This document shows positions 1 to 64,000 of a stretch of 64,000 nt of DNA, piece after piece. Positions within the stretch are counted from its first letter, which is position 1, and every line of letters begins with the position of its first letter. The position numbers and the translations under genes are program-made. The DNA comes from Romanomermis culicivorax (lineage: Eukaryota > Nematoda > Enoplea > Mermithida > Mermithidae): contig CAWUHX010000274.1 of the NCBI GenBank assembly GCA_963922205.1, positions 1 to 64,000 of the forward strand. The letters run 5' to 3'. Under the pieces are notes generated by a model. It was not told the DNA's origin, ran no database searches, and saw nothing but the letters and a program-made list of their open reading frames with translations.

Positions 1-25
1 AAGCAGTGGTATCAACGCAGAGTAC
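1..25 (+). other. SMART cDNA/PCR adapter at contig edge
   Basis: The window opens with AAGCAGTGGTATCAACGCAG followed by AGTAC. This is the standard SMART template-switching PCR primer, matched over all 25 bases. It is synthetic, not genomic, and marks an untrimmed read or contig end. Sequence just after it should be treated with caution as a true chromosomal junction. Confidence 0.95.
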
Positions 26-80
26 TGTTTAGATATTTAACTCTAGTTTAATTTTTAACTTAAAATAATAAGCCGCGGAC

Positions 81-168
81 CAGGTTTTTTTTGCACACAG
101 CAACCAAATTTCGGGCTGTGCAATCAAATTTTTTCTGTCAAGTTGCACAGTGCAATTTGAGGCCTGAC
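81..168 (+). repeat. Left part of a split CAGG(G)TTTTTT MITE
   Basis: Begins CAGGTTTTTTTTGCACACAG and matches the left end of the complete element at 44650-45515, including the GCAACC block and the block ending GGCCTGAC. It stops where another element (169-2377) has inserted. The remainder resumes at 2378. The complete copy at 44650 shows the uninterrupted sequence across this junction. Confidence 0.85.
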
Positions 169-2377
169 CAGGGTTGGCGAGGCTTTGGTTTTTGGTGTTT
201 TTGGTTTTTTTAAAAAAACCAAAAAATTGGAAAATCTCTGCTTTTTTGGTTTTTTTGGTTTTTCCAAAATCATTGGGAAACAGTGTTTTTTTTTTGTGCC
301 AAAACATGGTTTTTGGCACAAAAAAATTTGAAATGGCACAAAAAATTTTGAGCGTTTGTGCCAATTGGCACAAAATTTTTGGCTGGTCAAACATTAAATT
401 TCCTTTATTTTTAGACGTTTTAGGGGTGAAAATGCAAAAAATTTTCGGCGCTTCGCGCCGAGTCAATGGATATAATGTTTCCTATTCCTATATTTGACCC
501 GAAAGCGAACGATTTCTCTTCGAACAGTGTATTAGTATCGTGGCAGATAATTTTATAGGCTGTCAATGACTAATGAATGAGAAGAAATTTTGAATATTCT
601 TTGTTAATTCAGTCAGTCAGATTTGGATTCAAAACTGCAATTCCTACTTTTGGTGTTTAATTGATTCAAATAGGAAAATCGATATCGTTGCTAATGGTAC
701 AATAAATATTTCGACCGAAAATTTACAAAATTTTTGATTTTAGTTTCCCTAGTCTTTACGTTGTTGTTAAAAATATATAAGAGATAATTCATATTCGTAG
801 TCGAATTCGAAAAGTGAATCTATTTGAACTCCCTAAAGAATTCTAGACTTTTTAGAATTTTGTCAGCATTCTATTTCTTTTACACCATTTCTTTTACAAT
901 CGTCGTAAACCCTTGCACAGTTTTTTCTTATCTGACTGACATGACATGGTTTAGCTGAAAAATAGGTTGAGCACGATTTTTACAAAAAATTAATGCGTTT
1001 TAAACGTTAACGTTTTATCAAACTTTTGGCATAAATTTTTCTGCAGTTTCCAGTATGTTTCTAGTAGAAAAAAATTTTTTGTGCCATTGGCACAAATTTT
1101 TTTGGCCTCTTGTGCCAATTGGCACAAAAGTCCGTGCACAAAAAAAAACGCTGTTGGGAAACTGTTTTTTCACATTAGTCAATCTTCTAGGCATGTATAG
1201 GTGTCTATCTAAATCAACAAATCAATTAAATTAGTTGAATTGACTTCACTACAAAGAAGAAAAAAGTCGTATTTTTATGATTACATTTCGTACTCAAAAG
1301 ATGTATAATATAAATCAATCGATATCCTTTGTATCCATCTTGCAAGCACACATTTAGTACATGAGACAACTTTGCTATAATTTGCTTACAAAAAAGTAGA
1401 TGCTAAATCTTTCGTGGAGTGTACTTCGACCATACGGGGTGACATCCATTAATCCATATCATCATCAAAATGTTATAAAATATGATTGAGTTTAATATCC
1501 TGAATTTATCGTAACGGTGAGCTTTTCAATTTTCTTAGCTCGAAATTTCAAAATATAAATGAGACAACAAAAATAAAATTTTATACAGATCAGTTAAGCA
1601 TACTGTAGGTTAACAAAGAGAAGAGCTTTTGAGTGGCTCATTTTTATGTGACTTGACGTCGCTACTAAGTAGAAAAAATTATGCAAAAATATGTATATCT
1701 ATCATGCAAGCGAGAATAGTATATATAATCAGACCTATTTGCTGTAGTTATAGCTCGCAGACAGGTTTGAAAACCAAAAATTTGGAAACATCTGAAATGT
1801 CTATGTGTGACCTTCAACTATGTATATTCGTAATATTAGTAACATATGTAGTAATCTATCAATTTAAAACCCTCTTATCGAAAACGGTATTGTGTTATTT
1901 TAATTTTTCTGTGCATATGTATATATGTGACATTGATACAATTCTGTAGTTGATTTCTTTTGAGTTTTGATTACTTACATTGCTCTTTATTTGTAATTTT
2001 TCTTCTTTTCTTTGAATTTGCTCCTTACATGTCGCATGCTCTATTCCATTTTTACTTTTCTTATGTTCTTCATTAATGGTTCCTTTCTTATGTGCTCACT
2101 ATTACTGTATTTCTATTGCTATAATAGGGATTTCCTATAGCATAAAATAATGACACTTCCGATAAGATTAATACTTCTAGCTGCCATTTTAAGGCTCCCT
2201 AACTAGTCTTAGATGATACAGGGAGCGTCTAGCAGTTTTTTACAGTTATTTTGATGTACCAAACATTCTAAAGAATTAAACCAGAAAAAAACCACTAAAA
2301 AACCATAGAAAAACCAAAAAAAACCATCAAAAAACCAAAAAGTCGAAATTTCAAAAGTTTGGTTTTTGCCAACCCTG
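169..2377 (+). mobile_element. hAT-like element, CAGGGTTGGC ends, TSD GGCCTGAC
   Basis: Starts CAGGGTTGGCGAGG and ends with the inverse, ...GCCAACCCTG. It is flanked by the identical 8-mer GGCCTGAC at 161-168 and 2378-2385. The undisrupted target is visible near 44730. Terminal 8-bp duplications and a CAGGG tip are hallmarks of hAT elements. No transposase is recognisable. The ends are rich in GGTTTTT/AAAAACC. The body contains a second element (281-1153), and 1154-2260 is AT-rich with no supported gene, so it is presumably non-autonomous. Confidence 0.88.
281..1153 (+). mobile_element. hAT-like MITE, GTGCCAATTGGCAC family, TSD TTGGGAAA
   Basis: 873 bp, from CAGTGTTTTTTTTTTGTGCC to an inverted CAGCGTTTTTTTTTGTGCAC end. 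The perfect 8-bp duplication TTGGGAAA lies at 273-280 and 1154-1161. Both ends carry palindromic TTGTGCCAATTGGCACAA-type repeats, probably transposase-binding subterminal repeats. A GC hairpin, GGCGCTTCGCGCC, sits at 447-459, 166 bp from the left tip. Other copies are 27045-27893, 27901-28731 and part of 43377-43735. No coding capacity is seen. Confidence 0.93.
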
Positions 2378-2690
2378 GGCCTGACTGCTCTTTTGATTAG
2401 GTTATAGGGTTTTCTGTCCAGAAATGCATTTTTATGCGTTCTAAAATGCAAAAAAGTGAAAATTTTCCGGCGCTTCGCGCCCTGTTTCAATTCATTTATA
2501 ATTAGTGCGCGCTTAGAAAAGGGCATTCTAGTTAGTGCTTATAGCTTCTAGTTATCAACATGTTATGGATAAATGTTTGATTCTGTATTGTTTTTTGACG
2601 AATCTGATGAAAACTTACATTTTTCTCGGTCATTTTCTCAAATTTTTTTGCGATCTTCATGAAAACTTTGACCTTCATGATTGTTCACAT
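2378..2690 (+). repeat. Right part of the split CAGG(G) MITE
   Basis: Resumes at GGCCTGACTGCTCTTTTGATT and stays alignable with the 44730-45060 portion of the complete copy. It includes the hairpin GGCGCTTCGCGCC at 2469-2481 and the CATTTTTATGCG block. Similarity fades at about 2690, so its right terminus is lost. Confidence 0.75.
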
Positions 2691-2774
2691 TGAATAAATT
2701 TTAGAAATACCTGTTGCTTATTTTACATGGAGTACTTATATAATTATGTTTATATGCGTTTTCTTATGAAAAAA

Positions 2775-2942
2775 CCACTTGGCCGGTTTCGGCCGGTTTT
2801 TGTGGCCTTTTGGCCGGTTTTTGTGAGGCCTTTGGCCGGTTTTGATTTTTTAATCTGGCAACACTGATCACGCTCCCATAGCATCTTCTCCTGCCCGGAT
2901 CCTGTCAATAGCTTAAAAAATATTGACCGGATCCGGTCAATA
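2775..2942. repeat. GGCCGG repeats, lone hAT-type end, perfect palindrome
   Basis: 2780-2840 has several spaced copies of TTTGGCCGGTTTT. 2854-2866 reads TCTGGCAACACTG, the inverse of a CAGTGTTGCCAGA tip typical of hAT ends. I could not find its partner. 2921-2942 is a perfect 22-bp palindrome centred on CCGGATCCGG. Nothing coding is seen from 2690 to 3100. Confidence 0.5.
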
Positions 2943-3103
2943 GACACTGCCTATTTCCCATTCCATCCCACAATGCTTGCCCGAACTGTTTTTTCCAAAG
3001 CATGCTTTCTTCATAGCTTTAATTAGGGGCGGACACCCACAGCCAACTTGATCGAATCCCATACACCCAAATGTCGGAACTCCCCCAAGTTGGTCAACCC
3101 CTT

Positions 3104-3660
3104 TACCATACCTGTAAGAGGTCCGACCAGTTGGGGGGGGGGGTAAATCCGAAATTTTGGGATAGGGAGTCGAAAAAAGTCGAAATTTTTCCCACAAAAA
3201 GGCCAAAAAACATACACTTCTTTGCCAACTTTTTTAATTTTTTCCAAACTGGGTGGGTTGGGTATATGGTTGGCATACCTGTAAGACCTCCGACCAGTTG
3301 GGGGGGGGGTCGAAAAAAGTCGAAATTTTTCCCAAAAAGGCCAAAAAACATAAGGTAAAGTGGGCTGACTTTGATCAGAGCATGGCATTTGATAACTATT
3401 TGAGATCAGCAGTTCATTTTAGCTTTGTAGACAACCTCATAGCGGGGGTTGTCCACACAGCAAAAATGTCCTGCTGATCTCAAATAGTTATCAAATGCCA
3501 TGCTCTGATCACTTTACCTTAAGTATACACTTTTTTGCAAATTTTTTTAACTTTTTCCAAACTGGGGAGGGGGGCGTTGGGTGATGTTGGGTACATGGTT
3601 GGCCAAGTGGGGGGGTCTCCCCCCCCCAACCCTCGCCTCAAGTACAGGTATGATGGTTGA
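3104..3660. repeat. Cluster of G-run MITEs (CATACCTGTAA family)
   Basis: Overlapping copies of a short repeat contain ATACCTGTAAGAGGTCCGAC, CAGTTGGGGG with runs of up to 10 G, GTCGAAATTTTTCCC, AAAAAGGCCAAAAAACATA, TTTTTCCAAACTGG and GGTTGGCCAAGT. Better-preserved units at 57101-57302 show inverted CATACCTGTA/TACAGGTATG tips. Other copies are near 5080-5165, 5600-5800, 43890-44010, 56936-57302 and 57770-57885. ORFs across these repeats are proline/glycine-rich artefacts. Confidence 0.75.
3353..3526. mobile_element. Foldback MITE inside a G-run repeat
   Basis: About 170 bp with long inverted arms: GATCAGAGCATGGCATTTGA on the left is mirrored exactly on the right, extending through AACTATTTGAGATCAGCAG. 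The outer tips are AGGTAAAGTG/CACTTTACCT. The host repeat normally reads AACATACACTTTTTTG, and here it is split after AACATA. This fits a TA-target (mariner-like) insertion. A further inverted GTTGTCTACA/GGTTGTCCAC pair lies in the loop. Confidence 0.8.
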
Positions 3661-3699
3661 CCAAGTTGGGGGGTCCCCCCACCAAACCTCTCCGCAATT

Positions 3700-4245
3700 A
3701 CAGGCAGACAACCCCATATGGAGGGGTATGAGGGGGTATTACCCCTACCTATAGTCCTAAAAATTGACCACTGGGTGCCTAGTTTTGTGACAAAACGAAG
3801 TGTTTAGTTGACGCTTAGCTACACTACCACTGCAATTTTTCAACTTTACCCCTACCTGAAAAATCTGACCGTGGGGACCTCTGATACAGGGTGTCCAAAA
3901 AATGGAAATTTGATTGCTTTTCTCCTCATTTCTGTTTTTTTACTTAGCTTTTTAAAATTTTTCATCAATTTCTCTTAGTTTTCATTTGACTTTATTTTCT
4001 CTTATATTCATTTTCTCTTCGTTCCTCCTCTCTACCTACTCTTTACTTGCAACAAAGCAAAATTGCACCATTTGGAAAATAGACATTTGTTCTGCAAAGA
4101 TGGTAATTTCATAAATGATCACTTCCATTGCAATAAAAAATATTTGAGTCAACCCCTTAGGAAGGGGTATGAGGGGCGTATTATCCTTACCTAAAGTCCC
4201 AAAAATTGATAGCTGGGTGCCTCTGATTACAGGTATGCCCTTTAC
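3700..4245. repeat. GGGGTATTACCCCTACCT repeat, two tandem-like copies
   Basis: A block with GGGGTATGAGGGGGTATTAC, CCCTACCT, AAAATTGACCACTGGGTGCC and a second TTTACCCCTACCTGAAAAAT occupies 3720-3885. Part of it recurs at 4150-4240. A third diverged copy is in the AP3S intron at 33590-33757. There is no gene between 3885 and 4150. Confidence 0.6.
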
Positions 4246-4271
4246 CTGTAAGAGGTCCGAACAGTTGGGGG

Positions 4272-4918
4272 CACTGTTTTTTTCCACGAACTCTTTTCCA
4301 CAAATGTGGAAAGAGGTCAAAATTTTTTTCCACATGTGGAAAATTTTTTGACGACAAGTTTTCGCCTTAAAATCCTCGTTTTTTCGCTTGAAAATGCTCT
4401 TAAACGCTTTGTTTGAGTGTTTTTAACTTTTGAGCTTTTTAAAGCATTCTGTTAATCATTCTGAAAATATTATCTCAAAAATTAGATTCAAATTTTGTGT
4501 TCATAAATCGTAATTTCTATAAATTTATCATTCGAAAAATTTTAAAACCATTAATTTGTTCATCGTAGCCTTTCAGAAATTAGGCCGAAAAACTATCAGT
4601 CAGAAGGAGCGTAGAAATTTTCCAAAAATACTTCCATGAAGCTTTTGAATTGAATTTACGTTGAGAAAGGAACAAACGCTTCAAAAAATTTAGAAAGTTG
4701 ACGTGTTGCATCTTTCTCAAAAAATATATGAAGGAAAAAATGCGAATCTTCATTAAGTATAAAGATATAATTTAAGATTGCCAATTAAACATGAAATAGT
4801 ACGTTTGAGATGATGAAAACCCCAAAATTTTCTTCCACATTTGTGGAAAGACCTCAAAAATTTTTTCCGCATTCCAGATTTTTTTCCACATTATTAGTGC
4901 AAATGTGGAAAAAAAGTG
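4272..4918 (+). mobile_element. hAT-like MITE, CACTGTTTTTTTCCAC family
   Basis: Starts CACTGTTTTTTTCCACGAAC and ends ...GTGGAAAAAAAGTG. Several CCACANNTGTGG palindromes lie at both ends (for example CCACAAATGTGG and CCACATGTGG). The interior is shared with 18409-19334 and 6516-7278. The right tip is decayed and the flanking 8-mers (GTTGGGGG / GTTAATGG) match only partly. This copy lacks the GC hairpin near its right end. Confidence 0.75.
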
Positions 4919-5079
4919 GTTAATGGGGTGAACCGAAAATCTTGGGGTGGGGGTGTCGAAATTTTCCAATTTTGTGGAGGTGGGTCGAGAAGACCACCAA
5001 AAGTCAAAAAAATTTCGAGAATTTTCCCAAAAAAGGCCAAAAAAGCCACTTTTTTCCTAATTTTTTCCCACTTTTCCTA

Positions 5080-5800
5080 GTTTGAAGGAGTTGGGTATAG
5101 GGTTGACCAAGTTGGGGGTGGGGGTCCCCCTCCCCAATTACAGGTATGTCAACTCCCCCAAACATAGATGTGATTGGGGTGGGGAAGTGTTATGGGAACC
5201 CCCTCCCAGAGAAATCGTCGACCATATGGCTAGCCATTGGGCGACCGCCTCCCCCCCCCCCCAAGATTTTCCCATCCAATGACCAGCCATATGGTAGCTG
5301 TAGAGACCCCCATACTTTTGGTCGGAAAAATACTGAAAAATGTGAATTTTTGAATAGAAAATAGTAAAAAATGTGAACTTTCTTGACGCTTCGCGCCATG
5401 AATAAATTTTTTGGTCTTTTTAGGAAAAAATTACTATTTTTTAAACTATTTTTTGGACTTTTTTCATGAAAAAATGGAATTTTTTTCGTTGATAGACCCC
5501 TCCTCCTAAAATTTTTATAAATTACTGACCCCCGGCCCCAAAAAAGTCGCCCACCCACCCCCCAGACCTCGGGGCCCCGTTACATGTTGCCCCAAAACCA
5601 TATCTGTAAGAGGTCCAACTAGTTGCGGGGAGGGTGAACTCAAAATTTTGGGATGGGGGTCCCTCCCAACATTTCCGAAATTTGAGGGGTCGAAAAACCA
5701 CCAAAAAGGTCGAAAAACCACCAAAAAGGTCGAAAAAATTACGAAAATTTGCCCAAAAACACCACTTTTTCCTCAATTTTTTTGAGTTGGGGTTGGGTAC
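5080..5800. repeat. Two G-run repeats around an inverted CATG-tipped MITE
   Basis: 5080-5165 and 5600-5800 are fragments of the CATACCTGTAA/G-run family. Between them, 5167-5587 is an inverted, diverged copy of the element at 10942-11289: ATGTGATTGGGG at one end, CGGGGCCCCGTTACATG at the other, with CCATATGGCTAGCCAT and a degenerate hairpin GACGCTTCGCGCC (5385-5397) inside. Most translated ORFs here are spurious. 4919-5080 is unassigned. Confidence 0.65.
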
Positions 5801-6359
5801 ATTGTTTTTTTCCCGGACCTTTTCCCCAAGTGTGGGAAGGGATCAAAAATTTTTCCTCATTTTCCCGAGCTTTCTCCAACCTTCTGGTGTTTTTAGAGCC
5901 GTTAATTCGTTAAAATTGAGGAAAAAATTGAAATTTTCGCGTTTGATCGAAGTCTAATCTACAAGCACTGTTTTTTCCAAATTTTCATTATAATGTGGAA
6001 AAAAATCTGGAATGTGGAAAAATTTTCTGGGGTCTTTCCACAGACGTGGAAGAAAAATTTGGGGTTTTCATATTGAAAAGACGCATTTTAGTGCATTTTA
6101 AGAGGTCCAAATATCAAAATTTTTCGGCGCTTCGGTTATAACTTAAATAATCAAAGTAACCTTGGAAAAATTAGCAAATGTTGAAAAATATAATCATGTA
6201 TACATACGTACATACTGAGCAATCAACATTTTTCGTGTGATCCCTTCCATTCCACCATGGTGAAAATTTCTGAGAAAATATTGACAATGGTGCGCATCAT
6301 GCTTGCATTGAAAAAATTAGCATTCAGTTTAAGACGAATATTGAATGGTTTATACTTAC

Positions 6360-6455
6360 TGGCAGCATAACCTAGAAGGCATATCGGCGCGTACTCTAGT
6401 TTTTCGGCGAATCTAAGAACGCCACATTCGGATCGACAGAATATGGTTCTTTCGC
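6360..6455 (-). pseudogene. BBS9: Transduplicated copy of BBS9 exon 8
   Basis: Reverse-strand copy of the 96-bp exon at 19395-19490. It has the same length, 5 substitutions by hand count (about 95% identity) and no stop. Both splice sites are kept (TTCAG before, GTAAGT after). Protein changes include Leu to Arg in the ...IFCLSECG... segment and Thr to Ala in ...EYTPICL.... Flanking intron is also copied, as far as about 6151 (equivalent to about 19695). No other BBS9 exon is nearby, so it cannot make BBS9, but it could be recruited as an exon on the minus strand. Confidence 0.95.
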
Positions 6456-6515
6456 CTGAAGAAAAAATTCTTAACTGATTTGCTAAACACCGACTACCAA
6501 AAAAAGACGCAAGAC

Positions 6516-7278
6516 CACTGTTTTTTCCACATTTGCATTGTAATGGGGAAAAAAGTCTGCAGTGTGGAAAAAATTTGAGGTCTTTCCACAAACGTGGAAG
6601 AAAAATTTGGAGTTTTCATATTGAGTAGGTGCATTTTAAGAGGTCCAAATCTTAAAATTTCCTGGCGCTTCGCGCCGGTTATAACTTAAATAATCATCAT
6701 TATTTATTACCAAGCTCAGGCGCGGCTTTTGACATGTCTACCTTCACTTACCATTTAATCTTTAATATTTTTTATCATCTTAAATGTATTATTTCATGTT
6801 TAATTGGCAATCTTAAATATTATATCTTTATATTTAATGATGATCCGCTTTTTTCCTTCATAATTTTTTGAGAAAGATCAACACATCAACTTTTTAAACT
6901 CTTTGAAGCGTTTGTTCCTTTCTTAACGCAAATTAAATTTGAAAGCTTCATGGAAGTATTTTTGGAAAATTTCTACGCTTCTGACTCATAGCTTTTCGGC
7001 CCAATTTATGAAAGGTTACGAACAAATCAATGATTTTGAAATTTTTCGAATGATAAGTTTCTAGAAATTACAATTTATGGACACAAAATTCAAATCTAGT
7101 TTTTGACATGTTCAGGATGATTATCAGAATGTTTTAAAAAGCTCAAAAACGCTTAAATAAAGCGTTTATGAGCGTTTTCAAGCGAAAAAACGAGGATTTT
7201 AAGACGAAAACTTGTCAAAAAATTTTCCACGTGTGGAAAAAAAATTTGACCTTCCTCATTTGTGGAGAAAAAACAGTG
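6516..7278 (+). mobile_element. Inner MITE of the composite, CACTGTTTTTTCC family
   Basis: 763 bp, inverted relative to its source at 18409-19334. It keeps the subterminal CCACA/TGTGG palindromes, the hairpin GGCGCTTCGCGCC at 6664-6676 (about 150 bp from the left tip) and the CAAGCTCAGGCGCGGC block. It has several small deletions relative to the source. It carries one copy of the source's target duplication at 6508-6515. Confidence 0.88.
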
Positions 7279-7439
7279 TCTACAAGCATTGTGGTACAAA
7301 TTTTCCAGCAAATCATCCAAGAGCATAATGACTTTGAATTACATGAGAAATCGACGGTCAAGTCCTCTATGGTGATACCCGCTAATTTTTTTACATTCTT
7401 TCGGTTTTTCCAAAATCCACGCCGTGTACAATCAAACTA

Positions 7440-8756
7440 GTATCACAAATGTTAGATTAATTTTATATTATAAATTTTATAATAAAATTTCCAGCAATAT
7501 CATTGCACTTATACATCACAATTTCCAAATTAAATAATTATATATTACACAGAAAATAAGTCGTTTTTTCGCAAAAATGATTTTCTCTATATCCAGTAAA
7601 TTCTAGAAACATTTAGGAAAATTCCCCCTTTTTTAAAAATCCTGGATATGGGTAGGTACATAAGTCAATGGAAGAAAACTAGCTTTTGATCGTTTTTCCG
7701 ATAAGGTCGAGTGAGCTTAGAGTGGAGCAATCAAAAATTTCTCTGTGCATTGTGCAAGCAACTCCCCCCCCCCCCCCCAGTTGCACATTTGAACCTGCCC
7801 TGTGCAATAAACAGCCTGCCGCTTAGGCTGGCTGAGCAATAAACATGCGCAGGTATGATAATTCTATTTTTTCGATGTAGTAAAGTTTTTGCAATAATTT
7901 GCAGCATTTTGACGAATTATGAAACTCGTCTTGCCATTGCCAAAACGCGTCTCTTGCGTGGCTTTTTTCGCTATTTCGCAAAAGAGGTCAACATTGTTTT
8001 TGCTATTTTCTCCAAGTCATCTGTTTCACTCAAATATGTCGACAAATTCTTTTTATTTATGGTTTTTTGAACCTGAGAATAAAATTCTAACATTTCCAGA
8101 ATGAATCAGAAACTAAGAAAAATTAACATTTTCGGGTTCTAGTTCTGATAATAGTGACAATACATCAAAAGAGATGGTTTTCAAATGATCTTAGGCAGAA
8201 TAAAAGCAGATTGTGAAAATATTTGGCTGCAGGTAAAAACAAAACGGAGCCGAGTTGAAAATCAGTTAATAGTTTGGTCAAGCTTGGCCGTCACTCGAGT
8301 GAACTATAACATTGTTCTATAGAATGATTCGCTCTTAGTTTCCTAGAAAATAATTTTGGCATAAAGTCTATTCTAACCATAATTTCCTTTAAATTGGAAA
8401 ACGATTTCTTGAAACACTACGTCGCTCAGCGCTGGAAAAATTTTGTTATTTCCATTCTAAAAATTACACGAAAGTGATTTCCACCCTGCACAAAAAAAGG
8501 GAAGTTTTCTCCTTTTTAAATAAAATGAAATATGTTATTACCTGTCAACGGATAAATCACAATGCTGTTATCGGACAAGAAGAAAGAAAACAATTTTTTA
8601 ACAAAAAAATCCTTCTGTTCTCATCGCTCCGGACTTATGTAGTGAGTATCAGTCGTCTGGCATCTGATCGGAAACGGCATATTTCATAGAAATACGCGAC
8701 GCGACATATTTACGAAATTACACAATATCGCGTCAAAGTAATTCAAAATTACAATT
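7440..8756. other. Intergenic, upstream of TMEM161
   Basis: 7440-7650 is a repeat whose paralogue lies at about 29950-30170 (shared TACATCACAATT, GAAAATAAGTCG and TAAATCCTGGATA blocks). 7735-7815 resembles the right end of the CAGGG family (GTGCA...GCAACC...GTGCA) and includes a run of 14 C. From 7815 to 8756 I see no gene or repeat I can name. The TMEM161 promoter and 5' UTR must lie here. Confidence 0.5.
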
Positions 8757-11700
8757 ATGGTAATTACTTTTCTAGCTATCACTCATTCTTGATATAATTA
8801 GGTAGTGGCTTCACTGTACCCTTTTAGGCGGCAATTTTTGGCTTCCAAATCGTTTTGACATTGATAACAGCAAGTGCTTTGCAAAAGTTGTCGTCACGCT
8901 ATTCTTTTGGTCGATGGATTTTATGTAGAAAGTAAGCTCTTTTCGTATCATACATGTAACCAAATGCCGAGGTCTGGAAGAGGGTTCAACGACTTTTGGG
9001 CTACCGAACATTTTAAGTAGGGGTCCCCTTAAAAAATTGGATTTTCCAGCCAAAAAAGTTTGAAAAATGATTAGGAAAAAGTTTTTTTTCTTTCAAAACC
9101 CGTAAAAAATTTATTTGTGGCGCGAAGCGCCATGCTCGAAAATTAACATTTTTTATGAAAAATGAACATTTTTCTGTTTTTTTTTCACCAAAAGTATGAG
9201 GGTCCATGAAGCACCATATGGCTAGCCGTGTAATTGGCAAATCCCGTGGGGGTCATCCAATAGCTAGCTATATGGTCGAAAGTTTAGAGGGTCCTATGAC
9301 ACGTCCCCCAGTCGGATGTATGTTTTGCTGTTGCTCCAAGACTAGTTTATTGCCTTTATTTTCTTTTTGCTCTTAGACTATTTTATTGCCTTTTTCCGAC
9401 CAACGATATGTTAAAAGCAGCTTTAAACCCAAACGGCTTGAAATCTACCAGGAGGAAAACGAAGGCTGACAGGTACATAAAAAATGAGCGTATCTGCCAA
9501 AACCAGTAAGTATGATTAATCATGCATTGCAGAAAAATTCAGGACAAAAGCGACGTTTTTTCTGTCCCCAAATATGTGGACATACCATTATTGTCGGTTC
9601 CGATAAAGTCGATCGATGTCTTACAACTCCCTTATTATGTAGAATATCGTTGGCTCATCGATTTCACATGTTACACGACCGTACTTTTTATCATTAGCGA
9701 AATATTCACCTGGTTATTCCCAATTTATTCTGCCAAAGAGCTTAATCTAAGCGTAGTTTGGGTATTTATTTGTTTGGCAATGGCAATGTAACAAGCTCCT
9801 TTTCGTTGCAAGATTTTAATGTTACATTCCGACATGTTTTCTTCAGGAAATCGTTAGCAATTGTTACCGCGTTATATTTTCGAGGTTTAGCGGTTAGTGG
9901 TGAACGTTCTTTGTGCCTTTCTTTCGGATCAGTTTGTTTCCTAATCACTATGGTTATATTTTTGATCAGCGATAGTTTATTGGACATTGGTTTAATGGAC
10001 GGTGAGTTTTACCGTTACAGTAATCTATCTAGAAACTTGTTATAATTTTGCACGGAATGATAGCTTGTGGAGGCAACCTATTCCCGCTACTCGGGGCTTC
10101 AGTAAAAATTTGGCTCGGTCCGGGACTTGAACCCGGGACCTTGCGGCTACAGTCTGCACGCTGTAACCAACTGAGCCAACGGAGCAACGGGGAAGTTTCT
10201 CTCAATTGCAACGACCGTCAAGGGCCACCAGTGTTGAGGCAACCTATTCCCGCTATTCGGGGAAAATAGAATGTTGAAGGGCTTCCTGGGTGGCGCTGGA
10301 GCTGTTCCACCATTGGCCATTGTCGGGGTAGGTCCGACCATCCCGACCGAGACTCAACAAAAATGGCCGGGTTCGGAACCCGTTCCTTGGAGCAACGGGG
10401 AGGTCCCTGGTACGGTCACCATTGTTGAACGGCTTCCTGGGTGGTGCCGGAGCTGTCCCACCACTGACCAATGTCGGGGTAGGTGTGACCATCTCGACCA
10501 GGGTTCAACAATAATAACCGGGTTCGGAACCCGTAGATTGGCTGAAACATCAATCCTACTACGCTACCACTACTCCCCTTTGTTATAGATTTCAGGGGAT
10601 TAATGCAGTGATAAAAATTTAATTTTCCATCGAGTATTGATGAAATTTTTAATCTCTCAAGACTTTGTTCAATATATTGACTGGAGAATAAAATAAAAAG
10701 GAGCATTTTCAAATTAGCCATATTTTAAATTACTATCGATAGGCAGCACCTGTTCTAGTCTCTCAGTGTCGTAGTCAAAAATTCGTTTCGGAGGATTTCA
10801 CTACAGATTTTCCGGCGAAAAATGTTACATTATTCCAAAAGTATTTTTCAATTATCTCTGATCGATCAGCATTTTTGTTCCAATTATACAAAAAAGTACA
10901 TTTCCGCAATATTTAATGGAAGGTCAGGTGTCCAGCTAATTCATACATGCAACGGGGCCCCGAGGTCTGGGGGGGAGAGGTCTCTCAAGGAAAAAAATCG
11001 ATATTCTCGAAAGAAGTCCAAAGAATAGTTCAAAAAATAGTAATTTTTTTCTAAAAAGACCGAAAAAATGTATTCATATCGCGAAGCGCCGCGAAAATTG
11101 ATATTTTTCATCAAGAAATTAGCATTTTTCAGTATTTTTCCGACCAAAAGTATAGGGATTCCTACGGCTACCATATGGCTAGCCATAGGATCGGAAAATC
11201 CTGGGGGGACGGTCGCCCAATGGCTAGCCATATGGTCGACGATTTCTGGGGGGGGGGGTGTTCTCATAGCCCTTCCCCCCAATTACATGAGCTAATTTGT
11301 CTGTGGCAGAAAAACGGAAAAGCCTGTTCTGTAGATTACGATAAATTTTTATTTGTCTTCAGCGCATCAAAATTTTACCAAGACAGCCGCAGAAATTTTA
11401 GAAAAGCACGATCTTCACGCACCGTGAGAATCCTATTGATTAACTTATCAAACTAATATGAAACGTTTCAATCTAAGCCCTTCTATTCACAGGAAAGAAA
11501 GATCACCAATTTTATTGTATTTCCTATTATCGTTGATGTTCGGATTCTTGGCTAGTTTTTTAACATTTCCTTGCCTTCGGTATTCTCGAATGTACAATGA
11601 TGCTTTAAGATGTTCATCATCCGAACCATTAAAAAGGTAAAAAAAACTGCTCGTATTGATTGGCTTGGCTCATTTTGATCCCGTTGAGAATCTACGAATA

Positions 11701-14700
11701 CTCATTTTTTTATTTTATATTAATTGTTAAAACCTTCTGTGCTATGCGAAAAAAAATCTTTCGACTTGAACGATCCCAGATTTTCATGTTTGGTTGATTC
11801 TTTTTGAGGAGATTTCAAGGTAAGTTTAAAGCTTTATTCAAGATTTGCCTGAATTTTTCAGATTCCTTGTTCACGTCGGTTTCTTTTCGCCTCTATTCGT
11901 TTTAGTCTTGTGGATTAAACCTCTGGCACACGATCATTTAGTTCACGGCGAAAAGGCAATGTAAGAGAGTGTATTATCGTATCTTATGTATTTAGCTAAT
12001 CTGTTAATCCGATGTGTAATCTGTTAATCCGATGTGGATATCTTTTCGTCGAAAAGAAATTTTCCGCGATGAAAATCTAGGAAAGTTTTCTGACCAAGCT
12101 ACAACACAGTCAGAAGTGTGATGTAGTGATTGTATAGCTAGGTGCAGTTTTTGTGTAACTTTTACTGAGAGTAATGCCAGCGATCTTGAGACTATAGATT
12201 TGGCCATAGGTCTACATCGACTTGTTTCTTAGCAATGTACCAATTATTGGAATATCAATGACTTTTCGGTTATGGTTTGCATTTCTATAGAGCAAGCAGT
12301 GCATCTTGTCTTGATTGTCTCCTATCCTTATCGTTCCATATGAATACAACAACCGATCAGAGCGGTATAATGCTATAATGCCTGAATCATTTTGAATGAG
12401 CAACGTCAGCATTATCCAAATTTCTGACCTTGTTTTAGGTTTTTTCCGCATGCCTCCATACGCACACGGAAATTCCTCCGTTCCAAGTTGAAATCATTCA
12501 AAAAATCCGTGAAAATAGCAGCGATTTGTTGAAGGGCTTCCTGGGTGGCGCCGTAGCTGTCCCACCATTGGCCAATGTCGGGGTATGTGTAACCATCCCG
12601 ACCAGGGCTCAACAAAAATGGCCGGGTTCGGGACCCGTGGATTGGCTACAACATCAATCCTACGGGTGGAATGTTGTATGTTGCCATACAACATCCCCCC
12701 CCCCCTTGGAGCAACAGGGGGCCCCCTGGTACGGTCACCAGTGTTGAAGGGCTTCCTGGGTGGCGCCGTAGCTGTCCCACCATTGGCCAATGTCGGGGTA
12801 GGTGTAACCATCCCGACCAGGGATCAACAAAAATGGCCGGGTTCGGGACCCGTGGATTGGCTACAACATCAATCCTACGGGTGGAATGTTGTATGTTGCC
12901 ATACAACAGATTGTAGATTACCAATAAAATCATCAGACATATCAATTTTTTCACATCAACTTTATTTTAGAATGATTGAGAAAGAGAAATAGTTGCTGTT
13001 GGTCTTTTTGTTATTACAGCTGAAAATTATAGATTTGAATTGATTCAATTTCTTGATTTTAATATTTAGAACGCTGTAAAATGAGTCTATTCAACCCTTA
13101 TCCCTCAAACAGAAGCTTTGCATTTGCGGTCGAAAATTGTGTATTGCTTTCCCTAATAATCAAATCAGTGTTCACAAAGTTCAGAAACTTCAAGCGAGAG
13201 ATCAAGTGAAGTGCCATAAAAAATTTCCATTTCGAAAAAAAATCCTAACCGTATACTGACAATCAGGCCTGTAGGCAGAGGGCCTGGGGGCAATGGCCCC
13301 CCGAAATGTTTGAAGTATTAAAAAAAGGCAAAAGTAGAAACCTTTGGTGTTTTTTGAAGTCAAGTCAGAAATGCCAATTTTACGGTAAACTGAGCGAAGA
13401 AAATGTGTGCCCCCTCCCGAAAAAAATTCCTGGCTACAGGCTTTCTGACGATTACTGCTTTATAAATGAGATGATAAGTTTAAATTGATAGTCCAAAGAT
13501 GGCGGTATTAAACAATTATAGCAAGAATGTGGGAAAAATCAACAAATACATATTCATTCCATTATCATCGTGTTTTCAAAGGAAGTATCACCAAAAATTC
13601 CCATTATCATCGTGTTTTCAGAGAAAGTGTCGAGTTTTACTCACATATAAGATGAGGTATATCAGATTCATGAAAGCAACCGATGATAACTGAGGAATGA
13701 AACTAAACTTTTTTTGGACTGTGCTTTAGCATAATTTTTGTGAATATCATAAATTTCTGTTATTACCGACAAGAAGAGCTAAAAAAACTGAGATTTTAAC
13801 CTCCTAAATTGCACAAAAATGCACGTTTTCATCAATGGCAACAGTAGAAACGTCCAAAATTCAGTTCTGTGCAGAAAATGCCCTCCGTAGAGCCAAAAAA
13901 AGTTCGCACTATGCAGAAAAAACCCTGCCCTGTTGGTTTCCTGAGGTAGTCTCCATTTATTTCATGCAGCATTCAAATTTTTTTATCTTGATAAAATAGC
14001 ATATCATTCGCATCAAATATCGTTTTTACTTACGTAGAATCAGTGTATTTTTCAGATTTACCTTGCCGCAATTTGAATCGTTCAGACTATGGGCTTGCCT
14101 TGTGGTCGTCTTGACACGTTTTTTATTGGCCAATGTTCATTTACAAGCATATTTGAATATGGCTCATGATAAAGTTAACGATCTGAGGAACGAAGGTGGT
14201 AGGATAACAAACATTGATTTACAAAAAATGGTAAATTTTTTTTATTTTTTGTCAAAATTTTGAAATATCTTTCTCATTAAGATCGCTCAAATTTTCTATT
14301 ATTTATGCGTTGTATCGATTCAATATTTTGCCCCATTTATATTGATTTTATCGTTGACATTCATTTTAAAGATTCTCGGTAAGTTTTTTTCAAGTCTTCA
14401 AATAGCTAATACAACTGACTGATGATTTCGTCGCAGTTATATACACACACCTGATCGTGAAGAGTTCCAATCTGAATGAATTATATGTGTAATGGAGTTC
14501 GAAGATCTGTGGTCATTATTGTTTAGACTTTACGGATAGGTTATTGGACAAAAAATATAAATTTTTTGCCTCATACGACTAGAAAATTGTTAAAAAATAG
14601 TTCTTGTGGTCTAAAAATCCATATAAATTCGGATTTATGCCGCGAAGTGCCGAAAAAATCCAAATTTTTCAAAAGCTTTGTTAGACAATGGCCATTTCCT

Positions 14701-15810
14701 ACAGAATATTGACATTTTTCAGATTTTCTTATTCCATGTGGTTGGGTCCCAATTAGTGATGTTCGTCGGATATCTGGCTATGAAAAAATATCCGGACATC
14801 CGAACCTCTACCATTGAAGCAGGATACTGTATATCGGGTTTCCTACTCTTGCTTGGCTTGGCAATCACTAAAACGATTCGGGAACCAACCAACTTTTTGG
14901 ATTGGCTGGTACCAGATAAACCGATAGGGTTTGTCCAGGTATGTATGTATGGCTCATAACATGTAATAACACGATGGGGCTTTACGAAAGATTGTAACAG
15001 CCAGCAATAGCTGAGGGCGATTTTTATGTGCTTTTTAGTGGTTTTTCATCATGGAATCTCTGAAGATTACAATAGATTTCACTTCCATATTCGTCTTCTT
15101 GAATGGTGTTGGATAGTGATCAATTTTTCAGTTATTATTGATCATCATAGAACTTCACAGATCAGTTGGTTCATTATGTTAGCACCCTAAGTTGTTTGAA
15201 TTGAGTATCATTCAAACATGTCGACGGAAAATTTCGCTGAGTAGTGATTCATATCTGTACTTGTGACCGGATTCTAGTTATGTGAGAAATGAACTAATGC
15301 GACTGTCAATTATCTGAATTACTCACAGCAGTGCCTGACCTACTAGGTGAAAAGTTTTACGTATTCAATGAAAAAACTATGTCCTATCACCGAAATAAAA
15401 ATGTGAATAAACCCAATGCTACCCGTTGTAACCATATTTGACGATTATTGAGAGTATTCCTGTGGCAACCCCAACACGTGTGATTTGATCTGAGTATAGT
15501 TTTATTTAGTATAGTTCCGCGATATTATGCTCATCTTTTAGGCCAGTACGCGTGGCTGGACGTCATTCAAACAGATTTATCTTTCACGCGATTAACAAAT
15601 CTTTTCGGTCAGTCTATAATTATAGAACAAGGAAATTTGACTTTATCGTCGTCTAGTCAATTATTAGCTCCATCCGTCTCACTTTTACGAACAATATTTA
15701 ACGTTGCTGTGAATCGAGCAGCTTGGAATTTTTTCCTCTTCTCGACGATTTTTATCAACTTCTTCGGCTCATTGGTGGGTGTCGTATATACTTCCAAATT
15801 TAAAGCTTGA
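8757..15810 (+). CDS. TMEM161B: TMEM161 family multipass membrane protein
   Basis: Coding segments: 8757-8759, 8828-8931, 9377-9472, 9533-9787, 9847-10001, 11363-11423, 11493-11636, 11862-11960, 14056-14230, 14282-14378, 15542-15810. They join in phase to 1458 nt (485 residues plus TGA), close to the vertebrate length of about 487. Family signatures in order: an N-terminal helix (FGFQIVLTLITASALQKLS), KTKADRK, VEYRWLIDF, SGERSLC, FLASFLTFPCLR, FFSPLFVLVLWIKPL, FRLWACLVV, LQAYLNMA, GRITNIDLQKM, QIFYYLCVV and a C-terminal helix pair. Vertebrate TMEM161B is linked to cortical folding and heart rhythm, and fly emei to ER calcium; the molecular activity is unsettled. The ATG|GT first exon is inferred from spacing and phase. 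Introns host SINEs, MITEs and an unrelated exon-like ORF. Confidence 0.93.
8948..9304. mobile_element. Decayed CATG-tipped MITE in TMEM161 intron
   Basis: A diverged copy of the element at 10942-11289. It shares CATACATGTAAC, GCCGAGGTCTGG, the hairpin GGCGCGAAGCGCC (9119-9131), AAAAGTATGAGG and CCATATGGCTAGCC...GCTAGCTATATGGTCGA. It lies in the 8932-9376 intron. Boundaries are approximate. Confidence 0.7.
10068..10560 (-). repeat. SINE-like GC-rich modules with tRNA-like head
   Basis: In the TMEM161 intron 10002-11362. A tRNA-like segment (10113-10185, minus) is bracketed by direct copies of GAGGCAACCTATTCCCGCTA (10072 and 10234). Two copies of a ~140-bp module follow (from about 10272 and 10430) with GGCTTCCTGGGTGGC, CCATTGGCC, TGTCGGGGTAGG, ACCATCCCGACC and GGCCGGGTTCGG. 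The same module is tandem at 12530-12910. GC content is far above the surroundings. Translations such as GDRTRDLPVAP are by-products of this repeat. Confidence 0.75.
10113..10185 (-). repeat. tRNA-like pol III unit (SINE head)
   Basis: On the minus strand a 73-nt tRNA fold is readable. The acceptor is GCTCCGT/ACCGAGC (one mismatch), the A box TGGCTCAGTTGG, the T arm CCGGGTTCAAGTCCCGG with a B box, and the anticodon loop contains CTGTAGC (GTA, tyrosine-like, if aligned as in tRNA-Tyr). Stem mismatches and the SINE setting argue for a tRNA-derived repeat rather than a working tRNA gene. Confidence 0.7.
10942..11289 (+). mobile_element. CATG-tipped MITE, TSD AGCTAATT
   Basis: 348 bp, from CATACATGCAACGGGGCCCC to CCCCCCAATTACATG. 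The perfect 8-bp duplication AGCTAATT is at 10934-10941 and 11290-11297. Inside are inverted CCATATGGCTAGCCAT/ATGGCTAGCCATATGG repeats and the GCGAAGC hairpin core at 11082-11088. It inserted in the TMEM161 intron between exons 5 and 6. Relatives: 8948-9304, 5167-5587 (inverted) and a single end at 31352-31385. Confidence 0.9.
12530..12910 (-). repeat. Two tandem SINE-like modules
   Basis: Two nearly identical ~170-bp units (about 12533-12691 and 12745-12909) are separated by a C run and TTGGAGCAACAGGG. Each ends in GTTGTATGTTGCCATACAAC, a small inverted repeat, and contains the GGCCGGGTTCGGGACCCG stretch. They are related to 10272-10560. They lie in the TMEM161 intron 11961-14055. The near identity of the two units points to recent amplification. 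Confidence 0.75.
13265..13446. mobile_element. Small CAGGCCTGTAG-tipped MITE
   Basis: Ends CAGGCCTGTAGGCAGAGG and GGCTACAGGCTTTCTG are inverted, with a CCTGGGGGCAATGGCCCCC stretch near the left end as in many non-autonomous hAT elements. Flanking TGACAATC / TGACGATT agree at 6 of 8 bases. It lies in a TMEM161 intron. The remainder of that intron (13450-14055) has only a lone CTGCAGAAAAAACCCTG end at about 13913-13928. Confidence 0.55.
14723..14938 (+). pseudogene. Orphan 72-codon exon-like ORF in TMEM161 intron
   Basis: Exactly 216 bp, open in phase 0, with a strong acceptor (ATTTTTCAG) and donor (CAG|GTATGT). It encodes two hydrophobic stretches (HVVGSQLVMFVGYLAM and YCISGFLLLLGLAI), then TKTIREPTNFLDWLVPDKP. 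It cannot join the flanking TMEM161 exons in frame, since the preceding exon ends in phase 1, and TMEM161 is complete without it. I do not recognise the family. A decayed hairpin motif (CCGCGAAGTGCCG) lies 80 bp upstream. It could be a captured exon, as with BBS9 exon 8, or a nested gene. Confidence 0.5.
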
Positions 15811-16172
15811 CTGTTCGTTCACGCCGGACGAACTATTTCGATTTTTTGTTAGAGTAGTGATTCTTTAATTGTTCAAAAGATCAGTGATGATCGAGCGTTT
15901 TTTGTTGCGAACTGTTATTTTGTTTCGAGTACTCTGTTATTAGCCCTGCGCGAGGCATTGCAGCCATAGTTTGAAAATATTCGATATCATACTTTAAAAA
16001 GTATTCTCGACATCAAATTTTGTTGTCTTTCTCCGCCATCTCATTGAATTCGGCCGCGTATAGAAGCAGGATAGAATTGAAGTTTTCAGTTGTCGTATAG
16101 CTACGAAATAAAAATCCCGATTTGCTGATAAATGCACGTCTGAAGTTTGTTAAAATGGCATTGTTTGACTCA

Positions 16173-16185
16173 GTTGCTTGGTAAC
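16173..16185 (+). promoter_or_regulatory. RFX X-box-like site upstream of BBS9
   Basis: GTTGCTTGGTAAC is two RFX half-sites (GTTGCT and GGTAAC) with a 1-bp spacer, 86-98 bp before the BBS9 ATG. RFX/DAF-19 X-boxes at this distance are the classic control element of ciliary and BBSome genes in animals. The left half-site deviates from consensus at one base. Function is inferred. Confidence 0.7.
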
Positions 16186-16270
16186 CGATCACGAAATTGC
16201 CATAGCCTCGTCTCTTAATTTTACGCATTGCTACAAAATATAGAAAAGGTGGCGGACATTTTATGCAAAA

Positions 16271-19200
16271 ATGTCCCTCTTCAAGACTAAAGAATGGTGT
16301 TCTACTCAATTAGGTAACGGACAGGAGGTTTTCGATACTGGTTGTTTATGCGTGGCAAATTTCAAGGTTGATGGATCAAAAACGAAAGGTTAGTGATTTA
16401 TGTGGATGCTAGTCATTCTTGGGTGTTAGAATAGACTTTAGAAAATAATCAAAAAGATAATGGACGCTCGTCACGGATGTCTTGATTCGGCTTGGAAAAA
16501 ATCAAGAATTTGGTATAAAAGCCAAAGAGCTCATCTGAGATGAAGTTTTATTCGAAAACTTTAGCGTAGATTGTGACAATTTTCGTGCTTGATTTTTCCT
16601 CCTGTCAGCATTGACAGCATGACTGAAATCAGACCGAAAAATTATTGATATCCTAGGATTTACTTCTCGTATAATTACAGTTTATGTTAGTTTGAATCTA
16701 AGCTGAATTGAAAATATTTATTATTTGTGTTTTCCAGCTGATTCCCTCTTTGTTTTCTAGAGACTGTTGTTGTTGGAAGTTTCGCAGGTGTCGTGCGAAT
16801 TTTCGATGTCAAGTTCGATGCCCAGGGCGATACATATCTACCACCTTCCGTGAACTTCAAATCCGAAAATTTATTGTGCGAAAAGTCATTGGAGTATCCT
16901 ATACTAGAAATATCGGACGGATATTTTGTGTCGTAAGTTTGAGGAATTTTCAGGATCTTTGTTTCGGAAAGAAATAAATTTCGGCAAATTTTTTATAGCG
17001 TGGCTCAAAATTGTATTCATTTGGCGATTTTGCATCCGAGGAAGTTGTGCGTCTATGCTTTCACAGGTACAATTTTCGTTATTGAACTGTTGGCATTGGC
17101 AACCATTTATGGTATGAGAAACTTGTAGAAATTGTCTACATCTGTCGGGAGTTTCCCTCGAGAAGCAGTAAAAATAAGACACGTTCGTGCCATCGGTGAA
17201 AAAAAATCAAAAAAAATCGTGAAAGTGACATATTAAACAAAAACTGGCACGAAAATTCAGACTTTCGTGTATCACGACCACTCGAAAAAATGAGAATTCA
17301 CACGATTAGCTTGAAGATCATTGATTTTTTAGAATATAGGCCGTTTAATATGATCAACATTCTTCAAATTGATTAGCACTGAACTTTCTTCTATGGACAA
17401 AATGAATCACTCGCTTCATTTTTCAAAAAAGCTCACTTGATCATATACGCATCGTACTTCTCATATTGGAATTCGGAATCAACTTTCTTGTCTTTTTTCC
17501 ACGTATATTCATCTGTCGCTCGCGTAGCAAAGTTATAACATTCAACATTCGAAATTTCTAGAGATTGCTACTGGAAAAGTTGAATACGGAAACCAGTATG
17601 ATCTGATGCTAATTTATGAACATAATCTATCAAGATCGGCGTACAGTATGATTTGCGGACCGTTTGGAGGTGTAATCGGTAAGGTCTCAAATCTATGGAT
17701 TACATTAAGGACGATTTTGTTATGATGTTTTGTCAAGATTTTCACTCAACATTTTTTTCAGGTAGGGATTACATATGCGTGCAGTCTTTAGACTGTACAG
17801 TGACATTTTACGAAGAAGAAAACGTAGCTTTCTCTAGATTTTTACCCAATGCGCTTCTACCTGGACCATTGGCTTACGTCCCAAAAACAGATAGCTTACT
17901 TACTGCTTCGTCTCTGTGGCAAATCGAAAGTTATAAGTAAGGAATGGAGAGAACATCGATCATTATGTCTTTTTTAAAAAGCTATAAACGCTTCTGATTT
18001 TTTCAAGATACCAATTTTTAGCCGTAGCCGCCGATTCAAAAACAAAAGAAGAAGCTAGTACGCTGACTGCGGGCAAACGGGTTACGGTAAGAAAAATTGA
18101 TTGATCTAGAACGATGTATAAAGTCCGTTTTATTCTTTGTTTAATGCAGCAAAATACCAAGGCACAAACATCTGCTTGTATGCTGAAAATTTAGGCTTCC
18201 CGCACTTTTTAATAGTTTCAATTTCAATTTTCTTGTTGTATCAATGTTCATCAATTCTTCAGGTCGATTGGTCATATAATACAGGAGAACCTGTCATTCA
18301 AATAGTTGTTATAGACATAGCGCCAGCACCATTGTCAATTTTAGCTTTAGGTAAGCATATAGACTTTGTCACAGGAATATTCGACAGTAATTCAATGTGC
18401 GTCTTCCGCATTGTTTTTTTTCCACGAACTTTTTTTGTCAAATGTGGCAAGAGGTCAATTTTTTTCTATATGTGGAAAATTTTTCGGCGAAAAGTTTTCG
18501 TCTTAAAATCCTATGAGCTGCTAAGGAAACACGTAAATATATGACTAGAAATTACAACGAAACGCCTCATCCCACTTTTTTTTCCGGTTGGCTTTCTCCC
18601 CAAATAGGGAACAGGGTCGAAAAATTTGTCTCCATTTTCCAGAACTCGTTTTTTCGCTTAAAAATGCTCATAGACGCTTTATTTAAGTATTTTTTAGCTT
18701 TTTAAAGCATTCTGATGATCATTTTTTTGAACATATATATCTCAACTTCTCAACAATTAGATTTGAATTTTGTTTTCATAAATTGTAATTTCTAGAAATT
18801 TATTATTTAAAAAATTTTAAAACTAGTAATTTATTCGTAACCTTTCATAAATTTGGACGAAAAGCTATGAGTCAGAAGCGTAGAAATTTTCTAAAAATAT
18901 TTCCACGAAGCTTTTGACTTCAATTTAGGTTAAGAAAGGGACAGACGCTTCAAAAAGTTCGAAAGTTGACGTGTTAATCTTTCTCAAAAAATGTATGAAG
19001 AAAAAAATCCGGATCTTCATTACATATCAAGATATAATATTGAAGATTGCCAATTAAACATGAAATAATACGTTTAAGAGGATGAAAACTATCAAAGATT
19101 AAATGGTAAGTGAACGTTAGACATGCTAAAAGCCGCGCCTGAGCTTGGTTATAAATTATAATGATTATTAAAGTTTTAATCGGCGCCAAGCGCCGGAAAA

Positions 19201-22200
19201 TTTTGAGATTAGGACCTCTTAAAATGCACCAAAATGCATCTTTTCAGTATGAAAACCCCAAATTTTTTTTCACATTCGCGGAAATACCTCAAAATTTTTT
19301 TCCACATTATAGTGCAAATTTGGAAAAAACAGTGGTCTTCCGTCTTTTTTTGCTAGTCGGTGTTTAGCAAATCAGTTTAGAATTTTTTCTTCAGGCGAGA
19401 GAACTATATTCTGTCTATCCGAATGTGGCGTTCTTAGATTCGCCGAAAAATTAGAGTACACGCCGATATGCCTTCTAGGTTATGCTGCCAGTAAGTATAA
19501 ACCATTCAATATTCGTCTTAAACCAAATGCTAATTTTTTCAATGCAAGCATGATTCGCATCATTGTCAATATTTTCTTAAAAATTTTCACCATCGTGGAT
19601 GGGATTACACGAAAAATGTTGATTGCTCAATATGTACGTATGTACATGATTATGTTTTTCAACATGTGCTCATTTTTCCAAGGTTACTTTTATCAAATAT
19701 TTTTCAATGTTTCTAATCGTTGTTATTCGTTTCTGCATTCGTAATTTGTTGTTCGTGCAGAACAGCAAGATCATTTTCAAATTTGGAAGAATCCCGAGTG
19801 ACAGTAGTGACGTGCATTTTCTGTCATTTCCGTGAGGATATTTTCGTAAAAATGAATGTAGTGGTAGTCTCTAATACATATTTCCAATGGATACCATTTA
19901 AGATTAGCTGACTTGATTCGAAGCTTCAATATTTTCAGCCTACGAAGGGTACGTTCAATATTTGGTCGCAACGCAGACGCAAACGTTGTTACTTTACGTG
20001 GATACTACTCTAAGATGGGCTGCGCAAATGCCCAGAATGCCAGTTTGCTTGGACGTGCTGCATGAGAGGTACGTGTATTTTTGCATATTATAGCCACATA
20101 GTACATACATAGCCTTACTTTCCGCAGTCCTTTGCGTGGAATATTGGTGTCTGTTAGCGATGATGGACGTCTCGATTGGTCTTACCTCGGCACCGATCCT
20201 GCTTTTTACGGTATCCCCAACCCAGAAGCCGTCCACGTAGATTATAATAAGCGCCGCCAAGAATTTAAACGTTTTCAAGCCATTGTGCGGAAAGCTAATC
20301 AAAAGAATGGTATGTCACATGTCATTAAGGAAACACAGATTTACATGCGAAAAAATTTATTTAGTATAAAAAAGTTCTTCGATTGTGTTTCAAAATCTAG
20401 CTTGTACTTAATATGCCCTCGATAGTGTATCTTTTTGTTTCAGCTAGTTTACATATATGCTAAAAGTCTAGACGATGCATCCTTGTTATATGTAGATATA
20501 CATATAGTATAATAAAATTTAGTTTGTACTCTGGTAGCGTATACCTAATACCTATAGCAACCACTATCTTTCAAGATATATGGCTCCTAGTTTTGGGAAC
20601 TATTTGTGAAGAATACTTTTAGGAGAAGCTGGCTCATTCTTTCCATAATATTGTGGAACTTTGAATGTGGGAACTGAAATTTTTCCGAATTTTGAACCAT
20701 TTGTGTAACAAAACCCATCAGTTCTTCAGGTGTCCTAAAAAGCACTCCTTCGGTAGAAATGGTGTCAATCAAATGCGAGATACCCCAACATTTGGATTCC
20801 GTTTCGGTAGGTTGTCTTGACTAAACGTTATAACTTTTTTAGATTAATTTTTTTTAACTTTAAGTTAGCATACGATTCCGAAATTGAAGAAAGTATTCCT
20901 TCTTTGACAATGAGAGTAAATCCATAATCATGCTTCATGTGCTTCATTTCTAATTGATTTCTGAAAATTTTATTGTTATAGATCTGCGTCTTTTGTAAGA
21001 CGAATATGGATAATATGCAAATAAATGTTTTCCTGCCTAACGTTATTGGTGCTCAATCAACTTCGTTTGTAATTGAAAATGTTGGTAAACTTTAAGCAAC
21101 TTTTACATGTATAGCATGAATATTTTTTAAAATAAAATTTATGTTGAAGTTCATATCAAAGAGAATTTTCAGTATGTGTCCATTAGTTGTCGGCTGATCA
21201 CAATTATCTCCTAGGACAATCTTTCGAAATTCCGATTACAATGTTCATGAAATATTTGCTCGTTCCAACATCATTAACAGGATACGTGCAAGCGGTCTAC
21301 AAGCTTCCTAGTGGTATATTTCTCGCACATTGTGTCTCTGTTGATTTGATATTTTGTCGAATCCAAGCTTCGAGAAAATATTAAACACCCCACTATTAAA
21401 CATTGACTGATATACTATAGCTGTATTGAAAATCTTACTGCTTTTTTCGATTTTTTCAATTTGTTAACATTCGTCATTTAATTCCAGTTCCATTATAGGC
21501 ACTTCAAATGTCATTGAAACCGATTTCTTACTCCCCTTAATATTGATATCCAAGCTAACACAATTCCAAAAATCTTGCCAATGTCGAATTACTCTTGGTG
21601 TCAATAAAGTTGTAAATAATTTATTTGATTTGTTTCCCGGTAAAAATGTGGTGCAAACAATCGAAGGATTTTATAGGGCATCTTTCTTTCAGAATTTGGA
21701 GAAAATGAGAACGAAACGAGCCTCAATTTCCGAATCTTCGGACATAATCAGAGTGTCGTTGGCATTTCAGTGTCTGCTCAGAACAGTAAGAAAGTTTTAT
21801 TTAGTGATCTTCTTATTTCTTCGATCGAGTCAAATTAAAGGAGTAGCTTTGTCACGCCCATACTCAAGCAATAAGGAAAATTTCGTGGAGGTCTACATTC
21901 GACCACTGGTTAAGCCCCGTCAATTCCCATATTTGTGTTTAGCGCCGATTCCACTCCCTGAAGAAAGTCAAGTTCATGAGAGTTTTTTATGGATTCTGTT
22001 AAGGATTCCCAAGCGTCGTTAAAGACTATAGATAGATGGGGTTTTACTTCATTAAAAATTGAGATACAATTTTTTGAACCAGATCTATCTATTGATTTCC
22101 TATGTTTGCTTTGTTTTGGAACAGTAATATTTCTGAACGTCTTCAATAGCTGCTTTTGTTATTGATGTTCGTCAGATATTTTTTGACATCCGGATGCTCG

Positions 22201-25200
22201 AGTTTGTGAAGAACCTGGATATATAGTTGTATGATAATTTGACAAAATCGACCTGTGTGCGCTGTCTTTTTCCACGAATTTTTCCCCACAGTTCTGGAAC
22301 GGGCTCAATTTTTTTGTTAAAACGCTTCTCCAGTTTAAAAGGCCTGAATTCAATCAATTTTTGCAGTATGGTATCATTAGCATCGAAATTCTCAAGATCA
22401 ATATAAAAAATTTTAATTTTCTTAAATTCGTCGCAATGTATTTATTCACAATGGCATAAATGTGATGGAAAGCACATGAGAGGGAAAGCTGTTCTTAGAA
22501 GACTTAGATTGTAATACTCTCAGACTTATTTTTCTCCGCCATTTTTACAATTTTTAAACTACATTTTCAGGGAAGTACATGATTTATGCCGACGCGTTGG
22601 AATTCTCATGGATATTCTTGTACGAATTACTTCGTAGACTCAAAAAGTTGAATAAAAGCGACAAGGATTTTAGCGCAGTTTATATGGATGATATTGGTTG
22701 GCAAGATTATTTTACCACACTGGATAAAAACTTTGAGGTATACTATCTATCCATTTACTGTATTTTGACGTTTGTTAGGACTTAGTTCAGTTTTGAGGAA
22801 AATCTGAAAAATCTAGTTTACAGCTGCAGTTCTGCTGAGACTGGATCTACTTAACAGTATGCGACGTCTTTCTTCTTGAATCGGTTCTCATCTCTTGTGT
22901 TCCGAACAAATGATTGAAATACCCAAAGGTTCTGTTTATATTTCGATTTCTTGTTTAAGCATCTATTACACTCGTTTTTCCATTCCATAGCTGCGGAAAC
23001 AAAGAGACAAATTGATCGAATTATTAACGCAGAAATCAGCTCAATTTAGAACGATAGAGAAACAGTTACTGATCAAATCGAAGGATAGCAATTGTCCACG
23101 ATTGGCTCACGTTGAAGACCTAATTGAAATAACATATCGACAGGTGGAAATTTTTTATATGTTATCTACTGCAGGTTGAGATTATTCATTCTCTCAAACC
23201 GTTGAAACCCAGACTCTTTTCAGATTGCTAACTTATCTAATGCTATTCTCGAACAAAAATCAACGATTGTTACTTTCCGGCACTCCTTAGACGCCGTTAC
23301 ACGCTTAAAAATTTCCTTGTTAGCTTTGAGGTGTAATTTATCAAAAGAAGAGTTCAATTGGTTGGAAAAATGCTTTAATATTGCTACATTGGCCGGTAAT
23401 CAGGTATCCAAAATAGTCGTATACATTTTCTCGAGGATTATGATAACAATTATGATAATTTTCATTGCATTGCTCTATTCGTTTTTCATACACTTTGAGC
23501 ATGTCTGCGAATTTGGTAAAATAGTATATAATGATCTTAGATATTTTTTTTCAGAACTGGGAAGAACTAACAGAGTCCGCCATACACAAAACTCTAAATT
23601 TAATGACTGGAAATCTCAAAGAATCAAAAATCGGTCAACAGAATTCTATTGCTGACCTGGAACCGCCACGCGCCATTGACATAGCGTCTCTAAAGAAGAA
23701 AATTCTCCTCTTAAGCGATAAGATCGTACAAACCGGAAAATTACCGTTTTTGTCTGTTAAATCTACGTCGTCTTCCTTACAACCGGTACCGGAAAACAAT
23801 GTGGACCAAGGATCGATTGATAAACCGATTTTAAACGTAGCAGAATCGACACAAAAACATATTGGACCAAGTAAACTAAAAATTTTATTTTCCCAATGCA
23901 TAAATGAACCGCATTGCCTTTCATCGTGCGAAAATAGTCGTTTTTTATTTTTATTGTTGCCCTTTTCTACTTTGCATACACATGTTGTATCGCTTATGTT
24001 TTTTACCCCCTTCTGACATTTCTGTTCTTCATCTCTTTTGAGAGTCTGTCTTTGCAGCCTCTTTTTAAGACACGATTTCTGGGAAGTTCTACCTTCGCTA
24101 TGATAAGTTGAAAAGTAATCATATCTCAAATTGAGATATATTGGTTAGTTTCGTGCGCTTACTTTCATGGTATCATTCGTTTTGCTTGAAAACCAAAATT
24201 CGCACAGCTGTAGTATGCCAAATTTTGAGAATTGAAAAAAGCATTTTTGCATCAACTGTCAGAATGTGCAGACACCTACAACTCCCAAAACGATTCATAA
24301 ATTTGATTGAAATTTCAACACAATATGTCAGACATTAATGGCTACAGAAATCAAGAAAAAAATTCTGCGGCATTCTATGGGAAGGTGCCCAAAGAAGGCC
24401 CCAAAGGACTTTTTCGGTTCATTTTAACTTTCATTTTGACACTTTAAAATGGAATACAAAGTGTAAAGTAAAGTTTTAGAAAATGTTTTTCATGCCTGCA
24501 TATAGATATGCAAATAATGTATGCAATAAACATTCGGCTTCAGAGTCATGTCTTTTCTGAGCTGTGATATTTCGATACAGATGTACAGACCGAAAAACAC
24601 CAAAAAATGTAAAAATTCCAAACTTTGGAGTACTGATGCTATGCGAATTTTGATTTTTATGCGGAATGAATGCCGTCACGATACTCAGCATGTAAAACTA
24701 CTCTAAATATCTCTTTCTCAAATATTATTAATTTCAACTTATCATAGGTAAATGGAGCAGAAGGTAGAATCTCTCAGAAATCGTGTCTTAAATCATCTTC
24801 ACAACAGTTGTATGAAAATTTCTATTTTTTGAACTGTCTGATCGTTGCACCAAAAAAATTATTTTTTCAATCATTCGCGATGTTTAAATCCTTCCGTTCA
24901 TACATCTAACAGAGCTCGGAGACATAATCGAGAAAATGATTCCAAAAGTAGTTCTTATGCACTAAACATTCATAAAAATTCATACTTCTGGCGCAAAGTG
25001 CTGAAAAATTAGCACACTAATCGAGAAAACTAGAAAAACTAGTCGAGTTGGGAATTACTCTGAAATCCTGTTCTATCACATTATTGTAGCAATGCTTGCT
25101 TTATGGATTTTTATATTATTTCAGTCTGTTCTGTAGTCAATTTTTTGAAATGACAGATATAGCGTTCCGAAGAAAGTAATTTCAGCGCGAAAAAACTAAC

Positions 25201-26397
25201 GAAATAATGAAATTCAGCATTTTCTACAGTACACAGATGTTCACTGTACCTGAGAATTACGTGCATAGGTGTAAAATTGGAGTCAACTTTCTGTTTGTCG
25301 TCGCGACTGCCATTTCAGGTTTAATGAATGGGCTAATGGGCTATAGTCCATTTATTCTGAAATGATAGATGCAACTATGCCATGAAATTAATGTCAATGC
25401 GGAAAAAAGTATTATCGTAATTGAAGACAATTTCTTGTTCATGAGCGGCAAACAGAAAAGCTGAAAGTTTCCTCCCATAATCTCGTTCAGGTGTCAAACA
25501 CAATTCTATCAGAATCAAAATATGGATGAACATCGCAGCTTTTCTTTGTTGACGGCCTTTCCATCGTCGTCGGAAAACTTGGTGTTTTCCAACAGTCCAT
25601 AGTTTTTCAACCTTTTGGAAATCGGGTATCAAATTGAACGTGTTTTTTGGTTGTTTCTGCGTCGATCATTACGGAGTAAATGAGCTATAACAAGCTTATA
25701 GTTGTCAATGAAAATATTTTTCATGAGCGATAAACAGAACAATTGGAAATTTCTTCAATAAGCAAAATCTCACGGGTAGCACTCAGGGTGTCGAACGACA
25801 CGGTTATGTTCAAGTCGAAAGCAATGCTTTTCGTATGATTTTGACCTCCCTGTGTCATGAAAAAATTCAGTGTTTTTCTACAGTACATTGTTTTTCATTA
25901 AAATTTCATGTCAAAATAAATGAACCTACTTTTCATGTTCGTGCCGCCTTTATCATATTAATAAATGAACTATAGGGCACATATTTTGCTTTCATGAAGA
26001 TTAGAAAAACCTAATCACCTTTTGAATAAAAATGTGTTCCAATTTATGCTGAAATAATTTTCCAGTCGGCATTTTTTATTTCTTTCTCACAAAATTATGT
26101 TTCTGACTTATTTAGCTCAAATCGATACCATCAAGAAAGAATCTGATACGTCTAAGGGATTTGGCGCCGAAAAAAATCCATCTGGTTAGTTTTTCACTTG
26201 AAGGAGATTTTTTGTCTTCATTATATGTATTTCAAGCTTTAAAAAAAATTGAATTGGGCTCGAGATTGTTGGACGACATTCAAGAAGAATACAGCGACCT
26301 GGAAAGCGTAAATGAACCGTCGAAGGTCGTCCAAAATTTGGAAAGTTACAGCGCAGACGAAATTCAACGTCAGGGAGAAGAAACCGTCGATTTGTGA
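16271..26397 (+). CDS. BBS9: BBS9 (PTHB1), BBSome subunit
   Basis: Exons: 16271-16388, 16761-16932, 16999-17066, 17562-17678, 17762-17936, 18008-18086, 18263-18350, 19395-19490, 19939-20068, 20128-20309, 20730-20806, 20865-20915, 20982-21084, 21215-21313, 21499-21639, 21693-21785, 22571-22737, 22991-23143, 23224-23403, 23555-23870, 26116-26184, 26237-26397. Total 2835 nt, 944 residues plus stop (human about 887). It starts MSLFKTKEWCSTQLG. Family blocks include VVVGSFAGVVRIF, LAILHPRKLCVY, RFLPNALLPGPLAY, SVSDDGRLDWSYLGTDP, WQDYFTTLDKNFE and IDIASLKKKILLL. The N-terminal half is the beta-propeller; GAE, platform and helical C-terminal regions follow. The BBSome carries membrane proteins to and from cilia. 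The intron after exon 7 holds the MITE that donated the 5966-7278 composite. Confidence 0.96.
18409..19334 (+). mobile_element. MITE in BBS9 intron 7, TSD GTCTTCCG
   Basis: 926 bp, CATTGTTTTTTTTCCACGAAC to GCAAATTTGGAAAAAACAGTG. The perfect duplication GTCTTCCG is at 18401-18408 and 19335-19342. It carries subterminal CCACA/TGTGG-type repeats and a hairpin GGCGCCAAGCGCC at 19182-19194, about 140 bp from the right tip. It ends only 60 bp before exon 8. It is the source of the inner MITE at 6516-7278. Confidence 0.93.
24065..24791. mobile_element. TIR element in BBS9 intron 20
   Basis: Tips TTTAAGACACGATTTCTGGG and its inverse ...CTCAGAAATCGTGTCTTAAA, with about 50 bp of imperfect terminal repeat including TTCTACCTTC and CTATGATAAGTTGAAA. 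No target duplication is clear. A one-ended relative lies at 37834-38270. The rest of this 2.2-kb intron (24800-26115) holds no feature I can name. Confidence 0.7.
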
Positions 26398-27044
26398 TCT
26401 GATTTAGCTGAAAATTTATTGCCCAGAGTTGGAGCAAACTGGTGATGTCTATAATATAACATGCGCTGGCGCTTTCCGTAACAACACTGACCCTTTCTCC
26501 TTTGTAACATATACGTTGGTTGAAAACAGCCATAAAACATCCACGACGATAATGGAGCTAATGATAACTGACAATCTGGTATTTGAAGGTCGGATGTTAT
26601 TGCTGGTGATGTCTAAAACGCACGTTGACAAGCACGAATAAATTTTTTGATCAGTTTTAACGCTAATTATTAGCTTACTGCATAAATCTGCATTATTCAA
26701 GACACCGTTTTTTCCTCGAATAGAGTCTTCTGGGGAAAAAAATTTTGGGTATAGTTTTCACTGAGCAAAAAATTTTGGGGAATTCTAAACCGCAAAGTTG
26801 CATTTTATGTCACAAGGAACGGAATCACTTTTTGTCGCAGAGATCCTTTCGAGTCTGCGTTTTTTGTGCACGGACATTTGTGCAAATTGGCACAACAGGC
26901 CAAAAAAATTTGTGCCAATGGCACAAAATGTTTTTTTACTAGAAACATATACTGAACTGAAAACTGCGGAAAATTTTTAGGCCAAATGCTTTATAAAAAG
27001 TTGACGTGTAACGCATTTAATTTTTTGTAAAAATCGTGCCCAAC
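26398..27044. repeat. BBS9 3' flank and broken hAT-like ends
   Basis: A possible BBS9 poly(A) signal AATAAA is at 26637. From 26703, CACCGTTTTTTCCTCGAAT is a CACCG-type tip without a partner. From about 26856, CTGCGTTTTTTGTGCACGG begins a partial GTGCCAATTGGCAC-family copy that runs to 27044, where element 27045-27893 interrupts it. Confidence 0.55.
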
Positions 27045-27893
27045 CAGCGTTTTTTTTTTATGCACGGACATTTGTGCCAGTTGGCACAAAGGGCCAAAAA
27101 AATTTGTGCTAATGGCACAAAAAATTTTTTCACTCTAAAAACGTATGAAAACCTTTAAAAAGTTTTGTGCCAAAAGTTTGATAAAAACCTAACAAAAGAT
27201 GCTTTCACCGCATTAATTTGCATAAAAATCGTTTATGCTCTATTTTCTCTAACCACGTCAGTGAGATGAGGAAAACTGATCTAGAAAACGGTTTCCACGA
27301 TCCGAAAAGAAATCGAATGCAGCGAAAATTCAGATATTTTTATAGACTTTGTCATGAAACTTTCCTTTACTTTTCGGCTTCGTTCCTAACAACTATTAAA
27401 GATTAAATTAGCATGTCTTGTCTATAATTGCTTTCCCCCGAAAAAAGCTAAGTCGAAAGTCACTTCGCGTAAATTTTTGGTTGAATAATTGTGCCAAAAA
27501 TGTGAATTTTTTTGTTTGAATCAAACATCAAAAATACAAGTTGCGGTTTCTCCATTCTCCAACTGAATGAACAGAGGAAGTTTACAATTTCTATCCTTTC
27601 ACCAGTCATTGACAATCTCAAAGTCTGTTGCGATAATACAAATATACTATTCGAATTGAATCCGCTCGCGTTCGAGACAAAAGAAAATATAGTTAATATT
27701 GAACTCATTGAATCGGCGCGAAGCGCCAAAAAATTTTTGCCTTTTCAGCCCCTAAATTGACTAAAAATCAAGGAAATTTAGCCTTAAACCAGTCAAAAAA
27801 TTTGTGCCAATTGGCACAAACGCTCAAAATTTTTTGTGCCATTCCCAATTTTTTTATGCCAAAAACCATGTTTTGGCACAAAAAAAAACACTG
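27045..27893 (-). mobile_element. hAT-like MITE, GTGCCAATTGGCAC family, TSD TGCCCAAC
   Basis: 849 bp, CAGCGTTTTTTTTTTATGCAC to GGCACAAAAAAAAACACTG. The perfect duplication TGCCCAAC is at 27037-27044 and 27894-27901. Hairpin GGCGCGAAGCGCC lies at 27715-27727, 166 bp from the right tip, the mirror image of its position in the 281-1153 copy. The translated ORFs inside are not supported as genes. Confidence 0.93.
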
Positions 27894-27900
27894 TGCCCAA

Positions 27901-28731
27901 CAGCGTTTTATTGTGCAAGGACATTTGTGCCAATTGGCACAAGAGGCGGAAAAAATTTGTGCCGATGGCACAAAATGTTTTTTTACTAGAAACATATACT
28001 GAAAACTGTAGAAAAGTTTTAGGCCAAATGTTTGATAAAAATCTTAAATCAAAGCTACGTTTAAATTTAAGGCATCAATTTCTTGCATAAATCGTGCCCA
28101 ACCTATTTTTCAGCTAACCATGTAAGTGAGATAAGAAAAAACTGTGCAAGAAAATGGTTCACGATGACTTTTAAAGAAATGGAATGCTGAGAAAATTCAA
28201 ATAAACTCTAGAATTGTTCAGGAAACTCTCATATAACTGATTCAATTTTCGACTACGAATATCTAACAATCTAAAGACTACAGAAAATAAAGTCGAGCAT
28301 TGTGTAATTTTTCGGTCGAAGCATCTTATACCAGCGATATCGATTTTTCTATTTGAATCAATCAAATACAAAAAGTAAAAATTTCGGTTTTAAATGCGAA
28401 TCCAACTGAATGAACAGAGGATATTCAGAATTTCTTCTGATTCATCAGTCATTCACAGCTAAAGTTTGCTGCAACGGTATTAATACACTGTTCGAAGAAA
28501 ACTCGTTCGCGTTTGGGTCAAATCTTGTACAGTAATTAATATTTATACATTGATTCGGCGCGGAGCGCCGAAAATCTTCTGCGTTTTCAGCCCCTAAAAC
28601 GTCTGAAAATCGAGGAAATATAATGTTTGACCAGACAAAATTTTTGTGCCAATTGGCACAAACGCTCAAAATTTTTTGTGCCATTTCAATTTTTTTTGCC
28701 AAAAACCATGTTTTGGCACAAAAAAACACTG
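27901..28731 (-). mobile_element. Second GTGCCAATTGGCAC MITE, abutting the first
   Basis: 831 bp, from CAGCGTTTTATTGTGCAAGG to GGCACAAAAAAACACTG. Its first base is also the last base of the neighbour's target duplication, so the neighbour inserted exactly at this element's left tip. Flanking 8-mers do not match (GTGCCCAA / TTTCGAAT). Hairpin GGCGCGGAGCGCC (GGA loop) is at 28557-28569, 162 bp from the right tip. Confidence 0.85.
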
Positions 28732-28857
28732 TTTCGAATCCATCGTCTCTTGGAAGGAGGTTGTGGGGGACCCCCAAACTCGGAAAAATTAGGTAAATTG
28801 GGAAACAACTACCTTCTTTTTGACTTTTTTGTGAAAATTTTCGACCCCTCCCCCCGC

Positions 28858-29860
28858 CACCGTTTTTTTCTCAAATGGGGTGTTTTGAGGAAAAAAATTT
28901 GGAAATGAGGAAAAAAATTTGGGTATGGTTCTCATTGGGGAAAAAAATTTTTGGGAATTCAAAATCGAAAAGATGCGTTTTTGTGGACTTTAAAAGGTCA
29001 AAATCTCAAAATTTTCCGGCGCTTCGCGCCGGTCGGGGGTATAATAATCATTATTTTCTATCAGGCGCCGCCGTTAGCATATTCACTTCCACTCACTATA
29101 ATTATCAACAGTTTCTATTAATCAAGCTAGCTCATCTCATTTTCTAATCGTTAACAGTCAGTATTTTGCTGAAAAAAAAACAATTTTTCATCTATTCTCT
29201 CAATTTTTTTTCTCGATGCTTGGAATTTTTCCAACATTTAACATGAACTTTTGGGTTTTTTTGAAAATAGAAATTGAAGTCATCATTCTAGACTGTGATT
29301 TTAGAACTTCTATTCACGAATACCATTAGAGAGATTTATTATTCAGCGTTTTGGAATTGAAAATTTTTTCCGGCACTCCGCGCCGGAATAGGGAAGAAAT
29401 TATGCTTCATCAGTCGAATTTTAATTTATTTCCCAACGTTGTGAAGGTTCAATTTCCAGCATTTTAGAAAGTGAAAATCCAATAAATTTTTCGGCGCTCC
29501 GCGCCGGGACAAAAATTAAATAAAATTCGATAATCCTAATTGGAATTACAGAAATATTAATAAAAGATAAATTCATGACAACTCTGTCGTTAAAATGCTT
29601 TCTCTGCTTTTGTAGAACACTAATATATTCTTCATCAGCTCATTTTGACTAACATAACCAGAATTTTCTCAATTTTTTCCTAAGTTTTGCAGGTTTCTGA
29701 ATCCAAAAGCATCAAAATGCTTGGGTATGCTCCTAAAATGCATAAAAAGCATCCACAGGCACATCATAAACGTTTTTAAAAATGTGGAAAATTTTTGGAA
29801 AATGAGGAAAAAAATTTGGATTCGGTTCTCATGTGGAAAAATCTTCGAGAGGAAACGGTG
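28858..29860 (+). mobile_element. CACCGTTTTTTTCTC-tipped MITE
   Basis: 1003 bp, CACCGTTTTTTTCTCAAATG to GAGAGGAAACGGTG. GAGGAAAAAAATTTGG repeats occur at both ends. It has three hairpins: 29018-29030 (160 bp from the left tip), 29372-29384 (one mismatch) and 29493-29505 (TCC loop). Both flanks are C-rich, so a target duplication cannot be judged. A lone matching end is at 44628-44639. Confidence 0.7.
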
Positions 29861-32716
29861 CCCCTCCCCAAAAAAAAAAATTTTCGGGTTTATCCCACCC
29901 CCCTACAGCTGGTCGGCAGGCCCGTATTTAGAGGGGCCCCCTAAATTTTTTTAGAAAAAAATTTCCACCAATATATTTATACATCACAATTCCCAAATCG
30001 AATTATTATATTTACATACTTTTCGTCAAACATAGAATTTAGCCACTAATCCAAGCACACATAAACTAACTGAAAATAAGTCGTCTTTACTGCAAATATG
30101 ATTTTCTTTTTATTCAGTGAATTCTAAAAAAAATTTGGAAAATTCCCCTCCTTTTTTTTAAATCCTGGATACGAGTATGCTGGTCGAACCTCGTACAGGT
30201 ATGACCATGTCACGTCGATTCAAACGATAATTGAGTAGTTAGTATTCTGAAACAAATATCTCGAAAAATAGGGTAAAACGCGTTACATGGGACACTCTTT
30301 GACCTTCGAAGTTCGATGGTAGAGCGAAGCGAGGTGATAAACAAAGAGAACTATAAGATATAATTTTTTTGAGAGTATTAGGCTTGGACACACCATTCCT
30401 CTGTAAAGTGACAATATGTTCTACTACAGCGACTTTTTCCCATAGAGACGTGGACCTTTTTTAAAACCTTGCACATGTCCAGTGTTCGGGCGGGCTCTTA
30501 CCTAACATACTGGACGGCAAATTTTCTTTAAAAAAAGTCGACTTAAACGCTTCAAAGACGATAAAGGCGACTTATGGTAAGACAATGACGATAACAAAAT
30601 CAATATTAATAACATGATGCAAAAAAATGAAATAATAATAAAACACGTAATTTTTGAAGCTTTTTATTTACTTTAATATACCTATTTTGATGATTCATTC
30701 ATTCATTCCTTTATTCCTGTAAATATCAATTATAGTGCAACATGATAAGCATATAAAAACACGGGATTCGTCGAAATTTTTTAGGTAAACAATTATTACA
30801 GACTAACGTTTTTTAAACACTAACTATGTATTTTTCGAACGACTTCGTTCATTTTCGTCGGACTATAAGTCTTATGAGCTCTTTTAACATCGGACATTTT
30901 TTTCCGCTTGAGCAAAAAAACATTAAAAAACTCGAAATACACAGATTGGCTAAAAAATGCAAAAGCTTTAATTGAGACAAATATCATCTACAATATATAC
31001 CTAGCAGAAGCAAAATACCCTTTGCATGCAAGAGCAATGGCTTAAAAATGTTCTTAACTCGTTAGAACTGCGAAAAAAATTGTTGTCCAACGTTAGGTGG
31101 AAAGTATCCAATGTTTGGTTAAAGAATTTTTCCATGTGGATATTCCGATAAAGCACATAAAATAAAACAAAATAGTGGCTGTAGTGGCCATATAACACTG
31201 GATAAAAAAAGTTTACCATCCGAATTTAGATATTTCTCGGGCCGAGGCGCAAAAAACGGCGATTATTTAAAAAAATTAAATTAATTATTCAAACACAGCA
31301 TATTCTTATAAAAAAAATGTTTCTTAACCTAAATGTCCAAACGCATTTACTCATACATGCAACGGGGCCCTGAGGTCTGGGGGATAGTTTTTGATTTCGG
31401 GGTCAGGTTATGATAAGGATTTATTAAAATGCACAGTTTCGAAAAGGTTAACAAAAAACCAAAGCGAGAAAATGCTAAATTGCATACGAATTCGACGGCT
31501 GACATATCTGTGCTTAGCCAAAATGAACAATGATAGACTGCATATGAATCATTCAAAAATTTTCGGATTTCGATACTCTAGAACGTTGGAAGATGAATCT
31601 TTTCAAGACGGATTTCATGATTTAAAATTTGATTTTTCGGGCCTAATGATCTCAACTTGAACAATGTGTGAATATTTTCAAACCTGCCAGGATAACCAGC
31701 TAAAAATCAGCTTGAAGTCAACGATTTTTCATAAATTTGGGTGGAACAGCAAAATTGGTAAATAGACTTCCGGCGCGAAGCTCCGAAATTTTTTTGGAAT
31801 TTTGATACTGGAACGCTGGAAAATGAATCTTTTCGACATTTATTTGATTGATAAGTGGCTTAGGTTTGCACTCAGTTCAATCGTTTTTCATAGTCAGACA
31901 AAATGCTAAAAATTATATTGGAAGCATGTCACTCAATTTGTAAAATTGGGAAAGCAACGAAAAATTTGGATTATTCAACCAGAAATATCTGTCACTGTCC
32001 CAAACTGGTAGTGTTTCGATCATTTGTCGAATGGAAAAAAAATTATGTTCACAAAGTTCAAAATTTTGTAAAGCCTGCATGAAAATTTTGTGAAAAAATA
32101 GAAAAAGTCTCGATTTTCGTCAAATAGTTAGACGTAATGTCAAAAATGAACAATTAAACCACGAGATGAGACAGCCAAGGTGATAACAACTACCCAAAAT
32201 TTTTCTCGTCATACGGCGAAAGCGCCCAAAAATTTTTTCGCATTCCCAGAATTTTTTTTATTTAACAGAAAATTTAACCTTCTTTTGATAGAGTTCAGTT
32301 GGACGTAATCTGATTCATGCCAAACGAGAGAACCCGCTCTGAGAAGTGTCGTAACTATCATAGCGGAATTTTGAATTTTTGGCTGATGGCGAAAGAGGTC
32401 AAAATTTTTTTCGCAACTTTCGCCACTCGTTTTTTCGCTTAAAAATGCCACCATATGTTTTATTTATGCATGGATACCTACTTACCTGGACAAAGCTCAT
32501 TTTGTACGTAGCTACCTGAGTCAAATTTCTTCAGGTTAATTGTCATTTTTCAAAAAAGTTGTTCCAATATTTTCGATGTGCTTTTTTGCTCCAAAATGGT
32601 CAATAATCTTCTATATGCATGCTTTCGAGCTTGTTTTAGTATTATTGTGTTCTATTGGTCAGCAGTTCAGTTCGTCTGTGTTGATTGAGAGCGAAAATAT
32701 GGATTTTTAATTTTAG
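29861..32716. other. Intergenic, repeat remnants only
   Basis: 29861-30180 has GGCCCGTATTTAGAGGGGCC and the paralogue of 7440-7650. 31352-31385 is a lone CATGCAACGGGGCCCTGAGG end. 31575-31785 holds two GAACG(C/T)TGGAA(A/G)ATGAATC blocks and a one-mismatch hairpin, GGCGCGAAGCTCC (31772-31784). I find no host exon or coding signal elsewhere in this stretch. Confidence 0.5.
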
Positions 32717-32948
32717 GTCACACAATGCTGAATACAGCAAAATCGGTAGTATGTCCAAAAAATCTGAAGCGCAATAATTCCGGATATCACACAAGCTCAG
32801 CTAACTACATTTCTACCAATGGTACATACAGTGCGGCTCAACATTTTAAACGCACTTTGCAGTCCAACTATCCGAAAAAATTGATCAACATTGACATAAG
32901 TTTATTCAATGAATACTTGACTGATCACGATATGCTTGGTACCATTCG
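32717..32948 (+). CDS. Putative exon of unknown protein upstream of AP3S
   Basis: Acceptor TTTTAATTTTAG at 32716; ATG at 32725; open for 74 codons plus 2 nt to a donor ATTCG|GTAGCT. The protein (MLNTAKSVVCPKNLKRNN..., ...SLFNEYLTDHDMLGTIR) has the composition of a real exon, but I cannot place it. If spliced to the AP3S 5' exon acceptor at 33219 it stays open about 55 more codons in a different frame from AP3S. It may be a separate upstream gene or a retained fragment. Confidence 0.4.
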
Positions 32949-33253
32949 GTAGCTTATTCATTTTTCTACAAATAGTGTAATTGTTGACGAATTTGTTTCG
33001 CGCGTTCTCATCAAATAACAAATAAGTGTTTTTTTATTTCTTCATGAGACTATAGAGAACTGATCTAGAACAACCACAGGTGTTGAAAAAAATAGGTTGT
33101 TTTACCAGAAGATGAACTACCCTTCTTATTGCTGCGCCTATAATAATGTAACACTAACTAGAATTTGAAATTCATCCAAATATGTTAGCTAATTATATAC
33201 GCACTCATAATGTTGTAGGCTTTATCGTTGTTGTCGACCTTATAAAATTAACG

Positions 33254-35196
33254 ATGATCAAAGCCATTCTCGTCTTCAACAATCACGGCAAACCTCGACT
33301 ATTGAAATTCTATCAATATTACGTAAATTGATAAAACGCGAGAGTTGTTATGATCTTGGTAAAAAAGATTTTATTTTATCATTTTAGCCCGAGGAAGAAC
33401 AGCAGCAAATAGTTCGTGAGACATTTCAACTTGTTTCTAAGCGGGACGATAATGTGTGCAATTTCTTGGAAGGGGGCAGGTGAATTATTGTTTAGCTCAC
33501 ATTTTTCTTTCTTCCAACGTACGTTAATATTTCGAATGAAACCATCCAGCTTTAATAACAGGTTTTTTACATGTTGTGCCAGACAGCCTCATATCAGAGG
33601 TATAAGAGGGTATTAGCCCTACCTAAAGTCATAAAAATGGATCACCGAATGTCTAACTTTGGGAAACGTGTTTGATGAACATTTAGCTACGCTATTTCCA
33701 TAAATTTTTGACCTTACCCTTACCTAAGAATCTGATCTCGGTGACCTCTGTGGTGTAGTTGCCAGTTAGCAGGAATGTTCAGGTTAACCGAAACCGTGAA
33801 AACTGTCATTTTTCCAAAATCGAAACTTTGGAACTGAAAATTTTAGAACTCAGATCGGTGGCTGGGTATTTTTCAGTTTCTCCTCAGACATTCGTGTTTT
33901 GGAGGTTCTTTCCTGGAACTGCTGACAATTGAATTTTTTGCCTGATTTCTAAGAAGCCTGTACATCTCACTATATAAATTAGCACTAGACCTATGTTGTC
34001 CGATGTCAAGCGAGCTGAGTTCCGACATTATTTAGTGAAAGTTAAATATGCCTGCTTCCAATATATTATTCATGGATAACGTTGCACTACCTATATAGGT
34101 TCTTTAAAAGCCTTGCTATATTAATGGGCTAATGACTCGTTTTTTATCAGTTTGATTGGTGGATCCGATTATAAGCTTATCTATAGACATTATGCTACTT
34201 TGTACTTCGTTTTTTGCGTCGATTCGTCCGAAAGCGAACTGGGTATTTTAGATCTGATTCAAGTTTTAGTGGAAACTTTGGATCGATGTTTCGAAAACGT
34301 TTGCGAGCTGGACTTAATTTTCCACGTTGACAAGGTAGTGTGCCTCAATATATCTCTATTATACTGTTTTGGGCGGCTTCATTCACCACATCAAGCTGTT
34401 TTCTTGAATCTTGAAACAGTTAATCTAATTTTTTGTCAGTTTAGGTAGGATGATTTTTGAGAATGTTGATCCGGGAGAGAAATTAATTCATACTCATTCC
34501 AACGTTCATAAAGTTTTTATAAATGCAAGATTCTTGTAATTCTGTGAATCGTATTTTACACCGAGTGATTTCGTTTCTTTTGCAAGAATGAGAAGCAAAT
34601 GTAAAAGTTAAAAATTAAAGTTAATTAAATGTTCAAAAAATTCAGTATTTCAGATTTTTGGGCGATTCTTTTCTAAAATTTTCTCTAAGCAGAAGTCTTT
34701 TGGCCGAACATCGTCAGCGACATCCATATACTCATTACGTCATGTTATGCTTGATGTTCAAAGCATTACAGAGTTAATTCATTTTTTATTCGTTTTAGGT
34801 GCATTTTATTCTCAGCGAACTAGTAATGGGTGGAATGGTATTGGAAACGAACATGAACGAAATTCTGACCAGAATTCAAGAACAAGATAAAATAGAGAAA
34901 CAGGAAGTGAGGTTTCTAAATGAGTCAGAATTGAAGTAGTGAAAATATGGCTCATTTCATAAATAAGTTTTTGCTATGGTCAACAAGAAAATTGGAAATT
35001 CTTTGAAATCTTCATACATGTTATTCTCTTCTGCAATAGTAATACTTCATCTGAATCTGTTTTTTTCTCTTTTCAGGCCGGTCTTTCAGCCGCTCCAGGT
35101 AGGGCCGTAGCAGCCATGAAAAATATGAATATTTCTCAGCAAATCAAAGACATGAGATTGTCTGATTTACCGTCTTTGGGAAATTTTAAGTTTTAA
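33254..35196 (+). CDS. AP3S1: AP-3 adaptor complex sigma subunit
   Basis: Exons 33254-33322, 33388-33479, 34151-34334, 34799-34906, 35077-35196 join in phase to 573 nt, 190 residues plus TAA (human AP3S1/2 about 193). The start MIKAILVFNNHGKPRL is diagnostic. It continues QQQIVRETFQLVSKRDDNVC, SLIGGSDYKLIYRHYATLYF, CVDSSESELGILDLIQVLVE, LVMGGMVLETNMNEI and a GLSAAPGRAVAAMKN tail. The longin-fold small chain pairs with the delta subunit in AP-3, which sorts cargo from endosomes to lysosomes and related organelles. AP3S1 and AP3S2 are vertebrate paralogues, so the symbol is approximate. Intron 2 holds a degraded repeat at 33590-33757. Confidence 0.97.
33590..33757. repeat. Diverged copy of the 3720-3885 repeat in AP3S intron 2
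   Basis: Shares TATCAGAGGTATAAGAGGGT/ATTAGCCCTACCTAAAGTC, a GGATCACCGAATGTCTA block and TGACCTTACCCTTACCTAAG with the two copies near 3720 and 4150, in the same orientation. Confidence 0.6.
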
Positions 35197-35326
35197 ATTG
35201 GCTGGTCTTGTTTTTCTTGAAGTGGTTGTGAAATAGAAAACCGGCTAATTTTTTATTTTTTAATATATGTGTGGCTCATACAAGCACGAAGGGGTTACTC
35301 GTGATTTATGAAAAATTAATTATGAT

Positions 35327-36182
35327 TCTACAGCAAAGTGCACTGTAACCAAAGATGTTGGGTACCCTAAAAAGAGCAATATAAGTATACAAGCCCAGGC
35401 CTTAAAATCAGCAGGGTTTCTGAAAATTTGAAAAAACGTGTAAAAATGGGCAACCACACCCCCTGGAATTTAAAAAACTGTTGGGTCTAAAATCTAGAAA
35501 TTTTTTACGTGTGCATGGGGCCAAATTTTATCGGTAAATTTTGAGTGATATGAAATACCACTGAATGCATTGTCCAGCGCAATGCGTCAAACCTTTACCC
35601 TAGGATTTTGCAGGTCATGCTGTTGCCATTCGGTCGGCGTCAAAATGAGATTATAGACTATTTCTCTAATATAGTGCTAGTGTTACTGTAAAAGTTTGAA
35701 AACTTCATATACCGGTCATGACATATGGTTTGAAAAGCCTGAATGACAGAAGTCGAGTGGTGGACGAAATTTCGACTGTTTGAAAGTCCTGTGCTTCAAG
35801 TTCGTGGATTCTGCACTATTTTGTTTAGCACGTGGGTAGCTCTCGTGGCGGACAATATTTTGTATACCTTCATTTTTAAATGATACTAATCACGAGTGTG
35901 GTGTAGAGAAAAGTTTCAACTCAAAATTTGGGTTACTATCGCCTCATGCAGAGTAACCTGATTCAAATTTCCTAATAAATTTACCAATGAAACTCAGCCC
36001 CATGCACACCTATAAAATATCTATATTTTAGGCCCAACAGTTTTTGAGATTCCAGAGGGGTGTTTTTGTTTATTTTTACATGTTCTTCCTAATTTGCAGA
36101 AACCCTGTTGATTTTAAAGTCTGGGTTTGTATTGCTCCTTTCAGGGTACCCTACATCGTTGGTACAGTCCACTTTGCCGTAG
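35327..36182. mobile_element. Foldback element with ~200-bp inverted arms
   Basis: The left arm from CTACAGCAAAGTGCACTGTA, through GTTGGGTACCCTAAAAAGAG, GCAGGGTTTCTG and CCCCCTGGAATTTAAAAAAC, is mirrored on the right arm (GTTTTTGAGATTCCAGAGGGG, AGAAACCCTGTTGATTTTAA, CAGGGTACCC, GTCCACTTTGCCGTAG). The loop of about 430 bp has no supported gene. The ORF at 36044-36352 is the right arm read through. Possible 3-4 bp flanking match GAT(T/C). Confidence 0.75.
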
Positions 36183-36782
36183 GATCAAAAAATTTTTCCT
36201 TATATCATAGCCGTACACATCTGTGGTGTGGCTATGCGCAGGGTGCCCAGCGCTTTCCCGAAATCAAATTTTCTGACTTTCTGAATTTTCCATGTCATTT
36301 TTACATCATTTTACTGGATTTTTTTAAACAAAAATCAATAATTCTTACATAAAATGGTGAAAATTGTGTTTCATAGGACGAAGTGAGCAATTCGCTGATG
36401 TTTTCGCTCTGATAGTGCCACCAAAATATCAGAAAACAATAAATATCAGCTAGAAATTAAGTGTGCCTCATAAATGTGCTCAAAACAACAAAGGTCAAAA
36501 ATGAACTTTGCATAAGGACTCCTTAGGGTTGAAAAGAAATATCTGTAAAAAGAAATATGGCGGAGTATGAAAAATATAGCCGAAAAATTGTTGAAACAAC
36601 AGAGTGAAGCGGCTGATTGTAGCTTAATGAACGCTAGAGTTGGTTCTGCTTTTAGTTGCACATGACACTGTGTATAAGCATTGAGGCGTGTTATCCCATA
36701 ATATACCCAAAATAAGTTGTAATTTGTTTTCAAAAAAGAAGTTCGACTTCAGGACTGTATGATAAAATTGGGGTTTCCTCGT

Positions 36783-36862
36783 AAGAGTGAAGCTCAAAAG
36801 AGCGATACCCAAAAGAGTGATTCCCAAAAGAACGAATCCCGAGAAGAACGAATCTCAAAAGA
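36783..36862 (+). repeat. 15-bp tandem repeat, about 5 copies
   Basis: Units resemble AAAAGAGTGATTCCC, with variants AAAAGAGCGATACCC, AAAAGAACGAATCCC and AAAAGAGCGAATATC. The period is 15-16 bp with 1-4 differences per unit. No gene context is seen. Confidence 0.75.
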
Positions 36863-39024
36863 GCGAATATCTTCACAAAACTTTTTTCAATGAACAAATT
36901 TAATTAATGGTGTGCAGGGTGTCAAAAAAAATTTTATTCCACTTTTTAACGGCGCAAGTATTTTCGACGCGGTTTGCTGGACATGTCAGAAAACCCGCAT
37001 ACAAACCAAGGGATAGTGGTATGCGATGATACCTAAATTTGGCACACATGTATATTTTGGTAGTAAAATATCAATATCACAAAAATATGGTATCAAGTAT
37101 CAATATCAAACTGCCCGAATATCAAAAATTAGTTTTCGATACGTAGATATCGCACCGATTTTCTGGTATTCATTGTGCTGTAATATTCATTTTTCACTTC
37201 TTCATTCGTCATTACTAGTAAATATAGCGTTTTGATAGAAAAGCTATATTTTCCCAAACTGTAGTATCTTTTCAGTTAGTCAACTTGTCACATGCCTCCA
37301 AAATTTTTAATTGATCTGTTAATCTCACTTTTACAAGTTTTTGCATTTTTCGAAACTTCTGTTTGTTTTTGTTCTGCATTATTAAATTGTCATGCACGAC
37401 TCCAATTTATTTTTTTTTGTTTTTTTCTATAGTTATTTAGTTTTTTATTTCGCTTCATTCTTTTGTTTGTGTTTTTGTTATCACATTCTTTTCTCATTCA
37501 TTTTTTATTTTCTTGTTCTTATCTTCTGTCTATTTCTTCTTTCTCTAAAAATTGTTTGTGACGTTATGGTAGAAAGTGGCCGATTTTTGTATGTTTTAAT
37601 AATTTAAAAAGTAATTAACAATAATTTATACAACAAATTTACTTGGTAAGCACGGTAAAAATCGTCGTTCCGATTTAGACGGAAACAATGCAGTGGTGAT
37701 AAATGTGTATATTTTAAGACATTGCAAGGTCCAAGAGTTGATAGGGGAGGATCCGATCCTCGTTGGCCGTAGGGCTGGTTCCCTGGCGCTTCAAAAAGGC
37801 AAGGTTACAATTTCTTGTAGGGATCGTCCCTACATTTTAAGACACGATTTCTGAGAGGTTCTACTTTCCCTATGATAAGTTGAAAATTAATCATACCTCA
37901 AAATCAGATATTTAGGGTAGTTTCGTGCCCTGAATTCCATGGTTCCATTCGTTTTACTTGTAAACGAAAATTCGCGCCGCTACAGTATGCCAAAGTTTGA
38001 AAATTGATGATTTATTGGCATTTTTCAGTGGTCTTGCTAGCTAAGCGATGATCGATCTTATTTGGTGAATGAATATTCATTTTACGGAGGAGAGAATAAG
38101 CTCTCTTCTGATGTAATATTTACAGCAAATAATTGCATATTGCACTTTTTCATAAAGTTTAAAGTGTCAAAAATGAGCCGTCAAAGTTGAAAAAATTTTG
38201 TTCTTGGTCACTCCCGAGCACCTTGCAATCGGAAGCCGCAGAATTTTATTTTCTTATATTGTAGCTCATTCATTTTTACTGCGTTGGTTAAATTTTCATC
38301 AAAATTCTTGCACCGTTTTGGGCTGAAGAAGAAAATAGAATGATTTCTATGAAAATTTCATAGAAATCATTCTATGTGCCACGTGGCCCTTGTCTACTCA
38401 TATATTCATTACGTATACTGTGGAATTATAAAATAACTAACATATACTATAGTTTGATGTATTAATTGTTTCACAAGCAAACATTTTACACTCTGCAAGA
38501 AAGTTTGAACAGTCAAAAATTAGAAGCAAAAATAAAGAGAACTCCTGTTTAGAGGCACTTCCGAGTACCTTCGCCTACGGTTCTGCAGAATTTTATCTTT
38601 TTATTCTTTAGTTCATACATTCTTACAATAGCTGCGAAAGTAACATCTCATCATCATGTGCCATTTTGGCAGTTGTGGACATTTAGATACACTGCATTGT
38701 CATTCAAATGTGTTTTTGAATCTGGATAAATGTCGCATCATTGAAGCTCTGGGAACACAGGATGCCTCCTAACCCAATATATTATGAGAAAAAATGTGAC
38801 TTGAAGTCCTGGCAAATTTTCATTGATCTAGGTTTGATGGTTTCTAAATGAATCGCTTCAAATGAAAAATCGGAGTAAGACTGAGAATCTCCCCGATCCC
38901 CGTGTTGACTATCCATATGGACGAAGTCATGAAACCAATTAGATTGGGTCAGTCTTTTGGACGGCTCCTTCTAGTGCACAAGTGCCATACTGTGCGATTT
39001 ATTGTAACTAGTCAAGTGTGAGCA
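36863..39024. other. Intergenic, minor repeats
   Basis: 37390-37600 is a T-rich low-complexity stretch. 37834-38270 is a one-ended relative of the TIR element 24065-24791 (TTTAAGACACGATTTCTGAG, CCTATGATAAGTTGAAA, GTATGCCAAAGTTTGAAAAT). 38335-38375 is a perfect 41-bp palindrome. No host exon is recognised. Confidence 0.5.
38335..38375. repeat. Perfect 41-bp palindrome
   Basis: ATAGAATGATTTCTATGAAA is followed by one A and then its exact reverse complement. It is a 20-bp perfect stem with a 1-nt centre in otherwise ordinary intergenic DNA. Confidence 0.9.
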
Positions 39025-39279
39025 GGCATAGCGGGTGGCACTAAAACCCGGATCGGGTCCACGGATCCGGATCCGGATCGGGTGCCTAAAACCCGGATCA
39101 CCACGGATCGGCGGATCGGGGGTTTTGCTCGTTAAAACACCGTTTTAGGTGTCTAAAACCCGGATCACCACGGATCACGGCGGATCAGACCGGTGATCCG
39201 GATCCGTGGAAAATACGTCTAAAAGCCGGATTTTCATCGCGGATCACCCCCACGGATCGGGGTCCAACATATTAATTTT

Positions 39280-40270
39280 TGATCCGGAACCCAAATTTTT
39301 GATCCGGGTCAACTTTTTTTGATCCGGATCAAATTTTTTTGATCTAGATCAAATTTTTTCGTCGTGATGAGTATTTTCACGTCACATGTTCAGATTTTGA
39401 TCCAGATCAATATTTTTGATCCGGATCAAATTTTTTTTTAATTTTCATCTAGATTAAATTTTTTCGAATTTTTTCGTCGTGATGAGTAAATTGACGCCAC
39501 GTATTCAGATTTTGATCCAGATCAATATTTTTGATCCCGATCAATTTTTTTCAATTTTTCACCTAGATTGGATTTTCTCGAAATTTTCGGTCGTGATAAG
39601 TATACTCACGCCACATATTCAGATTTTGATCCAGATCAATATTTTTGATCCGGATCATTTTTTTCTTCAAATTTTCACCTAGATTAAATTTTTCGAATTT
39701 TTTCGTCAAGATGAGTATTTTTGCATCACGCATTCAGTTTTTGATCCAGATCACATTTTTTAATCCAGATCAAATTTTTTGATCTAGATCAAAATTTTTC
39801 GAATTTTTCCGTCATGATGAGTATTTTCGTGCCACGTATTCAGTCTTTGATCCAGAAATTTTTTTTCAAATTTTCACCTACATTTAATTTTTTCGAATTC
39901 TTCCGTCGTGATGAGTAAATTGACGTCACATATTCAGATTTTAATCCGGATCAATGTTTTTGATCCCGATCAAATTTTTTTCAATTTTTCATCTAGATTA
40001 AATTTTTTCGAATTTTTCCGTCGTGATGAGTATTTCCGCGCCACGCATTCAGTGTTTGATCCAGATCTTTTTTTTTGATCTGGATCAACTTTTTTTGACC
40101 CACACTGAAATTTTTCGAATTATTTCATCGTGATGCATATTATTGCTTCACGTCTTCAATTTTTGATCCACATCACATTTTTGATCCGAATCAATGGTTT
40201 TTTATATTTTTTGACCAGACTGCAATTTTTCGTCATCATGGCACATATGTTGGCGTCACGTATTCAGATC
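39280..40270 (+). repeat. Left-arm tandem array, ~115-bp unit, GATC-dense
   Basis: About eight units, each with a variant of TTTTCGTCGTGATGAGTA, CACGTATTCAG, TTTGATCCAGATCAATATTT and TTTGATCCGGATCAAATTTT. Spacing is mostly 93-116 bp. GATCnnGATC decamers (nn = CC, CG, CA, TA, TG) recur throughout. By hand there are about fifty GATC sites in the 1.2-kb arm. Confidence 0.85.
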
Positions 40271-40929
40271 CGATTTTCTTTAGTGCATTTTTGGTTCAAG
40301 GTTTGAGTGATCGGGCCCGGATCACTCGAAAACGGTTACAATACATGCTTGTATCAATTTGTATGGTCAAAACAAGTTGAATGTTTTCCAGCATGGCCGA
40401 AAATGTCCACTCACTTTTGGTCTTAGAATTCTAGTCATACTCAGTTATCAGTGGATCTATATGGAATTTGAAACATATTTATTTTACTTGAAAGAAAAAT
40501 TACAGTAAAATAAGTATGTACAAGTAACAAAATACAATTCAAAACGGCATGCGGAACACTAGCAAACTAGTAACATAAAAACAAAAAAATATATCAGGGG
40601 GTACACAAAGACCCCGACGACCGGCTTTGACCACCAATTCATCGTCCCGCTTCCTCGCATCTTTATTTTCACTAAAATAATAAAGAAGTTTAAACACAAT
40701 ATTAATGCAATTTTCCTATTTCAAGTGATCCGACACTGAACCTCAATAGATCAATCCAGTATTAAAGGTTGGAACCTTGAAAAATTTGAAAACTTGTTTG
40801 TATCACTTCCTATCACCAGAACATTTACAAATGAAAAATTTGATATTTTGGATACTTTTAAGTACCTTAAGATTTTTAAAACCACTTTAGTATTGTCAGT
40901 GATATTTAAAAACGTAGGGAAACAAGTTT

Positions 40930-41990
40930 CCTAAACTTTGTACATGCATTTTGGATCCGAAATTTTCAGATCCGTCGAAGTGAATCTGTGTTTTTCCCTA
41001 AAATTTTCAAAGTCAAAAACCTTAAAAATACTTCGGAAACTTGTTTGCATCACTTCCTATCATCAGCAAAACATTTACAAACCAAAATTTAAAAAATTTG
41101 AGTATTTTTTGATGTTCAGAATTTTTCAAATTTTTTTATAATTTTCAAATTTTTTTACAATTTCAGAACTAAGTTAGAGATGTCGGGCATGCTTGAAAAC
41201 GTAGGAAAACTAGTTTCCTAAACCTAAAACCTGGATTGGCCCCCCACGGATCACCCAATTTTCAAACTCAAAAACCTTAAAAATACTTTGGAAACTTGCT
41301 AGAAGCACTTTCTATGATCACTGGAATAGCTACAAACCGGAAGTTTAAGGTTTTGGAATTTTTAAAAATTTTTTTAAAATTCAAATTTTTTTTTAAATTT
41401 TTTTACAATTTAATTTTTTTTTAATTTTCTAATTTTTCCGAAACTAGTTTAGAAATGTCGGGCATGCTTGAAAATGTGGGAAAACAAGTTTCCTAACCTT
41501 TAAACACACTTTTCGGGAAGAAAATATGCCCGATCCGTGGAAAAGTGATCCGGGTTTTAGTCGTGCACGACTAAAACCCGGATCGGCCCCCACGGATCAC
41601 CCAATTTTCAAACTCAAAAAGCCTTAAAAATACTTTGGAAACTTGCTAGAAACACTTCCTATGATCACTGGAATAGCTACAAACCGGAAGTTTAAGGTTT
41701 TGAAATCTTTTAAAATTTTTTTAAAATTTAAAATTTTTTTTTCAATTTTTTTAAAATTTAAATTTTTTTTTTAATTTTCCAATTTTTCCGAAACTGTGAT
41801 CTAAGAGGAAAAGCTACAAACCGGAAGTTTAAGGCTTTGAAATTTTTTAAAATTTGAAATTTATTTTTAAATTTTTTTTTAATTTTCTAATTTTTCCGAA
41901 ACTAGTTTAGAAATGTCGGGCATGCTTGAAAACGTAGGAAAACATGTTTTCTAAACTTTTTACATGCAATTTGGGTCTAAAAATTTCCAG
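40930..41990 (+). repeat. Internal repeats of the large element, ~250-350 bp period
   Basis: Three to five copies of a block containing CACGGATCACCCAATTTTCA, AAAATACTTTGGAAACTTGC, CACTGGAATAGCTACAAACC, GGAAGTTTAAGG and GATGTCGGGCATGCTTGAAA-like sequence. The best pair (41227 and 41573) is 346 bp apart. Long A/T runs make every ORF here meaningless. Confidence 0.75.
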
Positions 41991-42030
41991 ATCCATCAGA
42001 ATGTTTTAGTCGCCAGTTCAACCTTACCTA

Positions 42031-42408
42031 TTAGTTGTTGCCCTTCGTAATTTTATCCGTAACTTCAGTCGGTTCTTTGGCGTAGGGTACATTCAACGCT
42101 TTAAACTGAAAGGTAAAAAATGAATTTTACACTTTACACTTCAATGGAAAATTATGTTCAAGGTGCGAAGAGTAAAAACAACATATTTTTGACTGTTTTT
42201 GTTTTAAAATTACTATTTTCTAACCAAATGTCAAAAATCTACAGCTAAAAGCACAAATTTTTCAATTATACTTGGCGGCGCATCGATCATTGGCACTTAT
42301 TTAACGTAAGCTCCTTTGGCGGCTCTGAGACGCAACGCCATGTTGGCAATTTTGACGAAATCGATCGTTCCGCGGGCTAAACGTTTGGCGGCTAAGGCTT
42401 TTCCAAGG
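42031..42408 (-). pseudogene. Two terminal exons of an unidentified spliced gene
   Basis: On the minus strand 42408-42306 (acceptor CACTACAG, donor TAC|GTTAAA) and 42105-42031 (acceptor ACCTTTCAG, ending TAA) join in phase. They give ...LGKALAAKRLARGTIDFVKI..., ...MALRLRAAKGAY and FKALNVPYAKEPTEVTDKIT... ending KGNN. GC content and codon use resemble the host genes rather than the AT-rich surroundings. I do not recognise the protein and find no upstream exon. It lies inside the 39033-50810 element, so it is probably a captured 3' gene end, though a complete nested gene with distant exons is possible. Confidence 0.5.
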
Positions 42409-43165
42409 CTGTAGTGACAGGTTTCAGAATTACGATTAAAGTTTTGTCGAACTTAAAAAAATTTTTATATAGTTCCTGAACGAAATTTTTTGAAAAAACG
42501 CGATAAATTGAATATCAATCTATAGACATCGTTGAGATCTATTCGAAGACAGGATTCGAAATTATGTAACAACAGTTTTGACGGAGTTTTCGGTGGCTGA
42601 AGCAGGTTATATTAGTAATTTGGGTTTTTTCGGTTTCTGTTTTACTGTTAAAAGCAGAGCTAACAGAATTAAAAATCTTAGTGTTAGCTTAGTGTATATA
42701 TTTAGAATATTAAACTTTATCATTATTTCATTAAGTTTCGTTGATGATTTGGATCGGAACACACTCTACAAGAGATTTAGCGCCTAATTTTATTGTTTGT
42801 GAACAAACTATAGAAATTCATCCTGTTTACTAAATGTGTGCTTGCATGATTAATACATAGAATCAGTGTTTTTTATTCTGAAAACTTTTTGCCCAATTTG
42901 AGGAAAAATCTATTTTTTTAGTTTCTGTGCTTAATAATCGCTCAAAATCATTTCTGATTTGTTTTTTGAACATTTCCGATTAACTTGCATCTTCAACCGC
43001 GAAAAAACCCGAAAGTTTTTTGCAAAGAGGTTCGACCTATGACCTGTTTGTTTGTAAATAAATATTCAAGTGAGTTTACATGAGCCAAGCAAAAGAATAA
43101 TTAAATGCTATTACCATTTCTGTGGTTCCGATTAGAATCATCCAATTTTAGTTAGTTCTTGGTCC

Positions 43166-43178
43166 GGCGCGTAGCGCC
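43166..43178. repeat. GC hairpin, GTA loop
   Basis: GGCGCGTAGCGCC, a perfect 5-bp stem in AT-rich DNA. It is followed by AAAAATTTTTGGAATTTT and AACGCTGGAAAATGAATCTC, the same context as near 31770 and 57362. Confidence 0.85.
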
Positions 43179-43376
43179 GAAAAATTTTTGGAATTTTATA
43201 TTCTAAAACGCTGGAAAATGAATCTCTTCAATGGATATTCGCGAACAGAAGTTCTAAAATCACAGTCTAGAATGATGTCTTCAATTTCCATTTTCAATAA
43301 GCCCAAAAGTTCGTGTTAAAAATGTTGGAAAAATTCCAAGCATCGACGGAAAAAATTGAGAGAATGGACGAAAAAT

Positions 43377-44010
43377 CAGAGTTTTTTTTGTGCCAAAACA
43401 TGGTTTTAGACACACAAAAAAATTGGAATGGCACAAAAAATTCTGAGCGTTTGTGCCAATCGACAAAAATTTTTTGACTGATCTTAGACTGAATTTTCTT
43501 GATTTTGGTAATTTTAGAGGCTGAAAACGCAAATTTTTCTCGGCACTTCGCGCCGAGTCAGTGAGTATAATGTTGACTACTTCTATTTGTATCGAAGGCG
43601 AGCGATATTCCATTCGTATAGTATATTTGTATTACCGCAACAGATTGAAATTGTCAATGACTGGTGAGAGGATGAAAATTGTTAACTTCTCCTTTTCATT
43701 CAGAGGAATTCGGAATCGAACTTTTTATTTTTGGTGTTTGATTCGAACAGACTATTCTTTCAAATTTTTTCAGAGGTTTTCAGCATGTTATTAGGGTGTT
43801 TGATTCGGACAGACTATTCTTAGGGTGTTTGATTCGAACAGACTATTCTTACAAATTTTTTCAGAGGTTTTCAGCATGTTAATATCAACCCCCCCCCCCC
43901 CCAGTTTGGAAAAAATTAAAAAAATTTGTAAAAAAGTTTATGTTTTCTGGCCTTTTTTGGGAAAAATGTCGACTTTTTTCTACCCCCTCCCCAACTGGTC
44001 GGAGGTCTTA
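43377..44010 (+). repeat. Partial GTGCCAATTGGCAC MITE, local triplication, G-run fragment
   Basis: 43377 starts CAGAGTTTTTTTTGTGCC and matches the left end of 281-1153 through hairpin GGCACTTCGCGCC (43542-43554, one mismatch). At 43735-43885 the block GTGTTTGATTCGAACAGACT occurs three times, with GAGGTTTTCAGCATGTTA twice. 43890-44010 is a G-run (CATACCTGTAA) family half with a run of 14 C. Confidence 0.7.
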
Positions 44011-44649
44011 CAGGTATGATCAGTTCCTATCAATTGAATTACTCCATCTTTTTTCTACTAATTTAGTCAAGAGTCAATAATTTGCTGATAATTGAGATTT
44101 TTCATCACTTCTCAGAATTTTATTCTCTCGCTTCGTTTGGAGTTTTCCAAGGTTTTGAAACGAATCTTCCCAATCTGCCATTGAAAGACGATAAAAACAT
44201 CATTATAAGACTGTAAATTTAGACCTTCTATCCAGGAATAATTTTTGGGAACATACATTTTCCAGCATTTTGTAACACAAAAATCCGAAAATTGCACAGC
44301 GCCGGGATAAGAAAGGTATTACGGTGCATTAGTTTCATTCCGATTTATTTTCATTGTTATGAAGATTCATTTTCCAGCCTTTTAGAATGTAAAAACCTGA
44401 AAATTTTTCTCGGTTACGATCCTGTAAATATAGGTAGGTACGTTTTAAAGAACGCTGTCGAAATATACGTTTACAATAACACATTTCTCAATAATGCTTA
44501 ATACAATCACTAATAACTTGATCACTATTGTAAAAAGAAATAAGTTACTGCGCGCTAACAAAATTTTTTTGCGCTACCGGAGTCAAACTGGCATTAGCGG
44601 CACTTTCCTCAAAAGACCCCATTTGAGGAAAAAACGGTGGTGCTCGCCC

Positions 44650-45515
44650 CAGGGTTTTTTTAGCACACAGCAACCAAATTTCGGGCTGTGCAACCAAATT
44701 TGTTCTGGCAGGTTGCACAGTGCAGCTAGGCCTGACTGCTCTTTTGATTACATTATAGGGTTTTCTGTCCGGAGATGCATTTTTATGCGTTTTAAAATGG
44801 AAAAAAGTAAAAAATTTTCGGCGCTTCGCGCCGGGTATTTTTTATATTATTCTAGTGTGCGCTTAGAATATGTCACTCCAGTTAGTGCTTATAGGTTCTA
44901 GTTATGAAATTATTATTGATAAATGTTTGATTGATAAATGTTTGATCCTATTTTGTTTTTATAAGAATTTTATTGAAAACTAACATTTTTTGGTCATTTT
45001 CCTAAAATTTTTTTGAAATCTCCATACAAATTTTAATTTTCATGTGATTAAAGCATTTTGAGAGTAAGACTATGCTAGAAATTCTTGCCGGTTGAAAGAT
45101 CCAAATTCTTAGTCGCTTGCCTAGTTTTTGAATTTAAGTTTGTCTGACTGAAAATTCATTTAATTCACTGAAAAATCGAACCTTCTGTCTGTCTGGGAAA
45201 TAAAAGGTGGAAAGATTCATTTTCCAGCGGAATATTGGAACTCAGAAAAAAATTTCGGCGCTAGGCGCCGAAAAATTACTCTAATGCAGTCATGTTAATC
45301 TGTTCATTTTCTCTCCATATAACTCTGAAAATTGGATTTTGAATGTCTAAAACCGACGCGGATCGAATGAAATACAGGAAAACTGATTTGCGATGGTTTT
45401 TCCGATAATTTTACGCAAATTTATCGATTTTAGAGTGAGAAACTAAAAATTTATCTGTGCAACCAAAATTTTTCTCCAAGTGCACATTGCAACCTGGCCT
45501 GCGCAAAAAACCCTG
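44650..45515 (+). mobile_element. hAT-like MITE, CAGGGTTTTTT ends, 7/8 TSD
   Basis: 866 bp, CAGGGTTTTTTTAGCACACA to TGCGCAAAAAACCCTG. Flanking GCTCGCCC (44642-44649) and ACTCGCCC (45516-45523) agree at 7 of 8 bases. Hairpins GGCGCTTCGCGCC at 44820-44832 (170 bp from the left tip) and GGCGCTAGGCGCC at 45257-45269. It preserves the uninterrupted target for element 169-2377 near 44730. Nested in the 11.8-kb element. Confidence 0.9.
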
Positions 45516-46259
45516 ACTCGCCCGCCGCCGCCGCGCGCGCACAAAAAAATTTAGATGATCGATACTACAGTAAGAAAAGCAGTTGCTATGTATCTAACGG
45601 GAAAAACTTGATTACTGACCTATAATTTTCTGATAATTTGAATCCACTCACAATAATAATGAAATACCGTAAAAATTTGTATAAATGCAGCTGTTTTATA
45701 GGTTCATTGATGCACCATTTATTAGGGGCGCCGTCATTTCGGGGGCAACGTTTATTGAAATTTTGCACTTCATGTCTTAATTCCATTATGTTTTCCATTC
45801 CCTCACGAGTACTGCACTCGTAGCATTTCTCAGCTTTGACCTTTTTACCGCCATTTTCTTATCTGTATAATTTTCTCATGAAATAACATACCTTTCTTAC
45901 ATCAAGGAAAGAAAAGAAAACAAAGAAAGAACAAATAAATGTAACCAAGGGAAAACAAGAGAAAAAACAAATGAACACCTTGGAGCAACAACATGTACCC
46001 TTCTGACCGAAATGGAGTTATGTATATTTTTGACCTCATAACATAGTAAAAGATTGTCATACAATAAAACGCAATATTGATAAAGTTAGCCAGAGTATAA
46101 AGGTTTCATGCGCCATGAGATATAATGCAACAAGGTGTTATGTACACTTTTTGGACAACAATGTGTTATGTGCACAAAACTCATATATATAACATCTTTT
46201 TACACTTTGGAGTTTGTGTTGGATATTTTCCATTTTGACAAAACACTATATTACATTTA

Positions 46260-47500
46260 GTTTCCGCACATTTCACATTACTCTTCTGCAATTCTCTGTG
46301 GAAAGTTGGGCGTTCTTGTTGAAAACGAAACCAATGCCTCAGAATCAAGCTTATGATTTAATGGTTAGAAATTAGTACAACTCATCATCTGATGATGAAT
46401 TATTGTCTCTGCTAAAAAAACAGCCTTTTTGCTGAACATAACAAAGTCGCAAAATCACAAGACTGGTGGTTGTTCAGAGTGGGAATGAATATCGGTTTAT
46501 TATTGAGAAATCAAAATCGGTTTTTTGCTTCAAAGTAATATTTCTGATGGTTTAATCTCAGCCAAGAAATATTGTCTGTTGCAAAGTGTTCAGACAAAAA
46601 GGTTAAATATGCCAATGGTGAGAAAATTCCATTTGATCATTATTTATATTGGCTACGTGTTATTGAGTTTGAATTGTTTGAATATCCCTACTCAAAGAGT
46701 GGAAGCAAGTGAACATACAGGATCATTTTTCCATGTCCTCTATTTAATTTCTATCATCCCAACGGGTCGACCAGTGATACAAGCATCATATTCTTAGACA
46801 TAGAAACTCTAAGTATAGCCTGTTTTTTGTGAAAAGCTTCTAAATAATGAAAGTGGAAAGCAAGTATTATTTCAGTTTTCCACGATTTTATGGTAAACAT
46901 TTTTATGGTATATCATGTAGGACTGGAGATTTGTGGGCATACTTATCAAACCTTTAACAATTTTTAGAGTGAAAAATTTCATAGCAAGAGCCCTATGTAA
47001 GCGATTTTGACGACAGTACTGATTTGTGTCACTTTTCTATTTGGAAGCATTTTATAGAAAACAGGCTATAGATCGGCTGTCCCAGTAAGTTGACCAGGCT
47101 ATAGATTGACTGTCCCACAAAGTCGACTTTACTGATAAACCTAAAGTCTGTTACAGGTTTATTATCCAAATTTGAAATATCAGATTGCTTTCAGGGCCCA
47201 GGCGTAGGCTTAGGGTTGGGCTTGTGTAAAAGAGATGTGCAGGTGACCTTCTGGAACAGGGACCCTACTGAGATGATCAACTTATTGGAATGATCGACAT
47301 ATTGGGACAATCAACCTACTAGCACATAATCATTCACGTTGATTTGAAGTTGATGTAGAAGGCATCCAGACATCCTATCAATGAAAAGGAAATTTTGAAA
47401 CAATTGAAACATACTCGAAGAGTCTACCAAAGCCTCTATGAAAGTCTAATGGTTGGCCATGCTGATAGTGATAGCTTCAGTGAAGAACAATTTTAACTGC
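46260..47500 (+). pseudogene. Decayed coding sequence of unknown protein
   Basis: Stop- and frameshift-broken stretches read like protein: SSSDDELLSLLKKQPFC (about 46388), VVVQSGNEYRFIIEKSKSVF (about 46470), KKVKYANGEKIPFDHYLYWL followed by RVIEFELFEYPYSKSGSK (46587-46710), and HPINEKEILKQLKHTRRVYQ continuing SLYESLMVGHADSDSF (47371-47492). No family is recognised. GCAACAAGGTGTTATGT repeats near 46127 and, inverted, near 47757 suggest a transposon whose own gene this was. Confidence 0.4.
46814..47070. mobile_element. TA-flanked MITE, TAGCCTGTTTTTTGTG ends
   Basis: Inverted tips TATAGCCTGTTTTTTGTGAA and ...TTTATAGAAAACAGGCTATA, with AGCTTCTAAATAATG mirrored by CTATTTGGAAGCATT. TA at both borders suggests a mariner-like insertion. 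An inverted sister copy is at 49312-49559. Confidence 0.7.
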
Positions 47501-48218
47501 TCTCTTGGTTTTGAAATGTATCTGAAATGTGTGATTATTTTGCATGTGTTATGTGACTTTGAGTTAAATTTTTATAATGCAACAAAGTGCTTTGTGTTCT
47601 TAATTACGAAAATGAGAGGAACGTCCGTGATGAAATTCTGGCGGTACATTGTCCATCTTATACTTCTACTGTAACAGGAGACAATGTCAAGATACATCAA
47701 ACAGGCAAAAAATGACAAACTTGTGACTTCATTTGCTATTTACTCAAAATGCACTTTTTGTTACATAACACCTTGTTGCCCCAGGGTATTCAAATGATGA
47801 ACTGAAAAGAAAAGAAAACAGAATAGAACTACTTTTGAGGCATCTGACAATGGGTCGGTTTCCTTATTTTTCAGCCTGCAATAGTCCTAGAGATTAAATG
47901 GGGTACCCAGATCCGCATTACCCGGAACTTTTCAGGATCCAGATCTGGAAGAAGCATTTTCAATTACCCGGATCCGGATCCAGAAAAATGCATTTCAACT
48001 ACACAGATCCAGAACCGGATAATTCCAAATGCAGTTTGGACATAACTGATACTAATTAAGTGGAAGTGTACTGTCTGACTATAAATATATTTTGACACTA
48101 AGGTAACGTTACAAGGTAAGGTAACAAACATTTCTTTGATTGATTTAATAATAACAGTCAATATTTAAAATTGATTTTAAATTGTATTTCAAAAACAAAA
48201 GTTTTTCAGCAATTTCCA

Positions 48219-49000
48219 CTAGGGTTTTTTGTGCACTAAGCACAGTTTTGGAGTTCGTGCGCAAATTTTTAGGAAGTTTTGTGCACAGGGCAGGAGTCAA
48301 TTTTCATATCATATGGGCTTTCAGTGCGATTCATATGCTGTTGTTTTAGCCGATTCTTTTGTAACTTGAAATGTTTCACTTTATGTTTAGTTTATGATTT
48401 TTGCTATTTTAATCTATGATCTTCATCTTGGTATTTAACCAAAATCAAAATTTGAAGAATCTAAATTTTTGGTCGCTAGTTTGATTTTTGAGTCGCACTT
48501 GCCATTCAATATGATTTCTACATTCTGTTCTGGTATGCAATTTATTAAACATCATTTGCTTCAAGCCGATTTTCTAGCTGGTTAGCTGATGAAAGTATCA
48601 TCTCGTTGCTCAAGTCAGAACATCATTCTAGACTTGAAAATTGAACCTTAGCCATGAAATAAGTCTTGAAGACATTTACCAGCGTCCTAGAGTATAATAC
48701 TCCAAAAAATTTCCGGGCGTTTCACGCCAGAATGAAAGAGAAATTAAATGTAGTTCATAGTTTTTAACTCTGACTAATCACAAAGATGTCGCCAGTGGAA
48801 TTTCTAGGCAATTTAGGATTTTTTGCCTCAGTTTTTGGCTCCAGCAAAATCTGTTATTTTAAAACTTACGTTAGAACAGTTTCCAGTCTCATAGCCTATC
48901 ATTCAAATTTCAGCAACAGTGATGCTGCATCACATGAATTTATGTTATGAAAATGCAGATTTTTTTCTCGCAGTATAGATTAGACTTGAAGGAGGATGAA
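48219..49000 (+). repeat. CTAGGGTTTTTTGTGCAC element, right end lost
   Basis: Begins with a tip one base off CAGGG, then GTGCAC subterminal repeats. It includes ACCAGCGTCCTAGAGTATAA and a hairpin GGCGTTTCACGCC at 48716-48728, where the inner stem pair is T-A instead of C-G. The right boundary is uncertain. Extra GATCCGG clusters lie just outside at 47905-48010 and 49205-49290. Confidence 0.5.
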
Positions 49001-49311
49001 GTTTTTGTCCTTTTCACCATTGAAGATTTCATTATGTAGATTGCTTTAGTAATCTAAATTGCTGAACTTGTGTACCTTTACACAGCAGATTTAACACATC
49101 TGATAAACACTTCAACAGAATCATTTAAAGACGCATGAATTAGAAGGCCTGCATAATCACGATACCTGTATAACAGATTATTACTACCTGAATGTGGATA
49201 CGTATGTAGTGGGCCTGATTACCCAGATCCGGATCCGTGAAACTCATTTCCGATTACCCAGATCCGGATCAGAAACCCGGAGATTGAAAATCTTGGATCC
49301 GTTTCATCTCA

Positions 49312-49559
49312 ATAGTCAGTTTTTTATAAAATGCTTCCAAATAGAAAAGTGACACAAATCAGTACTGTCGTCAAAATCGTTCACATAAAGTTCTTTTTGT
49401 AAAATTTTTCACTCGAAAAATTGCTAAAAATTAGGTCAGTATGCTTGCAAATTTCCAGTCCTACATAATATTTCGTTTGTCAGAAAATCGCAAAAATCTG
49501 AAATACTACTTGCTTTCCACTTTCATTATTTGGAAGCATTTTAAAAAAAACAGACTATA
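49312..49559. mobile_element. TA-flanked MITE, inverted sister of 46814-47070
   Basis: TAGTCAGTTTTTTATAAAAT ... TTAAAAAAAACAGACTATA, with GCTTCCAAATAG and its inverse near the tips. About 75-80% similar to the inverse of 46814-47070 by eye. The region 51400-51660 has a more distant relative (GTGGAATGCAAGTATCATTT). Confidence 0.65.
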
Positions 49560-49734
49560 AGTAGTCCAGAGCTTGAAACCCAAATTCATTTCTTTCTGCA
49601 GCCCTGACTCGTAACTCTGATTCATCTAAATCTGAATCTAAAACTTAATCCAAAATGGCCCCAACATTTATTAGCAGGCACATTTATTAATCTGTGAGTG
49701 ACAAAAAAATTCGAAAAATTGTAGTCTGGGATTG

Positions 49735-50545
49735 GATCAACAAATGTCATGTAGATCAAAAAATTGAATGCGTGGGGCGAAAATACTCATCATGATGAAA
49801 AAACTCCAAAAATTTTGATCTAGATCAAAAAAATTTGATCTTGATCAAAAAATGTAATCTGGATCGAAAACTGAATACGTGATGCAAAAATACTTATCTT
49901 GACGAAAAAATTCGAAAAATTTATGTGTGAGTCAAAAAAAGTTGATTCGGATCAAAAAAAAAAAGATCTGGATCAAAGATTTAATACGTGGCACGAAAAT
50001 ACTCATCATGACGGAAAAATTCGAAAAATTTTGATCTAGATCAAAAAATTTGATCTGGATTAAAAAATGTGATCTGGATCAAAAACTAAATGCGTGATGC
50101 AAAAATACTCATCTTGACGAAAAAATTCGAAAAATTTAATCTAGGTGAAAATTTGAAGAAAAAAAATGATCCGGATCAAAAATATTGATCTGGATCAAAA
50201 TCTGAGTATGTGGCGTGAGTATACTTATCACGACCGAAAATTTCGAGAAAATCCAATCTTGGTGAAAAATTGAAAAAAAATTGATCGGGATCAAAAATAT
50301 TGATCTGGATCAAAATCCGAATACGTGGCGTCAATTTACTCATCACGACGAAAAAATTCGAAAAAATTTAATCTAGATGAAAATTAAAAAAAAAATTGAT
50401 CCGGATCAAAAATATTGATCTGGATCAAAATCTGAACATGTGACGTGAAAATACTCATCACGACGAAAAAATTCGAAAAAATTTGATCTAGATCAAAAAA
50501 ATTTGATCCGGATCAAAAAAAGTTGACCCGGATCAAAAATTTGGG
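49735..50545 (-). repeat. Right-arm tandem array, inverse of 39280-40270
   Basis: About seven ~110-bp units in inverse orientation, each with CTCATCACGACGAAAAAATT-like and TTGATCTGGATCAAAA-like blocks. It continues outward into the GATCCGG-rich tip (50560-50810), which is near-identical to the inverse of 39033-39290. Confidence 0.85.
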
Positions 50546-50818
50546 TTCCGGATCAAAAATTAATATGTTGGACCCCGATCCGTGGGGGTGATCCGCGATG
50601 AAAATCCGGCTTTTAGACGTATTTTCCACGGATCCGGATCACCGGTCTGATCCGCCGTGATCCGTGGTGATCCGGGTTTTAGACACCTAAAACGGTGTTT
50701 TAACGAGCAAAACCCCCGATCCGCCGATCCGCCGATCCGTGGTGATCCGGGTTTTAGGCACCCGATCCGGATCCGGATCCGTGGACCCGATCCGGGTTTT
50801 AGTGCCACCCGGCATAGC

Positions 50819-52057
50819 TGGTTTTTTTGTATAATGGGCATTTGCATGAGTTTTGATAAGATAAAGAGATAGGGCCTTGTTTGCACAAGGCTCGTATTGA
50901 GTAATTGTTATGTTGTTTAGAATTTTGATGTTTCTCGGAATGACGACTAACAATGAGGAAAAGTGAAGGCATGACTGGAACAAATAAAGCATTACTCACA
51001 TATCTGATGAATGAAGAAAGATGCAGTATCCTGGTCGAAAACAAACGAAGAAAATATAAACTAAAATTTTGTATATAATGAAAGCAAAAACACATTTTAC
51101 ATTATTCCGAAAAATGAGACATTTCACTCCTCATGACACATTGATGCCACGCTGATTAGGACAAGCACCTACTTAACCGGGCGGCGAGCTCTTTGACTTT
51201 CGGATTTTGCTCTCATCTGAACAAAGATGTTACCGAAAACTGCAAATACTCTTGCCTTTTATCGTTCTTGAAGCTGCTATCCTGCACTTGACTTACTGCT
51301 AAGACAACATCAGGTCATAGAAACGTGTTTGGACCTACTTTGCATTTTGATAGTTTTTCCACATTCATATCTCTATTGTAAATTATGCATTCACAATCTA
51401 TAGTCTCTTGAATAAAAAAGTGGAATGCAAGTATCATTTTATACTCCTATAATTTCCTGCTGTACGATGCGTCCTAGGATTGGAATTTTTTTGAGCCTGC
51501 TCAACTATCCTCACAAATTTTTTTTACGCCAAAAATCCTACAGTAAACGGTTTGTGTAAACGACTTTGAGGGCACTATATTTTTTGTCCATTTTTCAACT
51601 TACACACAGTTATAAAGAAACGAACTACGAATTCCAATCCTCCTGAAAATATATTTTTGAAAACGTCATTAACGATACCTCTGGGATAAAATTACATGAA
51701 AAACCTCATTGGAAAAATTTTCGAGTGCATGGTCAAAACTTATCAATCATGGATTTTCCAGAATGTATGATGAATTCCTCATCAAGAGCATCCGTACACG
51801 TGGGGGGTTGGGGGTATTGACCCCCAGCAGATTCTTGCTGACGTCCAGCAGATTTGACCTACGATGATACACAACAGGAGCAATCGTGCATTCTCCTAAG
51901 GCTTGATGTTGTTTATCCAAGTCACGGGCCCAGGCCTGGATTTTTGTGATGGATATTGCTGCATTCGCAACAGGCGATGCAAGGCTGTGCAGTTGGTGGT
52001 AGAGCAGCTACCGTCCAGTTTCCGAGAACCAGAACCCTTACATATTTAAGATCTTAA
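50819..52057. other. Intergenic, LINE 5' flank
   Basis: No host exon is seen. 51400-51660 is a distant relative of the TA-MITE family. From about 51785 the DNA becomes more GC-rich and is probably the LINE's 5' region, but no ORF1-like frame is present, so the element is 5'-truncated or its ORF1 has been lost. Confidence 0.45.
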
Positions 52058-55000
52058 ATGAGTAAGGCTTTACAGGTGGCCACATTAAACTGTGCAGGGC
52101 TGACTAAAAATGACCTGAAAGTTTGTCAAATTTATGAACAAAGCAAAAATTTTGATATTTTAGCAATACAGGAAACACACTACAAGAATCATAGAGATTC
52201 CTTCGGGTTTAGGAATACCTTTGGTAAAAGTTTTGTAACTAAATTGTCCTTTTCACCTTTTGAACATTCTGCAGGAATAGCTTTGTTAGTTAATCTTTTT
52301 TCCAGACTGAAAATTGAGAGAAAAATTTTTGAAATTAAGGGTCGAGCTTTTGCGTTTATCTGCAAAGTTGAGAAAAAAGTTTTTTATATATTGGTACTCT
52401 ATGCTCCAGCAAATGAAACTCAAAGAAAACCGTTTTATGAGAAACTCTACCAGGACATTTCGACTAATTTTCGACATCATGATGAAATTTTAGTACTAGG
52501 TGATTTTAATTTTGTTGAAAATAGAGATCTAGATCGAAATTCCTTAAGAAATTCTAGGCAAGAAGAAACTGGTGCCGATATTTTTGAGTTGATTAAAAAT
52601 AAATTGAATCTTTTGGATGTTTTTAGATTTCATAACCCAAAGTTAAAGTTGTTCACCCATGTTTCACATGCTCATAAAACTGGTTCTCGAATCGATAGAA
52701 TTTATTCAAGTCGACTACTTGCTGATGCTTACAAGTCACACAGTGTAATTGATTTTACAATCAGTGATCATAAATGTTTTGTTATTAAATTTAACACAAA
52801 ATTTCTTAATGTCAAAATTGGTCCATCCTTTTGGAAAATGGATATAAGTCTTTTAGAAACAAAAGATCAAAAGTTGAATGATTTGATCAACAGTACTTTT
52901 TTAAAGCTTTTGAATAGAGTGAATAGTGAGTCTGCTGAAAATCCACTGGATAAATGGGAAAATTTTAAAGTTGATTTGAAATGGGAATTTGCCCAAATTA
53001 AAAGGCAAGAACAAAAAATTTTGTGTCAGAAGAAAATAAAACTTGAGAGCAGGATAAATATGCTACAAGACAGAATAAGGGAAAGACCAGGAAATCTTGA
53101 ATTTTTGAAATCTTTGAAAGAGAGCAAAAATGAATTTAAAGTTTTAACTAAATCTGACATTAAAGCCAAATTAAGGAAAACACATTACCAAGATATTCTC
53201 TCTGATAGAGTTTCTCTTGCAACAGCAAAAATGTTGCAAAAGAGATCTGCTGAAAATAGAATAATATCCAGCATTAAAAAGCAAGATGGTACTCTTTTGG
53301 AAGATCAGTTGGAAGTCTTAAGCGAATTCAATAATCAGTATTGTACACTTTATACATCAACTATTGAGGACACAAATAAGAAGACTTCCTTCTTTGATGT
53401 CAAGCCTCCTAATGCAGTAGACAAAAGTGACAATCAAGATTTTGAAAAAGACATCTCTGAAACTGAAGTAAAACTTGCTATAAAATCCTTTAAAAAGGGA
53501 AAGTCTCCAGGTAGCGATGGTCTCCCTATAGACTTTTATCTAAAATTTTTGGATCAACTAGTTCCTGTTTTAAAAAATGTTTACATGAACATGTTTAAAG
53601 AAGGTAAACTTTGTGAGTCTATGTATCACAGTATCATCTCTCAAATTTATAAAGGAAACAATAGTGACAAAACTGAGAGAAGCAATTGGAGACCAATTTC
53701 GATGTTAAATGTTGACTATAAAATTTTGGCAAAAATTCTAGTTAATCGTCTTAAAAAAGTTATGCCTAAAATTGTTCATCAAAATCAAACATGTGCAGTA
53801 CAAGGAAGAGACATTAGAGATGGCTTGATTGTCATTTACAATGCAATCAATTATGTAAATGAGAAAGACCTAACTGGAATTTTACTTTCAGTGGATCAAA
53901 TGTCTGCTTTTGATATAATAGAATGGCATTTTGTATTTCGATTATTAGAGTATTTTAATTTTAGTTCAAATTTCATAAGGTGGATAAAAATGATATACAA
54001 AAGTGGATATGTAACTTCGTCTTTATTGATTAATGGTTATGAAACGTTCCCTTTCAAAATCAGTCGAGGAATTAGGCAAGGTTGTCCTCTTTTAGCTTTA
54101 ATCTATGTTTTGGTTTCTGAGGTACTTTGTAATTTTATTAGAAGGGATAAGTTAGTTAATGGAATAAAAATTTTAAGCCAATCAGTAAAACTATGCAATT
54201 ATGCTGATAACACAAACTTCTTTGTTGGAGATTTTCAATCAGTACAAAGAATCTTTCAAATATATGAAATGTTCCAAAAGATTAGTGGTGCAACTCTAAA
54301 AAAAACAAAGACAAAAATTTTACTTTTTGGAAATGCTGTAAATATCCAGGTTCCCGATATTTATAAAGAATTTATTGTAGAAAAGATTAAAATTTATGGA
54401 ATCTATTTCGATAAACTAGGCACTAGCAGTCTAGAAAACCTTAATGGTATTTCTCACGAATTTGAGAAGATTAAAACAAAAACTATTAGTTTTAATGTTT
54501 CCTATTATGCACTAGCAAAAATAATTGATACATATTATCTCTCCAAGTTATGGTATGCATCCATTTTTTGTAAGGTCTCACCAGGTTTCGTAAAAAATAT
54601 TGAACGTTCTTCTGCAAGTTTTATTTGGTCAACTTTTAGCCCAAAGAGTTTGGTTGCAATTAAAACGTTAAAACTACCTGTAGAATTGGGAGGCATAAAT
54701 CTTACTGATGTTCCTGCGAAAATTGAAGCCATGAGCTTGATGCTTTTACTCAGATACAGAAGGTTGAAAATGACGGACATGCAAATTTTTGAATACTTTT
54801 ATGAAAAAGTTAGAAATGCATCTAAAAGGCGATTGAACACACTAAATGTTCCAGAATTGTACAAAAAAATTAGATTAGCAGAAATTAAAACTGGTCTCAG
54901 ACACACAGATAAAAACGAAGTTATCCTGAATAATGAAGTGATCAGTTTGGATAAAGTAACCACAAAACTGTTGTATTTTTTCATTAGAAAAGGAAATTTG

Positions 55001-55615
55001 ACAAATGAAAAGCCAATGTCCTATTGGGTAATAAATTTAAATGAAAGTTTATTGGATATAAATAAACTTTTAAGCTTATCGAAGTGCAAATTTTTGGATG
55101 GTGGTACAAGAAATCTTCACTTTGCAATTGTACACCGGTTACTTCTAACTAGATCCAAAATTAATCATATGAATAACTATCAAGATCCGAACTGTAAATT
55201 TTGTATATCACAAAATGAGTCTTGTAGAGAAGATATTTTGCATGCAATAGTCTTATGCCCAAGATTGACAGATTTTTGGGTAAAGATTGTACAACTTTTG
55301 AAAAAAATTTATAAAAATTTCAATGTAGATATACTCAATTTTGTCTTTGGTTTGAAACTAGATTCTTGTAGTAAGGAACAACTGACTTTTGCCAATATTG
55401 TCTTATGTATGGCACAAAATTGTATATGGTTGACAAGACAACGGTATGAAAAGAATGATAGTTTGGTAGATATTTGGGAGTTGTTTAGGAAAAATATGCA
55501 AAAAACTGTGCTTCGACTTTTTGAAATCATGGACCAAAAAGCTTTTGAGAAATACTTTTTGAAGCATAAGATTGTGATAATCAGTAAGCTTGATAAACCT
55601 GTGATTAATTTTTGA
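52058..55615 (+). CDS. Tx1/L1-like LINE ORF2: endonuclease-reverse transcriptase
   Basis: 1185 uninterrupted codons. The N-terminal APE-type endonuclease shows VATLNCAGL (Asn11), QETH (Glu39), LGDFNF (Asp149, Asn151), GSRIDRIY (210-216) and SDHK (Asp237, His238). The reverse transcriptase follows: SPGSDGLP (483-490), WRPISMLNVDYK, LLSVDQMSAFD (Asp613, motif A) and RGIRQGCPL. The catalytic box at 715-718 is YADN, not YADD. A CCHC motif is at 1046-1067 (C-x2-C-x12-H-x4-C). The order and WRPISL-type block fit the L1/Tx1 clade. It would nick target DNA and copy its own RNA, but Asn718 replaces a metal ligand and probably abolishes or cripples synthesis. No ORF1 is found upstream. A short A run at 55829-55843 may be the 3' tail. 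Confidence 0.96.
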   Translation: MSKALQVATLNCAGLTKNDLKVCQIYEQSKNFDILAIQETHYKNHRDSFGFRNTFGKSFVTKLSFSPFEHSAGIALLVNLFSRLKIERKIFEIKGRAFAFICKVEKKVFYILVLYAPANETQRKPFYEKLYQDISTNFRHHDEILVLGDFNFVENRDLDRNSLRNSRQEETGADIFELIKNKLNLLDVFRFHNPKLKLFTHVSHAHKTGSRIDRIYSSRLLADAYKSHSVIDFTISDHKCFVIKFNTKFLNVKIGPSFWKMDISLLETKDQKLNDLINSTFLKLLNRVNSESAENPLDKWENFKVDLKWEFAQIKRQEQKILCQKKIKLESRINMLQDRIRERPGNLEFLKSLKESKNEFKVLTKSDIKAKLRKTHYQDILSDRVSLATAKMLQKRSAENRIISSIKKQDGTLLEDQLEVLSEFNNQYCTLYTSTIEDTNKKTSFFDVKPPNAVDKSDNQDFEKDISETEVKLAIKSFKKGKSPGSDGLPIDFYLKFLDQLVPVLKNVYMNMFKEGKLCESMYHSIISQIYKGNNSDKTERSNWRPISMLNVDYKILAKILVNRLKKVMPKIVHQNQTCAVQGRDIRDGLIVIYNAINYVNEKDLTGILLSVDQMSAFDIIEWHFVFRLLEYFNFSSNFIRWIKMIYKSGYVTSSLLINGYETFPFKISRGIRQGCPLLALIYVLVSEVLCNFIRRDKLVNGIKILSQSVKLCNYADNTNFFVGDFQSVQRIFQIYEMFQKISGATLKKTKTKILLFGNAVNIQVPDIYKEFIVEKIKIYGIYFDKLGTSSLENLNGISHEFEKIKTKTISFNVSYYALAKIIDTYYLSKLWYASIFCKVSPGFVKNIERSSASFIWSTFSPKSLVAIKTLKLPVELGGINLTDVPAKIEAMSLMLLLRYRRLKMTDMQIFEYFYEKVRNASKRRLNTLNVPELYKKIRLAEIKTGLRHTDKNEVILNNEVISLDKVTTKLLYFFIRKGNLTNEKPMSYWVINLNESLLDINKLLSLSKCKFLDGGTRNLHFAIVHRLLLTRSKINHMNNYQDPNCKFCISQNESCREDILHAIVLCPRLTDFWVKIVQLLKKIYKNFNVDILNFVFGLKLDSCSKEQLTFANIVLCMAQNCIWLTRQRYEKNDSLVDIWELFRKNMQKTVLRLFEIMDQKAFEKYFLKHKIVIISKLDKPVINF

Positions 55616-56935
55616 ATTAAGAACCTTATTTTCCTTACTATATATTTTCCAATGCATAGAAAATGTGTTTTATTTTTCGTTCGTTATGATTATTTAAAAA
55701 TCAGGTCGTGCTTATTTAATGCTTATTTAATTGCATAACATCGTTTCCGGCGTAAATTATTTTTTAGGGTCGTCTTAAAGTTGATCTTTGTGCATGCTTT
55801 TGCTCTTTCAGGATAAAAAGTCGTCGTAAAAAAAAAAAAAAACATTACAGACCAGAGAAGAGAAAGTCGTCATGAGAGTGACAATGATACCGTTAGCTAA
55901 ACAATCTGTCTATAGACCAAGCATTCTGGATTCCAAACTTTGAAAAATGCTGTCCAAGCAAATAATTTCACTTATTTGGCTCATATAGGTTGAAGGATAT
56001 GCTGCTTAAATGTTAGAAAATCATTTCGTTAACGAACAATAAAATTTTTTTACCCCACTCCTGTACTGGCTGACTCTTGACCGAGAGGCATGATAGAATG
56101 GTATCTGAAAGTGTCATAATTCACAATTCATGTAAAAAATATGATTGAACTGCTTAAACAGATGCCGGAGTATGCAGCAATACGTTACAACATCAATATA
56201 TCATAATTTTATGACACATGAGTTGTTCGAAAATTTCGTTTCAGTCGAAATTCGGAAGCGGCACCGCGCGTTGAGGTATGACGGCTTTTAGACCGTAAAA
56301 TTTACGCCTCACTACCTTTTTGTAAATTTATAAACGTTGGAGTTAAAGGATAACCTTACTTGCTGTTGGCAATCAACATTAGGGAAGCTGAGTTTTTTAA
56401 TTGTATCACAGACGGTTCAGCAATGATTACTGTGATGTTAATTTACGTCAAAAGAAATTATGTTTAACCCTTCGGTCGAGTTGAATCACTTTACTGTAGA
56501 TTGTTCTATAAAAAAAAATCGGGCGCCGAGTGGTCGCATCCATTCCTTCCATCGACCATCCATGAATAGATCAACAAACCTCACTTACCTGTAATTTGGG
56601 AATTGGAACTGAACTCAAAAAAATTGGGCAAAAATGGCTTCTTTATTCTTTTCGGGAGAATTTTACGAATTTTTCGTTTCGACTATTTTGAAATTTTTTC
56701 CCCGGAGATTTTTTCACATGGAGAACCACCTAGGGGTTTTATTGCAGAGGCCATGTTCCAGTATGCAACTTGAGGAAAAATTTTGGTTGCTCACTAAAAT
56801 CAATAAATTGACTTATCGGAAAAATTATCAAAAGCTAGTTTTCTTTAGCTTTTGATAATTTTTTTCAGTTTTCCGATTCGCGTCCATAAATCGGTGATTT
56901 TTGAAAAAATTTTGAAAAAAAATTTTTGTACCGCC
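55616..56935. other. LINE 3' region and intergenic DNA
   Basis: 55616-55843 is probably the LINE 3' UTR ending in an A run. 55844-56935 has no recognised gene or repeat. A small perfect inverted repeat around AAAAGCTAGTTTTCTTTAGC sits at about 56817-56864. Confidence 0.4.
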
Positions 56936-57885
56936 TATTCTGTATAAGTCCCGGGGGGGTAGAAAAGAGTCGAAATTTTTCCCAAAAAGGGCCAAAAAAC
57001 ATACACTTTTTTGCAAATTTTTTAAATTTTTCCAAACTGGGGAGGGGGGGCTTGGGGGGTTGGGTGAATTTGGGTACATGGTTGGCCAAGTTCCCCCCCC
57101 CCATACCTGTAAGACCTCCGACCAGTTGGGGGGGAGGGTAAAAAAAAGTCGAAATTTTTCCCCAAAAAGGCCAAAAAACATGCACTTTTTTGCAAATTTT
57201 TTCAATTTTTTCTAAATTGGGGGGGGGGGGGGGTTGGGGGGTAAATGATTTTGGGTACAGGGTTGGTCAAGTTGGGGGTCCCCCCCCCAGGTACAGGTAT
57301 GTTCGCGTCCGCTTATGGCTTTTGGAAGGAAAATGAAAATGTTGATATGAGTAAATTGTTCGGCGCATAGCGCCGGAATTTTTTTCGGATTTTGATATTC
57401 TAGAACGTTGGGAAATAAATCTTTGCAATTTTTGTTTCCTACACACAAAGTTCAATTTTTCAGTGCATCCAATGAATTTACTGTCGGGCAAACAACAATT
57501 TGAAAATTAAGGAAGCAACCAAGAATTTGGAGTTCTCAACCAGCAGGAAATTCTACTTGGACTTGAAATGTGTTAATCACACAGAAGTCAACATTTTTTC
57601 AAAGATCGCAAACAGATTTTGGCAAAATAACTGAGACAAATTTTCCTTCTCATCAAATTGTCAAAAAACGACACAAGATCATACATTTAACTACAATATT
57701 TTCATAATTTACCAAGAGGTTATTTAGTAAAAAATCTAGCCTTTCTTATGAAGAGCGTCTAAAAGCTCTTTATCAAGCCAAAAAAGGCACTTTTTTGCCA
57801 ATTTTTTTTAATTTTTCCAAGTTTGGGGGGGGGGGGGTTGGGTATTTGGGTTGGCCAAGTTCCCCCCAATTACAGGTATGGTTAT
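56936..57885. repeat. G-run MITEs, best-preserved copies, and a GC hairpin
   Basis: 57101-57302 is a nearly complete unit, tips CATACCTGTAAGACC and CCAGGTACAGGTATG, with G runs of 7-14. 56936-57100 and 57770-57885 are partial copies. 57362-57374 is hairpin GGCGCATAGCGCC, followed by a GAACGTTGGGAAATAAATC block as near 43203. The rest (57400-57770) is unassigned. Confidence 0.7.
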
Positions 57886-58828
57886 ACGACAAAATTTTTT
57901 GGAAAAATTAGGATATTAGTGACTATGCTACGGGCAAATCTGTCGGCTCATCTGGCTACCATTCAACTTGTGTCCGCACTATTCATCAGAATGTGAAACT
58001 TATGTTAATGGCTACTTCATTGAACAGTGGCTACAAAAGTATAATGAGCAAGATTGAAGCTGTCACCAGTGTTTTTTTCTGCACCGGGCTTTCTGCACAG
58101 TGCAGAAAAGCGAAAAAAAGGTTTCTGCACTGCGGTTTTCTCCTGTTACCACTGTTTTTCCCCCGCGCCTTTTCCCCAAACATGGGAAGGGGTCGAAATT
58201 TGTTTCCCCATTTTCCCGAAGTCGTTTTTCGCTTAAAACTGCTCATAGACGCTTCATTTATGTATTTTCGAGCTTTTTCAAAAGTTTTTTAGTTTGATCG
58301 AAGTCTAATCTACAAGCGTTGTGAAACAAACTTTCCAGCAAACTATCCAAGAGCTTAATGACATTGAATTACATTAGAAATAGATGGTAAAGTCCACTAT
58401 AATGACAAGTGAGAGCCCAAAAAAGATATTAATCTTTCCGGTGCTGAGCGTCGAAATTTTTTTTTGGGTACTGACATTCCGCGACGCTGGAAATCAATTT
58501 TCGAGCATTTATTTCAAGAATTAAATTCGAATTTTGTGTTCAAAAGTCATAATTTCTAGAATTTTATTAGCTGAAAAATTTTCAAAGCAGTAATTTATTA
58601 GTAAAATCTCATAAACTTGGCCGAAAAGATATGAGTAAGAAGCATAGAAATTTCCTAAAACTAACTTCCATGAAGTTTTTGGATTGATTTTATGTTAAGA
58701 AAGGAATAATCGATTTTAAAAGTTTACAGACTTGACGTATGTATATTGATCTTTCTCAAAAAATGTGTCAAGGAAAAAAATGCGAATCTCCATTAAATAT
58801 CAGGATAAAATATTGAAGATTACTAATT

Positions 58829-61600
58829 GGCCATAATTTTCTGGATTTAGTATTCTGTAATTTCCCTGGTCTTGTGAATAATTGCACCACAGGGGAAAAT
58901 TTTTTTACAAGTGATATTGTACTGTCAATTTCAGTATCAATGTTAGAATTAAGGATAAACTCATTTATGATGATAAATTTGATTTCAGGAAAGCTGATTA
59001 CGAATCTCTTCAAATCTATTTGGCAAAAGTCAATTGGACAGATTTTTTTGAACAATGCATTACTGTCAATGACTTCTATCTTGTTTTTTTAGAACTAATG
59101 AATAAATTGATGCTGGAATTTGTTCCCAAAAATAAAAATTATCAGATACCTCCAATTTGCCAAAATATCTTTTGAAATTGCAATCAATAAAGAAAAACTT
59201 GTGGAAAAATTATGTTAAAAATCGTAGTAATGCTAACAAAAATAGACTCAAACACAATTCTAAAGTCTTGAAAACTGCAATGATCAAATATTATGCTAGA
59301 AAGGAAGAATGTTTGCTAAAATCGAATTCAATCAAGGATTTTTATAGATTTGTCAATAATAAAACTCAGTTGAGACGCACTATCCCTGTTAATGTTTCTG
59401 GTGAGTCTGATATAACTTATGATAAAATGAAAAGTAAAATATTCAACCAATATTTTGGATCTGTATTTATCTCGAACAATGAAAAAATCCCTGAATATCC
59501 TCAAAAGCAGTTTAATAAAGATTTATCAATCAAATTTGATTTCTTGAGAATCCTATTGACTCTAAAATATTTGAAGCCTACACTGTCTCTTGGTCCTGAT
59601 GGTCTGTGTACCTTTTTCCTGAAAAAAATATATCTAGTTTTGGCAGAACCTTTGAGAACAATTTTTGAAATTTCATTTAGAGCTGGACAATTACCAGATA
59701 TTTGGAAAACATCAAATGTGGTACCTATTTTCAAAAAAAGGACCCAGCAAGGGTAGAAAATTATAGACCAGTTTCTTTATGTTGTGTCTCATGTAAGGCT
59801 ATGGAAAGTATTATAACTGTAGACCTGATGGCTTATTTTGAGTCAAATAATTTTCTGAATGATAGACAATTTGGATTTAGAAAGCAAAAATCTTGTGTTC
59901 TTCAGCTTTTAAGTTGTAAAACATTATGGGCTAAAACTTTGGATAAACAAGTAGCAACAGATTCAATTTATATCGATTTTTAGAAAGCATTTGATACTGT
60001 TTCTCATGGAAAACTGGTCGGAAAATTAGCTTCCTATGGCATATCTGGTTTTTTATTGAGATAATTACATGGTTTTTTATTTAATAGGACTCAACAGGTA
60101 AAAATTGGCAATTGCTTCTCTAATCCAATTATGGTTACTACAGTGCTTTTTTTTGTACATGACCCATTTGCACATGTACAAACGAGTAGGCAATTTTCAT
60201 TTGTACATATTTGTGCAATGAAAATATTAGTTTTTTAAGCGATTTTGTTTGGGTACTTATTGGTACAGATATCGAATCAAATATATTATGATTTTAGAAG
60301 AAGTGAGACTGCTCTAAATAAAATCAAAAAAATACTCAACAACAACAAAATTTATTTAACACCGGGCAGGGCCGCACGTCGAAAAATCATTCAAGTAGAG
60401 GAAGATCTTTCTCAAACAATTCTATTGCATCTTCTTCTTCATCACTTTCAGCAGTTTCCGCCACCGCCTCAATTTCCAATACTTCGGCCACTGCCGGACA
60501 CTTCTTTTTGGCCTGCGGTTCGCAGGCCTCAATTTTTGTTACAAATTTCGGCAAAATTTTGGATTCTTCTCGTTTGTACATGTACAAATGACGACTCAAA
60601 GTTCATTTGCCGCTAGAAATTTTCATTTGCCGACGGCAAAAAAAAACACTCGTGGGGTTCCTCAGGGTAGTGTATTGGGACCAACATTGTTCTTAATTTT
60701 CATAAATGATATATTTGATGGTATTAGCAGTGAAATTTATCTTTTTGCAAATGATGTGAAAATATTCAATGCTACAGAAAATGCTGAAGTACTATAAGGC
60801 GTCTTGTCAAAGTTTATGGATGGTCATTGAAATGGCAATTATCTATTTCTCTGGAAAAATGCTCTGTTTTGCATCTTGGGAGTAATAACCCCAAAGTTGA
60901 GTATTATATAAACGATTTTCTGTGTTTCAGCGATGAAGGATCTTGGTGTTATGTTCAGTGAAAAATTGTCAGCAACTGCCCACTGTAATTATGTGGTTAA
61001 GAAAGCATCTAGGGTGGCAAATTTGATTTTAAAATGTTTTCACTCTAACTTCAATGGATTAAAAATCAGGGCTTTTAAATCCTATGTTCTCCCTATTCGG
61101 AAATATGGTTCACCACTCTGGAATCCTTGTCTGGTTGGGGATACTAAATTGGTAGAAAAAGTTCATCGAAGGTTTACAAAAAGACTTCTTCGATATAAAA
61201 ATTTAAGCTTTAAGGAGCGCCTCGACAAATCTGGCCTTGCATTTAGACGTACGTGTATCGACTTATCTTACATGTTCTTAATTTTGAAATTTTAAGTTAT
61301 TCCACCTGATTTATTTTTCTTTTTGAGTCCGTTCAATTATCGCGCGTCTAACTTATTTAAATAGTATAAATCGAAATATAACTCTAATTCTTTAAAATAT
61401 GATTTTTGCTTGCGAAATATTGATGTTTGGAATTCCATACCCGATGATATCATTCGTTCGAACAATATGCCCTGTTTTCGGTCTTAATTGAGTCATTTTT
61501 TAAAGCTCAATTTGCACGTGCTTTTGTCACGTTCATGAGCTTTTCTGTATTAGTCGTATTTACTCTTGTACTTATTCGCATTTAATAAATTTCTTTCTTT
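58829..61600 (+). pseudogene. 5'-truncated CR1/Jockey-like LINE, broken ORF
   Basis: Flanked by CTAATT (58823-58828 and 61601-61606) and ending in a TTTCTTTCTTT tail. Readable pieces: a linker KADYESLQIYLAKVNWTDFF (about 58985), LGPDGLCTFFLKKI (about 59590), ENYRPVSLCCVSCKAMESII after a frameshift near 59750, an in-frame TAG just before KAFDTVSH (59981), a TAA near 60063, GVPQGSVLGPTLFLIFINDI (about 60650), FANDVKIF (catalytic box FADD changed to FA-Asn-D, 60750) and a C-terminal SYVLPIRKYGSPLWNP block. The endonuclease is missing. Dead copy. Internal 60141-60651 is a separate insertion. Confidence 0.88.
60141..60651. mobile_element. 511-bp insertion in the LINE, CAGTGCTTTTTTTTG ends
   Basis: Left tip CAGTGCTTTTTTTTGTACAT, right tip GCAAAAAAAAACACTC. 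Subterminal palindromes differ between ends: TTTGTACATGTACAAATG on both sides, plus CATTTGCCGACGGCAAA on the right. Removing it restores the LINE reading frame exactly at a Thr-Ser-Gly junction, with no target duplication left. A GC-richer core (60360-60590) has a 70-codon minus-strand ORF with an acidic tail, not recognised. Confidence 0.7.
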
Positions 61601-61878
61601 CTAATTAAAACATGAAATAATACGTTCAACATGATGAAAACTATTAAATATTAAATGACAAGTGAAAGTAGACATGCTAGATGCCGCCCCTGAGCTAGGA
61701 AATGAATAATAATGCTTATTAAAGTTTTTTTGATTATTATGACCTTATAAAATGCACTAAAATGGATCTTTTCTGTATTTGATGTGATCGAACACAAAAA
61801 ATTTTGCACCGGTGCAGAAATCACAAAAAAAATTCTGCACAAAGCCTAAAAAGTCTGCACTCTGCAGAAAAAACACTG

Positions 61879-64000
61879 GCTAGCACCAAAGTACATAACT
61901 TAGTATATGAGAGGATCGCCGCAAAGCATAAATATTGTCATTTTCAGAGTACTTTTTCAGCATGAAAGGCAAATGGGTCTAAAATCAAAATAGGTGAGTT
62001 TCGAAGAAAAAAATCTGCCCTTTCAAATGGTGCATAAATTATTGAAATAGAGAAAGGTAAAGTTGAGATAATGGCGCCAAAGTTGACTTAAAATTTGCAT
62101 AATTTTGTATACAAACATGTTCAATAGGCTATATCTGTAAAACCAGAAGTGGTAAAAACACGAAATTTTGTGAATAGGAACAAAGTTATCTTTCTTAAAT
62201 TTTATGCCCCAAGATATTTATGATTTCTGACCATCAGTTTCTGAGTTATAACTTCGAAAAAGGTCGCCATTGTTCTCGCGACAAATTTTTCCATGCTGTT
62301 AGAAGGAGTCTCAAGGCTCGAAAAAAGACTGCAATGATTGTAAGTAAAATAGTTGGAATAAGCGCAAATAGTTGCGTTAAGGGTGAAAATTAGAGCCTGG
62401 TTTATCAAATATTGGATCGGTAATCACATGCTAAACTTCAGCTTTTGTCTCATCTTCCGCGACCAGATTGACAAACCCAAAAGTTTGGCGCGCCGCAAAT
62501 TAGGGAGTATGTGTGGTATCAAAGTAAAATTTCAGCATTATTCATTCCTGAGCTAGGGGAGCATCTGGGAAAAATTTCATAAATTTTTGAGATGGTCCAG
62601 TGCGGACCATTAAACCACTTGACATGGAATTACGCCTGTTGTTGAAGACCAATGTGTCGTTCATGAGCCAAATGTGACTAACCTGACTAGAATTTCCTCA
62701 GTTTTATCAAATTTTTGCAGGTTACTGACTCCAAAAACATCAGACTGCTTGGGTAATTATGCTCGTAAAGTGCAGAGATGAGCATTCTCAGCCACGCCAT
62801 ATCTATAAATCTCTGGCTTCAATCATATAAATGCCAACAGCTACTACTTTTTTTGCTCAATCGTTCTAAAATAATGTGAAACTAAGAAACATAGTGAACT
62901 ATCGACTGCATAGGGAAACTTTGGGTCCTTATGAGTTTTAGCAGTAGATATAGTTATTTATGCGCTAAAAACAGATTTTTATCCCTTTTACGGTCTAATT
63001 TTCGACATTTTAAGACTTAATGAAAGTGTAAAATACAGAACAGCGAAAAAATTTTTGTACCAAATTATAGAGCATTGTATTTGACATCTAATGAATGCTT
63101 AATCATAAAGTTGTTTCATGCCTGGGCCGATACACGATACATCTTGCACTCGAAACTTGTCCAGATGTCTGATTTTCGAAGTTCATAAAGTTGTGATTCT
63201 CCCTCAACGGAGGAAGCATTGTCAGAAAATTCAGTTAGAAAATGATATTCAAACTCCAGTTGTACGACCCTCTGGCAGTGTATGAACTTTTGTATTTTTT
63301 TGTCAGCAGGTAGAAAATATTGTAACCTATCTATTGCATAGAGAAATTTTTGGTTACTTCTGAGCTTTATCAGTATATATTGTGACTCAGTAGTACCAGT
63401 ATCAGTAGATATTGTGAAAATAGTTGCCATCTTTGATCTCAAAGTTTGATGTTTCGAGAATCGTTCTACTCTTAATACGCTCTTTACACTAATAAATCCT
63501 ACTGTAAATTGTTGCACATTCATTCGCCTAATACTTGGTAAATTTACAGAACACGATGTGTGATGCACTTAAACCTGCAGGAGTTGAAGTGTATGTCAAA
63601 AATCGAAAATTTCCTGTTTTACTGTAGCTATGCGAGTTTTGGCTCCCAGACGAGTTGAATATCGCTTTCGCTCCTAGCGCATCAAGTTACACCAAATATG
63701 TGGTTTTCTGGTGGGGTTAATTGTTTACTTATCACAGCCTCTAAATGAGGAAGCTATGTTTTCTCAGAAAGTGTCGTAATTCATATGTTAGGAGTGGAGT
63801 GGAGCCACGACGACTGTACTATATTTGTTTTTGGAACATAAACTTAATTTTACAGTTTGGTATCTTAATGGATATACTTCGCCGTAAACCGCTTGTAGGA
63901 GCTTTTGTTAATGTTACTTTTTACTAGGGATAAGACTAATATATGGATTCGGGTCGGCAGATATTCGCTTTTTTCTGTATCTGGATCTGATCACTGCATT
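61879..64000. other. No supported gene
   Basis: 62690-62790 resembles 29650-29750 (shared TTTTTGCAGGTTACTGACTC and AAAACATCAGACTGCTTGGG-like blocks). A 150-codon minus-strand frame at 63116-63568 has no recognisable domain, splice support or homologue and I do not call it. I see nothing else in this stretch. Confidence 0.5.

Follow-up and report, generated by a model that had tools for sequence, protein, structure and literature searches.

The closest described relatives of the locus reported here are the animal Pack-TIRs, of which Tan et al. 2021 described 370 in 100 animal genomes, 208 of them assigned to hAT (PMC8277862). Among 281 animal Pack-TIRs in the same survey, 160 have a parent within 15 kb and 190 show microhomology at one or both breakpoints. 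Their filler has a median length of 224 bp and is 13.4% exonic, and transposition-independent gap filling was inferred for most of the single-copy Pack-TIRs (PMC8277862). In our judgement, captured gene fragments seldom keep evidence of the route by which they were captured. In the window analyzed here, that is, the whole stretch of 64,000 nucleotides from contig CAWUHX010000274.1 of the nematode Romanomermis culicivorax, a donor, its product, an empty site and the target duplication belonging to the donor transposon all lie together, which allows an argument about the route at the level of single bases.

The product is a composite in which a MITE stub and a complete inner MITE stand on either side of a reversed piece of the gene BBS9 (Table 1). 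The outer terminal inverted repeats (TIRs) of this unit, CACTGTTTTTTC and GAAAAAACAGTG, are complementary at 12 of 12 positions. The original prediction gave the unit a perfect target-site duplication (TSD) of its own, and TCTACAAG is indeed found on both sides (8/8, 5958-5965 and 7279-7286). This outer duplication is real, since a paralogous repeat shows the empty site with one TCTACAAG. When the flanks of the composite were joined with a single TCTACAAG, they matched 58150-58400 in one blastn alignment (73% overall), most strongly over 109 bp at 58292-58400 on the plus strand (88%), and a single TCTACAAG sits at 58309-58316 inside this related repeat at 58.3 kb. The stretch 58292-58400 is an empty site for the composite insertion, in a paralogous repeat. 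We also noted that the related MITE at 58150-58828 has a 228-bp internal filler (58283-58510), within which lies this 109-bp match (88%) to the surroundings of the composite insertion site; the filler is possibly another capture, or an older repeat in common.

At the left joint, the stub (5966-6153) aligns to 6516-6696 of the inner MITE (82%) and to 19334-19162 of the donor MITE (77%). Base 6153 is compatible with both the MITE and the BBS9 sides, which gives a 1-bp overlap at the stub/BBS9 joint, no more than chance often yields. At the right joint, the inner MITE is preceded by CGCAAGAC at 6508-6515, and the donor MITE, read on the minus strand, has CGGAAGAC on both sides; the inner MITE therefore retains the target duplication from the BBS9 intron, as had been proposed. 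The source segment (19343-19689) adjoins the donor MITE. The BBS9 piece had been put at ~365 bp, and it is inverted as described, with a size of 354 bp plus the 8-bp duplication. Otherwise, the coordinates and counts of the original prediction proved right.

Table 1. Features of the composite, its donor locus and a third member of the MITE family (positions are those of the window).
Feature	Position	Strand	Remarks
Left target-site duplication TCTACAAG	5958-5965	+	8 bp, perfect
Composite unit	5966-7278 (1,313 bp)		Small non-coding DNA transposon holding a reversed BBS9 piece
MITE stub	5966-6153	+	First 188 bp, including the left terminal inverted repeat
Captured BBS9 segment	6154-6507 (354 bp)	-	Intron-exon-intron; reverse of 19343-19689
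Copied BBS9 exon	6360-6455 (96 bp, 32 codons)	-	Symmetric (phase 1-1); splice sites retained at both ends
Copy of the donor MITE target duplication, CGCAAGAC (donor: CGGAAGAC)	6508-6515	+	8 bp
Inner MITE	6516-7278	+	Complete, both terminal repeats
Terminal repeat, 14 bp	6516-6529	+	Identical in composite and donor; putative switch region
Right target-site duplication TCTACAAG	7279-7286	+	8 bp, perfect
Donor MITE in BBS9 intron	18409-19334	-	Flanked by GTCTTCCG (+) at 18401-18408 and 19335-19342
Source segment of the captured piece	19343-19689 (347 bp)	+	
Source BBS9 exon	19395-19490	+	
Third family member	4272-4918	-	Among those compared, nearest to the inner MITE body

The source of the captured piece can be identified through the retained target duplication, and the donor gene through phmmer and Pfam, both in line with what had been predicted. 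The joined open frames at 16.7-19.5 kb matched the PTHB1 chain 4yd8 (phmmer E = 3.6e-42), as well as 6vbu and 6xt9, and the Pfam domain PHTB1_N (E = 7.7e-64); by this homology the donor gene is confirmed as BBS9/PTHB1. It lies about 12.8 kb from the composite. A chance match is excluded because blastn aligned 6150-7194, which contains the BBS9 piece, to 19693-18645 with E = 0.0. Positions 6155-6507 align to the donor over 346 columns with 20 mismatches (5.8%) and 2 gaps totalling 7 bases.

Counted in the alignment, the exon copy differs from its source at 5 of 96 bp, has no indel and keeps both splice sites, exactly as first described. Three of the differences are silent and two change an amino acid. 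The AG and GT are retained, the 3' site reading ...TTTTTTCTTCAG before GCG and the 5' site reading GTAAGTATA after CCA, and the cores of both the acceptor and the donor splice site are unchanged. The copied exon corresponds to the stretch aligned with GERNFFCLKDNGQI.FMKKLD.SPSCFLPY in the PTHB1 chains 4yd8, 6vbu and 6xt9, and one of its changes replaces a Leu that is kept in the donor and in these three chains. The minus-strand open frame that spans the copy (6226-6615) matched PHTB1_N weakly (E = 0.00094), its 19.4 bits falling short of the 28.6-bit cut-off. We saw no constraint on the exon copy, since exon and introns have diverged alike from the donor (5/96 and 15/250), five changes being too few for a formal test of selection. 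Judged from these counts, the exon shows no sign of protection and was most likely carried along as a passenger. Since it is symmetric (phase 1-1) and keeps its splice sites, splicing into a transcript of the minus strand is conceivable in principle. An mRNA-mediated retrocopy was set aside: a DNA-mediated capture is supported by the alignment because the copied BBS9 piece includes introns.

Between the composite and BBS9, and upstream of the latter, lies a TMEM161-like gene (Pfam PF10268) on the plus strand at 8831-15807, for which 3 of 10 scanned stretches reached the Pfam cut-off. The earliest TMEM161 exon that we found is at about 8831-8926; it is preceded by an AG and does not open with an ATG, which means that the start codon must lie in an exon farther upstream. 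The position of the composite may thus be within the first TMEM161 intron or ahead of the whole gene, and under either placement the copied BBS9 exon is antisense to TMEM161. No minus-strand gene that could serve as an exon-trapping host was found in a Pfam scan covering two minus-strand stretches of the region, a coverage too small to argue against one. Other features of the window include an open LINE-type frame of 1,185 residues at 52058-55612, with an Exo_endo_phos endonuclease and an RVT_1 reverse transcriptase; a direct repeat at 12527-12693 and 12742-12908 (98.8% over 167 bp), far less diverged than the MITEs; and a repeat at 39090-39272 and 50563-50907, on opposite strands, with almost the same translated peptide (ending ...AGFSSRITPTDRGPTY).

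Upon comparing the two parts that composite and donor locus have in common, we found that the MITE part is the more diverged. Over 6516-7190, the inner MITE mismatched the donor MITE at 83 of 656 columns (12.7%), against 20/346 for the whole BBS9 part (Fisher p = 0.0006) and 15/250 (6.0%) for the BBS9 introns (Fisher p = 0.004). CpG columns were diverged at 17 of 53 positions in the MITE and at 3 of 30 in the BBS9 part. With these columns removed, 10.9% in the MITE still stood against 5.4% in the whole BBS9 part (p = 0.005), and we therefore rejected the idea that decay of CpG sites by itself explains why the MITE is more diverged. In a changepoint scan of the 1,014 aligned columns, divergence stepped up after position 6529, with a support interval of 6469-6587 and a permutation p of 0.0075 (2,000 permutations). 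This best point coincides with the final base of the 14-bp terminal repeat that is identical in both copies; such a scan tends to halt just before a mismatch, so that the interval outweighs the point and does not fix the switch to the base.

Comparison within the MITE family also set the inner MITE apart from the donor MITE. In the same 498 columns, the inner MITE had 46 mismatches to the element at 4272-4918 and 63 to the donor MITE; in a 414-column subset the counts were 39 and 52, and of 5,000 bootstrap replicates 4% put the donor at an equal or smaller distance. The donor MITE was taken as 18412-19334 in these family alignments, and the columns compared are unaffected by its true end at 18409. 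In a quartet with the element at 58149 as outgroup, nine sites grouped the composite with 4272, five grouped it with the donor and one grouped the donor with 4272, a set too small to decide by itself. Left-end quartets gave conflicting counts of 0 to 7 sites per pattern. The inner MITE body is thus apparently not co-derived with the donor MITE.

Pairwise family distances over at least 159 columns ranged from 9.2 to 13.2%, above the BBS9 divergence of 5.8%, and those in the 77-column left end ranged from 7.8 to 14.3%. For two of these distances the excess over the BBS9 value was not significant: p = 0.07 (whole BBS9 part) or 0.16 (introns) for the composite and 4272-4918, and p = 0.065 or 0.09, respectively, for the composite MITE and the stub, which differ at 17 of 159 columns (10.7%). 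Since the BBS9 divergence lies below the family distances, the comparison suggests that the capture postdates the spread of the family elements.

The donor MITE itself has an unusual right end. It carries about 135 bp that are missing from the composite: first sequence resembling the right end of the related 58149 element, then 63 bp. At this right end (18409-18650) the donor MITE seems to end twice, with a first right-end type, the 63 bp, and then a second type beside the target duplication. The first right end is 80% identical to 58149-58281 over 135 bp including common body, a similarity that rests on alignment and was not recovered by a short-match search, and for the 63 bp at 18510-18572 no other match within the window exceeded 13 bases. 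This right end may be a second repair-made chimera. We counted 37 private changes in the donor MITE, 24 in the composite and 20 in the element at 4272-4918; with its chimeric-looking right end and this excess of private changes, the donor MITE looks rewritten.

How, then, did the BBS9 piece come to lie inside a MITE? We favor, with moderate confidence, a Pack-TIR-type capture during break repair inside a resident element. A non-autonomous TIR element would have inserted at TCTACAAG, and a later break in or beside this resident element would have left a transposon end. The left terminal repeat of the broken end would have paired with the tip of the donor MITE, where the same 14 bp occur, and synthesis would have run outward, through the donor target duplication and then through a BBS9 exon with intron on either side, some 350 bp in all. 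Once released, the extended end would have been joined, with an overlap of about 1 bp, to the left-end MITE stub at 6153. The structure of the unit, its donor, the empty site and the divergence step near the terminal repeat are observed; we infer the break, the direction of synthesis and that the event took place at the present site rather than before a move. The junction between target duplication and terminal repeat must originate at the donor locus, whereas the MITE body need not. Since composite and donor have this junction in common, the inner MITE is of donor origin at its tip at least, which is a point against the repair model. If the stub and the inner left end had belonged to one resident element, a difference of about 6% would be predicted between them, against the 10.7% observed, a difference that is not significant; two resident elements may be needed, which is a weakness of the model.

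Transposon capture of the BBS9 exon agrees with the original prediction, whose further claim, that the whole unit had moved, is not supported in that form: had all parts left the donor together, the inner MITE should match the donor MITE as closely as the introns match theirs, but divergence is 12.65% in the inner MITE and 6.0% in the introns (p = 0.004). A plain copy-and-move of the entire unit is probably not what happened, because its inner MITE diverges more than its BBS9 piece, the step falls near the terminal repeat and the MITE body is somewhat closer to a third copy. The main rival is the view of the original prediction, and it is rather unlikely, in our estimate, that two MITEs flanking the BBS9 exon acted as a composite transposon, whose outermost ends moved the unit into TCTACAAG while a stub-less donor allele survived and had its MITE gene-converted later by a different copy. 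The perfect outer TIRs and TSD would also be expected after such a whole-unit move, the empty site is present, the junction with the donor target duplication is retained, and the chimeric-looking right end of the donor MITE hints at rewriting, by which the mismatch could be reconciled with a move. Nevertheless, no stub MITE was seen at the donor locus near 19689, the inner MITE is twice as diverged as the BBS9 piece with a step near the terminal repeat, and one allele would have to be lost and almost all of the donor MITE converted afterwards. The same signs of rewriting count against the repair model that we favor: since the donor MITE looks rewritten, both parts could have been captured together in the ordinary way, with the extra divergence accumulating later on the donor side.

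The divergence, the affinity to the third copy and the changepoint led us to reject a wholly common derivation of the inner and donor MITEs at an equal rate. A capture of 6154-7278 from the donor at once would need MITE sequence to mutate twice as fast as a BBS9 intron. The junction of target duplication and terminal repeat common to both loci is what it would leave, and CpG columns are indeed more diverged in the MITE (17/53 vs 3/30), but the gap persists outside CpG (10.9% vs 5.4%, p = 0.005) and a third, non-donor element is nearer to the composite than the donor is, such that we regard this course as improbable. As for an assembly duplication, a haplotig join or a segmental duplication unrelated to the transposon, the two loci do lie 12.8 kb apart in one window. 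However, the similarity does not end away from the transposon tips: on one side the BBS9 match stops at the target duplication and terminal repeat, on the other at the MITE stub. Moreover, the copies have diverged by 5.8%, only 1 of 12 candidate BBS9/TMEM161 exon stretches (limits approximate), namely this exon, has another copy in the window, and there is an empty site with one TSD; an origin of this kind seems very improbable indeed.

We tentatively raise the possibility, doubtful as it is, that capture of flanks primed by terminal repeats is a recurrent habit of this MITE family. If so, synthesis running outward from the tip of one copy, annealed to that of another copy within a gene, would carry off the target duplication of the latter together with neighboring host DNA, and each retained foreign target duplication would date and place one capture; the right end of the donor MITE would then be a second product of the same process within these 64 kb. 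In any case, genomes can be searched for a foreign target duplication next to a terminal repeat in the interior of an element, and this signature could help to separate repair-made from transposition-made captures genome-wide.

The composite had been called hAT-like, and its 8-bp TSDs (TCTACAAG, and CGGAAGAC at the donor MITE), 12-bp TIR and CACTG ends do fit hAT. The hAT TSD consensus is nTnnnnAn for Ac and nnnTAnnn for Buster. By eye, TCTACAAG and CGGAAGAC fit neither, with two sites only to go by and a third group present within hAT, and this misfit does not exclude hAT. Described hAT elements have TIRs of 10-25 bp and 8-bp TSDs, and the primers used for BuT2 carry CAGTG/CASTG (PMC3942097). 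In the P superfamily, TSDs are 8 bp for P elements and 7 or 8 bp for Galileo, and the 8-bp TSD of the composite is compatible with that superfamily too. A Pfam scan of 15 stretches gave no match to a DNA-transposon transposase, and an exact 25-base MITE pattern had 0 matches in the viral contigs of IMG/VR, where a eukaryotic repeat is not expected.

MULEs have long TIRs and 9-11-bp TSDs. With its 8-bp TSD and 12-bp TIR the composite differs from a Pack-MULE, although, like Pack-MULEs and plant Pack-TYPE elements (PMC8903248), it is a non-autonomous DNA transposon with a gene fragment. The C. elegans Turmoil-1 transduplication is likewise an animal transposable element with incorporated coding sequence, but in Turmoil-1 it is the inverted terminal repeats that hold the pieces (PMC2572040), whereas here the piece lies between a stub and a complete MITE. 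A TIR element with a captured gene piece and a TSD is also known from Xenopus as Pack-hAT-N8_XT, for which three copies with three distinct TSDs are evidence of movement (PMC8277862), evidence that the present composite does not offer.

The likeness to animal Pack-TIRs is closer. Here, too, a TIR element with its TSD surrounds a short host segment: the unit is bounded by TIRs and a TSD (12/12 and 8/8, with the paralogous empty site), and its internal non-transposon segment, 354 bp of BBS9, has a parent at 19343-19689. The piece is exonic and of the same size order as the Pack-TIR median of 224 bp (PMC8277862), and its parent lies in cis at less than 15 kb (12.8 kb), with homology at the breakpoints (14-bp identity at the terminal repeat on one side and a 1-bp overlap at 6153 on the other), as gap filling would lead one to expect. 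Unlike in those elements as described, the filling comes from directly beside a related MITE and takes in the target duplication of that MITE, which points to one switch point at the common terminal repeat. A retained foreign target duplication appears to be a less usual signature, one that we did not meet in the sections of PMC8277862 on Pack-TIRs, a comparison narrower than a dedicated literature search. On the features examined, the composite fits the animal Pack-TIR kind.
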